Positions 1 to 39,067 of a DNA stretch of 39,067 bases are shown here, in pieces. Position numbers and translations under genes: made by a program. The notes beneath the pieces were generated by a model. That model saw only the letters and a list, made by a program, of their open reading frames with translations. It did not search any database and was not told the DNA's origin. Numbering within the stretch: the stretch's first letter is position 1; each line of letters begins with the position of its first letter. Origin of the DNA: a virus. The stretch is taken from the IMG/VR virus record IMGVR_UViG_3300009788_000070, positions 1 through 39,067 of that record; one strand, written 5' to 3'.

Positions 1-123
1 ACTGCGGGTATCAAAATGGGCGAGAGATTGAGCGCTCCATCCCAGCTTGTTTCGTGCGGCAACGAGGAACGCTGCCCACACCTCGGCTATCCCCAATGGC
101 TCATCGTTGACAAGGCTCACTGA
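1..123. repeat. Terminal direct repeat, left copy
   Basis: These 123 bases are identical to 38945-39067. The most likely reading is the overlap of a circular assembly (38,944 bp unique). A genuine short terminal redundancy is the alternative. The minus-strand reading frame at base 1 continues without a break into 38944-38873, which supports joining the ends. Confidence 0.97.
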
Positions 124-567
124 CCCGCTGTTATCATGTATGAGCCTTGCGTAGATCGGCGTTGCGCTTCCCGCAATGCTTTGCAGCAACTCGTCTACGG
201 TAGGCAAACGCAAAGCCGTCTGTATCTCTTCAATAGGCGTCGGCCAAGGAAAATCAACGTCAGGGTCTAAGCCGGGCCGTATAGGATGAAAGATGTTCAA
301 CCCCGTTGGGCCTATGTCGCTAGGAATATGGACAACGCGAATAACCAACTCTAAACCAATCGTTTCAAAACGAGTACGCGCAGTTAAATATAGAGCGTTC
401 CACGCGTCCCACGTTTCCTGGACATTGAAGACGTGATACGTAGACGATTCGTCGATCAGGAACATAATGTACACAACCCCGTCACGGCACGTCACGGCTG
501 AGCCTGACTTGCTCTGCACAAAGGCTCCCGTTTTCGATTGACACGGCCCTTGTAGTGGCTGGCTCAT
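1..567 (-). CDS. Tail-region protein, N-terminal part (gene spans the contig junction)
   Basis: ATG at 567 overlaps the stop of the upstream gene as TAATG. The frame is open to base 1 (189 codons). It continues at 38944 to a TGA at 38873-38875, giving a 212-residue protein on the circle. No known domain is recognised. The protein has mixed alpha/beta composition and no signal peptide or membrane segment. It sits between distal tail genes (567-2128) and the fibre-like genes (38860 downward) in one unbroken late transcription unit, so a tail-tip or baseplate accessory role is inferred from position only. Anyone annotating the linear contig will see two fragments. Confidence 0.85.
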   Translation of the reverse strand, partial: MSQPLQGPCQSKTGAFVQSKSGSAVTCRDGVVYIMFLIDESSTYHVFNVQETWDAWNALYLTARTRFETIGLELVIRVVHIPSDIGPTGLNIFHPIRPGLDPDVDFPWPTPIEEIQTALRLPTVDELLQSIAGSATPIYARLIHDNSGSVSLVNDEPLGIAEVWAAFLVAARNKLGWSAQSLAHFDTRS

Positions 568-1148
568 TATGGAATCTCCGCGAACACGCGAGGATCGTCG
601 AGCGATAGCCAAACCACATCCTCGTCAGCGGTATCTTTGATGCCCAGGTCGGCCACGCGGGCGGCTACAATGAGGGTATGGTCCGGAACGTACCGTGGCG
701 TTATCTCGTGGAACTCGACGATCTGAGTTGTTCCAGAGCCCTGCCCTTTGATGGCCCTTCTTTGCTGGAGCGCAGGGTCTCCATAGAGATAGTCAATGCC
801 ATCTACGTTCTGTTGGTGGAATGACGCTTTGCGCAAAAGGAACGGCTTGGCCACGCTTGTAAACCGTGCCGGAGTCGCCGCTTCTTGGGCTGCCGTTTGG
901 CAGTCCAGGTAATCGTCACGCACTAGCGAGACTTTCATTTGCTGAAATACATTGCCACCACTGGCAATCGGTCTCTCCTCCTTGACAAGCTCGATCCGAA
1001 ACGTCCCGTCGCGCTTGATGAGCCGCAGCCCTTCGCCGACACGAATGCCGTCGAGAGTTGCGACGGTGCGAAACAGGTTCGTCCACTGTGACGCCGAGGT
1101 ATCCTCGAACAGGGTGCCGGGGTTTATGATTGGGAAGCCTTGAGCCAC
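567..1148 (-). CDS. Distal tail protein, unrecognised family
   Basis: 193 aa from a GTG start at 1148, overlapping the preceding TAG stop by one base, which implies translational coupling. No motif is recognised. There is no signal peptide, coiled coil or membrane segment. It lies two genes after the tape measure, where siphoviruses encode distal-tail, hub or tip proteins, so a tail-tip role is the best positional guess. Its TAA stop overlaps the ATG of the next gene. Confidence 0.8.
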   Translation of the reverse strand: MAQGFPIINPGTLFEDTSASQWTNLFRTVATLDGIRVGEGLRLIKRDGTFRIELVKEERPIASGGNVFQQMKVSLVRDDYLDCQTAAQEAATPARFTSVAKPFLLRKASFHQQNVDGIDYLYGDPALQQRRAIKGQGSGTTQIVEFHEITPRYVPDHTLIVAARVADLGIKDTADEDVVWLSLDDPRVFAEIP

Positions 1149-2128
1149 TAGGAAACCACCATCGTAAGAAGATCGTTCAGGTTGAATATCTTGTACTCGT
1201 TCAGTTGGTCGTCAACGAACTTGCCTTCGTTCGGCGTGCCGTGTTGTCGGATCACGTATCGATCGCCAGTGTCCTTGTCCTGCCAAGACGGATGGATGTT
1301 CTTCGGCTGCTGCTGGTCCTCCGTCCACAGGAACGACAACGACACCGCATGCGAAATGCCGTGCAGAAGTTGATTCGGCGGACCAGCGTCGAGCGTTGTA
1401 GTTGGCGTGCCTGCTTGGTTGGTCGTGATTTGGAAATCGGTAAATCGCATAAAGCCAGGGCTCGCGCCGAGGAAATCGTGCGAGTTCGTTCGGCCACGCA
1501 AGAACGCCAACTGCCCGCCGACCGAGAGGTTGAAGTTCGCCACGTCCCGACGAATCGTAAGCTGTGCGCCGTTCACTTCCTTTTGCCGCGTGTTGGCAAC
1601 GCGATCCGTGTCGTCGCCAGACGCCAGCGCGAGGTAAATAGTCTCGCCGCGAATGCTTACCGATGCCGACGCTGCGGCCTCGTCAACGACTTTGTAGTTG
1701 CGCTGCCCCCAAGGCGACACGACGACCGTACCGTCAGCCAGCGTGAACGGCTCTTGTGTATTGACCTCGACTGATTCGGAAACGCTACCCAGCGAGAAAT
1801 CCCACCCGGCAAGCTGCGGCTCCTGTGCGTCGGTTATCAGACCAGACGGGAGCGGGCCGTACTCCATGCGCACGATCCACCGCTTAGGATTGAGCCGCCG
1901 GACGACGACCGCGTTCTTGAGGATAGCGAAGTACGCCCAATGGAATCCGCCGGCCGCCGTGAACTTGAACGGCGGGAACGAGCCGAGCGGGAACTGCGTG
2001 TACATATACTGCACAGGGTCGTCGTCTACCTCGTCGATATTGACGTGATAGGACGCGTTGAAATTCGCACCGGCAGAGCCCCGGCTCGATCCTTCGCGAC
2101 TGTTGAATATCTCAATGTGCGACGGCAT
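1148..2128 (-). CDS. Probable distal tail/tail-tip protein
   Basis: 326 aa, directly downstream of the tape-measure gene with a TAATG overlap at 2128. The sequence is rich in beta-forming and aromatic residues and has no membrane segment or cleavage signal. In siphoviruses the first gene after the tape measure usually encodes the distal tail protein or an equivalent. That position is the only functional evidence, because no residue motif is recognised. The TAG stop overlaps the GTG of the next gene. Confidence 0.82.
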   Translation of the reverse strand: MPSHIEIFNSREGSSRGSAGANFNASYHVNIDEVDDDPVQYMYTQFPLGSFPPFKFTAAGGFHWAYFAILKNAVVVRRLNPKRWIVRMEYGPLPSGLITDAQEPQLAGWDFSLGSVSESVEVNTQEPFTLADGTVVVSPWGQRNYKVVDEAAASASVSIRGETIYLALASGDDTDRVANTRQKEVNGAQLTIRRDVANFNLSVGGQLAFLRGRTNSHDFLGASPGFMRFTDFQITTNQAGTPTTTLDAGPPNQLLHGISHAVSLSFLWTEDQQQPKNIHPSWQDKDTGDRYVIRQHGTPNEGKFVDDQLNEYKIFNLNDLLTMVVS

Positions 2129-3225
2129 TACACGCCAGCCCCTACTTTTCTGCCACTGTTTTCCATGCGCTCAAGCGTGTCGGCCAGCCGCTTGGTTTCT
2201 TTCAGCATGTCCATTCTGGTCGCCTGCGCCTTGACTTCCGGACCCTGCGTTACCAATCCGGTGCCCGCGCTGTTGAATCGACCGGCCTCGACGAACCCGC
2301 CAGCCTTGCCGCCGCCCGTTGTTCCACTGGTCTGGATTCCGGAAATCGACCGTGCTTGCGCAGCCGAAACGCTTCCCTCGCGAAGCCCTTGACTCAATGC
2401 GATCGCGATCAGCTTCTGGCTTTGGGTCTGCTCTTTGAGGGCCGCTATGGACGCGGAAACGAACGACTCGGCCTCGCGCACCGTCTGGACCGATCCGCCA
2501 GCGACGCGCGACTCCTCCGATTGTGCTGCGATAGCCGCCAAATCCTTCGCCGCTTGGACTCGCTGCTGATCTACTGCGGCCAAACCCTTGAGCCGGATCG
2601 CCTCTTGTTCCTGTTGCGTTTTCTTTTCCGCCTCGATGCGTCGCCTGAAAATGATGCTCTGTTTTTCGACGAGTAGTGCTCGAAGCTCTGGGTCGTCAAC
2701 ACCGCGTCCCGCGTCGACCCTGCTCGGTCCCAGCCCGGCCTTTGTCCTCTCTAATTCGATTCTGGCATAGCGACGCGCACGTACAAGCGACGTCTGCGCG
2801 CGGCGAATGCGGACGATGTCTTTCGTTTCCTGGTCGGCAAGGCTGCGCTGTGAATCCTCAAGCTTCTTCGCGTCTTCGGCCGCACCACGGAACGCGAGCG
2901 ACAACAACCCTACTACTGCGACAACGGCGGCGATGGCTACGGTGACGACGCCGCCAGATGCGGCGAGCGAGACCAGTTGACCGGCCAGCCCGACGACCGG
3001 CGACCCAGTAGCGGCGGCTGCTGCGCCGAGCCCGCCAGCGGCAACGGACGCTTTATTTAATCCCTGCGTTGCCTTTTCGGTAGACTTCGTGACCTTAGCG
3101 AAATCGTTCTGCATGTTCTGGGTTGCAGAGCGCGTCGCCGTCTCATTCGACTTGAGTTGCGCCTGGTAATTCTTCTCGTCTACTTCGAGCCTGAATACCG
3201 CTTCGCCGAATAGGTCTTTCGCCAT
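2128..3225 (-). CDS. Tail tape measure protein
   Basis: 365 aa. Residues ~1-60 are polar and helical (rich in Gln, Asn, Lys). A long Ala/Gly/Val hydrophobic stretch follows at ~62-112. Charged coiled-coil-like helices rich in Arg, Glu, Gln and Ala run from ~120 to 270, then a Gly/Ser-rich linker and a helical C-terminus. This is the usual tape-measure plan, and the gene follows a frameshifting chaperone as in lambda. Tape measures set tail length at roughly 0.15 nm per residue, so a short tail of about 55 nm is predicted. The ATG at 3225 follows AGGTGAACG. An intrinsic terminator-like hairpin lies just upstream. Confidence 0.85.
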   Translation of the reverse strand: MAKDLFGEAVFRLEVDEKNYQAQLKSNETATRSATQNMQNDFAKVTKSTEKATQGLNKASVAAGGLGAAAAATGSPVVGLAGQLVSLAASGGVVTVAIAAVVAVVGLLSLAFRGAAEDAKKLEDSQRSLADQETKDIVRIRRAQTSLVRARRYARIELERTKAGLGPSRVDAGRGVDDPELRALLVEKQSIIFRRRIEAEKKTQQEQEAIRLKGLAAVDQQRVQAAKDLAAIAAQSEESRVAGGSVQTVREAESFVSASIAALKEQTQSQKLIAIALSQGLREGSVSAAQARSISGIQTSGTTGGGKAGGFVEAGRFNSAGTGLVTQGPEVKAQATRMDMLKETKRLADTLERMENSGRKVGAGV

Positions 3226-3237
3226 CGTTCACCTATG

Positions 3238-3262
3238 AAAAACGCCCCGCGTGCGGAGCGTT
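3238..3262 (-). terminator. Intrinsic terminator-like hairpin before the tape measure
   Basis: On the minus strand a 9-bp stem (AACGCTCCG / CGGGGCGTT, one G-U) with a 4-base loop at 3250-3253 runs straight into TTTTT. It begins at the stop codon of the frameshifted chaperone (3261-3263) and ends 13 bases before the tape-measure ATG. Its arm CGGGGCGTTTTT also occurs in the leader hairpin at 32429-32440. Confidence 0.75.
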
Positions 3263-3394
3263 ATGCGGGCCTGTTCTCATCCTTCATTGTCTTGAGCAGT
3301 TGCACAAACTGCCGATACGTCAGCCGGTAAACCTGTTCCGGCATGACGTTGTAGTAGCTACACAGGCCACCTACGCAGTCTCCCCATTCTTCGA
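3261..3394 (-). CDS. T-like extension read by -1 frameshift
   Basis: The frame is entered from the chaperone gene at the slippery heptamer and is open to TAA 3261-3263. It has no SD and no early start of its own, only one internal ATG at residue ~20. The extension carries aromatic and basic residues (two adjacent Tyr, then a helical Leu/Lys end). In lambda the T domain contacts the tube protein. That role is inferred here. Confidence 0.72.
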
Positions 3395-3859
3395 TTTTGG
3401 GGGGCTCTCGTCCGTCGTAGGGCGGTTGCTATCGACGCCCTTCACTACCGGCGTATCGGAAATCCACATGAGCACCTCGAAAAGACCGGTCATCACATCG
3501 ACCTTGGCCGTGTCCCGGAACTGTTCCCACGTCTCGGTGGACCCGCCACGCTTGAGGCTGAGCCAGAGCATTCGCATTCGACCAGCCTGGTCGTCGGTCT
3601 GCTCGAACAGCGTGAACGAACGGCCGGCCACTTGGCCCATCGCCTTGCCGAGTGCTTCCGGAGACAGGCCGCGACACTTCATCGCGCCTTCAAACAGGGC
3701 GGCGAAAGACTCCGCTTTCAGGAACGCTTGCAAGTCGGCGTAGTCGTTCAGTGTCAACTGCTTGAGCGGGTATTCGTTCCCGTTTATCTTGATCGGGTAC
3801 GTCGCGTCGCCCATGTCCGAGCACGATTCCGGCTTTACGTATTTGACAGATGCTTGCAC
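3371..3859 (-). CDS. Tail assembly chaperone (G-type), with -1 frameshift extension
   Basis: 162 aa in the zero frame from GTG at 3859, chosen because AGGAGG (3864-3869) lies 4 bases upstream. The protein is acidic and helical, and the gene sits between tail-tube-like genes and the tape measure, the lambda G position. The heptamer C CCA AAA at 3401-3395, in the correct X XXY YYZ phase, lies seven codons before the TAG stop. A -1 slip joins a 44-codon extension ending at TAA 3261-3263, giving a 199-aa G-T-like product. Such chaperones coat the tape measure before tube polymerisation. The family is assigned from position and the frameshift, not from a sequence motif. Confidence 0.83.
   Translation of the reverse strand: MQASVKYVKPESCSDMGDATYPIKINGNEYPLKQLTLNDYADLQAFLKAESFAALFEGAMKCRGLSPEALGKAMGQVAGRSFTLFEQTDDQAGRMRMLWLSLKRGGSTETWEQFRDTAKVDVMTGLFEVLMWISDTPVVKGVDSNRPTTDESPPKSKNGETA
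3395..3401 (-). promoter_or_regulatory. Programmed -1 frameshift slippery site
   Basis: CCCAAAA on the minus strand, read in zero frame as C CCA AAA. Both tRNAs can re-pair in the -1 frame (CCC, AAA). It is preceded by further C residues (six in a row, 3399-3404). Position and phase match the tail-chaperone recoding sites of siphoviruses. Confidence 0.8.
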
Positions 3860-3867
3860 AAAACCTC

Positions 3868-4359
3868 CTATACGGTTCCAATCAAAACAATTTCGTAATT
3901 CACTGTATTCGTTGACGTGATCGTTATCACGTCTGCACTGGTCGCTACAATAGTCCATTCGTCGATCGGATTCGTACGATACACTACGCCGCCTGGGTCA
4001 ATCTGCTCTGTCGGTGCGGTACCGCCGAGTACGACCGTAGTATAAAAGTCGCCCGAGATAATGAGTTCGTCGGCGGCCGTTGACGACAGGTTGCCGATGT
4101 AAATGGCCTTGATGGTCGTGAACACCAATGCCGTGCCGAAATCGTCGGTTAGCGAGCCAGCGTCCAGATCAAAGTTGATCGAGGTCGATGCAAGCGACGC
4201 GGTTTTCTGCCAGAACTGATTGGCCTGATTGTCTCCGGTTCCGGTGTTCCAAAGCTGCTCGCGCACCATCGACATTTGCACGAGCGGGTTATTGAACGCT
4301 CCGGACCCGACGAACTGGCCGGACATTTCAAACTTGGTTGCGGCATTGAGCGTCGCCAT
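3868..4359 (-). CDS. Tail-region structural protein, unrecognised
   Basis: 163 aa, ATG at 4359 one base after the preceding TAG. The sequence is rich in Thr, Ser and Val with alternating hydrophobic residues, suggesting a beta-rich virion protein. It lies between the tail-tube-like pair and the tail chaperone. It does not share the FESSG ending of the two genes before it. It could be a second tube or tube-associated protein. The stop lies inside the SD of the chaperone gene. Confidence 0.8.
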   Translation of the reverse strand: MATLNAATKFEMSGQFVGSGAFNNPLVQMSMVREQLWNTGTGDNQANQFWQKTASLASTSINFDLDAGSLTDDFGTALVFTTIKAIYIGNLSSTAADELIISGDFYTTVVLGGTAPTEQIDPGGVVYRTNPIDEWTIVATSADVITITSTNTVNYEIVLIGTV

Positions 4360-4360
4360 A

Positions 4361-4804
4361 CTAAGCCCCCAACGAAGTAAGCGTTACCGGTCCGCTCGAC
4401 TCGAAGTCAAGCGTGACCGTGAACTGCCCCGATTGCTGCACGCTCATTCGCATATTCGAGACGACCGCATCGAACTGGTATCCCTTTCGGGTTGCCTGCG
4501 TCGTGTGCGATCGCGTGTACAGGATAAACGCGGCGGTAGGCGAGGCGTTGATTGTTCCGGCCGTCCCGATAGCGGGTACCGCAGAATCAAGACCCCAGCC
4601 ACTGCATGATCCGGTCATGTGGTACATGCCGTATGATTTCTCTTTGAAATTGACGGTGATCGTGGCCTCGCCGTTAGCGAACGCCGTCGAGTCGAAAACC
4701 TCGTGCTCAAGCGTCGAGTTCCATTCGGTCACAACGATGTTCGAGCCGGTCATACCGGATTGCAGGGCTATTCCGCCTTCACTCCCAAAGGGCATCGTTG
4801 CCAT
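4361..4804 (-). CDS. Tail-tube-like protein, paralogue B
   Basis: 147 aa, beta-rich, related to the gene immediately upstream (4820-5218). Both start with MAT, a Gly-rich segment and 'G..IVVT.W', have a 'MTG...G..LDS..P.IGTA' core, and end near VTL(D/N)FESSG. Size, copy number and place after the HK97-gp10-like connector fit a major tail tube subunit or a tube/decoration pair. The fold is inferred from context, not from a recognised signature. SD AGGCGG lies upstream. Confidence 0.8.
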   Translation of the reverse strand: MATMPFGSEGGIALQSGMTGSNIVVTEWNSTLEHEVFDSTAFANGEATITVNFKEKSYGMYHMTGSCSGWGLDSAVPAIGTAGTINASPTAAFILYTRSHTTQATRKGYQFDAVVSNMRMSVQQSGQFTVTLDFESSGPVTLTSLGA

Positions 4805-4819
4805 AATCGCACCGCCTAT

Positions 4820-5218
4820 CTACGCGATCGTAAGATCACCGCTTGATTCAAAGTTCAACGTGACGCCAGCCTCGCCGGTTTTTACCGTGCTGACGTTCAT
4901 CGTGCCGATCACCGCCGCAAACGTGTACGTACGACTTGCCGATGTTTGCAGGATCATGCCCGCAATCGCCGGGGTGTTATCTGTTGCCGCCGTCCCGATC
5001 TCCGGTGCGATCGAATCCAGCATGTACCCGGTAATCGTGCCTGTCATCGTGGACATGCCGAGCGCCTTGACGCGAGCGTTGTCGGTGACCGTGAACGGGG
5101 TGGCGTCGATAATGTCCTGCGTGATCGTCCCTTCCCATCCGGTGACAACGATCGTCGCGCCTTTTTCTGTCGAGCCGAGCGTTACCCTGCCCTGGCTACC
5201 TGATATCAGCGTCGCCAT
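4820..5218 (-). CDS. Tail-tube-like protein, paralogue A
   Basis: 132 aa. The start was set at ATG 5218, which overlaps the upstream TAA as TAATG. It is a tandem paralogue of 4361-4804, sharing the central MTG-x-x-x-G/LDS/IGTA pattern and the terminal FESSG. One copy is probably the main tube subunit. Which one cannot be told from sequence. Confidence 0.8.
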   Translation of the reverse strand: MATLISGSQGRVTLGSTEKGATIVVTGWEGTITQDIIDATPFTVTDNARVKALGMSTMTGTITGYMLDSIAPEIGTAATDNTPAIAGMILQTSASRTYTFAAVIGTMNVSTVKTGEAGVTLNFESSGDLTIA

Positions 5219-5616
5219 TATTTCACCGGCTTTCGGTTCTTGCGGATCAGCGTATTGATACGCCTCGTCCATTTGGCTTGTTTGTCGTGGATGACAGGCG
5301 CGACGAACGGACGCGCCAACATCTTACCGGTGCCACCTTCGAGCCAGATACCGTATTGGAAAAGGCGAATAGCGAACTGCCTGCCCTTGCGGACGACTTG
5401 GATACTGCCTTGCAGCGCGCCGGTTCTGCGGCGCGGCGGTCGCCCTGGACGGGACGCGGGACCACTCAAGCCGGTCTGCTTGCCGACCTTCTTTTGCAAC
5501 GCCGCAGCCATTTCTTTCGTGACTGTATCGAGCGCCTTCGTTGTGGCTACGCGCGTGCCCTGGATGATCTCGCCGGTATGGAACTTGATACGCCGCATTC
5601 GTGTTGCGCTAGCCAT
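5218..5616 (-). CDS. HK97 gp10-like head-tail connector protein
   Basis: 132 aa from ATG 5616 (TAATG overlap). It is a basic protein with a helical N-terminus, the segment R-x-G-R-P-P-R-R-R-T-G-A-L at ~65-77, then beta strands with YGIWLEGGTGKMLARPF and a helical, basic C-terminus. The 'TGAL..S', 'Y..WLE.GT..M.ARPF' pattern is typical of HK97 gp10-type neck and tail-completion proteins. Its place between a terminator-like gene and the tube genes agrees. Confidence 0.78.
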   Translation of the reverse strand: MASATRMRRIKFHTGEIIQGTRVATTKALDTVTKEMAAALQKKVGKQTGLSGPASRPGRPPRRRTGALQGSIQVVRKGRQFAIRLFQYGIWLEGGTGKMLARPFVAPVIHDKQAKWTRRINTLIRKNRKPVK

Positions 5617-6035
5617 TAGCCCACCGCCCTTGCTGGCGACTGCGCACCGAGCACCGCGTACACGATGTACGGAATCGTGCATTGGAAAACCGCGCCTTCC
5701 CGCTCGATGAGCGGCGGGCCTTGTCGGTGCATCGAAACGCTGTTCATAGCCCCATCGCTGAGAAGTACCTGATCGTCAAAGGTGTTCGTGATGGCATCGG
5801 CCATCTTTCGGATATTTGTAGCCGTGATGGCTGAACTGTAGAGCACGAATTCGCCGTCGTGCTGTGTAATGTCCTGATCGAACCCGTCCAGGTTCGCGCC
5901 GCCCGTTTCGATCCATCGCGCGTACGCTTTGGGCGTCTGCGAATCCTCGCCGAGTTGGTACAGCTTCCGGCAGTGCGTAACGCACGGCTTGTCGGCCTTG
6001 AAGCGTCTCTCAATGTGCGGAAATACGTCATTCAC
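5616..6035 (-). CDS. Probable tail terminator/connector protein (Mu gp37 position)
   Basis: 139 aa from a GTG start at 6035 that overlaps the upstream stop as GTGA. The protein is mixed alpha/beta and has a C-terminal segment 'VFQCTIPYIVYA' resembling the last strand of small tail-completion proteins. It lies directly after the DUF1320-like gene, the place of gp37/DUF1834 proteins in Mu-like phages. The assignment is mainly positional. Confidence 0.75.
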   Translation of the reverse strand: MNDVFPHIERRFKADKPCVTHCRKLYQLGEDSQTPKAYARWIETGGANLDGFDQDITQHDGEFVLYSSAITATNIRKMADAITNTFDDQVLLSDGAMNSVSMHRQGPPLIEREGAVFQCTIPYIVYAVLGAQSPARAVG

Positions 6036-6502
6036 GATGCACTCTGGGAAGGACGGGTAAAGATTCGCTCGGAGGACGGATCGGATGCGTCCGACGTGCC
6101 GATCGAGATCAGCGGCTCTTTCGAGACGCTGGTCGGCTCGGTATCGTTCGTGGCGAGCATGACCTTGCCGGTCGCGAGCTTCTCAAGCCACGCGATCGCG
6201 TTATCGTAGGCCAGTTGGATGGCTTCGGTAACGCTGGCCGCTCGCACGCTCAGATACCACACGGCGAGGTCGAGCACCTTAGATTTGATCTGATTGGCAA
6301 GCGACGTGTGGTCGCCGACCTTGAGCGGGATTGCGTACTTGACCGCAGCGTACGATTCGACGTCACCCTCGGCGTTACCGAGTACCTCGGTCAGTACGGC
6401 CTCATCGGGCGTGCCGGATTCCTGCGTACCTGTAAGATGGGCCACCGCTTCGTTGTTCTCGAAGCGTGCCTTGAGTTCATCGTTAGAGGCATAGACACCC
6501 AC
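6032..6502 (-). CDS. DUF1320 / Mu gp36-like head-completion protein
   Basis: 156 aa from GTG 6502 (GGAG 10 bases upstream). N-terminal 'Y(A/S)...ELKARF.....HL', then a helix-rich domain where a run of acidic residues leads to 'DVESYAAVKYAIPL'. This matches the arrangement in DUF1320 (gp36) proteins of Mu-like phages, which act as head-tail adaptors. The C-terminal 40 residues are Ser/Thr/Pro-rich and probably flexible. Confidence 0.75.
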   Translation of the reverse strand: MGVYASNDELKARFENNEAVAHLTGTQESGTPDEAVLTEVLGNAEGDVESYAAVKYAIPLKVGDHTSLANQIKSKVLDLAVWYLSVRAASVTEAIQLAYDNAIAWLEKLATGKVMLATNDTEPTSVSKEPLISIGTSDASDPSSERIFTRPSQSAS

Positions 6503-6503
6503 A

Positions 6504-6992
6504 CTACTTGGCTCCGATTAGCTCTGTCGCTTCCACGGGCTGCGGTTCGGCTGCTTCCTCTGGCTTGGGCTTTGGAAGCGACGATGTTTTGACGGCTCTC
6601 TTCGGCGCGTCTTCTTCGAGCGAATCGTCAAGAATAACTCGTTCTCCGTCCGCGATTCTCGTTGCGGCTACCTCTGCCCGAAGTTCGGCTTCGTACTTCT
6701 GGACGCAAGCCACTTCGTTTTGAGGCACGCTACAGAACTCGGCCCAACGCGCCCGGCGAAGCAGGCGAGAATCGAGCCCGCTATGCTTCTTGGCGGCGAG
6801 GTCCGGGTCGATCACGAACGTACCGCGCTCGTCTCCGGGGTTCGTGACCGTGTACGTTTTATGATCGGCCGGAACGCCACGACGAATATCGCGGGCGATC
6901 AGATCATCCTTAACTTGCGCGGTGATAGCGCGGTGCGCAATGTTGGAGTTCTTTTCCGACCATACCGTCTTGTCTTTGTTGAACGGAAACAC
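6504..6992 (-). CDS. Head-region protein after the capsid gene, unrecognised
   Basis: 162 aa from GTG 6992 (GAGG four bases upstream). The first ~110 residues look globular. The last ~45 are Glu/Lys/Pro/Ala-rich and probably disordered. It holds the place of Mu gene 35 between major capsid and gp36-like adaptor, but no family is recognised. The segment 'TYTVTNPGDERGTFVIDPDLAAKKHSG' region (residues ~47-73) suggests a small beta domain. Confidence 0.75.
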   Translation of the reverse strand: MFPFNKDKTVWSEKNSNIAHRAITAQVKDDLIARDIRRGVPADHKTYTVTNPGDERGTFVIDPDLAAKKHSGLDSRLLRRARWAEFCSVPQNEVACVQKYEAELRAEVAATRIADGERVILDDSLEEDAPKRAVKTSSLPKPKPEEAAEPQPVEATELIGAK

Positions 6993-7009
6993 AAAGCCTC
7001 GCTTTCTAG

Positions 7010-7933
7010 TTAGTCGCCAGTGTTGAGTACGCAGAATCGCGGATCACCGTATCCGAAGCGGAAACGCTGCCGCGTGAGCACCTTGAGCCCGTCGTTATCG
7101 GCGATGTGCTCGGTGCTGTTATACACGACGATTTCCAGGTTTGTTCGTGCCTGATAGATGAACGGCATGCGCTTCGAGCGACCGACTGCCGAAAGGTAAA
7201 TGTCGTCAGCGGCAGCCGTCAGATTCGGGAGCATGTCGACTTCGAGCAGGTTCAGGTAGTACGGATTCGATGAACCGCTGTTGGTCAGTTGCGATTTGAT
7301 AAGCTCCGTGGTCCGGCGCAGATACGTGGCCGGAACAATCAGCCGCAGCTTAGTCATTGCCTGGGACGTGTAACCGACGCGACCCTGCTCGTCTTGGAAA
7401 AGCGCCATTGCCGCGATCATGTCCTTAACGCCGTCTTCCATGTTCGCGAGCGTCGGATTGTCTGCGGTCATCGAGACGGCAAGGCTATTGTCAAAAGCCG
7501 CACTATCTCCGATCGTGTGACTGTCATTGAAGAACGACGTGCCGTTGAAAGCGTTGTCGGACGTCCCGGCTTCGATCAACGTCGAGAACAGGCTGTCGTG
7601 GAAGGTCGACCACGCCAGCGCCGCGTCCTGATTGGCTCGCGCTACGAATCCAGTCTGGTCATCTTCTGCGGTATCGCGGTCGATGACATATGACATTTCG
7701 TAGGTGCGGTTCGTGATCGTCAGCGTGAAGTCGCGCAGGCTTTGGAAGTTTCGCCCGCTCAACTTGTGCCGAGGAATCGGCAGGGTGCCGAGCCACGCAT
7801 GGTTTTCGTCCTTGGCATCCGACGGGATGATCTGGCAGTGCTTGTCCCAGACCGTCGGCGCACCGTCCATCGCTTCCATGAATTCGGCCTTGACGCCGCG
7901 TGTCGTTACGTTTGCGAAAATGTTCGCTGCCAT
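7010..7933 (-). CDS. Major capsid protein, Mu gpT-like
   Basis: 307 aa. The N-terminal helix with 'FANVTTRGVKAEFMEAMD', then 'GTLPIPRHKLSGRNFQSLRDFTLTITNRTYEMSYVIDRDTAEDDQTG' (residues ~48-95), is the pattern of the Mu-like major head subunit gpT (HK97 fold). 'FFNDSH' at ~135 and the late 'TRQRFRFGYGDPRFC' are also typical of that group. The length is close to Mu gpT. It follows the protease/scaffold and decoration genes as expected. Confidence 0.92.
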   Translation of the reverse strand: MAANIFANVTTRGVKAEFMEAMDGAPTVWDKHCQIIPSDAKDENHAWLGTLPIPRHKLSGRNFQSLRDFTLTITNRTYEMSYVIDRDTAEDDQTGFVARANQDAALAWSTFHDSLFSTLIEAGTSDNAFNGTSFFNDSHTIGDSAAFDNSLAVSMTADNPTLANMEDGVKDMIAAMALFQDEQGRVGYTSQAMTKLRLIVPATYLRRTTELIKSQLTNSGSSNPYYLNLLEVDMLPNLTAAADDIYLSAVGRSKRMPFIYQARTNLEIVVYNSTEHIADNDGLKVLTRQRFRFGYGDPRFCVLNTGD

Positions 7934-7945
7934 AGTTTTTCTCTC

Positions 7946-8797
7946 TTAGAACAGGACGATTTTTGCCACGAGGTCAACGACGCCGGTTGCGTTGCCCGAT
8001 GGTTCTGTAGTCTGAACAAGCTGTACCCCCACGTCGGCGGGGATAGCGATCATGTTATCGAGGTCCGCAGTACCGATACCGAACATCTTGCCGACCGCGC
8101 CTGAGATAAGCAGGTCCAAAGCTACGGCGTTGTCCTCGACGTCCAGGGTCAGCCCTAAAGTCGTTTCCGTCGCGGTCGTATGCGTTACGGAAATGATTGC
8201 ATCGGTCGTTGCCGTGTCGATGGTCGTCGTGATAACGGCCGCCAGATCGGACATATAGCCGCCGTTGTGATTCTCCTGCTCATGCAGAATCTGCATCGTC
8301 AAGCCTGCCGTCCCAACGTCCCATCCCCTAACCACTCGCGTGAGCTCGCCGGGCATAACGCCTGTAGGCTTGAGCCGAACGATGACGTTGCCAGCGGATT
8401 CAAGATGCACAAGCGTTCCAACAACGTCGATACTGCAAGCGCCAGCTTTCGCGATCGTTTGGTTGTCGGTGGCGTACACCGATCCGCCGATGTCGAGAAT
8501 GGTCGCGGATGTCAGCGCGTGAAGGAAATACCCTTCGGTCAGAACCTTGCACGTCGCGTCGCCCGCAGCCGTTTGGCTGTCGATATGCTCTTGTGCAATA
8601 CCGATGAACAGGATCTGATTCTGTACCGCCGTCAAATCCTCGGGCGTGAACATGACCAGATTGCCGACGGCGTTGAGGCCAACGAATCCGCCCGCGTAGA
8701 TCACGGTGGTAGCCGCGACCGGGAAATCAACGTAGTACGCGCCCTGGATCACCTGCTTGTGGTCGGGTACTGATCTATCTGCCGTCAATGCTGCCAT
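7946..8797 (-). CDS. Decoration/cement-like capsid protein with an extra C-terminal domain
   Basis: 283 aa. The first ~145 residues match the small cement proteins of Mu-like phages: MAALTADR start, 'DFPVAATTVIYAGGFVGLNA', then 'GGSVYATDNQTIAK'. The remaining ~135 residues form a Thr/Val-rich beta domain absent from its neighbour 8809-9258. Such proteins cover or clamp the capsid lattice. The added domain may project from the head surface (inference). Confidence 0.82.
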   Translation of the reverse strand: MAALTADRSVPDHKQVIQGAYYVDFPVAATTVIYAGGFVGLNAVGNLVMFTPEDLTAVQNQILFIGIAQEHIDSQTAAGDATCKVLTEGYFLHALTSATILDIGGSVYATDNQTIAKAGACSIDVVGTLVHLESAGNVIVRLKPTGVMPGELTRVVRGWDVGTAGLTMQILHEQENHNGGYMSDLAAVITTTIDTATTDAIISVTHTTATETTLGLTLDVEDNAVALDLLISGAVGKMFGIGTADLDNMIAIPADVGVQLVQTTEPSGNATGVVDLVAKIVLF

Positions 8798-8808
8798 GAT
8801 TCAGACTC

Positions 8809-9258
8809 CTAGACCAGCGTGACATTCAAGCCGGGCCATGCGTGCTGCACGATACAAGAATCGCCGCTAATGAAATTCAAAATCCATCCGAACGGGGCGT
8901 CGCTGGACGCTGCCGATAGGTCGAGCGTTTGATCGTCTGACGCCCAACATGCGTCGCCGATGTTCGCGATGGTCGTTGACGCAACGTTGTGAATGATCGC
9001 GGCACCGACAAGAACGGGGCACGTATCGTAGCCGTCCGATTCGCCGGTCCCGTCCTTCTGTTCCATCGCAATACCGAGGCACGCGCCGCCAATATCGGTT
9101 ACGGGAACAATGTCGCCGCCAGCATCGATTTGAACGAAAGCGCCCTTGTAGATGATGTCGGCACCCGCGCAGCTGTAGTCGATGATGTAGCCGCCCGATA
9201 CGCCGCCCGCCGTATGGAGGACGTTCGGTACCGCCCGATCTGCTGACAATGCTGCCAT
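8809..9258 (-). CDS. Decoration/cement-like capsid protein, short paralogue
   Basis: 149 aa, sharing MAAL(S/T)ADR(A/S)VP, 'Y.DY...A...IY.G.FV.(I/L)(D/N)A.G', and 'C(W/Y)A(S/T)D(D/N)QT' with the N-terminal half of 7946-8797. It is the usual size of Mu-like capsid cement proteins. Tandem duplication followed by domain gain in the neighbour is the simplest history. Confidence 0.82.
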   Translation of the reverse strand: MAALSADRAVPNVLHTAGGVSGGYIIDYSCAGADIIYKGAFVQIDAGGDIVPVTDIGGACLGIAMEQKDGTGESDGYDTCPVLVGAAIIHNVASTTIANIGDACWASDDQTLDLSAASSDAPFGWILNFISGDSCIVQHAWPGLNVTLV

Positions 9259-9260
9259 CG

Positions 9261-10070
9261 TTATGCCTCTACGGGTTCCAGCTCTTTGAGTTCGGCATCG
9301 GTCAGCTTCGCCATGCCCTCGTCATCGAGAGCGGCCCTGATCCAACTGCTTTTCCGTACGGTAGGCTCGGTCAGCCCGTCGTACTCTGCCGACGCCTTGG
9401 CGATGGCGATACCGCGCTTGCCGGTCGCGCCGGTCGGTGTGTCGCCGCCGCTGAAATCCGTCTTGGTCGGATCGGCGAGCACCGGCTGCCTTGCCATGAA
9501 TGACTCGAAGCCGTCGATGTCATTCGTTGCCAGTGCTTCGGCGCTTGCCATTTGCTTCTTGTCGTTCGGGTTCAGTCTACCCGTTTCGACGTGCGCCGCG
9601 ATCGACGACTTGACTTTAGAGGTCGCGTCGGCCTTGTCGCGTTCGGCGAGATTGCTTTCGGCGGCTGCGAGCCGCTTGCTTAGGTTGGAGGTCGCGCCGC
9701 TATTGACGGCCTGCTTGTGGACCGCTTCTGCGCACGCCTTGACCGTGGCGTCTGGTTTCAGGCCGAGCGCCTCGGCGAGTTCCTTGCGTTCGGCTTCCTC
9801 TTCGTCCGAAGGCGCGCCGGACTGCAAATCGCGAGCCATTGCAAGGATCGTTACCGCGTCTGCGTCGTCGGCGAGATCCGCACCGTTGTCGCGCATCGCA
9901 GCGGCCAGCGCATTGATCGCCTCGCCAACCGCGTCGAGTACTTCGACTTCCTCGGGCGGTAGATCCTCAACGGCAATGTCAACGCCAGGTGCGATCTCTT
10001 CGCCCTTGGCCAGAGTGCGCCACGCGACAGGGCGTCGGTAGTTTTTTGTCGAATGCGTTTTCTTCGCCAT
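9261..10070 (-). CDS. Nested scaffold protein (Mu gpZ-like) from internal start
   Basis: 269 aa in the same frame as the protease. ATG 10070 is preceded by AGGGAG (10078-10083) at a 6-base spacing, a better SD than most genes here. It falls exactly at the protease/scaffold boundary, right after the 'LNREPS' linker. Mu and lambda-type phages make a separate scaffold in this way. Confidence 0.72.
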   Translation of the reverse strand: MAKKTHSTKNYRRPVAWRTLAKGEEIAPGVDIAVEDLPPEEVEVLDAVGEAINALAAAMRDNGADLADDADAVTILAMARDLQSGAPSDEEEAERKELAEALGLKPDATVKACAEAVHKQAVNSGATSNLSKRLAAAESNLAERDKADATSKVKSSIAAHVETGRLNPNDKKQMASAEALATNDIDGFESFMARQPVLADPTKTDFSGGDTPTGATGKRGIAIAKASAEYDGLTEPTVRKSSWIRAALDDEGMAKLTDAELKELEPVEA

Positions 10071-10550
10071 GCTTGGCTCCCTATTCAGTCGCCGTTCGGC
10101 GGCTTCGAGTAAATCGGGCATATTCCGCGTGCGCGGTTTGTTCGTGAGTGCAACGGAGTCCAGTTCGAGGACTGTGTTTTTCTTTTCGTCGAAGAAGATG
10201 ACGGGCGACAGGTATCGGTACGCCTGCGACTTGATTTCGGCTGCGGCTTGTTTCGACCACTTGACGGTCGCGACCAGCCCTTTGCCTTCTTCGTAGGCGA
10301 GCCCCGTTACCCATCCGGCGGCGAGCGCTTTCGCTTGCTTCCCCTGCGCGGCGCGCACCGTCGAGTGATGGTAATCGACCGGAATATCGACCCCGTGTTT
10401 CTCGAATGCCGCGATCACCGCGTCGGCACCCGCCTTGTCGAGCTTCACATCTGGGAAATCTTCCCAGTCGAGCGAGCCGTCGTGAAGTAGCTGCACGCTG
10501 CTCGGCGCGTCGTCTGCAAGCTCAAGATATGCAACGCCAACCGTGCTCAT
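9261..10550 (-). CDS. Mu gpI-like head maturation protease and scaffold
   Basis: 429 aa. Residues 1-150 carry the Mu-I protease pattern: 'DYHHSTVRA' (~59-67), 'AGWVTGLAYEEGKGLVATVKW', 'YRYLSPVIFF', and 'LDSVALTNKPRTRNMP'. The rest is an acidic, Ala/Glu/Lys-rich helical scaffold ending in a shorter globular tail. In Mu the protease processes the scaffold during head assembly. A second start inside the gene (10070) would make the scaffold alone. The ATG at 10550 lies in a divergent promoter region with the plus-strand cassette. Confidence 0.9.
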   Translation of the reverse strand: MSTVGVAYLELADDAPSSVQLLHDGSLDWEDFPDVKLDKAGADAVIAAFEKHGVDIPVDYHHSTVRAAQGKQAKALAAGWVTGLAYEEGKGLVATVKWSKQAAAEIKSQAYRYLSPVIFFDEKKNTVLELDSVALTNKPRTRNMPDLLEAAERRLNREPSMAKKTHSTKNYRRPVAWRTLAKGEEIAPGVDIAVEDLPPEEVEVLDAVGEAINALAAAMRDNGADLADDADAVTILAMARDLQSGAPSDEEEAERKELAEALGLKPDATVKACAEAVHKQAVNSGATSNLSKRLAAAESNLAERDKADATSKVKSSIAAHVETGRLNPNDKKQMASAEALATNDIDGFESFMARQPVLADPTKTDFSGGDTPTGATGKRGIAIAKASAEYDGLTEPTVRKSSWIRAALDDEGMAKLTDAELKELEPVEA

Positions 10551-10579
10551 ACTGGTCTATTGGCGTGTTACGCCCGATC

Positions 10580-10619
10580 CGTCAAGGGCTCTTGACAGGT
10601 GCTATCTGATCGGTATCGT
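10580..10619. promoter_or_regulatory. Divergent promoter pair sharing an inverted repeat
   Basis: The perfect inverted repeat GTCAAG-ggct-CTTGAC (10581-10596) contains both -35 boxes. On the plus strand TTGACA (10592-10597), 16 bases, TATCGT (10614-10619) faces the AlpA/methyltransferase genes. On the minus strand TTGACG (10585-10580) faces the protease gene, with a weak -10. A second palindrome GGCGTGTTACGCC lies at 10562-10574. This is a likely operator. Confidence 0.55.
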
Positions 10620-10627
10620 CAACGGGC

Positions 10628-10828
10628 ATGTGTACCGAACATACCGCAGGCGACCGCGACACCACGCTAATGACCGCCAAGGAAGTATCAGCCAAGCTAG
10701 GAATTTCTGAAAGTTTCTTGTGGAGGCGAATAAAACGGAAAAAGTTCCCGCCGCCGTTGCACATCGGACGTTCAGCCAAGTGGCCGACCTACGTTGTCGA
10801 TGAATGGATTATGGAGGCTGCGAAGTGA
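10628..10828 (+). CDS. AlpA-like excisionase/HTH transcriptional regulator
   Basis: 66 aa from ATG 10628, or 52 aa from ATG 10670. The conserved part, MTAKEVSAKLGISESFLWRR followed by a basic stretch, 'P.(L)HIGRSAKWPTYVVDEWI', is an AlpA/MerR-type winged HTH seen in small phage regulators and excisionases. If the promoter at 10592-10619 is right, transcription starts almost at ATG 10628, so the message would be leaderless or use 10670. There is no good SD for either. The stop overlaps the methyltransferase start as GTGA. Confidence 0.8.
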   Translation: MCTEHTAGDRDTTLMTAKEVSAKLGISESFLWRRIKRKKFPPPLHIGRSAKWPTYVVDEWIMEAAK

Positions 10829-11541
10829 AGCCCTACTACGACCACGGTGGAATCCAGATTTGGCACGGCGATTGCCGGGAGATACTGCCGACGTTGGGGA
10901 AGGTGGATTTGGTGCTTGTGGACCCTCCGTATGGCGTGGCTTACGAGACCGCCAGGCGGTCTCGTAATGACAAACTTCGCTGCCCTGTTTCGGGCGATGG
11001 CAGCTTGGATGTCTTCCGGTCGGCGTGGCCCAAGCTGATTGACCGGCTAGCGGATGATCGGCATTGGTACGTGTTCGCTTCCCCAAGAAAGATTCCCGAA
11101 GCTATGGAAATTGTCCAGCCGAAGCAGGTGCTCGCATGGGACAAAGGCGACCGTGGCACTGTCGGTGATCTCGAAGCAGGTTTCGGCGAGGCATGGGAGG
11201 CGATCTTGTACGGCATGCAGGGCCGTAGGCCGCTCAATGGTAAGCGCCCAAGGTCTGTGCTTCGTTACGATTGGTCCAGCACGATGGACCCGCTTCATCC
11301 AACCGTGAAGCCCGTACCGCTATTGTTGCGACTTGTGGCAATGAGCACCTTGGATGGTGAGACGGTTCTGGATGGCTTCATGGGTTCCGGCACCACCCCC
11401 CGCGCCGCCAAAGACCTGGGACGCAAGGCAATCGGCATCGAGATCGAGGAACGGTACTGCGAAATCGCAGCTAAACGAATGGGGCAGGAAGTGTTCGAAT
11501 TCCCTACACCATGTCAGCCGGATCAGACTCCTTCGGCATAG
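10825..11541 (+). CDS. DNA adenine N6-methyltransferase, beta class
   Basis: 238 aa from GTG 10825 (GGAGG seven bases upstream; stop-start overlap GTGA). DPPY (catalytic) is at residues 33-36. The target-recognition middle region follows, then the AdoMet-binding 'DGFMGSGTT' and 'AIGIEIEERYCEIAAKRM'. This DPPY-first order marks a beta-class solitary or restriction-type methyltransferase. No partner endonuclease is present, so protection from host restriction or regulation is more likely than restriction. It ends 38 bases inside the convergent portal gene. Confidence 0.93.
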   Translation: MKPYYDHGGIQIWHGDCREILPTLGKVDLVLVDPPYGVAYETARRSRNDKLRCPVSGDGSLDVFRSAWPKLIDRLADDRHWYVFASPRKIPEAMEIVQPKQVLAWDKGDRGTVGDLEAGFGEAWEAILYGMQGRRPLNGKRPRSVLRYDWSSTMDPLHPTVKPVPLLLRLVAMSTLDGETVLDGFMGSGTTPRAAKDLGRKAIGIEIEERYCEIAAKRMGQEVFEFPTPCQPDQTPSA

Positions 11542-12739
11542 GAATCCCGAGCATTTCGTACTCCACCTTGCGATCGACGCGCAGCCCGTGTTCTCTCGCA
11601 TACCTCAGTTTGTCGAGGTTCAGAGTCTGCGATTCAACGTCCACCGCCTCGACCATGTGCCGATTGAAAAATGGCATGGGCACGGCTTGACCCGGGAACC
11701 TGTTGCGAACCATCGGCGCGATGACATAACGGCCAATCGTGCGACGCTCCGTAGCAACGTCGTGAACGGTGAGCGACGTCTTAATATCGTCGTGAACCTT
11801 GCCTAGCGCGAATGAACCAACTCCCGTTGTTTCTGTCGTAAGCGTTTGACCGAGCCAGGTGATCGACAGTTTGCGATCAACCCAGTCGGCAATCTCCTGG
11901 CCGGGGTGCGTTCCCTTCGCTGATTCCTTCATCAGGAAATCCACGTCCTTGCTGGTAATGACGCGCGAATCCGGACCCATGAGCCCGGCGTTGGCGATCA
12001 GGTATTTCTTTTCCTCTGCGGTGATAGTATCGGGGTCGTACTGGAAGTGCTTGACCGGCATGCCGAACACTTCGGAAAACGCCATCCAGTCGCTGACACC
12101 GTGGTGCTTGAGCGTCCACAGGTAGAGCGACGGACGGGTGAGCGTCACGCGGATCGGTTGACCCGCTCGACAGTTCGGCGTGTGGATGATGTACTTGCCC
12201 TCGCTGGCCGGAACGCCGCAGACCATATCTTCGCTTGTCAGGATTCCGATTCGCGATGGGCAGTGCGGGTACGACACGAGCCTGGCTCCGGGCACGTCGT
12301 TTGTCTCGGCTAGCTCACCGCGACGCCACACGAGTTCTGTTACCGCGACGCCGGGGCCGTTAGCTGTCGCCAGGTGCTCAAGCGTTTCAGGCCACGTTAC
12401 GATCGACTCAAGTTGACGCTGGACGTACTTCGCGACGTCTACCGCGTCTTCGTCCTCGGTATCGTGCGGGTCGATTGACCACTCAAGAGCGGTGACAGCT
12501 TGGCGACGAAGGGCGGCTACCGATTGCAGGTGTCCGTCCTTGCCCTCGATCTCTTCGCCGATCTCGCACAGTTCGCCAATCGCGCCGTCGTCGATGCGCT
12601 TCAAGAGTATCGCCATTCCGGCCGGGGTCGGTGCGTCGGATAGGTACTGGCGCTGATCGTCCAGCACCTCGTTGTGCCGAATCTCTTTCGTACTCACGGT
12701 AATGATCGGCCGCAGGCTCTTGATTGGTTGCTGTTTCAT
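11504..12739 (-). CDS. Portal protein, DUF935 / Mu gp29-like
   Basis: 411 aa from ATG 12739, which overlaps the terminase stop as ATGA. A longer frame exists upstream but lies inside the terminase gene. Features of the Mu-like portal family: an 'LKRIDDGAIGELCEIGEEIEGKDGHL' start (~38-64), 'RRQAVTALEWSI', 'VAVTELVWR', 'DWMAFSEVFGMPVKHFQYD', and a late 'KLSITWLGQTLTTETTG' with a helical C-terminus. It is about 100 residues shorter than Mu gp29. Portals form the 12-fold DNA gate and bind the terminase. Confidence 0.88.
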   Translation of the reverse strand: MKQQPIKSLRPIITVSTKEIRHNEVLDDQRQYLSDAPTPAGMAILLKRIDDGAIGELCEIGEEIEGKDGHLQSVAALRRQAVTALEWSIDPHDTEDEDAVDVAKYVQRQLESIVTWPETLEHLATANGPGVAVTELVWRRGELAETNDVPGARLVSYPHCPSRIGILTSEDMVCGVPASEGKYIIHTPNCRAGQPIRVTLTRPSLYLWTLKHHGVSDWMAFSEVFGMPVKHFQYDPDTITAEEKKYLIANAGLMGPDSRVITSKDVDFLMKESAKGTHPGQEIADWVDRKLSITWLGQTLTTETTGVGSFALGKVHDDIKTSLTVHDVATERRTIGRYVIAPMVRNRFPGQAVPMPFFNRHMVEAVDVESQTLNLDKLRYAREHGLRVDRKVEYEMLGIPMPKESDPADMV

Positions 12740-14304
12740 AATCTGAACTGTTCCCGTCTGCTGCCTCGCGACGGCGGTACGATAATGACCTCGCTGGTTT
12801 GGGCCTGTTCGCAACCCATACATCCATAACGCAAAGCCGCCATCGTGTCTAGATGGCCGCAATTCTCGGTATGGCGATCGTCGGGCTCGCCGCTCTTGGG
12901 ATTCCAAAAGTAATTCTCGGCTTCAAGTACGATCTGCTCGGCGGCCGATCGCAGTATCTTCAGCCGCCCTTCGACCATCATACGTTGCACAAGCTCGATC
13001 TCGCCCTTGACGAAGCCACTCAATCGGCCCGTCTTCTTACGTGGTGCCGATCTGATCTTGGCTGAATTACGAGACCTCTTGAGGCACTTAAGCATCTCGT
13101 TCTTGCCCGATAGCTCGGCCGGATCAATGGCGTAGTTGCATCCGTCCCAGCAATGCGAGGCGTGTTGTTCAGCCAGCCCTTGAGATTGGCGATATATCTC
13201 AAGGATGGTCCACACTCGATCGACGTATGCGCCCGTCAATATGACCGTGGGGTCGTTGTATCCATAGTCGATGCCACCCCTTAGAGCGTTGGGCTCAAGC
13301 ATCTCCGGATCGAACGGTAGTTCGTCAACGATGCACTGGCGCATACCGGGGAAGATGAGATCGGCCGAACCTTGCACCGCTTCCTCGGGTGTCGATGGAT
13401 ACTCTTGACGGAATACAGCGATACCGCCGATCGTGGCCTTAATCTCATCTCGCCGCCATTGGAAAGCGTCGTGCCCGAGTTCGATGGCGTAGTCGTCGAA
13501 GGCAAGCCGGTAGATGATCTGCTCGTCGGCATCCAGCGTGAAGTCGGCGGGTGGCTTGATCACCAACGTATCGTCTAGAAACCAAGGAACGAACACGGAG
13601 ATATACGGATGCTCTGGGTCGTACCTCGCCTCATTGAACTTGGCGTAGAATTCCTCTTGCCCACGAGCCGTAGATTCCATGATGAGGATCGTCTTCGGGT
13701 CTTTCGCAACCGCCTTCATGGCCGCCGTCAGCGTCTTGGTCTTGTTGCGTTCCCAAAGTGCCACCTCAGATAAATGCAGCACGGTTATCGTGCCACCCGC
13801 ACCGACGATGGCACCCGCAGCGGTGTGGCAGTTGTACCGGCTATCGGTCTCCGGAAACTTGATCCACATCTCGAATGGGTCCGAGAGGGCAGGGAACGTG
13901 TCCACTACCTTCTTGGCGATCTGGAAAATCTCACGAGTCGAATCGGGTACGTGGGCGAGCATGAGCCCGACCTGGTTATCGTAGTGCTGGCACAAGAATA
14001 CCGTGATGGTTTGCCACAGCGTAGATGCGCCACCCTTGCGGGCTTTAAGGTCGATCTGCCTAATCGGCTTGAATCGACCCGCCTGGAACATGGCAGCACC
14101 GAGTAGGATTCGCTGGATTCTGTTGTGAACTAGCGGTACTACCTCGGCGTGCTGGTCGCAAATGAAACAAAAGCCATTGTTGACCCACGACGTGTAGGCG
14201 CACAGCCGGTCCAGCATTTCGGGGAGGACTACGCCGTTGGCGTAAAGCTCCATGCAATCGTCAAGGACGTCCTCGTAGTTCGGCTGGTCATTTGGCGTGG
14301 CCAT
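12736..14304 (-). CDS. terL: Terminase large subunit
   Basis: 522 aa from ATG 14304, chosen because it starts 17 bases inside the small-terminase gene. The longer frame would overlap far more. The ATPase half has a Walker-A-like 'KARKGGASTLW' (~76-86), a Walker-B region 'ITVLHLSEVALW' and coupling motif 'ESTARG'. The nuclease half has 'GGIDYGYNDPT' with the metal-binding Asp and a final 'HLDTMAALRYG' Asp. The terminase translocates DNA into the procapsid and cuts it. The gene order TerS-TerL-portal is standard. Confidence 0.93.
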   Translation of the reverse strand: MATPNDQPNYEDVLDDCMELYANGVVLPEMLDRLCAYTSWVNNGFCFICDQHAEVVPLVHNRIQRILLGAAMFQAGRFKPIRQIDLKARKGGASTLWQTITVFLCQHYDNQVGLMLAHVPDSTREIFQIAKKVVDTFPALSDPFEMWIKFPETDSRYNCHTAAGAIVGAGGTITVLHLSEVALWERNKTKTLTAAMKAVAKDPKTILIMESTARGQEEFYAKFNEARYDPEHPYISVFVPWFLDDTLVIKPPADFTLDADEQIIYRLAFDDYAIELGHDAFQWRRDEIKATIGGIAVFRQEYPSTPEEAVQGSADLIFPGMRQCIVDELPFDPEMLEPNALRGGIDYGYNDPTVILTGAYVDRVWTILEIYRQSQGLAEQHASHCWDGCNYAIDPAELSGKNEMLKCLKRSRNSAKIRSAPRKKTGRLSGFVKGEIELVQRMMVEGRLKILRSAAEQIVLEAENYFWNPKSGEPDDRHTENCGHLDTMAALRYGCMGCEQAQTSEVIIVPPSRGSRREQFRL

Positions 14305-14806
14305 TAGACTTGCCGTTTCTCTTGGCCGTGCCATTCGTGGCCGGGCCTGCACGCGCATGCACCCGCAAAGATTCCAAGAACATGCTCTTCGTGATCTCGC
14401 CGTCGCCAGCCTTGGCCTCCAGCTCTTCGATCAGATTGATTGTGCCGGGTGCGTATATCTGCGGATTGGGCTGAATGAATGCGGGGATAGTGACTTGGAC
14501 CTGCGCGCCCTTCGGCATGAATTTGGCGATCGCGTGAAGGTACGCCTCGAAGTTCGTATCGGCGAGTTCGACCAGCCGCTCCATGCCAGTCTTGCCGTCC
14601 TTGGATTCTCCGAGCTGATGCCACGACCCGACGATCTCTTCGCGCACCGATTCCATGTGGACGGAATGCTTGGACCGGGCACCCTTCGGCTTCCCCGGAT
14701 TACCAGCCGCGAAATTACCGCCCGGCACTTCCTGATAAGCCTGGGATTCCTGGGATTCTTTTCCGGGCTCAACAGGCGTAGCTACAACCTGCTCTGTGGC
14801 ACCCAT
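14288..14806 (-). CDS. Terminase small subunit (probable)
   Basis: 172 aa. A flexible N-terminus leads to 'GNPGKPKGARSKHSV' (~36-50), the DUF5681-type motif common in small-terminase-like phage proteins. A helical middle follows, then a basic tail 'KRNGKSNGHAK'. It lies directly upstream of the large terminase with a 17-base overlap. Small subunits recognise the packaging site, and iteron-like repeats lie ~210-345 bases upstream. Confidence 0.75.
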   Translation of the reverse strand: MGATEQVVATPVEPGKESQESQAYQEVPGGNFAAGNPGKPKGARSKHSVHMESVREEIVGSWHQLGESKDGKTGMERLVELADTNFEAYLHAIAKFMPKGAQVQVTIPAFIQPNPQIYAPGTINLIEELEAKAGDGEITKSMFLESLRVHARAGPATNGTAKRNGKSNGHAK

Positions 14807-14838
14807 ACACCCGTTCTAAGGCACCGCCACGGGGTTTG

Positions 14839-15018
14839 TCAAGGGGGCGGGTTAGGTTGTGGTCCGCGCCAGGCGTGATGGGCTGGACCGTACCGTTTTC
14901 GTTTTTCGACGTGATCGCTCGACTGCTTGTAGCCAGGCTTTGGACCCGGCTTACACTTGGGGACATTCTCGCCGCGCTTTCGCGCCCGATACCTACTTGA
15001 GCGTTCGTTTGCGTCCAT
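14839..15018 (-). CDS. Small basic protein, unrecognised
   Basis: 59 aa from ATG 15018 (a GTG two codons earlier is possible). It is strongly basic, with 'RYRARKRGENVPKCKPGPKPGY' within residues 9-30, the AT-hook-like KPGPKPGY core suggesting nucleic-acid binding. No SD is visible and it adjoins the repeat cluster, so coding is likely but not certain. Confidence 0.5.
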   Translation of the reverse strand: MDANERSSRYRARKRGENVPKCKPGPKPGYKQSSDHVEKRKRYGPAHHAWRGPQPNPPP

Positions 15019-15020
15019 CG

Positions 15021-15150
15021 TCACAATCTACCATGCTGGGAGTACTCGGTCCAGGTGGTACCGACACGATGATAGACCGTGGTGGAGCAGCATTGATGAT
15101 AAACCGTGATCAATCATTAGAGCAGCTTACTCAGGATTGGTAGATCGTGA
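15021..15150. repeat. Iteron-like repeat cluster
   Basis: Four copies of the 13-mer TGRTARAYCGTGR. Three are direct on the plus strand at 15070-15082, 15097-15109 and 15138-15150. One is inverted at 15021-15033, with one change (TTG for YCG). They sit in the largest gap before the terminase genes. Candidate roles are replication origin, packaging recognition site or operator. The whole gap to the HNH gene (15019-15244) has no other convincing gene. It also holds the palindrome CTGTGCACAG at 15203-15212. Confidence 0.6.
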
Positions 15151-15244
15151 TGGCTGATTAGCCATTGCGTCATATCCCGCACTTGACCAAAACTATTCTC
15201 GTCTGTGCACAGATTCGCTACGCCATGTTTCACGTGGAGATTGC

Positions 15245-15553
15245 CTATCTTGCCATTCCGGCATGCAGCTCCAAATGATGGGCACGGCACAGCCACCGCA
15301 CTTCTAGTGGCTTTGAGTAGTCGTCGTGATGCTTCTGTGAATCACCGCTTCCACACACTTCGCACGGCTTCCTCGTGATCTTGCCGCGCCGTTGGTATAC
15401 GCCAGCGTACGATCTAGCGTTAGCCTTGACCTTGGGAAGCCCGCTCAGCCTGTGCTCTACTCGCCAAGCACGCATGTAGGCAGCGTGGCACGTCACGCAG
15501 TACCGCTGCCCGACACGATCGTGTAGATCACCGCAACCAGAACAGCTTGCCAT
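15245..15553 (-). CDS. HNH endonuclease
   Basis: 102 aa. An N-terminal zinc pair 'CSGCGD...CVTC', then 'CEVCGSGDSQKHHDDYSKPLEVRWLCRAHHLELH' (residues ~64-97). The HH...H-H core with two CxxC-type pairs is the small phage HNH fold. Such enzymes often sit beside terminase genes and assist packaging cleavage, or are homing nucleases. The location fits the first. SD AAGG lies eight bases upstream of the ATG. The start overlaps the end of the preceding gene. Confidence 0.9.
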   Translation of the reverse strand: MASCSGCGDLHDRVGQRYCVTCHAAYMRAWRVEHRLSGLPKVKANARSYAGVYQRRGKITRKPCEVCGSGDSQKHHDDYSKPLEVRWLCRAHHLELHAGMAR

Positions 15554-15698
15554 ACGTTCGCCCTTCTAAATCAGCAGAAACAACAGGCTTGACCGGATAC
15601 GCCCTTACGATACTCGTATGGTCGATCGGCGTTGTCCTGCCCAGTAGCCCGCAGATGCTCAGAATTGCGCATAGAAACCATGTCCATCGGTCTGTCAT
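15528..15698 (-). CDS. Small membrane-anchored protein
   Basis: 56 aa. ATG 15698 has GGAGG seven bases upstream. One hydrophobic helix with two Cys lies at residues ~5-20 (starting WTWFLCAILSICGLLG), followed by a polar C-terminus. No family is recognised. It overlaps the HNH start by 26 bases. A role in the membrane or in lysis is possible but unsupported. Confidence 0.7.
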   Translation of the reverse strand: MTDRWTWFLCAILSICGLLGRTTPIDHTSIVRAYPVKPVVSADLEGRTYGKLFWLR

Positions 15699-15709
15699 TT
15701 GTCTTCCTC

Positions 15710-15994
15710 CTACGTGTAATTCATCCGTTTGACCTGCTCAAGGTCGCAGATAACGATATTCTGGGGGCCACGTTTAACGGTAGCCGTCTTGGTATTGACC
15801 CGCCGGCCGATCGCGTGCACCGACTTATCCGCCTGGACGTGCCCGCAAACGCAGGTCAGCGTAACCCTGTGGCCAACGCAATCGCACCGCTCGAAAGTAT
15901 TGCTGTCGCATTTATCACAGCTTGCGTTCTCTTTGGCCAAGGCGCACGCTCCAGATAGCATGGTCAGGAATTCGCGTTTAGCTCGGCGCGTCAT
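15710..15994 (-). CDS. Zinc-ribbon-like small protein
   Basis: 94 aa from ATG 15994 (ATGA overlap with the upstream stop). It carries 'CDKCDSNTFERCDC' and 'CVCGH' (residues ~29-55), enough Cys for one or two zinc sites. A basic linker and a C-terminal 'VKRMNYT' follow. The N-terminal helix is basic. No function is recognised. Confidence 0.72.
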   Translation of the reverse strand: MTRRAKREFLTMLSGACALAKENASCDKCDSNTFERCDCVGHRVTLTCVCGHVQADKSVHAIGRRVNTKTATVKRGPQNIVICDLEQVKRMNYT

Positions 15995-16170
15995 TTCGCT
16001 ACCCGCAGATCCTTCGAGCCGCACGGGCACCGCGCGACCGGGGCATCGCATGGTACGACGTCGCCGAGCCATGATAGACCCATGTGCGGCAAATCCCGCG
16101 TGATCGATTCGCGACGGTAGCCCTTGACCTCGCCGCACTTGCCGCATTGTCTGACGATTTTCTTGCTCAT
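15991..16170 (-). CDS. Zinc-ribbon-like small protein
   Basis: 59 aa from ATG 16170, placed there by GGAGG seven bases upstream. 'CGKCGEVKGY' near the N-terminus and 'CPCGSKDL' near the C-terminus form a two-knuckle zinc ribbon. No function is recognised. A hairpin (ACCCCGCC/GGCGGGGT, 16196-16237) without a T-tract lies just upstream. Confidence 0.75.
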   Translation of the reverse strand: MSKKIVRQCGKCGEVKGYRRESITRDLPHMGLSWLGDVVPCDAPVARCPCGSKDLRVAK

Positions 16171-16317
16171 CGCAAAGCCTCCAAACGTAAAGGTGACCCC
16201 GCCCGAAGTCGAGTTGCGACCTCGCTCCTGGCGGGGTGCGTTTGGCGTCGCCCCAATACCACGGGGATCAGTCGTGTTTTCGCACGCTGACGACGCGTAT
16301 TTCAATAGGGTACTACG

Positions 16318-16641
16318 TCATTCTGGCGGCGGCACAATCTTCATACCGGTCCGGTTGTTTTCCCTCTCGTCGATGAACGCCTGCGCCATCATACACGCCT
16401 TGAGCAGCCCGCCTGCAATCGACTTGCCGACCTCGATGGGCAGCTTGTAGCCGTTCGTCATGCCCTCGTTGATCATCTTTTGCATGAACGCGACCTCCTT
16501 CGGACCCTCGGGCTGCCGTGTCGGCCTGGTCCGCAGATACACCCACTCGCACTTGAACGCCGACTCGATCGCAATGCCGAGCGGTACCACGTTCTGCCCG
16601 CCGAGCGGGTTGCCGCTCACGTCTAGAATCCTAGCGGCCAT
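16318..16641 (-). CDS. Unrecognised phage protein (107 aa)
   Basis: 107 aa with a very good SD (GGAGG, 6 bases before ATG 16641). The first ~35 residues look beta-rich. A helical C-terminal half follows, with 'MQKMINEGMTNGYKLP' and 'LLKACMMAQAFID'. It lies next to the small membrane genes, but no muralytic motif is visible, so it is not called an endolysin. Confidence 0.75.
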   Translation of the reverse strand: MAARILDVSGNPLGGQNVVPLGIAIESAFKCEWVYLRTRPTRQPEGPKEVAFMQKMINEGMTNGYKLPIEVGKSIAGGLLKACMMAQAFIDERENNRTGMKIVPPPE

Positions 16642-16749
16642 TTAATTCCTCCCAAATGTACGAAACACCCAATCGAGCACCGCCCAACCGATGATGAGCA
16701 GGCCGCCCGCCACGATCAAATTGACGATCCGATTCTCAGGCTCGGTCAT
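16642..16749 (-). CDS. 35-residue single-span membrane protein (holin-like candidate)
   Basis: Begins at ATG 16749, ends TAA at 16642, abutting the next ATG. One hydrophobic helix covers residues ~9-28 (IVNLIVAGGLLIIGWAVLDW) with an acidic N-terminus and a basic C-terminus. Size and topology fit minimal holins or regulatory membrane peptides. Assignment to lysis rests on neighbouring spanin-like genes only. The SD is weak. Confidence 0.6.
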   Translation of the reverse strand: MTEPENRIVNLIVAGGLLIIGWAVLDWVFRTFGRN

Positions 16750-16825
16750 CACGAATCACCCTAAAGGAGCCCGACGCCCGCTGCTGCGTCTCGGGTCAAC
16801 GAGCGCCGGGAAGGAGGAGACATCG

Positions 16826-17089
16826 TTATTCAAGCTCCACAGGCATCGAAGCCGCCATCTCGGCACGGGAAACCTCGGCCACGATAATCCACTCGCCGTC
16901 CGCGTTACGGTGCCACGTCGTGTGGACGCAGTGGTCATCCTCGTCGCACACCCACGTCTGACGGTAGTCGCCCACTGTAATGTCACCGCTGCCGGTGGTG
17001 GCGCAGCCGTACGAAGCGAACCACGCCCCACAGGCCAGCACGTACACGGCACCAATACGTCGCCACCGCTTGATTTTCGCGTCTTTCAT
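16826..17089 (-). CDS. Putative lipoprotein (possible outer spanin)
   Basis: 87 aa with AAGGAG five bases before ATG 17089. The basic start (KDAKIKRWRR) leads into a hydrophobic helix ending 'FASYGC' at ~25-30, an imperfect lipobox. A small soluble domain with two further Cys (CDEDDHC) follows. It comes straight after a small membrane/coiled-coil gene, as outer spanins follow inner ones. The lipobox is non-standard, so export is likely but lipidation uncertain. Confidence 0.65.
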   Translation of the reverse strand: MKDAKIKRWRRIGAVYVLACGAWFASYGCATTGSGDITVGDYRQTWVCDEDDHCVHTTWHRNADGEWIIVAEVSRAEMAASMPVELE

Positions 17090-17299
17090 GGTTTCTCCTT
17101 TGGAATATTGTCGATTTTCCGTTCGATCCGAATCAACGTCGCCTCAATGTGTCCCAGCGACGTCTCGTGGCTCGCCAGCTTACTCTCGTGATCCATCATT
17201 TTGCTGCCGACGACCGGAACCGCGATGCCCAACAGCATCAAAAGAACAGTCGCAAGCGCCACAGCCGCCGGTCGCTACATCTTCGTTGAATCTCCCATG
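17086..17299 (-). pseudogene. Small membrane/coiled-coil protein with an in-frame TAG at codon 8 (inner-spanin- or XhlA-like)
   Basis: Read from ATG 17299 (AAGG five bases upstream, six bases after the preceding stop), the frame gives MGDSTKM, then TAG at 17278-17276, then stays open to TGA 17086. Past the stop it gives RPAA, a strong membrane helix (ALATVLLMLLGIAVPVVG) and a charged heptad-like tail of ~38 residues. Translation could instead start at GTG 17262 (58 aa), but that start has no good SD. The gene could be a nonsense mutant, a suppressed or read-through gene, or use the internal start. It ends with an ATGA overlap to the lipoprotein gene. Confidence 0.6.
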
Positions 17300-17305
17300 C
17301 GTGCC

Positions 17306-17560
17306 TTATACCCGATCGGCCGGGGGTGTAACAGTCCGCCTTACCATCAGCGCGGCACCCGCTTTTGACATATTCAGCATGTCCGCGAGGTACTTAATCG
17401 TCACGTCAGGATACAATTCACGTACAATGTCCGCCCTGGCAGCCAAATACGGGTCGGTACTGTATCGCGGAGTACGCCTCAGTAGCCGATGCCGATCGAT
17501 TCCATGTTTCCGACACGCCCTGTCGATCAACGCGTTGTCGTCTAGGGTTCGCGCGGTCAT
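17306..17560 (-). CDS. DnaA-domain-IV-like HTH protein
   Basis: 84 aa, ATG 17560 overlapping the methyltransferase stop (ATGA). Residues ~10-75 read like the DNA-binding domain of DnaA: 'IDRACRKHGIDRHRLL', 'R...TDPYLAARADIVRELYPDVTIKYLADMLNMSKAGAALMVRR', with helix-turn-helix spacing and the 'aR.i...L' core helix. There is no ATPase domain. Such phage proteins may recognise origin repeats or act as regulators. The iterons at 15.02-15.15 kb are candidate targets (inference). Confidence 0.65.
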   Translation of the reverse strand: MTARTLDDNALIDRACRKHGIDRHRLLRRTPRYSTDPYLAARADIVRELYPDVTIKYLADMLNMSKAGAALMVRRTVTPPADRV

Positions 17561-18288
17561 GCCGCGTCGATCCTTTCCTGTCCGAGCTTGACGTATTCGG
17601 GATTACTGTCGATGCCAATGTAGTTCCGGCCGAGCTTCTTGCAGATCACGCCGAGGATTGCCGACCCGCTGAAGGGCTCAAGTACGGTGTCGCCGGGATT
17701 CGTGGAGCACAGAACGATCCGCTCTAGCGATGGAGCGTGAAGCTGGGTCGGGTGCCACGGGACGCGGGTTCCGTTGTTGCCCTGGACGCGCGGAGAATCC
17801 CACACGTTACCCGGCACCCTTGGCCCCTTCGCTCGCTTGTCGTTCATCTTCTGACGGACAGACTGCACGCGTATCGCATCAGGATTCCAAGTGCAATCGG
17901 GATACGCGTGATAGAACAGGTGCCGATGTTCGCCGGTGAAATTGACCTCTTGATACTGGCCAAAGCGTTCGTGCCAGATGATTCGATTTCGACGGGGTAT
18001 CCATTCTCGCAACTCAATGCCGTGCTCATCCGCTAAACCCTCCGACACAAGCACCCACAAAGAGCCTGTACGGGGGCTTCTGGGCAACAGCCTGACAGAC
18101 TCGCCAATCCAATCAGCCACAAATTCCTCGAATTCGGTTGCCCCCATCTTGTCGAACGCGGCCCCTTGGCCATAGTCTACGCCTTGATTGTAAGGCGGGT
18201 CCGCGAACACCATATCGGCGGATCGATCATCCAGCCGCTTCATGACGTCGATGCAGTCACCGTGGATTATCGTTTGGGTCGCCGTCAC
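17557..18288 (-). CDS. DNA adenine N6-methyltransferase, beta class
   Basis: 243 aa from GTG 18288 (GGAG five bases upstream; GTGA overlap). 'IIHGDCIDVMKRL' and DPPY at residues 30-33 come first. The AdoMet site 'DTVLEPFSGSAILG' and 'YIGIDSNPEYVKLGQERI' are near the C-terminus. The usual FxGxG is here FSGSA, a changed final glycine. No cognate endonuclease is present. It is distinct in sequence from the plus-strand methyltransferase at 10825, so the phage may modify two sites. Confidence 0.92.
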   Translation of the reverse strand: MTATQTIIHGDCIDVMKRLDDRSADMVFADPPYNQGVDYGQGAAFDKMGATEFEEFVADWIGESVRLLPRSPRTGSLWVLVSEGLADEHGIELREWIPRRNRIIWHERFGQYQEVNFTGEHRHLFYHAYPDCTWNPDAIRVQSVRQKMNDKRAKGPRVPGNVWDSPRVQGNNGTRVPWHPTQLHAPSLERIVLCSTNPGDTVLEPFSGSAILGVICKKLGRNYIGIDSNPEYVKLGQERIDAA

Positions 18289-18446
18289 TTCTTCTCCAAT
18301 CCCAAAGCGTTCCCGATCCACGCCTTGGCTGCATCCGGCAGAGGTTCCATCGTAGACCACATTTGGACGTTGTGACGATAGATGCCGTAAGCAAGAACTA
18401 CGGTCACAATGGCCATCAGAGCGTGTTTGGCCAGCTTGGTTTTCAT
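18285..18446 (-). CDS. Small single-span membrane protein
   Basis: 53 aa from ATG 18446 (GGAG five bases upstream, ATGA overlap). A basic start (KTKLAKH) is followed by one hydrophobic helix, then a polar tail with 'PDAAKAWIGNALGLEKK'. No family is recognised. Topology would be N-in, C-out. Confidence 0.7.
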   Translation of the reverse strand: MKTKLAKHALMAIVTVVLAYGIYRHNVQMWSTMEPLPDAAKAWIGNALGLEKK

Positions 18447-19174
18447 GGTTTCTCCAATTCCAACATAGTCAGCCAGGCGTATGACTCGAAACCGTGATGG
18501 GGATGCGCCTCTTTCCACCATTTACCGTAGCACTCGAAGCAGCCGCATTGCCCCCGATCCGTTACCGTACCATAGAGAAACCCGGTGGCAGCCAATTCAT
18601 CTGGAGTCACGTCCGCCACCCGCTTAGCCTCGACGGTGAGGACGGTGGCGTATATTGTCTCCTGTACGGTCAACGGTCTACCGAGCAGCACAGTGTTCGT
18701 CTCCGGCAGTTCAATCTCCACCACGTCACCGGGACGGTGGGGGGCGAAGCGCTTGACGATATACGACATGCTGTCAGACGTGACCTTATACGGACGGCCA
18801 GATTTCTTGCCGACGCAATGAAATTGCCAGTGGTCGTTCTTGCGCTTGCCGTTGGGTACGGACACCATCCGGGGCTGATTTTCCATCGGCTCGACAAGCA
18901 ACGCCGTGCCGTGCTTGCGTCCGTGGGCTAGGGTGTGCGGGGGGAGGGTGGCTGTTTTACTGACCCGCGATCCACGGCAATCGGGGCACAGCTTCAAGGG
19001 CAATTTCTCGAACACGGTCTCCGCGCAACCGTTTACCGGGCAAAGAAGGCGCATACCTCCGGCCTCGTGCCGGCCGTACATTTCGCGGCCATGCAACGGA
19101 CACTTGACTCGGCCCGGGTTGTTGCTAACGCAAGTCCGGCACGGTGGCGGAAACTTTGGGCAATCCTCGGTCAT
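18443..19174 (-). CDS. Zinc-binding protein with C-terminal ASCH-like domain
   Basis: 243 aa from ATG 19174. A longer in-frame reading runs into the upstream gene and is rejected. The N-terminal ~90 residues hold several Cys pairs (CRTC, CPLHG, CPVNGC, CPDC) suggesting zinc binding. The C-terminal half, with 'HRPGDVVEIELPET', 'YATVLTVEAKRVADVTPDELAATGF', 'CFECYGKWWKEAHPHHGFESYAWLTMLELEK', follows the ASCH pattern (RNA- or nucleotide-binding, common in phages). A 14-codon frame at 19217-19173 bridges it to the previous gene by stop-start overlaps. Confidence 0.7.
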   Translation of the reverse strand: MTEDCPKFPPPCRTCVSNNPGRVKCPLHGREMYGRHEAGGMRLLCPVNGCAETVFEKLPLKLCPDCRGSRVSKTATLPPHTLAHGRKHGTALLVEPMENQPRMVSVPNGKRKNDHWQFHCVGKKSGRPYKVTSDSMSYIVKRFAPHRPGDVVEIELPETNTVLLGRPLTVQETIYATVLTVEAKRVADVTPDELAATGFLYGTVTDRGQCGCFECYGKWWKEAHPHHGFESYAWLTMLELEKP

Positions 19175-19211
19175 TTCTTCCTCGCAGTAAACGTCGGCCG
19201 CATGTCGAGCG

Positions 19212-20156
19212 TCATGGCAGCGCCTCAAATGGTTGGCCTTCGGGGTCAGGCGGGAGGGACTCACTTGTGGGCGGGCAATGACATCGCTGCCCAGCCTCGG
19301 GCGCAAACCCGCACCCTTGACAGTAGTTGCTCGGTCGCCTCGATAAATCAACCTTGCTGTAATGAGCACCGCACGCCTTGCAAAGCGGCACGCGAGGACC
19401 ACAGAAGTATCTTCCGCACGTAGGACACGAAACGCCTCTCGATGGCGTTGCCAGGGTTCCCGTACCCATGCAGCGAGGACACTCAATGAACCGACTAAGC
19501 CATTCGCCGTTTTCTTGGTACCGCTCTTTGACCTCCATGTGACCGTTGCACCTGGGGCATGGTTTTTCTTCGTTCCCCCTTCGCGTGTCGTCGAAGGCTG
19601 CAAATAGTTCCGCCGACCCGGGATTGTCAATATAAGCCCACGCCGCCGCGAGTTGGTCCTTGTGCTTTAGCCTTTGCTCTTCGGATTTGAACCAGGTGTC
19701 TCGTTCCTCGTCGTAGAGTTCTGCGCAACGCTTCGTCAGCCGCTCAACCTCCGCACGCGATTCGGCTAGCTGCTTTCGTAGCGAGGCGTTGGTTCGGAGG
19801 AATACGACCACCTCCGCACGCAGGCGTTGGACTTCGACTGCAAAAGCCTTGGCATCGTGGTCAACGCCTCGACTGCTGTGGCCAACCTCCCTGCCTGCGT
19901 ATATCTGTAGCTTTTCCTCGGTAATCTGACCTGGATTACCGATACGTTTCTGTCGCTCAGCAGCCGCTCGCATCCCGTCATGCGTGCAGGGTGTCGATCC
20001 AAGCAGGTCGCCGCATGTTCGGCATCTCTTCTCTTCGCTCGGCCGGTCTGCCGGGGCGGGTTGGTCGTACACAGCTCGGTATGTTTCGCTGCTAGCCCTG
20101 CTGGCTCTGCTGTGACGCTCCAGTGCGTCGGAAACTTTATCGCCTTGCTCAGTCAT
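19212..20156 (-). CDS. Coiled-coil protein with multiple zinc knuckles
   Basis: 314 aa. 'CRTCGDLLGSTPC' lies at ~45-57. A long charged coiled coil follows (~105-170). Then come a DnaJ-type 'CPRCNGHM...CPRCMGTG', 'CPTCGRYFCG', 'CKACGAHY', 'CQGCGF' and a final 'CHCP'. At least five CxxC pairs follow the coil. It looks like a scaffold or nucleic-acid adaptor, but no named family is recognised. The start overlaps the preceding gene by eight bases. Confidence 0.75.
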   Translation of the reverse strand: MTEQGDKVSDALERHSRASRASSETYRAVYDQPAPADRPSEEKRCRTCGDLLGSTPCTHDGMRAAAERQKRIGNPGQITEEKLQIYAGREVGHSSRGVDHDAKAFAVEVQRLRAEVVVFLRTNASLRKQLAESRAEVERLTKRCAELYDEERDTWFKSEEQRLKHKDQLAAAWAYIDNPGSAELFAAFDDTRRGNEEKPCPRCNGHMEVKERYQENGEWLSRFIECPRCMGTGTLATPSRGVSCPTCGRYFCGPRVPLCKACGAHYSKVDLSRRPSNYCQGCGFAPEAGQRCHCPPTSESLPPDPEGQPFEALP

Positions 20157-20373
20157 CGTTCGGCTCCAGCTTCAAGTCTCGATCCGCCTCGGCGTTCTGC
20201 CGTCTAAGCTCCGCCTGATCGCCAAGGTCGTATCCGTCCTGGCTACGCGTGAAGACGTCAGGGGTGAGCGGCTTCGGGGCTTGCATGTCGGACCAGAGAC
20301 ACATCGCTGCGACACCTGCCGCGACAAGGCAGCACCACCACGCTACGGTTCGTACGGTTATCACGGTTTTCAT
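20149..20373 (-). CDS. Small N-terminal membrane protein
   Basis: 74 aa with GGAG seven bases before ATG 20373. A hydrophobic, Cys/Trp-rich helix at ~8-27 is followed by a ~45-residue polar, acidic tail (AELRRQNAEADRDLKLE), probably helical. It resembles small phage membrane proteins with periplasmic tails. An inner-spanin role is possible but unproven. Confidence 0.7.
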   Translation of the reverse strand: MKTVITVRTVAWWCCLVAAGVAAMCLWSDMQAPKPLTPDVFTRSQDGYDLGDQAELRRQNAEADRDLKLEPNDD

Positions 20374-20385
20374 TTGGGTTCTCCG

Positions 20386-20544
20386 TTAGGGGCGATCGTT
20401 TTCGCACTCAAAACACAGCGATGCATTCCCTCCACAGCATCTAGTGCAGCATCGCTTTCCGCACTCAGGGCATTCATAAAGAACAGGCGCGTCGGTTGGC
20501 GGCTCCTGCCCGCACGCATCGCATAGGTCTGGCTTACTTGCCAT
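20386..20544 (-). CDS. 52-residue cysteine-rich zinc-finger protein
   Basis: ATG 20544 with AGGAG seven bases upstream, TAA at 20386. It has Cys pairs in the order CDAC, CPEC, CC, CC, CFEC (eleven Cys in 52 residues), spaced like a B-box or RING-type cross-brace. Too small for catalysis, it may bind nucleic acid or a host protein. Position and SD make it a real gene. Confidence 0.75.
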   Translation of the reverse strand: MASKPDLCDACGQEPPTDAPVLYECPECGKRCCTRCCGGNASLCFECENDRP

Positions 20545-20562
20545 CGTCACGCTCCTGGTTTT

Positions 20563-20748
20563 TCATTCTGGGGGATCCTGGTTGGGGGTTGGGGATGTTT
20601 GTTTCACAAGTCGCGGAAGCACTCGCTCAATCAACGGCAAGAGTTCCAGCACATGATCACAATCGTCCTGAGTCATATTACGCGGCACCGTCAACACGAA
20701 GTTGCCGCTAGTCAACGTACTGGCCCACTGGGCTAGCTCCTGCATCAT
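20563..20748 (-). CDS. Small helical protein, unrecognised
   Basis: 61 aa from the first of two adjacent ATGs at 20748, overlapping the upstream stop (ATGA). A helical N-terminus, then 'FVLTVPRNMTQDDCDHVLELLPLIERVL', and a Pro-rich tail. No known domain is recognised. Confidence 0.68.
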   Translation of the reverse strand: MMQELAQWASTLTSGNFVLTVPRNMTQDDCDHVLELLPLIERVLPRLVKQTSPTPNQDPPE

Positions 20749-20891
20749 TCATCTCCATCGGGCGGGGTGGGGTTAGTTCTTCCGAAAGCTCCCGGGGTAA
20801 GCCCAGGCTCGAATATCGGCGGCACCCAATCCTTGCGCCGAATCTTCCGCGAGGCTTTCCGCTTACGTCGTTGCGCCTTGGTTCTTTTCAT
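20745..20891 (-). CDS. 48-residue very basic protein
   Basis: Starts at ATG 20891 (ATGA overlap with the HTH gene) and stops at TGA 20747-20745, overlapping the next ATG. The first 20 residues are almost all Lys and Arg (KRTKAQRRKRKASRKIRRKD), then a Pro/Gly-rich tail. Both junctions are coupling overlaps, which supports a real gene. Nucleic-acid binding is likely from charge. Confidence 0.7.
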   Translation of the reverse strand: MKRTKAQRRKRKASRKIRRKDWVPPIFEPGLTPGAFGRTNPTPPDGDE

Positions 20892-21121
20892 GTCAACACG
20901 TACACCCGGCTATGACCTTCCCAGTCGATCAATCCAGCCGCGAACAATTCCTGCTTTGCTCGATAGATCGAACGTGTTCCCGCGCCAAGGGCTTTCGCCA
21001 TCCGCACCACCGTCTCGCCTCCACCGTTCGCCAACAGATACCCGTAGAGCAGTTTCGCAGTCGGCCCCATATCTCGGCGAGCCAACACGCGGCCGGGAAT
21101 TGTCGAGAACACTTCGCTCAT
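20888..21121 (-). CDS. Helix-turn-helix protein (HTH_36-like)
   Basis: 77 aa. 'MGPTAKLLYGYLLANGG' then 'TVVRMAKALGAGTRSIYRAKQELFAAGLIDWEG.SRVYVL' is a winged HTH like that found at the N-terminus of phage replication-organiser proteins and of small regulators. The replication-organiser C-terminus is missing here, although 25332-25946 carries a similar missing half. The SD is weak. Confidence 0.78.
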   Translation of the reverse strand: MSEVFSTIPGRVLARRDMGPTAKLLYGYLLANGGGETVVRMAKALGAGTRSIYRAKQELFAAGLIDWEGHSRVYVLT

Positions 21122-21142
21122 TTTACCGTCCGAGAATACACG

Positions 21143-21604
21143 TTAGCTGGTCGGGGTTAGGGCGGCGTCGCACCAGTCCAGTTCGTTCTCCGCCTTTTCT
21201 CTTCGCGCAAGAACATCGCACAGGTTCAGGTACCGCTTTCGACGGTATTGATCCTCGCCATCGGGCACGGCGGGGAAGTCTCGCGTTGCCTCCAGTAGTG
21301 CAATCGCGCTCACGCCTATACGCCCAACGTATCCTCGCTGCCTACAAACGGAGAACACAATCGTACCATGTCGAGGCCCCATGTTGATCGAATGATCTTC
21401 CCGCTGATCTCCAAACGCCGCATAGTTCTTGATTCCGATATACCCCTTTAGCAACGTTTCGTCGGGATCGTTCTGTATTCCTGCTATGGCGTCTTCGATC
21501 GCCTTGGCTCGCGAGTCGCCACCGCGCTTTGAGGTTCCTTTATCGGGGCACCCACTCACGACGATCTGCCTCAAGCCGTCTTTCAGTTCGTTCAAATTGT
21601 CCAT
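21143..21604 (-). CDS. Unrecognised phage protein (153 aa)
   Basis: 153 aa with GGAG seven bases before ATG 21604. The middle has 'GYIGIKNYAAFGDQREDHSINMGPRHGTIVFSV', beta-rich, followed by a helical C-terminal third. A copy of the repeated AT-rich motif (21636-21652) lies ~30 bases upstream. No function is recognised. Confidence 0.75.
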   Translation of the reverse strand: MDNLNELKDGLRQIVVSGCPDKGTSKRGGDSRAKAIEDAIAGIQNDPDETLLKGYIGIKNYAAFGDQREDHSINMGPRHGTIVFSVCRQRGYVGRIGVSAIALLEATRDFPAVPDGEDQYRRKRYLNLCDVLARREKAENELDWCDAALTPTS

Positions 21605-21635
21605 TTCAATTCTCCAAGGCCCGGTAATACACGTT

Positions 21636-21652
21636 ATGAAGTATTCGATTAT
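21636..21652 (-). promoter_or_regulatory. Repeated intergenic motif, copy 1
   Basis: ATAATCGAATACTTCATAA on the minus strand, about 30 bases upstream of ATG 21604 and containing the previous gene's TAA. The same motif occurs upstream of 21837 and, with CTT changed to GGA, upstream of 22929. Confidence 0.5.
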
Positions 21653-21837
21653 GGGACTTCGTGCAATATGCGTTCCAAAGTGACCGCTATCCTGGCTAGC
21701 AGGACATTGGTGAGCAGTGGGACGTCCCTTGCGTCAAAGGGGTAGCTTCCTTCAATCTCGCCACCACTGAGTACGTCTTCCGCCGCACACAGGGTTTCCT
21801 CAGCCCGTTCTATTCGTGTCAGTTCTTTCTCTGCCAT
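21649..21837 (-). CDS. Small helical protein, unrecognised
   Basis: 62 aa from ATG 21837 (GAGGAG, five bases upstream). Acidic, fully helical in appearance, with 'RIERAEETLCAAEDVLSGG' then 'LLTNVLLARIAVTLERIL'. A TAA stop lies inside a regulatory-looking repeat. No family is recognised. Confidence 0.7.
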   Translation of the reverse strand: MAEKELTRIERAEETLCAAEDVLSGGEIEGSYPFDARDVPLLTNVLLARIAVTLERILHEVP

Positions 21838-21856
21838 CACTACTCCTCTGGGTACG

Positions 21857-21875
21857 TTATGAAGTATTCGATTAT
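21857..21875 (-). promoter_or_regulatory. Repeated intergenic motif, copy 2
   Basis: Same motif as at 21636 (ATAATCGAATACTTCATAAC), about 25 bases upstream of ATG 21837. It contains the stop of the preceding gene and the palindrome CGATAATCG. Confidence 0.5.
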
Positions 21876-22165
21876 CGGTCGTCTACCCACTTGTCGCGTG
21901 GGATATTCAAGTCAATCGGAAATCTGCTACCGCCCTCGTTTCCGTTTCTGCGATTCCACACACGATGCCCCGCCGCTACCCAGGTCGTCTCCGCGTTGCG
22001 CATTTGCCGTGAATCAGCAAAAACGACAATGGTGTTATTAGTACACATGCCTGGCTTCACGGCTGCGACAATTTGACAGCCCGCCTTCCGGGCTACATCA
22101 CATAGTTCGGAAAGGTTGTGGTCACCGAAACACTCTACCCAGCGTTGGTATTTACGTTTACTCAT
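21872..22165 (-). CDS. Unrecognised phage protein (97 aa)
   Basis: 97 aa from ATG 22165 (GGAG seven bases upstream). Alpha/beta pattern: 'LCDVARKAGCQIVAAVKPG', 'NNTIVVFADSRQMRNAETTWVAAGHRVW'. Resembles a small Rossmann-like or nuclease-like fold, but no catalytic motif can be named. The start overlaps the end of the 55-residue gene upstream. Confidence 0.7.
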   Translation of the reverse strand: MSKRKYQRWVECFGDHNLSELCDVARKAGCQIVAAVKPGMCTNNTIVVFADSRQMRNAETTWVAAGHRVWNRRNGNEGGSRFPIDLNIPRDKWVDDR

Positions 22166-22325
22166 CACCGTTCTCCGGGGGTGGAAGCGCCTTGATGATG
22201 CGAACATTCTCCGCGTTCACCTGCTTCAGCGCATCGCAATACCTAAGAAGTTTCCGATAGGCTGCGCTCAGCCTGATCGCGCTCATACGCCCCCTTGCTG
22301 GCGGGTCGGCAGAAGTACAACTCAT
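22158..22325 (-). CDS. 55-residue protein, unrecognised
   Basis: ATG 22325 with GGAG eight bases upstream; a second in-frame ATG at 22286 has GGGGG just before it. The protein has a helical core (AAYRKLLRYCDALKQVNAEN). It stops in TAA 22158-22160, overlapping the next gene's start by 8 bases. Coding is supported by SD and tight packing. Confidence 0.65.
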   Translation of the reverse strand: MSCTSADPPARGRMSAIRLSAAYRKLLRYCDALKQVNAENVRIIKALPPPENGDE

Positions 22326-22353
22326 CCTTCGTTCTCCGGGGGAGGGGCGGGGG

Positions 22354-22929
22354 CTACCGCCCTGTCTGCACGCTACACTTGAGCTTGCTTACCATTTCGG
22401 TCAGGTTGGCTTCGACAGCCATCTGGATACCCTTGGAGATTTGGCTGTTTGCCGCTTTGACGGCATCCTCCATAGCGATCTTGATATTGAACGCGAGGTG
22501 AGCGTTGATTAAGTACATGACTCGCGTGTCCTTACTAGACCATCCAGAAGAATATTCTCCCTTCGGTTTCCCTTGATGGTCCACCGGCTGCATCATGTAT
22601 TCTTCGGCTTTCTTGACAATGTACTCGGTGATCGTAAACGGTTCGCCCTGCTTTTCGCCCCATCGATTAGAGTCCTGCAAACACAGGTCTTCGATGTACT
22701 TGGTCACGTTTGGAAGCAGGTGCTTTTCGGCGAGCGCTTCAATCGTATCAGTGATCCGCTTCTCGATATGCTCCTGCAAGTGCTGGTTGAATTCCGTCTC
22801 GTGGCCACATTCGCCATCCTCGTCTTGTTCAAACATCTTGTTGTGCAGCACCTGCTCGGCAATGCACTCAACGACGCGATCCTTGATTTCGTTTTCTTTG
22901 AATCCGAGAGAGTCAAGGTCAATGTTCAT
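22354..22929 (-). CDS. Phage protein of unknown function (191 aa)
   Basis: 191 aa, helical and acidic. SD AAAGGA lies five bases before ATG 22929. Contains 'VVECIAEQVL', 'HLQEHIEKRITDTIEALAEKHLLPNVTKYIEDLCLQ' and 'TITEYIVKKAEEYMMQPVDHQGKP'. This looks like a recurring phage protein of unassigned role. The C-terminal helices (~140-185) suggest oligomerisation. A repeated AT-rich motif lies ~35 bases upstream. Confidence 0.78.
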   Translation of the reverse strand: MNIDLDSLGFKENEIKDRVVECIAEQVLHNKMFEQDEDGECGHETEFNQHLQEHIEKRITDTIEALAEKHLLPNVTKYIEDLCLQDSNRWGEKQGEPFTITEYIVKKAEEYMMQPVDHQGKPKGEYSSGWSSKDTRVMYLINAHLAFNIKIAMEDAVKAANSQISKGIQMAVEANLTEMVSKLKCSVQTGR

Positions 22930-22965
22930 TTGGTTCCTTTCGTTTGGTTCCGATAAGATTTGTTA

Positions 22966-22984
22966 TGTCCTATTCGATTATCGG
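22966..22984 (-). promoter_or_regulatory. Repeated intergenic motif, copy 3
   Basis: ATAATCGAATAGGACATAAC, about 35-55 bases upstream of ATG 22929, differing from copies 1 and 2 only at the central three bases. Here it is clearly intergenic, away from a stop codon, so it is not just coding constraint. Confidence 0.5.
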
Positions 22985-23012
22985 AGCCCCCACCACCAAG
23001 CGCCGTCTCGCT

Positions 23013-23210
23013 CTACTTGGTTTCCACTACAGAAACCGGCGAAACTACACAAGCCGTCCTGGAAACTGCTCGAACGCTTGGTGGTGGTTTCGACTCCGGG
23101 GCCTCACAAAACAACCACTTCCGCCCTTGGCACGATTGACAGACGTCGTACTTGCCGTCGAACGTCACGTCCTTGCCTGTGCCGTCGCACGCCCAACACT
23201 CAAGTTTCAC
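23013..23210 (-). CDS. DnaJ-type zinc-knuckle small protein
   Basis: 65 aa from GTG 23210 (AGAAGG nine bases upstream, right after the previous TAG). GTGs at 23243 and 23258 are possible. 'CWACDGTGK' and 'CQSCQGRKW' form a DnaJ-like CxxCxGxG zinc-binding pair. The C-terminus is polar. It probably binds a protein or nucleic acid. Confidence 0.65.
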   Translation of the reverse strand: MKLECWACDGTGKDVTFDGKYDVCQSCQGRKWLFCEAPESKPPPSVRAVSRTACVVSPVSVVETK

Positions 23211-23223
23211 GCCGCGACGCCTT

Positions 23224-23502
23224 CTAGGTCTTAAGTTGGCCACCGTGGTCTCTCGCACACCGTATGTCCCGCGAATTAGCCAACGACAATTCGTTAGCCG
23301 CCCGCTGTAATTCTATATTCAGCAGTTCGATTTCCGCACGGGCGGCAATGAGTGATTCGGCAAGCCGTCCTTCATATTGACCGGCGCGGCGCTTGGCAAT
23401 TCTGGCCAACTTTTCACCAGAAAACTGTTGCCCGTCCTCGACTAAGCCTTCATCCTCTAAACGTAATTCTTCTTCGGTCGGTTGATTCGGTTTCTCACCC
23501 AT
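23224..23502 (-). CDS. Small coiled-coil protein, unrecognised
   Basis: 92 aa with GGAG five bases before ATG 23502. An acidic N-terminus (PTEEELRLEDEGLVEDG) is followed by a long helix (~40-80) of Ala/Glu/Leu/Arg with coiled-coil character. No family is recognised. Confidence 0.7.
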   Translation of the reverse strand: MGEKPNQPTEEELRLEDEGLVEDGQQFSGEKLARIAKRRAGQYEGRLAESLIAARAEIELLNIELQRAANELSLANSRDIRCARDHGGQLKT

Positions 23503-23531
23503 CTCGACTCCTCTTTGTTATTCCTACGAGG

Positions 23532-23828
23532 TTATCGGGCCTTTGTACCGCCGCAACGATCCTGAATCATCAGCGCAAAATTTGCTACGTCTGCGGCTTC
23601 GCGTGCGATGCGATGAATATCATTCCTTTTCAGATGTATGCCCACGTCCGTATCGAAGTCTGCCTTGGCTGCCTCACACGACATTCGCAGTTCGGCGACC
23701 TCCTCGCCTAAACGGGAGAACAAATACTCTAAGTCGCATTCGTCCCAAACGCCCTTGTATGCGTTGTCTCTGAGCTTGCTGGTCATGCGTTTCGCGAACC
23801 TTCGTACTGCTTCGGGTATCGTTGCCAT
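23532..23828 (-). CDS. MazG-like nucleotide pyrophosphohydrolase (probable)
   Basis: 98 aa from ATG 23828 (AGGAGG four bases upstream). Contains 'LFSRLGEEVAELRMSCEAA' and later 'REAADVANFALMI'. The EExxE...ExxD arrangement (E-E-V-A-E and E-A-A-D) is the metal-binding signature of MazG-type phosphohydrolases, which hydrolyse NTPs or alarmone-related nucleotides. Phages carry them to manage nucleotide pools or host stress. Length fits single-domain MazG. Confidence 0.75.
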   Translation of the reverse strand: MATIPEAVRRFAKRMTSKLRDNAYKGVWDECDLEYLFSRLGEEVAELRMSCEAAKADFDTDVGIHLKRNDIHRIAREAADVANFALMIQDRCGGTKAR

Positions 23829-23836
23829 CACGCCTC

Positions 23837-24139
23837 CTAGGGCTGCTTGTCTTTGCGGGCCGCCTCGCAACACGATGGGCAGAACGGCTCACCGTACGGA
23901 TCGGCACTCAAAATTTCTGCCTGCTCTATCGGTACTGTTTTACCGCACGAGCACGTATACATAGAGCACCGCTTGACCCCATCCCAACTGATCCGGTCAG
24001 ACAGCAGTTCAGCCCGCGCCTCGCCAAGCTCGACAGGATCAGGTATTTCCATTGCGTCCATCACAATCTCCAAACAGGCCGATGGTGACGCCGCCATATG
24101 CGGATTCGACCGGGCTTCGGCCACACCTTTTAACGCCAC
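23837..24139 (-). CDS. Zinc-binding small protein
   Basis: 100 aa from GTG 24139, the start closest to the previous stop; its SD is poor. The C-terminal half has 'CSMYTCSCGKTVP' and 'FCPSCCEAARK', a treble-clef-like zinc site. The N-terminal half is helical. No function is recognised. Confidence 0.65.
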   Translation of the reverse strand: MALKGVAEARSNPHMAASPSACLEIVMDAMEIPDPVELGEARAELLSDRISWDGVKRCSMYTCSCGKTVPIEQAEILSADPYGEPFCPSCCEAARKDKQP

Positions 24140-24148
24140 CGCCAGCCG

Positions 24149-24361
24149 TTAGTCTTGCTCCAGGGCGGCTACGGCAAGCTTCACGCCAATCAATTCAAAC
24201 CGAAACGCCTGTGTCTGCGCCTTGTGGGTCGCGTGTTTCCGGCCACGCAACTGGCTGATTACTTGTCGCAATTCGTCACGCGAACATCGAAGGCAATCCA
24301 AGAACGCCTCCCGCAGCAAATCATCGTCCGCCAATATCTCAGCCTCAGTCAACTTTGCCAT
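24149..24361 (-). CDS. Small helical protein, unrecognised
   Basis: 70 aa, starting 17 bases inside the upstream gene. Helical: 'EAEILADDDLLREAFLDCLRCSRDELRQVISQLRG' then a second helix ending in 'LAVAALEQD'. No motif is recognised. Confidence 0.68.
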   Translation of the reverse strand: MAKLTEAEILADDDLLREAFLDCLRCSRDELRQVISQLRGRKHATHKAQTQAFRFELIGVKLAVAALEQD

Positions 24362-25070
24362 CGGCGGACTCCAGCTCGATGAGGGCGAGAATGTCGTTTA
24401 CCAGCACCGCACGATCTCCCTGTACTGTCGCGTGACACGGCAAGGCGTACGCTTTCTTGAGCCACTTCACCCTCCCGAACTTCTCGCCGTTCGCTTGGCC
24501 TGCTTCAAAAGTCAGTCGATCCATATCCCATCGACCGCTTCCCTGAGCAACCGCACTGCGATAGTCCGCCATGTACGCCTTGAACCCATCGAACCCCGTC
24601 GCCTCGGGGACCGCCTCCTGCTTGGGACGCTTGAGGGCTAGGATGCGCCGGATGTTTTGGCCTAATGTTCGATTGTACGCACCCGGCTGGCCCAGCACTG
24701 CCGCCGCCTCATCGAACGCCTCATCCCGCACCTCGTCACGGCTCTTGCGGTTGCTGGCGAGGGCGGCTTGCCAACCGTTATACGCAGCATGAACAGTGCC
24801 AATATCAGGGCTTGTCCCTGCAAAGTGTTTCGTCTTCCACGCCTCAAACGCCGCGTCGTCGGGGTCGGAGCACATGGTATCAATGGCCGCTTCAAGGGCA
24901 GCTCCGTCCGCGTCGGCGGGCGGGGCGGGCTCTTCTCGGTCACGTAATTCATGGTACAGCGTATTGAGGCGACCTTTGTCCACGTTAGGCACTGCGCCAT
25001 GAAATCCGCGCACGTATTCGAGCTTGGCCATCTCTTCCAGCCGCTCCACCTGTTTCGATAGTTCGCTCAT
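24345..25070 (-). CDS. Phage protein with FEAW/GWQAA region (Ead/Ea22-like type)
   Basis: 241 aa, ATG 25070 overlapping the previous stop (ATGA). The N-terminus is a coiled-coil helix. Residues ~73-105 read 'FEAWKTKHFAG...AAYNGWQAALASNR', a short module seen in many phage early proteins of unknown role. The C-terminal third is alpha/beta. Lambda Ea-type host-takeover or accessory function is only a loose analogy. Confidence 0.72.
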   Translation of the reverse strand: MSELSKQVERLEEMAKLEYVRGFHGAVPNVDKGRLNTLYHELRDREEPAPPADADGAALEAAIDTMCSDPDDAAFEAWKTKHFAGTSPDIGTVHAAYNGWQAALASNRKSRDEVRDEAFDEAAAVLGQPGAYNRTLGQNIRRILALKRPKQEAVPEATGFDGFKAYMADYRSAVAQGSGRWDMDRLTFEAGQANGEKFGRVKWLKKAYALPCHATVQGDRAVLVNDILALIELESADGKVD

Positions 25071-25267
25071 CGCTTGGCCTTTCGTTTCTTCGCTGCACCC
25101 TTTATAGTCTTGGCGACCTTGGCATAGGTCGGCGACGCGCGAACCATCGCGGCCAGTGCCGACGAAGCCGACCGGTCATCGATCGAGCTGATGAACTCGC
25201 AAACGTCCAGTACGTCTGCATACTTCCCGTCGTCCGTGTCTCGTCTCAAGTTGATGTTGTTTAACAT
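25067..25267 (-). CDS. Small basic-tailed protein, unrecognised
   Basis: 66 aa from ATG 25267. The acidic first half (DVLDVCEFISSIDD) is followed by a helix and a strongly basic C-terminus (KTIKGAAKKRKAKR). The SD is weak. The stop is coupled to the next start. Possibly nucleic-acid binding. Confidence 0.65.
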   Translation of the reverse strand: MLNNINLRRDTDDGKYADVLDVCEFISSIDDRSASSALAAMVRASPTYAKVAKTIKGAAKKRKAKR

Positions 25268-25331
25268 ACCCTAGCTTACTCCATGTATCACGGTGGTGCA
25301 AGTGCAATCCGAAGATAATCTTGCCGCCTCT

Positions 25332-25946
25332 TTATCTCGCACCCTTCCACCGCTTGAGCAGGCGATCAATCTCGCTGTCGTGCGACTTCATCGCGTCAAG
25401 GCCCGCAGCGGTCATGCCGCAATTCGAGTCTTTGGTGTACCAGATCGACATTTTCTCAGGCCATGTCCACTTGAAGGCGATGCGTACCTCGTTGCAGGTG
25501 AACGCTTCGGTTACCTTCATGGTGACGACGCCGGAGGGCTTCGCCGACACGCGGCTCACAAAGTTCTCGTGCCCGCTGGTCAGCCCGAATTGACGATGGA
25601 GCATGGTGAGCACTGCCGTAGCCCGAAGCTCTCCCATCGTCTCGCCAAGCTCTTCCGGCTTCACCGGGGCAGGGCCGAGGGTTCCCTCGTTTTCCCAAAA
25701 CCGCTGGTTGATGAACTTGGAAACATGCTCGACATATTGAATGTTTCCCGCCGCACGCTGCACGACCACGCCTCTATGATTGTTCCGCCGTTCGCACCAC
25801 CCATGCAGGTCGGCCACCGTCTCGCCGTCGTCTTGCGCCTGGAGCCACGCCTTATAGGCTAGCGACTTGGCACCCGTCCGGGTGGACACCTTCCAGCACG
25901 CCTCGAAGTCTGGCGGGTAGTCGATTTTCCTGCTACGTTTCGCCAT
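25332..25946 (-). CDS. Replication-organiser C-terminal-like protein
   Basis: 204 aa with AAGGA five bases before ATG 25946. Residues ~9-40 ('YPPDFEACWKVSTRTGAKSLAYKAWLQAQ') and 'YVEHVSKFINQRFWENE' (~71-87) follow the 'F..FW..YP...K..A..AW' and 'WL...RW.DE' modules found at the C-terminus of phage replication proteins that recruit host helicase or loader. The rest is a beta-rich domain of unknown role. The HTH half is not fused here; 20888-21121 may supply it (inference). Confidence 0.6.
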   Translation of the reverse strand: MAKRSRKIDYPPDFEACWKVSTRTGAKSLAYKAWLQAQDDGETVADLHGWCERRNNHRGVVVQRAAGNIQYVEHVSKFINQRFWENEGTLGPAPVKPEELGETMGELRATAVLTMLHRQFGLTSGHENFVSRVSAKPSGVVTMKVTEAFTCNEVRIAFKWTWPEKMSIWYTKDSNCGMTAAGLDAMKSHDSEIDRLLKRWKGAR

Positions 25947-26385
25947 CGGTTTCCTTTCGGTAGGCGGCGAGCTTCGGCGATATTACGCACCAAGTACATT
26001 CACCACACGCCGGACCAATTCTGCCTCGTCTATGGTTTACGCAAACCTCCTCTTCGCCTTCCACCGCCGCCGCCAGCGCTTCGGCTCGGTCGTGGAGGGC
26101 TAGGAGGAGGTGTACGTCCACCGAATTAGCAGCGATGAACGCGCAGTCCGCCGTCGCCTGAATCTCGCTAGGGCGCTTAGCGTATTTGCCCCCGCGAGGT
26201 TGCGGCAATCCTTTTGAAACAACATTCTTGCGCTTAGTGCAGTTGGGCTGCGCGGGGTTCGACGGGGCTGGCGAATGAATATTGACGCCACATTCGGTCT
26301 CGACCACTTTCCACGGGCCAGGGCTGGCGGCCTCCAACCGTTTCCGTATCTCCGCGATCCGCTCAGCTCGGCTCTGCTCGCTCAT
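25933..26385 (-). CDS. Phage early protein of the 'RIAEIRKRLEAA.PGPW' type
   Basis: 150 aa, AAAGGAT upstream of ATG 26385. The opening 'ERIAEIRKRLEAASPGPWKVV' and 'ATADCAFIAANSVDVHLLLAL' are typical of a widespread phage family of unknown function. The C-terminal 'CVNHRRGRIGPACGECTWC' adds a possible zinc site. Confidence 0.75.
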   Translation of the reverse strand: MSEQSRAERIAEIRKRLEAASPGPWKVVETECGVNIHSPAPSNPAQPNCTKRKNVVSKGLPQPRGGKYAKRPSEIQATADCAFIAANSVDVHLLLALHDRAEALAAAVEGEEEVCVNHRRGRIGPACGECTWCVISPKLAAYRKETDGET

Positions 26386-26388
26386 CGT

Positions 26389-26646
26389 TCATCCTTTCGC
26401 GGCGGGGTTAGAGGCAGCATACTCGTCACGCTCTGTTTGCGTGAGTCCTCCAGGGTAGCCGCCGGGCCGTAACCTTCGTTCCTTCATAATGGCTCTGCAT
26501 TCCTCGCATATCCTCGGGCTGGCTCCGTTCTTGTAGACGACCGGAGTAAACGCCACGCCACAATATTCACAGTGACGATCGGGTCCGTAGTTGGCCTCGA
26601 CCTTGCCGGTGCCGGAACATGCTTTACAATCAGCCCAACCTTTCAT
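26389..26646 (-). CDS. Zinc-knuckle small protein
   Basis: 85 aa. 'CKACSGTGKVE' at ~8-18 (DnaJ-like), then 'CEYCGVAFTPVVYKNGASPRICEECRA', two more pairs. It probably binds one or two zinc ions. The ORF starts at ATG 26646 with AAGGAAA upstream. Function unknown. Confidence 0.75.
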   Translation of the reverse strand: MKGWADCKACSGTGKVEANYGPDRHCEYCGVAFTPVVYKNGASPRICEECRAIMKERRLRPGGYPGGLTQTERDEYAASNPAAKG

Positions 26647-26675
26647 CGCCGTTTCCTTTCGCTGAAATTAGGGGG

Positions 26676-26873
26676 CTACGCGCCGAAGTCGCCTGCCGTC
26701 GCCCAGTACAACCGCTTGAGCCAATCAAGAACTTGGACGTGCTCGCAACCGGCGTCCAGCATTTCGACAGCGATACAGTAGAACGTGTCGGCAGATTTCT
26801 CGCCGCCACCTTCGCCAAAAATCTCATCAATCTTCATCTTCATCACAACGGATAAGTCGCAAACGTCATCCAT
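26676..26873 (-). CDS. Small protein, unrecognised
   Basis: 65 aa from ATG 26873, set by AAGG upstream; a longer frame to 26921 has no SD. Starts MDDVCDLSVVMKMKIDEIFGEGG, acidic, and ends in 'VLDWLKRLYWATAGDF'. No family is recognised. The perfect palindrome CCAAATTTGG lies at 26888-26897, just upstream. Confidence 0.65.
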   Translation of the reverse strand: MDDVCDLSVVMKMKIDEIFGEGGGEKSADTFYCIAVEMLDAGCEHVQVLDWLKRLYWATAGDFGA

Positions 26874-27278
26874 AATTTCCCTTTCGACCAAATTTGGGTT
26901 GGGTGCTACAAGCGCACGCATTCCTTTGGCATTCTACGCTGCCTGTTCGATACTCGCAGTTCGCAGCAACAGTCCTGGCCGTCTCCATGACAGCCCATCG
27001 TTGGCATTTAGATTACAGTCGTCAGTCTTTCGACGCTCGGCGGCGATTGCGTATGCCGGATGAACCAGGACGTATGCGTTACGCAGGATCGACTACCTGC
27101 CCGTTGCCTGGAATTAAGCCTACCGATTTTTGGTGCCAATCCGGGGGCGTGCCCGGCCATTATTGACGACTTGCCTTGCATCCGTGAACTCGTCACGGCG
27201 TGCTGTTCCCCGTTTGTTCGGTCCGAGAGACGGGGATTGCACTCTCGCTGTTGTGTGAATTGTTTGGACATTTTTGGG
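26874..27278. other. 405-bp gap, no convincing gene
   Basis: It holds the palindrome CCAAATTTGG (26888-26897) and a hairpin CCCCGT...ACGGGG at 27207-27234 whose loop contains TCGGTCCGA. An 87-codon minus-strand frame (27008-27271) has no SD and a composition unlike neighbours. I see no clear terminator after the GHKL gene and no consensus promoter. Confidence 0.5.
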
Positions 27279-28325
27279 CTATCGCCAATCCTTCGCGTCT
27301 TCCATCAAGGCATCAAACTCTCGCTGTGCTTCTGTGCTGAGGCTCGTTAGGAACTGATGCGAGAACGCCTCAAGACGCTCTACCGGTGTTCCTTGGCGAT
27401 TGAACACGAACGCATGAAGACGCCTCAGGAGGTCTCTGAGAGGCTGTGACACGAGTTGCGTCTTGCAGCCACGCACTCGGTCCATCTCGTCTTGCGAACA
27501 AACAGGGATCGCGTCGGGGTGTTCTTCGAGATACTGGCTGACGATGTACTCGTTGGCGTCCGCCGAGGGGTGCGATACATATTGCGTGTCTGGCGTACCC
27601 CTCTTGAGCGCTTCGTAGAGTTCCGGGGTTTTGCCTGCGGTCTCCCACAGTCTCGCCGCCGCATACGTGACTTCGAAATTGCTGGCCATGCCTCTGTCGC
27701 GGTCCAGTTTGATTCGGCCTGGAGAGAAGTTGTAACCGAAGCCCAGCCCCTCGATTTCGCACACGAACAGACCGCTCACGAACACGCGGCCCCTCAAGTA
27801 TTCTTCGTAGAGGATGCGGTTGTCGTCAACGTCTCGCAGGTAGTTCTCGTTGATCTTACCGATGTCGTCCGCTGTCACGTCGGTGATGTAGAAAAATACG
27901 CCGTCCTTCGGGTTCTGGTCTTCGCTGATCGTCACCGTCAACAAGTGCTCTTGGTACTCATCGCTGTACTCAAACGACGGCTTCCAAATTGTGCCGTTGT
28001 TGCGGATCGTTACAGCGTATTGCAGCCGAGTCAGAACGAGTAGGGCCAGCTTGAAGCCCTCCCCGAATTGGCCAATCATCTTCGCGTTGTCGCGCTTGCT
28101 GCTCATGCCAAGCAATAGGCAACGCGGCTCTAGCCTGCAATTCGTTGTGCCGATGCACAACTCGTAGTCTTGATTGCCGCCCTCGTAATCGAAAACCTGT
28201 TCGCAATTCTTGTCGGCCGCGCACTGGTCGATCGAGTTCTGTAGAAGTTCTCGGCACGCTTCCCACAGACCCCACGACATGACGTACTCGGGCGAGAGGG
28301 AGAGGGTGTACTTCTTGGGCTCCAT
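27279..28325 (-). CDS. GHKL-fold ATPase (Hsp90/MORC-like)
   Basis: 348 aa from ATG 28325 (GGAGG six bases upstream; the ATG before it is too close). Near residue 26 'ELLQNSIDQ' is the N box (Glu-3-Asn-2-Asp). 'LGMSSKRDNAKMIGQFGEGFKLAL' near ~72-95 is the lid/G2 box. The usual DxGxG of the G1 box is absent: the equivalent segment reads 'IGTTNCRL'. The second half has no recognised effector domain. GHKL ATPases clamp DNA or proteins in an ATP-dependent way. It is adjacent to ERF, exonuclease and SSB-like genes, so a role in phage DNA processing is inferred. Likely promoter at 28436-28464. Confidence 0.82.
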   Translation of the reverse strand: MEPKKYTLSLSPEYVMSWGLWEACRELLQNSIDQCAADKNCEQVFDYEGGNQDYELCIGTTNCRLEPRCLLLGMSSKRDNAKMIGQFGEGFKLALLVLTRLQYAVTIRNNGTIWKPSFEYSDEYQEHLLTVTISEDQNPKDGVFFYITDVTADDIGKINENYLRDVDDNRILYEEYLRGRVFVSGLFVCEIEGLGFGYNFSPGRIKLDRDRGMASNFEVTYAAARLWETAGKTPELYEALKRGTPDTQYVSHPSADANEYIVSQYLEEHPDAIPVCSQDEMDRVRGCKTQLVSQPLRDLLRRLHAFVFNRQGTPVERLEAFSHQFLTSLSTEAQREFDALMEDAKDWR

Positions 28326-28435
28326 CATTTGCCTCCGCGCATAAAAATGCCGCCCAACGCGCCCGGCTCATCACAGCCATAACGTCGGGACGGCAAGTAT
28401 TGGATTTGGTTGTTGTGATGATTGGGCATATCGCC

Positions 28436-28464
28436 ACGTTACCTAGTTAGTTTTCTCATGTCAA
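28436..28464 (-). promoter_or_regulatory. Sigma-70-like promoter for the GHKL gene
   Basis: TTGACA (28464-28459), exactly 17 bases, then TAACGT (28441-28436), in the 196-bp gap between the SSB-like gene and the GHKL ATPase. The -35 is perfect, the -10 matches only three of six. It would add a separate transcript for the GHKL gene. Confidence 0.55.
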
Positions 28465-28524
28465 GCCTCTGGAAAACTTCAGAATGGAATGCTGTCGTCG
28501 CTTGGCACCACGGCCAGCGGCGTA

Positions 28525-28773
28525 TCAAAATCCGGCAAAGCCATCGTTTGTCACGGGGTCCGCTGGCGGCGGCGATTGGTCTCGCGGCACCTGAAAACGA
28601 AGGCTGAGATAGTTCTTGCCGTCGCTACCCGTCTGAATCCAGCCAGCCATTTCGAGCTGTTTACCGTCGATATTGCAGTCGCCGCGAAAGTCGGGCGTTT
28701 TATCGTCCGGCTTCTTGAATTGGTTCTTGCGAAAGAATCCCGTATTCTCGCTAGTCACGTCCTGTCTTGGCAT
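28525..28773 (-). CDS. Small SSB-like accessory protein with acidic-aromatic tail
   Basis: 82 aa with AGGAGG six bases before ATG 28773. 'NTGFFRKNQFKKPDDKTPDFRGDCNIDGKQLEMAGWIQTG...KNYLSLRF' is a compact beta-barrel-like family recurring beside phage recombination genes. The tail ends NDGFAGF, and the ERF protein just upstream ends GDFAGF. Shared acidic-aromatic ends are the hallmark of SSB-type partner-docking tails. I infer a common partner for both proteins. Confidence 0.72.
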   Translation of the reverse strand: MPRQDVTSENTGFFRKNQFKKPDDKTPDFRGDCNIDGKQLEMAGWIQTGSDGKNYLSLRFQVPRDQSPPPADPVTNDGFAGF

Positions 28774-28784
28774 AATTGTCCTCC

Positions 28785-29252
28785 TTAGAAGCCTGCGAAA
28801 TCACCTCTGTTTGTGTCGGGGGCCGCGCCCTCGCCCGTCTTCTTCTTGCGATCCATCGCACCTTCGGCGTCGTCGTCCTTATCGGTCATCAAGCCGAATA
28901 TTGCAGCCAGGCCGTAGCGTCGAGCGTACGTCACGCAAGATCCGGTGGCTTGCGGCGACGCCTTGTCCAGTGTCCAGGTCATCGTGCCGCTAATCCACTG
29001 CTGCGACTCGGCGTGCATGACAACAGTCGTAAGACTCAGCGTTCCGCGCTCTGACTCTTTGCCTGGCTGAATGATGAACAAGCCATGCTCGAACATCGTG
29101 TCGTGAATGTGTTCCCAAACCGTCAACAGATCGGCATACTTGCTCTTGAAGAATGGGTTGTCCGATTTCTTCGGAGCCGGACCGAGCTTCTTCTGGATCT
29201 CGAACATGGCCGGGACGACCTTATCTATTTTCTCGCTATGCTGCATTGCCAT
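28785..29252 (-). CDS. erf: ERF-family single-strand annealing recombinase
   Basis: 155 aa, AGGAG four bases before ATG 29252 and 17 bases overlap with the exonuclease gene. Core 'NPFFKSKYADLLTVWEHIHDTMFEHGLFIIQP' and the signature 'GSCVTYARRYGLAAIFGLMTDKDDDAEGA' (~103-131) mark the ERF superfamily, which anneals complementary strands during phage recombination and circularisation. The tail ends GDFAGF. It pairs with the RecE-type exonuclease directly upstream. Confidence 0.92.
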   Translation of the reverse strand: MAMQHSEKIDKVVPAMFEIQKKLGPAPKKSDNPFFKSKYADLLTVWEHIHDTMFEHGLFIIQPGKESERGTLSLTTVVMHAESQQWISGTMTWTLDKASPQATGSCVTYARRYGLAAIFGLMTDKDDDAEGAMDRKKKTGEGAAPDTNRGDFAGF

Positions 29253-30054
29253 ACTTCTCCTTCAATCTCAGGACATCCTGATACCACCGTCGACCGAACG
29301 CCAGCATTTCCGGCGTATAGCGCACTCGCCACGTCACCGGCACGCCGTCGTCATCGTGGGCCGTTTTGCTCACGACGATGTTGAAAAAATCGCGCGGCAC
29401 AATATCCGTCGCCGACGCATACAGGTCACAATAGAACGCCGCCTGCGAGGCGTAGCCGTACTTGACGATCGACTCGTTGAACATCACAGCGTCGAGCATC
29501 GAGGTCGTCTTAATGTCGCCGATGACAACCTCGCCATCCTGTGGCAGCTCAAGATCGAGCATGCCCTTGCATAGCACGCCGTCTAGTTCGGCGATAACCA
29601 CAACCTGGGCCTTTCGCTCGCACGCGAAAAACGCGCCTGTCTCTTTGGACTTGGTCAACGCATCGCCACGTCGCTGTGCCGCTCGGTGATTCTCGAATCG
29701 CACGGCCTCATACGCCACGCTGCCTTGTTTCTTTTGCTGTGCTAGTTTCCACGCCTTGCCGAGATCGGTATTGAACTTGTGCTTCTGGTGGCCCTCTTCG
29801 TCGCGATCGTCGGGCAATGTGAAATACCGAAGGGCGTACGACGTCGGGTCCAACGCGAATAGCTCGGCGAGGTTGCCAGCCTGGGCGTTGGCGCTACTGA
29901 TCTTGCGCTTGACATCGCACGCGGCGAATTCCTGCAAGTCGCTGTGGCAGACGTAGGGCAATGCTCGGTATTCCGAGTCAGTTATATTGCGATGGACGCC
30001 CGGCCCGTAGGCCGCGAGCGCGGCGTCGGGTTTTGTTGCTAGTGCCTCAGTCAT
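29236..30054 (-). CDS. RecE/exonuclease VIII-like PD-(D/E)XK nuclease
   Basis: 272 aa from ATG 30054 (ATGA overlap). N-terminal 'ITDSEYRALPYVCHSDLQEF' module, then 'VLCKGMLDLELPQDGEVVIGDIKTT' with Asp167 and Asp180-Ile-Lys182 as the PD-(D/E)XK catalytic triad. Gln and Tyr in 'YASQAAFYCDLY' (~200-212) match the DUF3799 family. These exonucleases resect duplex DNA to give single strands for an annealing protein, here the ERF encoded next. Confidence 0.92.
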   Translation of the reverse strand: MTEALATKPDAALAAYGPGVHRNITDSEYRALPYVCHSDLQEFAACDVKRKISSANAQAGNLAELFALDPTSYALRYFTLPDDRDEEGHQKHKFNTDLGKAWKLAQQKKQGSVAYEAVRFENHRAAQRRGDALTKSKETGAFFACERKAQVVVIAELDGVLCKGMLDLELPQDGEVVIGDIKTTSMLDAVMFNESIVKYGYASQAAFYCDLYASATDIVPRDFFNIVVSKTAHDDDGVPVTWRVRYTPEMLAFGRRWYQDVLRLKEKYGNAA

Positions 30055-30242
30055 TGTCCTAGTCCTTCTGCTTTCAGTAGCGCTGCTCGTGCCACGTTGC
30101 GTGCGTTAGCATCGTTCCTGTTCAACATGCCCTGAAGGGCAGCGTACAAATCCTCGGCGGCGTCGCGCTTCAGTTGCCATGCGGCCTCGTTTGCGCACTG
30201 CGTTATGGTTTGAACGCCAAGCGGTCCGCCATCATTTTCCAT
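30051..30242 (-). CDS. Small helical protein, unrecognised
   Basis: 63 aa from ATG 30242; the stop overlaps the exonuclease start as ATGA. Helical with 'ANEAAWQLKRDAAEDLYAALQGMLN' and 'ARNVARAALLKAEGL'. This 'ARAALAKA' ending is common in small phage proteins that sit beside nucleases. Role unknown. Confidence 0.72.
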   Translation of the reverse strand: MENDGGPLGVQTITQCANEAAWQLKRDAAEDLYAALQGMLNRNDANARNVARAALLKAEGLGQ

Positions 30243-30329
30243 TGATTCATCCCCTAAACAGCCCCGCCGCCCGGCACAATCCGTTGAGCCATCTCCGTAT
30301 CCGGGCGATTGACGCTGCTCCCATCGACG

Positions 30330-30632
30330 CTACGTCTTGTTCGCTGTACTCTCGACGCTTCCAGTATTGGCCGGTGATGATGAGGGGGGCTGGGCTTGAG
30401 CCAATACTTGTGCAATCCGTACTTCGATGCACTTCCCCCATACTGATTCGTCGAGGTTGCACTGGATCTCTTCGAGCAGCTCCTTCATCTTTTCCGCCGC
30501 CATAAAGTTGTAGGCGTGCTGGCGTGCATCTGCCGGGCTTTCTCCGTACACCACTGCGACCGTCCTGCCCGTTGGCGTGCGAATGGCACGGTAGTATCCA
30601 CAGGGCTCTAGCCTCCACTCGCCGTCCGCCAT
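30330..30632 (-). CDS. Small phage protein, unrecognised
   Basis: 100 aa with AGGAGG six bases before ATG 30632. Starts with a beta-hairpin-like 'GEWRLEPCGYYRAIRTPTGRTVAVVYGESPADARQHAYNF', then a helix and a Ser/Pro-rich tail. After its stop, 83 bases to the next gene contain only a 25-codon frame. Confidence 0.75.
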   Translation of the reverse strand: MADGEWRLEPCGYYRAIRTPTGRTVAVVYGESPADARQHAYNFMAAEKMKELLEEIQCNLDESVWGKCIEVRIAQVLAQAQPPSSSPANTGSVESTANKT

Positions 30633-30644
30633 AACATTCCTCCT

Positions 30645-31214
30645 TCACGACTTTTGAATATCTTCCTCGATCACTTCCGGATCTACTCCGATGTCTCCGG
30701 CTACCTGCTGGAGGATTGTTTGCGCGGAGGGCTTGGGCTCCAGTTGGGCGAGGGCTTCGTTTATGGTTCGCAAGCTACGCCGCACAGACTTGACGCTCAT
30801 CGGTTCTTCTACTGAACTGGCCTGCTGTAGCCAGTCGCGAACCTTTGTCAACGCCTCCACAAGCGGCCCGTGGGCGTTGACGGCTTTGGTGATTGCCATA
30901 GCGTACGCCAGTGGGTTGGGACCGAGCAGACTTGCGACCATAGCGCCATCTTCGGTGTGAATTGAGATGTTGCGTTCATCTCGCTTCGCAACAGTCAGCA
31001 CGGGCAAATATCCATCCCAGACAGCAAAGCGTGGCGGCTCAGGAGCGTCGTCGATCACGTGGGGCACCCGGCTATGTTTCGCATCGCTCATCGGTTCCTC
31101 CTCAACAAGCGCCTCGTGATACCGGTCGCCGCCGTCCGCAGGGTTCTCGGGTCTATCGCCAGGCGGCTCTCGGCCATCCCAATCGGGCGAAAGGTTGCTG
31201 GGTACGCGGGTCAT
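30645..31214 (-). CDS. Phage protein, unrecognised (189 aa, possible internal start)
   Basis: 189 aa from ATG 31214 (AGGAGG seven bases upstream, ATGA overlap). An internal ATG at MSDAKHSRV has GAGGAGG five bases upstream and would give a shorter form. Residues ~60-115 are beta-rich ('VLTVAKRDERNISIHTEDGAMVASL'), then helices. The first ~45 residues are charged and Pro-rich, apparently a linker. No family is recognised. Confidence 0.72.
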   Translation of the reverse strand: MTRVPSNLSPDWDGREPPGDRPENPADGGDRYHEALVEEEPMSDAKHSRVPHVIDDAPEPPRFAVWDGYLPVLTVAKRDERNISIHTEDGAMVASLLGPNPLAYAMAITKAVNAHGPLVEALTKVRDWLQQASSVEEPMSVKSVRRSLRTINEALAQLEPKPSAQTILQQVAGDIGVDPEVIEEDIQKS

Positions 31215-31315
31215 TTCAATTCCTCCTGGGCCGCACACGTATCACTGTGGCCCAACTCGGGCCAGCCCTGTGCGACGCAATCGCATTCCGGTGCCGGGTC
31301 ATTGCCGTTGGTCAT
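31211..31315 (-). CDS. 34-residue cysteine-containing peptide
   Basis: ATG 31315 (GGAG seven bases upstream), ending as ATGA with the next gene. Contains 'CDCVAQGWPELGHSDTC'. Three Cys and a His could bind one metal ion. Coding is supported by SD and double overlap, despite the length. Confidence 0.6.
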   Translation of the reverse strand: MTNGNDPAPECDCVAQGWPELGHSDTCAAQEELK

Positions 31316-31508
31316 GGTTGGGCTCCGGGGGCTGGTCTTTGTCCGGGGTGAAAACAAGTGTGATCGGCTCTGATATTTCAGGCTCCCATTCCATTTCACC
31401 ATCGAGGTCGCCATCGTCAAATCTTTCGACGGCCCTAGATTTCACAGCTCCGAATAGGGCATCCTTGACCTCTTCCACCGTCAGCTCATACCTGATCTGC
31501 TTTTTCAT
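31299..31508 (-). CDS. Small acidic protein, unrecognised
   Basis: 69 aa from ATG 31508, chosen over an upstream ATG because GGAGG (31516-31520) then has a 7-base spacing. Starts MKKQIRYELTVEEVKDALF; the rest is acidic with 'DDGDLDGEMEWEPE' and a Pro-rich tail. It is the second gene after the long leader. Confidence 0.7.
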   Translation of the reverse strand: MKKQIRYELTVEEVKDALFGAVKSRAVERFDDGDLDGEMEWEPEISEPITLVFTPDKDQPPEPNHDQRQ

Positions 31509-31612
31509 ATCCATTCCTCCATACACGCGAGCGACACAGACCGAACATCGGCCAACTTGCGGAACGATTCAAGTGCCAACAAATATTTAATGCCGCCGCG
31601 TGCTTAATGGGC
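31509..31612. other. Short gap in the early region
   Basis: About 100 bases between two small genes, AT-rich around 31578-31590. No promoter or terminator can be supported. Confidence 0.4.
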
Positions 31613-31818
31613 TCAATTTCCAGCTTTGGCCTCGGCGATGGCTACTGATAGCGGGCTTTTCACGGGTGTCCGTGCCGCAATCTCATCAGTAACGCGTTCG
31701 TGGATCACTCGCAGCACGAGTCTTGCTTGGTTCAGGCTCATCGTTTCGTGGTGCCTCGTGTTGAGCTGGATGTTTTTCAGCAAGTCTATCATTCGATCAC
31801 TCCTGCAATGGGCTCAAT
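31606..31818. repeat. 12-bp direct repeat flanking the first early gene
   Basis: AATGGGCTCAAT at 31606-31617 and again at 31807-31818, 201 bases apart. The first copy overlaps the gene's stop region and the second precedes its SD. It may mark duplication or insertion of the small gene, or matching regulatory sites. Chance cannot be excluded. Confidence 0.5.
31613..31792 (-). CDS. 59-residue first early gene, unrecognised
   Basis: ATG 31792 has AGGAG seven bases upstream and the frame ends at TGA 31613. Helical, with 'LNTRHHETMSLNQARLVLRVIHERVTDEIAART' and an Ala-rich tail. It is the first protein gene after the structured leader, a place where phages put regulators or antiterminators. That role is position only. 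Confidence 0.7.
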   Translation of the reverse strand: MIDLLKNIQLNTRHHETMSLNQARLVLRVIHERVTDEIAARTPVKSPLSVAIAEAKAGN

Positions 31819-32105
31819 AGGACACGTAGCGGCCTCTGGAAGCCGCAACAGCCACCAGAACCTCTCGGCGGTCCGTGCCAAGAGGCCCGAGAGTGAAGCC
31901 GCCACGCATCCGTAGGTCGGCGAAGCTGGGCACGGCTCGGGCCGTTTGCCGCCCTTTACCCACGCCACCGCCAACCACTGTTATTGTCCGTGGCCGGTGC
32001 TAAACCCCTACCCATCACCAGCTCCCAGCCACGTTAGGCCGTTGGCGGACGCTTGGCCTTCGTGTTAGCGCCGATACTATCAGCCGCCACTGATCACGGA
32101 CAAAC

Positions 32106-32225
32106 TGCGGTAGGCCGGGAATCGAACCCGGCTGCCTAGTTGCACTACGTCTTTCGACGCACCGAATCTGCTTCCAAGAGCAGTGGTCGGACACCCGCAC
32201 GCTCACCTTCCGTGCTGCTACCGCA
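32106..32225 (-). ncRNA. tRNA-like element with T-arm and 8-bp closing stem
   Basis: Minus strand: TGCGGTAG at the 5' end pairs with CTACCGCA at the 3' end. Immediately inside lies a perfect T arm, CCGGG-TTCGATT-CCCGG (with one extra G-C pair). A D-arm-like GCACG...CGTGC with a GG-containing loop follows the 5' strand. The total is 120 nt. I cannot find a standard anticodon arm, since the candidates have 6- or 8-base loops. It could be an intron-bearing or degenerate tRNA, or a tRNA mimic. It is not called an ordinary tRNA. Confidence 0.45.
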
Positions 32226-32431
32226 CACCCGGCCGAAGCCGGCGTATCAAAGGCCCACCGTCGCTGCCCGTCACGTCCTTACTCGGGATTTCGGTCTTTT
32301 GACGTCCACGACGGGGACCACGCTCACCCGATGACCGGGCTGAGAGAATCGAAAAAATAACCCGCCGGATTGCACCCACCCGGATACAAGTACAATCCAT
32401 GCTCTCGCCGGGATGGAGTGGCGGGCGTAAA

Positions 32432-32512
32432 AACGCCCCGGCTGGCGACAGGCAATGGTAGTAACCTACACAGCACGGGGCGTTAAAGCCTAAGTGAGAT
32501 GATCTACCATTG
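32432..32512 (-). promoter_or_regulatory. Leader attenuator with two interleaved stems (pseudoknot-like)
   Basis: Minus-strand order: CAATGGTAG (32512-32504), AACGCCCCG (32484-32476), CTACCATTG (32461-32453), CGGGGCGTT (32440-32432). Each 9-base arm pairs perfectly with the arm two positions on. The second stem can be extended by GCTG/CAGC past one bulge and runs into a T-tract (TTTTT at 32429-32433), so it can act as a terminator. A competing hairpin GGGCGT-TTTT-ACGCCC uses the same 3' arm. Confidence 0.6.
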
Positions 32513-32526
32513 TTCATCGCGTCTCA

Positions 32527-32555
32527 AATATACCCCACAAAATCCCGCCAAGCAA
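32527..32555 (-). promoter_or_regulatory. Likely main early promoter
   Basis: TTGCTT (32555-32550), 17 bases, TATATT (32532-32527) on the minus strand, preceded by AT-rich DNA and located in the gap after the tail-fibre operon. Transcription would begin near 32520, a few bases before the first arm of the interleaved stems. Confidence 0.6.
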
Positions 32556-32597
32556 GTATATTCTCAAAATTGATGTAAAGTCTTACAGGGCAAGGAG

Positions 32598-32864
32598 TTA
32601 GGGCTTCGACAAGGCGATCGGCTTCGGCTTCCCATGCCCCAGGTATTCGACCGCCACCATCTGGGCCTGGCCGTTCGATTCCAACATGAGCATCTTCACC
32701 GGCGATTCGACCGCACGGACGTTCTCGCTGCTGTATGCCCTGGCGGCATCCATAGCAGCCAGCCAGCGGTCCTGACAGCCTATAACGATCTGCCAGCCGC
32801 CTACCATGAAAAGGAACATGCCGTCAGGAGGAGCTCTTAGCGGGCCCATGTCCCAGTGCCACAT
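32598..32864 (-). CDS. Small late protein, unrecognised
   Basis: 88 aa from ATG 32864, overlapping the previous TGA as TGATG; this start excludes a longer frame inside the upstream gene. Contains 'MFLFMVGGWQIVIGCQDRWLAAMDAARAY', mildly hydrophobic, then 'QAQMVAVEYLGHGKPKP'. It is the last gene of the late tail operon. A tail-tip or lysis accessory role is possible, not shown. Confidence 0.7.
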   Translation of the reverse strand: MWHWDMGPLRAPPDGMFLFMVGGWQIVIGCQDRWLAAMDAARAYSSENVRAVESPVKMLMLESNGQAQMVAVEYLGHGKPKPIALSKP

Positions 32865-33658
32865 CAGTAGCCGACGATCTCGTTGTTCTCGACGGCCTGC
32901 ATGCCGATTGGCGGACCGGAGGCTCCTGCTGCGGGCGTAGCCGAAACCCCAAACGTCCACCCGGTGCCGTTGTGCCCCCGCATATGCGGATTCACCACGT
33001 TACTGCCATCCAGCGTGATATAGCCTAAGAGATTGTCGCCCTGAATAAGTTCCGGCGGCGTGCCCGCGAGGATGGCGAGCATCTCGTTGTCCTTGATATT
33101 TATGTCCCAGATCGCCACCCAGGCGATGTTGCCGTCAAAGCGCCCCGTGCCACCGGCTACTGACGGAAGGTCGGCAATGACCTGATCGACAGCCGCGCCG
33201 CCCGTCGGGTCCGCTACGCTCGTGGTGTCGCTGCCCTGTGTTATTCCCGCAGAACTGAGAAACTCTCCGAAGATCGCCGTGCGTGACGTGTCGCCGTTGA
33301 ATACGGCTGCCGCCAGGTTCCACTTGGTTTCGTCGTAGATCGAGAAAGCCACAGCAGAAGATGTTGTGGTTGTGGGACCGGCGCGACCAACCGTTACACT
33401 TTTTTTGGCGATGATTTGGATCGACGGATCATCCGGCTGCGGATCTTCAAAGGTATTGTTCATTTCCAGAGAATAGAAACCGTCGCCACCGACTCGCGGT
33501 GCCCCGAGCCGAAACGCCGCGTAAAGACCTGACGTCTGAGTCACGCTGTTACTTCCGTTGAAAGCGCAGGCTATCGTCATGGGCTCCGCGTATACGGGCG
33601 GCGCCACATTGTCTAGGAAGAAGTCGTCTGTCGAACCGTTAAAGGCGACGCTCGGCAT
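32864..33658 (-). CDS. LamG-like tail protein
   Basis: 264 aa from ATG 33658 (TAATG overlap). 'MPSVAFNGSTDDFFL' then 'MTIACAFNG' near ~28-37, 'KWNLAAAVFNGD', 'FDGNIAWVAIWD' and 'LLGYITLDG' follow the concanavalin/LamG jelly-roll pattern often found in phage fibre and adsorption proteins. It probably binds surface glycans. No catalytic residues are apparent. Confidence 0.78.
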   Translation of the reverse strand: MPSVAFNGSTDDFFLDNVAPPVYAEPMTIACAFNGSNSVTQTSGLYAAFRLGAPRVGGDGFYSLEMNNTFEDPQPDDPSIQIIAKKSVTVGRAGPTTTTSSAVAFSIYDETKWNLAAAVFNGDTSRTAIFGEFLSSAGITQGSDTTSVADPTGGAAVDQVIADLPSVAGGTGRFDGNIAWVAIWDINIKDNEMLAILAGTPPELIQGDNLLGYITLDGSNVVNPHMRGHNGTGWTFGVSATPAAGASGPPIGMQAVENNEIVGY

Positions 33659-34950
33659 TAGACCCACCTCAAGTACGGTCGCACCACACTATCGACGGCA
33701 AACGTGCTGGCAAGCTCGAAGGTCAGTCGGCAGACCATAAGCGTACTCACGGCAGGCACGGTCCCGAATGTGTGTGAAGCCTGGAACAGCCGGAATACGT
33801 CTGTACCCGCCCCCGTCGTGATTGTCTCTGTGCCCTCGTTGACGAACGTCACGGCATCCAGGTCGGCGTCCTCCGCGTACTCTTCGTGATCCAGCGTGAC
33901 GATGAGCGTCTCCCCGGTCCCCGGTTCCGTTACCGGCACGCATTCAAGAAGCATCTCCAGGGTTCCGGCAGGGAACTTGTCGGGCATGCGCCACGCACAA
34001 TAAACCTCCAAGTCGGCTGCGAATGATGCAACCACGTAGATGCCCGGAAAGAACTGCACGCCTGACGTCGGCCGAGCGTCGCCCCGCGATATGTTGCCGG
34101 TCGTGTTGTTGATCCGCGTCCAGAGCGGAGGAAGGGGCGGGAAGTAGACGCCGGGGATTGCGCCCCACGCCGCCGTAGTTCCATCTGCCGTCAATATCTG
34201 GTCGGCTGTACCAATGGCGAGATTCTGATGCGCTGGCGTAGCGTTGCCGAGGATAATTGAGCCTTCGACCGGAGTAACGCCGCCAACGACGTCGCCATCG
34301 CTATTAAATTTTGCTGTCGTCTCGGCTACACCTGGGTCGGTTCCCGTAATCAACGTTCCATCGCTACCCGACTTCAACGCCGCCGCAATGTCGGTGATGG
34401 CGTCAATACTGTCAGCGGACATCGCGGGCGTGTTGATGGTCGGGCTGGTCAGCGTCTTATTTGTCAGTGTTTGGATGAAGTCAGCGAATACGAATACGTC
34501 ATTGCCCAGCAAAAGCGGCAGCGTGATATTGCGATCGGCCGCAAGTTCATTGACTAGGATAACGTACTGATGGTCGGAACTGGTATCGTTGAACCGTGGC
34601 GGGAACGCTGGCGACGTCGCAGCCAGGTCGCCGTTAGCGTTGTAGGCTGTGACTACGCCTGCTGTGCCAGCGCCGCCGACCACGACGACCGTAGTGGTGC
34701 CCGTAATGGCCGTTACGTCCGAGAGGTCAGTCAGAGATTCGGCACCGCCGCCCGCGTCTGCAGGTTCCCATTGGTTGGTCGTCGTGTTGTACGTCAAGAC
34801 TTGCGTGTTGGTCGGCGCAGTCGTGGCCGTATCGACGTCTTTGAGGTCGTTGAGAATCGCAACTCCGCCGCCGCCGTTCAGCGCTAACCACGCCCGCAAG
34901 TCCTTACTGAAGACATACGCAACGCCCGAATTGCGTAACACGTCGACCAT
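33658..34950 (-). CDS. Tail fibre protein
   Basis: 430 aa. After a short N-terminal domain ('FSKDLRAWLALNGGGG') come low-complexity beta repeats (Asn/Thr/Gly rich) and the phage-fibre signature 'IQTLTNKTLTSPTINTP' (~160-178). The C-terminal ~160 residues (from 'GVYFPPLPPLWTRIN') form a globular receptor-binding-like domain. Both ends overlap neighbouring genes as TAATG. It should form trimeric fibres at the tail tip. Confidence 0.83.
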   Translation of the reverse strand: MVDVLRNSGVAYVFSKDLRAWLALNGGGGVAILNDLKDVDTATTAPTNTQVLTYNTTTNQWEPADAGGGAESLTDLSDVTAITGTTTVVVVGGAGTAGVVTAYNANGDLAATSPAFPPRFNDTSSDHQYVILVNELAADRNITLPLLLGNDVFVFADFIQTLTNKTLTSPTINTPAMSADSIDAITDIAAALKSGSDGTLITGTDPGVAETTAKFNSDGDVVGGVTPVEGSIILGNATPAHQNLAIGTADQILTADGTTAAWGAIPGVYFPPLPPLWTRINNTTGNISRGDARPTSGVQFFPGIYVVASFAADLEVYCAWRMPDKFPAGTLEMLLECVPVTEPGTGETLIVTLDHEEYAEDADLDAVTFVNEGTETITTGAGTDVFRLFQASHTFGTVPAVSTLMVCRLTFELASTFAVDSVVRPYLRWV

Positions 34951-35378
34951 TACGTCAGCTCGTTAATGTAGTAGCCGAGGATCGTCATAAGAATGTCATC
35001 GTCATCGGTTTTCGCATTCACCCACACGCCGGGATTGACCAGGATATTCAACGGAACAGGTGGGAATAACTGATTCTGTTCCAATGCAAACGGAAGCAAC
35101 GCCTTATCGACCGTTGCAGAATCTTTGTCTGACGCCTCGAATACGGTGATTATAGCATTTGCGCCGCCTCCGGTTACGTCCTTGTCTGCATAGGCAATGA
35201 TGGAGCTAATGACAAACTGTTTTCCTGGCAACGGCGCATAAAAGTTGTACGCTGTACCAGCAACATCTAACGTGTTGGACTCCGTTTCGTTGTACGCGAT
35301 AGGCGCAACGACAAGCTCGCCACTGGGTGTGACTCGGGCTCTATTGCCATCGCGTCCGGCTATCTGGATCTCAATCAT
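34950..35378 (-). CDS. Small tail-associated protein (IEIQIAGRDG type)
   Basis: 142 aa, TAATG overlap at 35378. The first 25 residues ('IAGRDGNRARVTPSGELVVAPIAYN') resemble the start of the next upstream gene ('IADGRSGKTAEVNDQNQLVTRAIAEPE'), suggesting a shared module found in many phages. The rest is beta-rich ('NFYAPLPGKQFVISSIIAYAD'). A baseplate or fibre-linked part is likely. Confidence 0.78.
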   Translation of the reverse strand: MIEIQIAGRDGNRARVTPSGELVVAPIAYNETESNTLDVAGTAYNFYAPLPGKQFVISSIIAYADKDVTGGGANAIITVFEASDKDSATVDKALLPFALEQNQLFPPVPLNILVNPGVWVNAKTDDDDILMTILGYYINELT

Positions 35379-35920
35379 TACGAGGGAATCTCAAAGTGGG
35401 CGTGCAAAATCACTGAGCCTGACGTTGATTCGGTTTCCTGATTGATCTGAATGTATGTACCCTCTCCCAGGATAACGCCTGTCAGATCGTGTACATGATG
35501 GCCTGATACGGCGGTCTTTATTCGGTCAATCGTACTGCCGTCGGCGACCGCCGTTTCGTCGGACATGGCGATAACGTTCGCTGTCTTGGATAGAAATACC
35601 GTATTGGTATTTACTCCGGGAACCGTGGTTCCTGCTGGCGTGTCCGTGGCGTTCCCAAGGTTGATGTCCCAGGTACAGATAACATTTGAGCCGTTGACAA
35701 CCAAGCGATCTAGTACCAAGACTCGCGTGTCTGTGTTCTTGACGAACAGAAATGTCTCGCCAGCAACAAGGTCCAACTCGGTGGAATCCCACGTCCAAGC
35801 GTTGCCTTCGGCAGATGCGTGCTCTAGCTCCGGCTCCGCAATCGCCCGTGTAACGAGTTGATTTTGATCGTTTACTTCTGCCGTTTTTCCGCTACGGCCG
35901 TCTGCAATTTGCATTCCCAT
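35378..35920 (-). CDS. Tail-associated protein related to its neighbour
   Basis: 180 aa with AGGAG seven bases before ATG 35920. It shares the N-terminal 'DGRSG...EV....LV' module with the 34950-35378 gene. Beta-rich middle ('TFLFVKNTDTRVLVLDRLVVNG') and a C-terminal 'LHAHFEIPS'. Proteins of this kind recur next to phage fibre genes. Confidence 0.78.
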   Translation of the reverse strand: MGMQIADGRSGKTAEVNDQNQLVTRAIAEPELEHASAEGNAWTWDSTELDLVAGETFLFVKNTDTRVLVLDRLVVNGSNVICTWDINLGNATDTPAGTTVPGVNTNTVFLSKTANVIAMSDETAVADGSTIDRIKTAVSGHHVHDLTGVILGEGTYIQINQETESTSGSVILHAHFEIPS

Positions 35921-35930
35921 AATGGGTCTC

Positions 35931-36488
35931 CTATTCTAGTTCGTTGCCTGTTACGTCAGGCAAGTCGGTAATGGCCGCCGCCTGAACGGTTAGTTTCTGT
36001 AACTCTACTGTCGAAACGCGAATCATATCCAAAATCGCCCGCAACGTATCAATCGGGAACGGTTGGTATGCCATGAATACACTCCAATTAGAACGCACCG
36101 AGACGCCGATGAATCCCACCGACTCGTCTTGTGCCGCTAGTTCCGCTGTGGCCGATCGCTCTACCGTGTCCGTGCCCGTACCTACGACCGTCACCGCGTT
36201 GCCGGTCGTGCCGATGTTCTTGACGATGTAGCGTCGGCCGGGGTTCGATGCGACGTCTGGAAACGTCACGGTAATCGCCTGCAACGTAGTGTCGCATTCG
36301 ATGTACGTGTTGGCCGAGGTCAGCGTCGTGTCTTCGGTTATCGTGGTTACGATCCATGTGCCGTCGGTTCCTGTTTCGTCGGTCTTGACAAAAATGCGGC
36401 CATCCTCTGGGTTGACCGGGAAGGTATCGCCCATTCCCGCTGCGCCACCTTTGAAAGCCGACTGATCTGTAAATTCTTCGATTGGCAT
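35931..36488 (-). CDS. Tail fibre-region protein with a small beta-barrel-like domain
   Basis: 185 aa from ATG 36488. Residues ~35-135 contain 'TEDTTLTSANTYIECDTTLQAITVTFPDVASNPGRRYIVKNIGTTGNAVTVVG', a pattern common in phage fibre or appendage proteins. The C-terminal ~50 residues are helical. The SD is poor. The longer frame to 36578 overlaps the upstream gene and is rejected. Confidence 0.75.
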   Translation of the reverse strand: MPIEEFTDQSAFKGGAAGMGDTFPVNPEDGRIFVKTDETGTDGTWIVTTITEDTTLTSANTYIECDTTLQAITVTFPDVASNPGRRYIVKNIGTTGNAVTVVGTGTDTVERSATAELAAQDESVGFIGVSVRSNWSVFMAYQPFPIDTLRAILDMIRVSTVELQKLTVQAAAITDLPDVTGNELE

Positions 36489-36489
36489 A

Positions 36490-36969
36490 TCACAGCAACT
36501 CGGCAAGCACGACCTCAAGATGCCAACGCAGATCGCCCGTAGTTTCCGGGTTCGTCCAATTCGCGACCAGCCAATCACCCCGGAACATCGTGCCCGCTCG
36601 CATTTCTAGTTCGTCCAAGCGTACGTTCAGGTTGGCGTTATCGACTCCGAAGTTGATGGATCGGTGGACCTCGAACGCATACGAGCTTATCTCGGTGCCC
36701 GCGCCGCCTGCCCCGTCGCCGCCCGTATCAGACAATCGTTGAGCGTGGTCGATTAGGAACGATAAATCCGCCTTTCCGGTGGGCGTTTCAATCGCGGGCG
36801 ACGTGTTCGGCGCGGCGTACTGGCCGAGAATCGCTTTGTACGACACGAGCACGAACTGCGGAACGTCCATCGTGAACCGCCCGGTATTCTTGAACCGGGC
36901 CTCAACGGTCCCCATGTCGCCGCGCCCGCCTTGGGCGAATCGTTTCAGTCGTCCCAGGTTTATCGCCAT
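36490..36969 (-). CDS. Late tail-region protein, unrecognised
   Basis: 159 aa from ATG 36969. Starts 'AINLGRLKRFAQGGRGDMG', then a beta-rich middle, and a C-terminal 'DLRWHLEVVLAELL'. It lies between the interrupted fibre gene and the fibre-region gene. No motif is recognised. Confidence 0.74.
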   Translation of the reverse strand: MAINLGRLKRFAQGGRGDMGTVEARFKNTGRFTMDVPQFVLVSYKAILGQYAAPNTSPAIETPTGKADLSFLIDHAQRLSDTGGDGAGGAGTEISSYAFEVHRSINFGVDNANLNVRLDELEMRAGTMFRGDWLVANWTNPETTGDLRWHLEVVLAELL

Positions 36970-36976
36970 GTCGAGT

Positions 36977-37870
36977 CTACCGAACTCCGAGATTCGGGTT
37001 GTACGGAAGTATCCTGCCGCCCATGTTGTTCAACGTCGTGACCGTTACCGGGCCGTGGACCTGCGCCCCGCCGTGATCGAACTGCCCATACACGGTCCCG
37101 CCCGGCCAGAGATTGAGCGTCGTAACGGTCAGATCGTCGCTGTAGAACTGCGTCAGGTCGAGCACACCGCCAGCCCACACGTTCGCGGTCGTTAGCGCCG
37201 TGTGCTTGTAGATGACCAGCCCGCTACCGTTCGGACCACCGCTGACATGCAGCGTCGTAATCAGCTTGTCCTTTTGCAAGAGCGTACCGCCGCAGACATC
37301 GGCCCTCGTTATCGTTCAGGTGGAGTCGGTCTTGCCCGCTTTCTGATTGTAGATCGCCAGCGTGTTGGCGTTGCTCTGCATGGTCAGCGATGCGTCGGTG
37401 AGCGGATCATCGATGAATCCGACCTCGACGATGGCGCCCGCTGCCCACTTCATCGTACCCGCGCATACGACCTCGCCCCGAGCTACGACCAGTTTGCCCC
37501 AGGTGCCCAGGTCGCTCTCCTCGCTGTCGAGGAACGCCTTGCCGGTATTGTTCGCGCACATGATCCGCATCTCGTCGGTTATGAGTGCCGAACCAGCGCC
37601 GAGCGAGCAATCATAGTGAAGCTCGCCGGTCCCGTTATGTACCACGAGGTCGGCGGCGATCTTGAGTTCATTCGACGATGCGCCGATGTTGTGCTTGAAA
37701 CCGGGCGAGATCCAAAGCAAATTCAGGTCGATCGTTCCTTCGTCCAAGTCCTGATCGACGTCCGTTGCCAGCGATTCGGGAATGTACGCCTCGCCGTTGG
37801 CTGCCGGGTTCGTGCCGGTCGACCAGTTCGCGTCGGCCCAACTGCGGTCCTGTAGATAGTTCTGTGCCAT
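36977..37870 (-). pseudogene. Fibre-like paralogue interrupted by a single in-frame TGA
   Basis: From ATG 37870 (AGGAG six bases upstream) a 184-codon frame reaches TGA 37318-37316. The same frame reopens and runs to TAG 36977, total 297 codons. The C-terminal part beyond the stop ('SGGPNGSGLVIYKH', 'VWAGGVLDL', 'LNLWPGGTVYG', 'GPVTVTTLNN') aligns with the C-terminus of the intact neighbour 37880-38860 ('GPGGSGIALMQSG', 'VFGGVLDFN', 'KFRGGTINKSG', 'AVTVTNLFD'). So the TGA splits one protein. A restart at TTG 37279 is possible. Explanations are nonsense mutation, programmed readthrough, suppression or sequencing error. Confidence 0.75.
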
Positions 37871-37879
37871 TGTTAGCTC

Positions 37880-38860
37880 CTAGTTCCCGAAGTCGGGTAC
37901 GTCCTGGCTTAGATCGAAGAGGTTTGTGACTGTTACCGCCCCCGACTTGTTGATGGTTCCGCCCCTAAATTTCCACATGGAAGTGACAGCCTTTTCAAAT
38001 GCGGTCTGATTGAAATCGAGTACGCCACCGAACACATAGCAGGTCGAGAGCGTATTGTCGGACGTCGCCACATTCCATTCGACGGTTCCGCCCGACTGCA
38101 TAAGCGCGATGCCGCTTCCTCCTGGCCCGTTGAAATTGGCGAAGCCGCCATTGACGATACATTCCAGCGTTCCTGTCGCACGAGACGATACCATGATCCC
38201 TGTTCGGATCGTGAAAACGTCGATCTGGTTGGCTGTTCCGCCCGCAGGGTTTTCCAATGCGGTGACTCTCGCCTGCGGGCCATTGACGTGCAAGATGACG
38301 ACACGCGAACATCCGGCTTCTAACGTCAAGCCGCCAGCACGAACGACGATGGACGCGATGGCATCTGAGCCGCCGTCCGTTATGCGCATGGCGTCCGCGT
38401 TGGGTGAGTCAACGATAATCGAACCGGGGACACTCACGCTTGTACTGCCAGCCCAGTGAAACGTGCCCGATCCTTGGTGCAGGATGTACGCTAGCTCGCT
38501 GGCGGACGCATTGATTCGCTGCGACCACGGGTTGCCCTGCTCGCCGATATTCCCGCTATACTCAGGCTTCACCCAGATGCGTGACAGGCTCGTGGTATTG
38601 ACGGCACCCTTGACGTCTACCTGGCTAGTCCCGTCGAATACCGCAGTGTCAGCACCGGCCGGAGCCGATCCTTCGGACCAAGATCCCGCCGCTGCCGGGT
38701 CGCCGTCGTTGCTGATCCATCTATTGAGTCCCATCGTTTCGCGCCTTTCGTTCAATCGGTCCGTGACACGCTTCGTCGGAAACGGACGGGTCCAGTCTGG
38801 TTCGCCCGCGAACGTCATGGACGCGAGCAGGAATACCAGCGGCCAACGTAGTTTGTTCAT
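37880..38860 (-). CDS. Repeat-rich fibre-like protein, with signal-peptide-like N-terminus
   Basis: 326 aa from ATG 38860, or 284 aa from ATG 38734 (AAAGG nine bases upstream). The longer form starts with 'MNKLRWPLVFLLASMTFAGE', a good signal peptide, which is odd for a virion protein. The shorter start MGLNRW matches the start of the paralogue (MAQNYL...SWADANW versus SWSEGS). The body is a beta-helix-like array of short Gly/Val strands. I favour the shorter start for the virion protein and leave the longer open. Confidence 0.78.
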   Translation of the reverse strand: MNKLRWPLVFLLASMTFAGEPDWTRPFPTKRVTDRLNERRETMGLNRWISNDGDPAAAGSWSEGSAPAGADTAVFDGTSQVDVKGAVNTTSLSRIWVKPEYSGNIGEQGNPWSQRINASASELAYILHQGSGTFHWAGSTSVSVPGSIIVDSPNADAMRITDGGSDAIASIVVRAGGLTLEAGCSRVVILHVNGPQARVTALENPAGGTANQIDVFTIRTGIMVSSRATGTLECIVNGGFANFNGPGGSGIALMQSGGTVEWNVATSDNTLSTCYVFGGVLDFNQTAFEKAVTSMWKFRGGTINKSGAVTVTNLFDLSQDVPDFGN

Positions 38861-38872
38861 GTCGTGTATCCA

Positions 38873-39067
38873 TCATTGAAGAGCCAAAAACGCTTCGTCT
38901 AGCGCAGTAGCAAATACCCGCAAGACGTTTTCATCCTGCCCGGCACTGCGGGTATCAAAATGGGCGAGAGATTGAGCGCTCCATCCCAGCTTGTTTCGTG
39001 CGGCAACGAGGAACGCTGCCCACACCTCGGCTATCCCCAATGGCTCATCGTTGACAAGGCTCACTGA
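38873..39067 (-). CDS. Junction-spanning tail gene, C-terminal part
   Basis: This is the end of the gene that begins at 567. On the circle 72 bases (38944-38873) complete it to a TGA. The rest of this stretch (38945-39067) repeats bases 1-123. An ATG at 39064 is an internal Met-like codon of the repeat copy, not a real start. Confidence 0.85.
   Translation of the reverse strand, partial: SVSLVNDEPLGIAEVWAAFLVAARNKLGWSAQSLAHFDTRSAGQDENVLRVFATALDEAFLALQ
38945..39067. repeat. Terminal direct repeat, right copy
   Basis: Identical to bases 1-123; see the left copy. Removing it gives a circle of 38,944 bp. Confidence 0.97.

Follow-up and report, generated by a model that had tools for sequence, protein, structure and literature searches.

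Tandem terminators and a tRNA-like element in the non-coding gap between the presumed late and early genes of a phage

Genome setting of the leader

The window, that is, the whole stretch of DNA that was analysed, is an entire IMG/VR record of 39,067 bases, and the leader discussed here lies on its minus strand. This strand codes for a Mu-type portal and protease and for a terminase. Because the tail-fibre genes are situated above 33 kb, and the recombination and replication genes (exonuclease VIII-like, Erf, GHKL-type ATPase (phrog_6077) and replication-initiation-like genes) below 31.3 kb, the stretch 32525-31820 is taken as the gap between the late and the early genes. No tyrosine or serine integrase (Phage_integrase, Resolvase) and no HTH_3 repressor domain was found in the window, the record being possibly incomplete. 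The phage is an unclassified, Mu-headed and probably lytic one.

It had been suggested earlier, from the sequence, that this gap forms a leader of some 700 nt, and its non-coding nature is confirmed. The longest ORF across it (99 aa) was considered as a gene and rejected, as its codon log-odds came to -0.14 in a coding test in which phage genes mostly score +0.1 to +0.2. The early operon probably begins with an ORF of 59 aa located just beyond the gap (Table 1), for which family searches gave no match. Elsewhere in the window, an ORF of 314 aa (19212-20156, minus strand) has a CxxCxGxG zinc-finger stretch. It was considered as a Q-like antiterminator and rejected, its PHROG match being weak (E 1e-4) and Pfam pointing instead to a sub-threshold DnaJ-type zinc finger.

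Table 1. Features of the leader and its surroundings (positions in the window)
Feature	Position	Strand	Evidence
Putative promoter TTGCTT-N17-TATATT	32527..32555 (32555-32527)	-	sequence scan
Arm a (CAATGGTAG)	32504..32512	-	exact sequence
Arm b (AACGCCCCG), 5' stem of T1	32476..32484	-	exact sequence
Arm a' (CTACCATTG)	32453..32461	-	exact sequence
Arm b' (CGGGGCGTT), 3' stem of T1	32432..32440	-	exact sequence
Intrinsic terminator T1 (b:b' hairpin + TTTTT)	32429..32484	-	core hairpin -27.3 kcal/mol, rank 4/42
Segment c (ACGCCC), partner of b' (third hairpin) or part of the 5' stem of T2	32423..32428	-	folding
Intrinsic terminator T2 (c:c' stem 32426-32360, then TATTTTTT)	32352..32426	-	-30.5 kcal/mol, rank 1/42
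C(UUCG)G hairpin, adjoining the tRNA-like element at its 5' end	32225..32245	-	sequence, fold
tRNA-like element, discriminator A	32106..32224	-	pattern scan, fold, shuffles
Domain closed by TTGTCCGTG/CACGGACAA (9 bp)	31984..32103	-	fold only
Long imperfect hairpin domain	31912..31978	-	fold only
92-nt domain, closing helix of 17 bp without mismatch (4 G-U pairs)	31820..31911	-	fold, z-score
59-aa ORF, GGAG start region	31613..31792	-	sequence, coding test

Putative promoter, interleaved arms and terminators

The promoter-like sequence TTGCTT-N17-TATATT is present upstream of arm a. It agrees with the consensus at 8 of 12 positions and is the only place on the strand where TTG is combined with a -10 site of at least 5/6 matches at a spacing of 16-18 nt (1.8 such sites are expected by shuffling). 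It is also located in an AT-rich island, whose 35% GC over 60 nt is among the lowest values of a genome that is 58% GC. Judged from the sequence, it is a plausible promoter, though a weak and unproven one.

Past this site, two perfect 9-mer pairs occur on the minus strand, in the a-b-a'-b' order that the original prediction had given. An interleaved perfect pair with arms at most 120 nt apart is found nowhere else on the entire minus strand; by chance, such a pair arose in 13 of 60 shuffles of the whole strand but, when the 736-nt region was shuffled by itself, in only 6 of 2000 cases. A mini-ORF, MVDHLT (32510-32490, minus strand), lies within arm a and its loop and has no clear ribosome site.

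All the hairpins of the minus strand with a following U-tract were ranked, which gave 42 terminator-like sites. In the leader, a stable GC-rich hairpin stands directly before a U-tract at both T1 and T2. The first of these is the b:b' stem, already proposed as a terminator, and the proposal has gained in strength; the second is the strongest terminator of the minus strand and had gone unnamed. The sequence CGGGGCGTTTTT of T1 is found again at 3249-3238, where it makes up the 3' half of a plain terminator, AACGCTCCG-CACG-CGGGGCGTTTTT (3261-3238, minus strand), which is located between two late genes. Its stem has the same sequence as that of T1, the difference being the long loop of T1. Because of this recurrence, b:b' is seen as a terminator stem that the phage uses elsewhere, and this reuse is the strongest reason to regard b:b' as a terminator. 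Another strong hairpin of terminator-like form, at -30.1 kcal/mol and with TTTTT behind it, was observed at 28394-28343 (minus strand), just upstream of the start of the GHKL ATPase gene.

A third hairpin had also been expected to compete for an arm of T1. This hairpin, b':c (GGGCGT/ACGCCC, covering 32438-32423 on the minus strand), does so, and competes for an arm of T2 too, being incompatible with both terminators. When growing transcripts were folded, the probability of a:a' was 0.99-1.00 at 68-80 nt, and that of b:b' was 0.97 by 92 nt. With the structures forced, the energy at 93 nt was -26.2 kcal/mol for a:a' and -34.4 kcal/mol for T1, which favours T1 by 8.2 kcal/mol. Taken together, a:a' and b:b' have the topology of an H-type pseudoknot, in which the two pairs need not exclude each other; a pseudoknot that joins both 9-bp stems cannot be scored by the folding program.

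tRNA-like element and downstream domains

The most interesting part of the leader is a tRNA-like element of 118 nt (32224-32107, minus strand), which was overlooked earlier. It has a 7-bp acceptor (GCGGTAG/CTACCGC), a D-like arm (GCACG-GAAGGTGAG-CGTGC), an expanded middle in which hairpins replace the anticodon arm and there is no usable anticodon, and a canonical T-arm (GCCGGG-TTCGATT-CCCGGC). The tRNA-like fold is adopted without constraint, at -52.1 kcal/mol. Neither ARAGORN nor the Rfam tRNA model (RF00005) makes a call on 32224-32107, which does not have the 5-bp/7-nt anticodon arm of a canonical tRNA. Uridine-8 is highly conserved in tRNAs, and the acceptor and T-stem normally add up to 12 bp; here, position 8 is a C and the sum is 13 bp. 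The strict tRNA-like pattern appeared in 1 of 200 shuffled strands, and a permissive score at the level of the element was reached by 5 hits in 200 shuffled windows. The chance of such an element is put at 0.01-0.025 for the whole window and at much less for the leader interval.

The domains downstream of this element are predicted from folding (Table 1), and the fold of the leader resembles separate domains on a string. The folding window that holds 31911-31820 has a z-score of -4.51, the lowest of 650 on the minus strand, and the leader region as a whole has a mean fold z-score in the bottom 1% of runs. In phage DNA, helices comparable to the 17-bp one that closes this domain have a density of about 50 per Mb.

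Similar elements in other phages

A DNA search for relatives of the leader (phages, plasmids and one viral-contig pattern) returned no homologue of it. A protein-guided search (tail fibre, exonuclease, portal, ATPase and Erf) led only to distant phages, with neither a leader homologue nor a close relative among them.

Elements of tRNA-like form were found in 4 of 80 GHKL ATPase loci and in none of 80 Erf loci, and 0.79 Mb of scanned Erf loci held none that scored at least 20. The phage with the best ATPase match (L019) has no such element in its record. The second-best match (L020, 46%) has two, at 3775-3880 and 3908-4027, inside a 517-nt non-coding gap about 4 kb upstream of its ATPase gene and in the same orientation; one of them scores 53 bits with the Rfam tRNA model, and ARAGORN rejects both. 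The nearest relatives of this phage are without its leader. Two further elements (L022, 2504-2628 and 2634-2728) precede a tmRNA and phage tRNAs by a few kb, and another (L028, 7872-7965) just before the ATPase gene of its phage. An association with the GHKL ATPase gene is suggestive only and is not claimed. Since these elements cannot be aligned with each other, homology among them is without support.

Some other observations were made in these phages. A non-canonical tRNA-like element is present at L027:15258-15393; together, the elements of L020, L022, L028 and L027 measure 92-136 nt, are not called by ARAGORN and are in some cases tandem. The tmRNA of L022 (5203-5562) has the predicted tag GPSAVTGNFSFPTQNAQPMRMAA and adjoins the phage tRNAs. 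Nearly perfect inverted repeats of 29-47 bp around about 75-90 nt were seen at L031:10133-10285, L042:9962-10110, L051:2561-2726 and L057:6074-6257. Distant GHKL-carrying phages, whose ATPase is about 32% identical to that of the window, share one site with conserved flanks and a closing helix of 15-24 bp (L047:5553-5690, L053:6242-6403, L068:6172-6296, L072:5999-6118 and L083:1097-1222). The sequence of this helix varies on both sides (GGGGTGTGATTTGG vs GGATGTAGCTCGG), and its interior is variable and tRNA-like in L047. Rfam is silent on this site, which is a candidate for a new structured RNA.

Interpretation and rival explanations

The region is probably a stop-and-leader region of an ordinary kind that has an unusual tRNA mimic in it, and not an immunity RNA of the P4 type. 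The explanation that we favour, with a confidence a little above even, is that of a late/early boundary, where T1 and T2 follow the putative promoter and are followed in turn by a structured RNA, the tRNA-like element of which is processed into a stable RNA. It is grounded in the sequence elements themselves, in the rank of the terminators (T2 and T1 stand first and fourth of 42, and the stem of T1 is used again at 3261-3238) and in a tRNA-like architecture that goes beyond chance. From these, we infer the transcription, the processing and any function of the leader RNA.

The tandem terminators would stop late transcripts from entering the early genes and, if the putative promoter is used, would give rise to two short RNAs, one of about 90 nt and the other of about 165 nt. 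On the emerging RNA, a:a' would pair first, and would then be displaced by T1 or be retained as a pseudoknot; at equilibrium, it should have little effect on T1. Further downstream, a structured non-coding RNA of about 500 nt would contain the 118-nt element. In read-through transcripts, RNase P and a 3' tRNA nuclease could cut at this element and thereby free the early mRNA along with a stable tRNA-like product comparable to T4 rnaC; this product may occupy tRNA-handling or tRNA-cleaving enzymes.

This explanation is consistent with the order of folding, where a:a' forms first and b:b' then takes over, and with the non-coding nature of the interval. It also agrees with the unconstrained fold that puts the acceptor, the D-like arm and the canonical T-loop in the right order, and with the extreme z-score of the 31911-31820 domain. 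The paired elements upstream of the ATPase gene in L020, set against none scoring at least 20 in the Erf loci, and the occurrence of the same T-arm in T4 rnaC argue for it as well. Against it stand the weakness of the putative promoter and the need of the early genes for antitermination if this promoter, upstream of T1 and T2, is the sole early one. The C at position 8, the 13-bp sum of the acceptor and T-stem, the lack of an element in L019 and the failure of both the DNA and the protein-guided searches to find close relatives of the leader also count against it.

It is unlikely, yet far from negligible, that only ordinary intergenic terminators are present, the tRNA-like form and the remaining domains being due to chance or to sequence decay. 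T1 and T2 would be enough to mark a late-early boundary, about 0.025 of shuffled windows yield a permissive tRNA-like hit, and helices like the long closing one are met with elsewhere in phage DNA. However, the phage is gene-dense and all the elements sit in a single non-coding gap of 700 nt, the mean fold z-score of the region belongs to the lowest 1%, and L020 carries similar elements at a comparable place.

A true attenuator for the early genes is likewise improbable but worth keeping in view. In such a scenario, a:a' with b':c as the antiterminator would allow passage of T2, T1 with T2 would stop transcription, and a protein, a ribosome or an RNA would set the balance. The original prediction had raised the idea of an RNA switch, which has partial support: as b':c competes for the arms of both T1 and T2, a two-state leader is structurally plausible. 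The sets {a:a', b':c} and {T1, T2} are mutually exclusive without any pseudoknot, and their forced energies in a 176-nt RNA (-64.9 and -65.5 kcal/mol) are only 0.6 kcal/mol apart, so an attenuator is possible, if unproven, on the strength of the modelling. The early formation of a:a' and the rarity of the interleaved 9-mers in local shuffles fit with this. Against an attenuator, stopping is strongly favoured by thermodynamics at T1. Bacterial attenuators have mutually exclusive terminator and antiterminator stems, and the exclusion of T1 and T2 by b':c resembles these; the difference is that neither a ligand nor a binding protein has been identified here, nor any leader peptide that has a good ribosome site.

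More doubtful is a broader proposal, according to which the elements of the window, L020 (two), L022 (two), L028 and T4 rnaC would belong to an undescribed class of tRNA mimics with a replaced anticodon arm, spread over unrelated phages. These would be processed, stable early-leader RNAs and would serve as decoys for tRNA-cleaving host defences or for tRNA enzymes.

That the leader is a large and ornate phage RNA of the GOLLD or ROOL sort, and has the tRNA-like part inside it, is very unlikely. The likeness lies in a long structured non-coding phage RNA of about 500 nt with an internal tRNA-like element, and the linker of GOLLD sometimes holds tRNAs (PMC12286853). Nevertheless, the leader matches neither family by Rfam covariance models even at a permissive threshold, appears to fold as separate domains and lies outside any tRNA island.

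Still less probable is immunity of the P4/P1 type, in which a short leader RNA acts in trans, pairing with the early transcript as it is being made and forcing it to terminate. This was the analogy drawn in the original prediction, and it could not be upheld. The P4 leader and its CI RNA do offer a parallel, with complementary segments in an untranslated leader past an early promoter and termination as the outcome. Here, the a-b-a'-b' order comes directly after the putative promoter, and b' can pair both upstream (b) and downstream (c). The CI RNA of P4 and the C4 RNAs of P1/P7 are processed by RNase P. In P4, however, each of the two copies that flank the middle segment pairs with it over at least 8 nt, whereas the second pairing of b' extends to 6 nt at most. 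With the P4 leader as a positive control, a scan for a segment that can pair with one copy upstream and another downstream recovered the P4 triple 8651/8463/8383 (TTCACAGG/CCTGTGAA/TTCACAGG), which pairs over at least 8 nt; the same scan found no triple at 8 nt in the window region. With arms no more than 120 nt apart, 99 of 1000 shuffles also contain the weaker 9+6 triple that the window has. Rfam 15 gave no match on the region at the gathering score, C4 antisense RNA (P1/P7) included, and a permissive Rfam scan of it gave weak hits only, with nothing credible and no phage antisense or immunity RNA. Lysogeny genes are a further difference from P4, as no integrase or repressor domain was found in the window. 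Lastly, a phage attachment site made from the 3' end of a host tRNA would account for the good T-arm and 3' acceptor half, but is hardly probable at all, given the matching 5' acceptor and D-like arm at the right places upstream and the window's lack of a detected integrase.

Comparison with known tRNA-like RNAs

Returning to the favoured explanation, a stop-and-leader region with a tRNA mimic, the pair of T1 and T2 offers a clear and testable late-early boundary, and the tRNA-like element can be compared with RNAs already described. The YrlA Y RNAs have a tRNA-like domain with the anticodon part replaced, and this domain is proposed to act as a competitive inhibitor (decoy) of anticodon nuclease (PMC7790460). 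They differ in that YrlA is absent among the Rfam matches of the leader and that no gene for a Ro/Rsr protein was noticed in the window; a Deinococcus Y RNA gives a weak match to the region (17.6 bits, E 4.4), which is carried by the T-arm.

By analogy, the nearest known counterpart is rnaC, a stable RNA of phage T4. Like rnaD, it is phage-encoded, non-coding and of similar size; the two, also called stable RNA species 1 and 2, measure 139 nt (rnaC) and 119 nt (rnaD). T4 rnaC ends in the T-arm CCGGG-TTCGAAT-CCCGG and an acceptor-like strand; the same arrangement (CCGGG-TTCRANT-CCCGG, then an acceptor-like strand, with no usable anticodon) is present here. Thus, the element has the rnaC-like form, with a TTCRANN-loop T-arm by an acceptor-like stem and no usable anticodon within 100-140 nt, which is a resemblance of form only. 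In contrast, rnaC and rnaD adjoin a tRNA cluster, and they have no sequence homology to the window. Both are transcribed, are classed as late and are detected late in infection (PMC9697503), and neither has a known function (PMC3014915). For rnaD, a convergent SNP has been reported from the evolution of a T4-like phage on a single E. coli strain (PMC12685909). As the T4 stable RNAs C and D are without a known function, counterparts in small phages matter. If tRNA-like RNAs do occur in small unrelated phages, in a leader and not in a tRNA cluster, these would be tractable cases for finding the role of such RNAs, for example, as decoys of anticodon nucleases.
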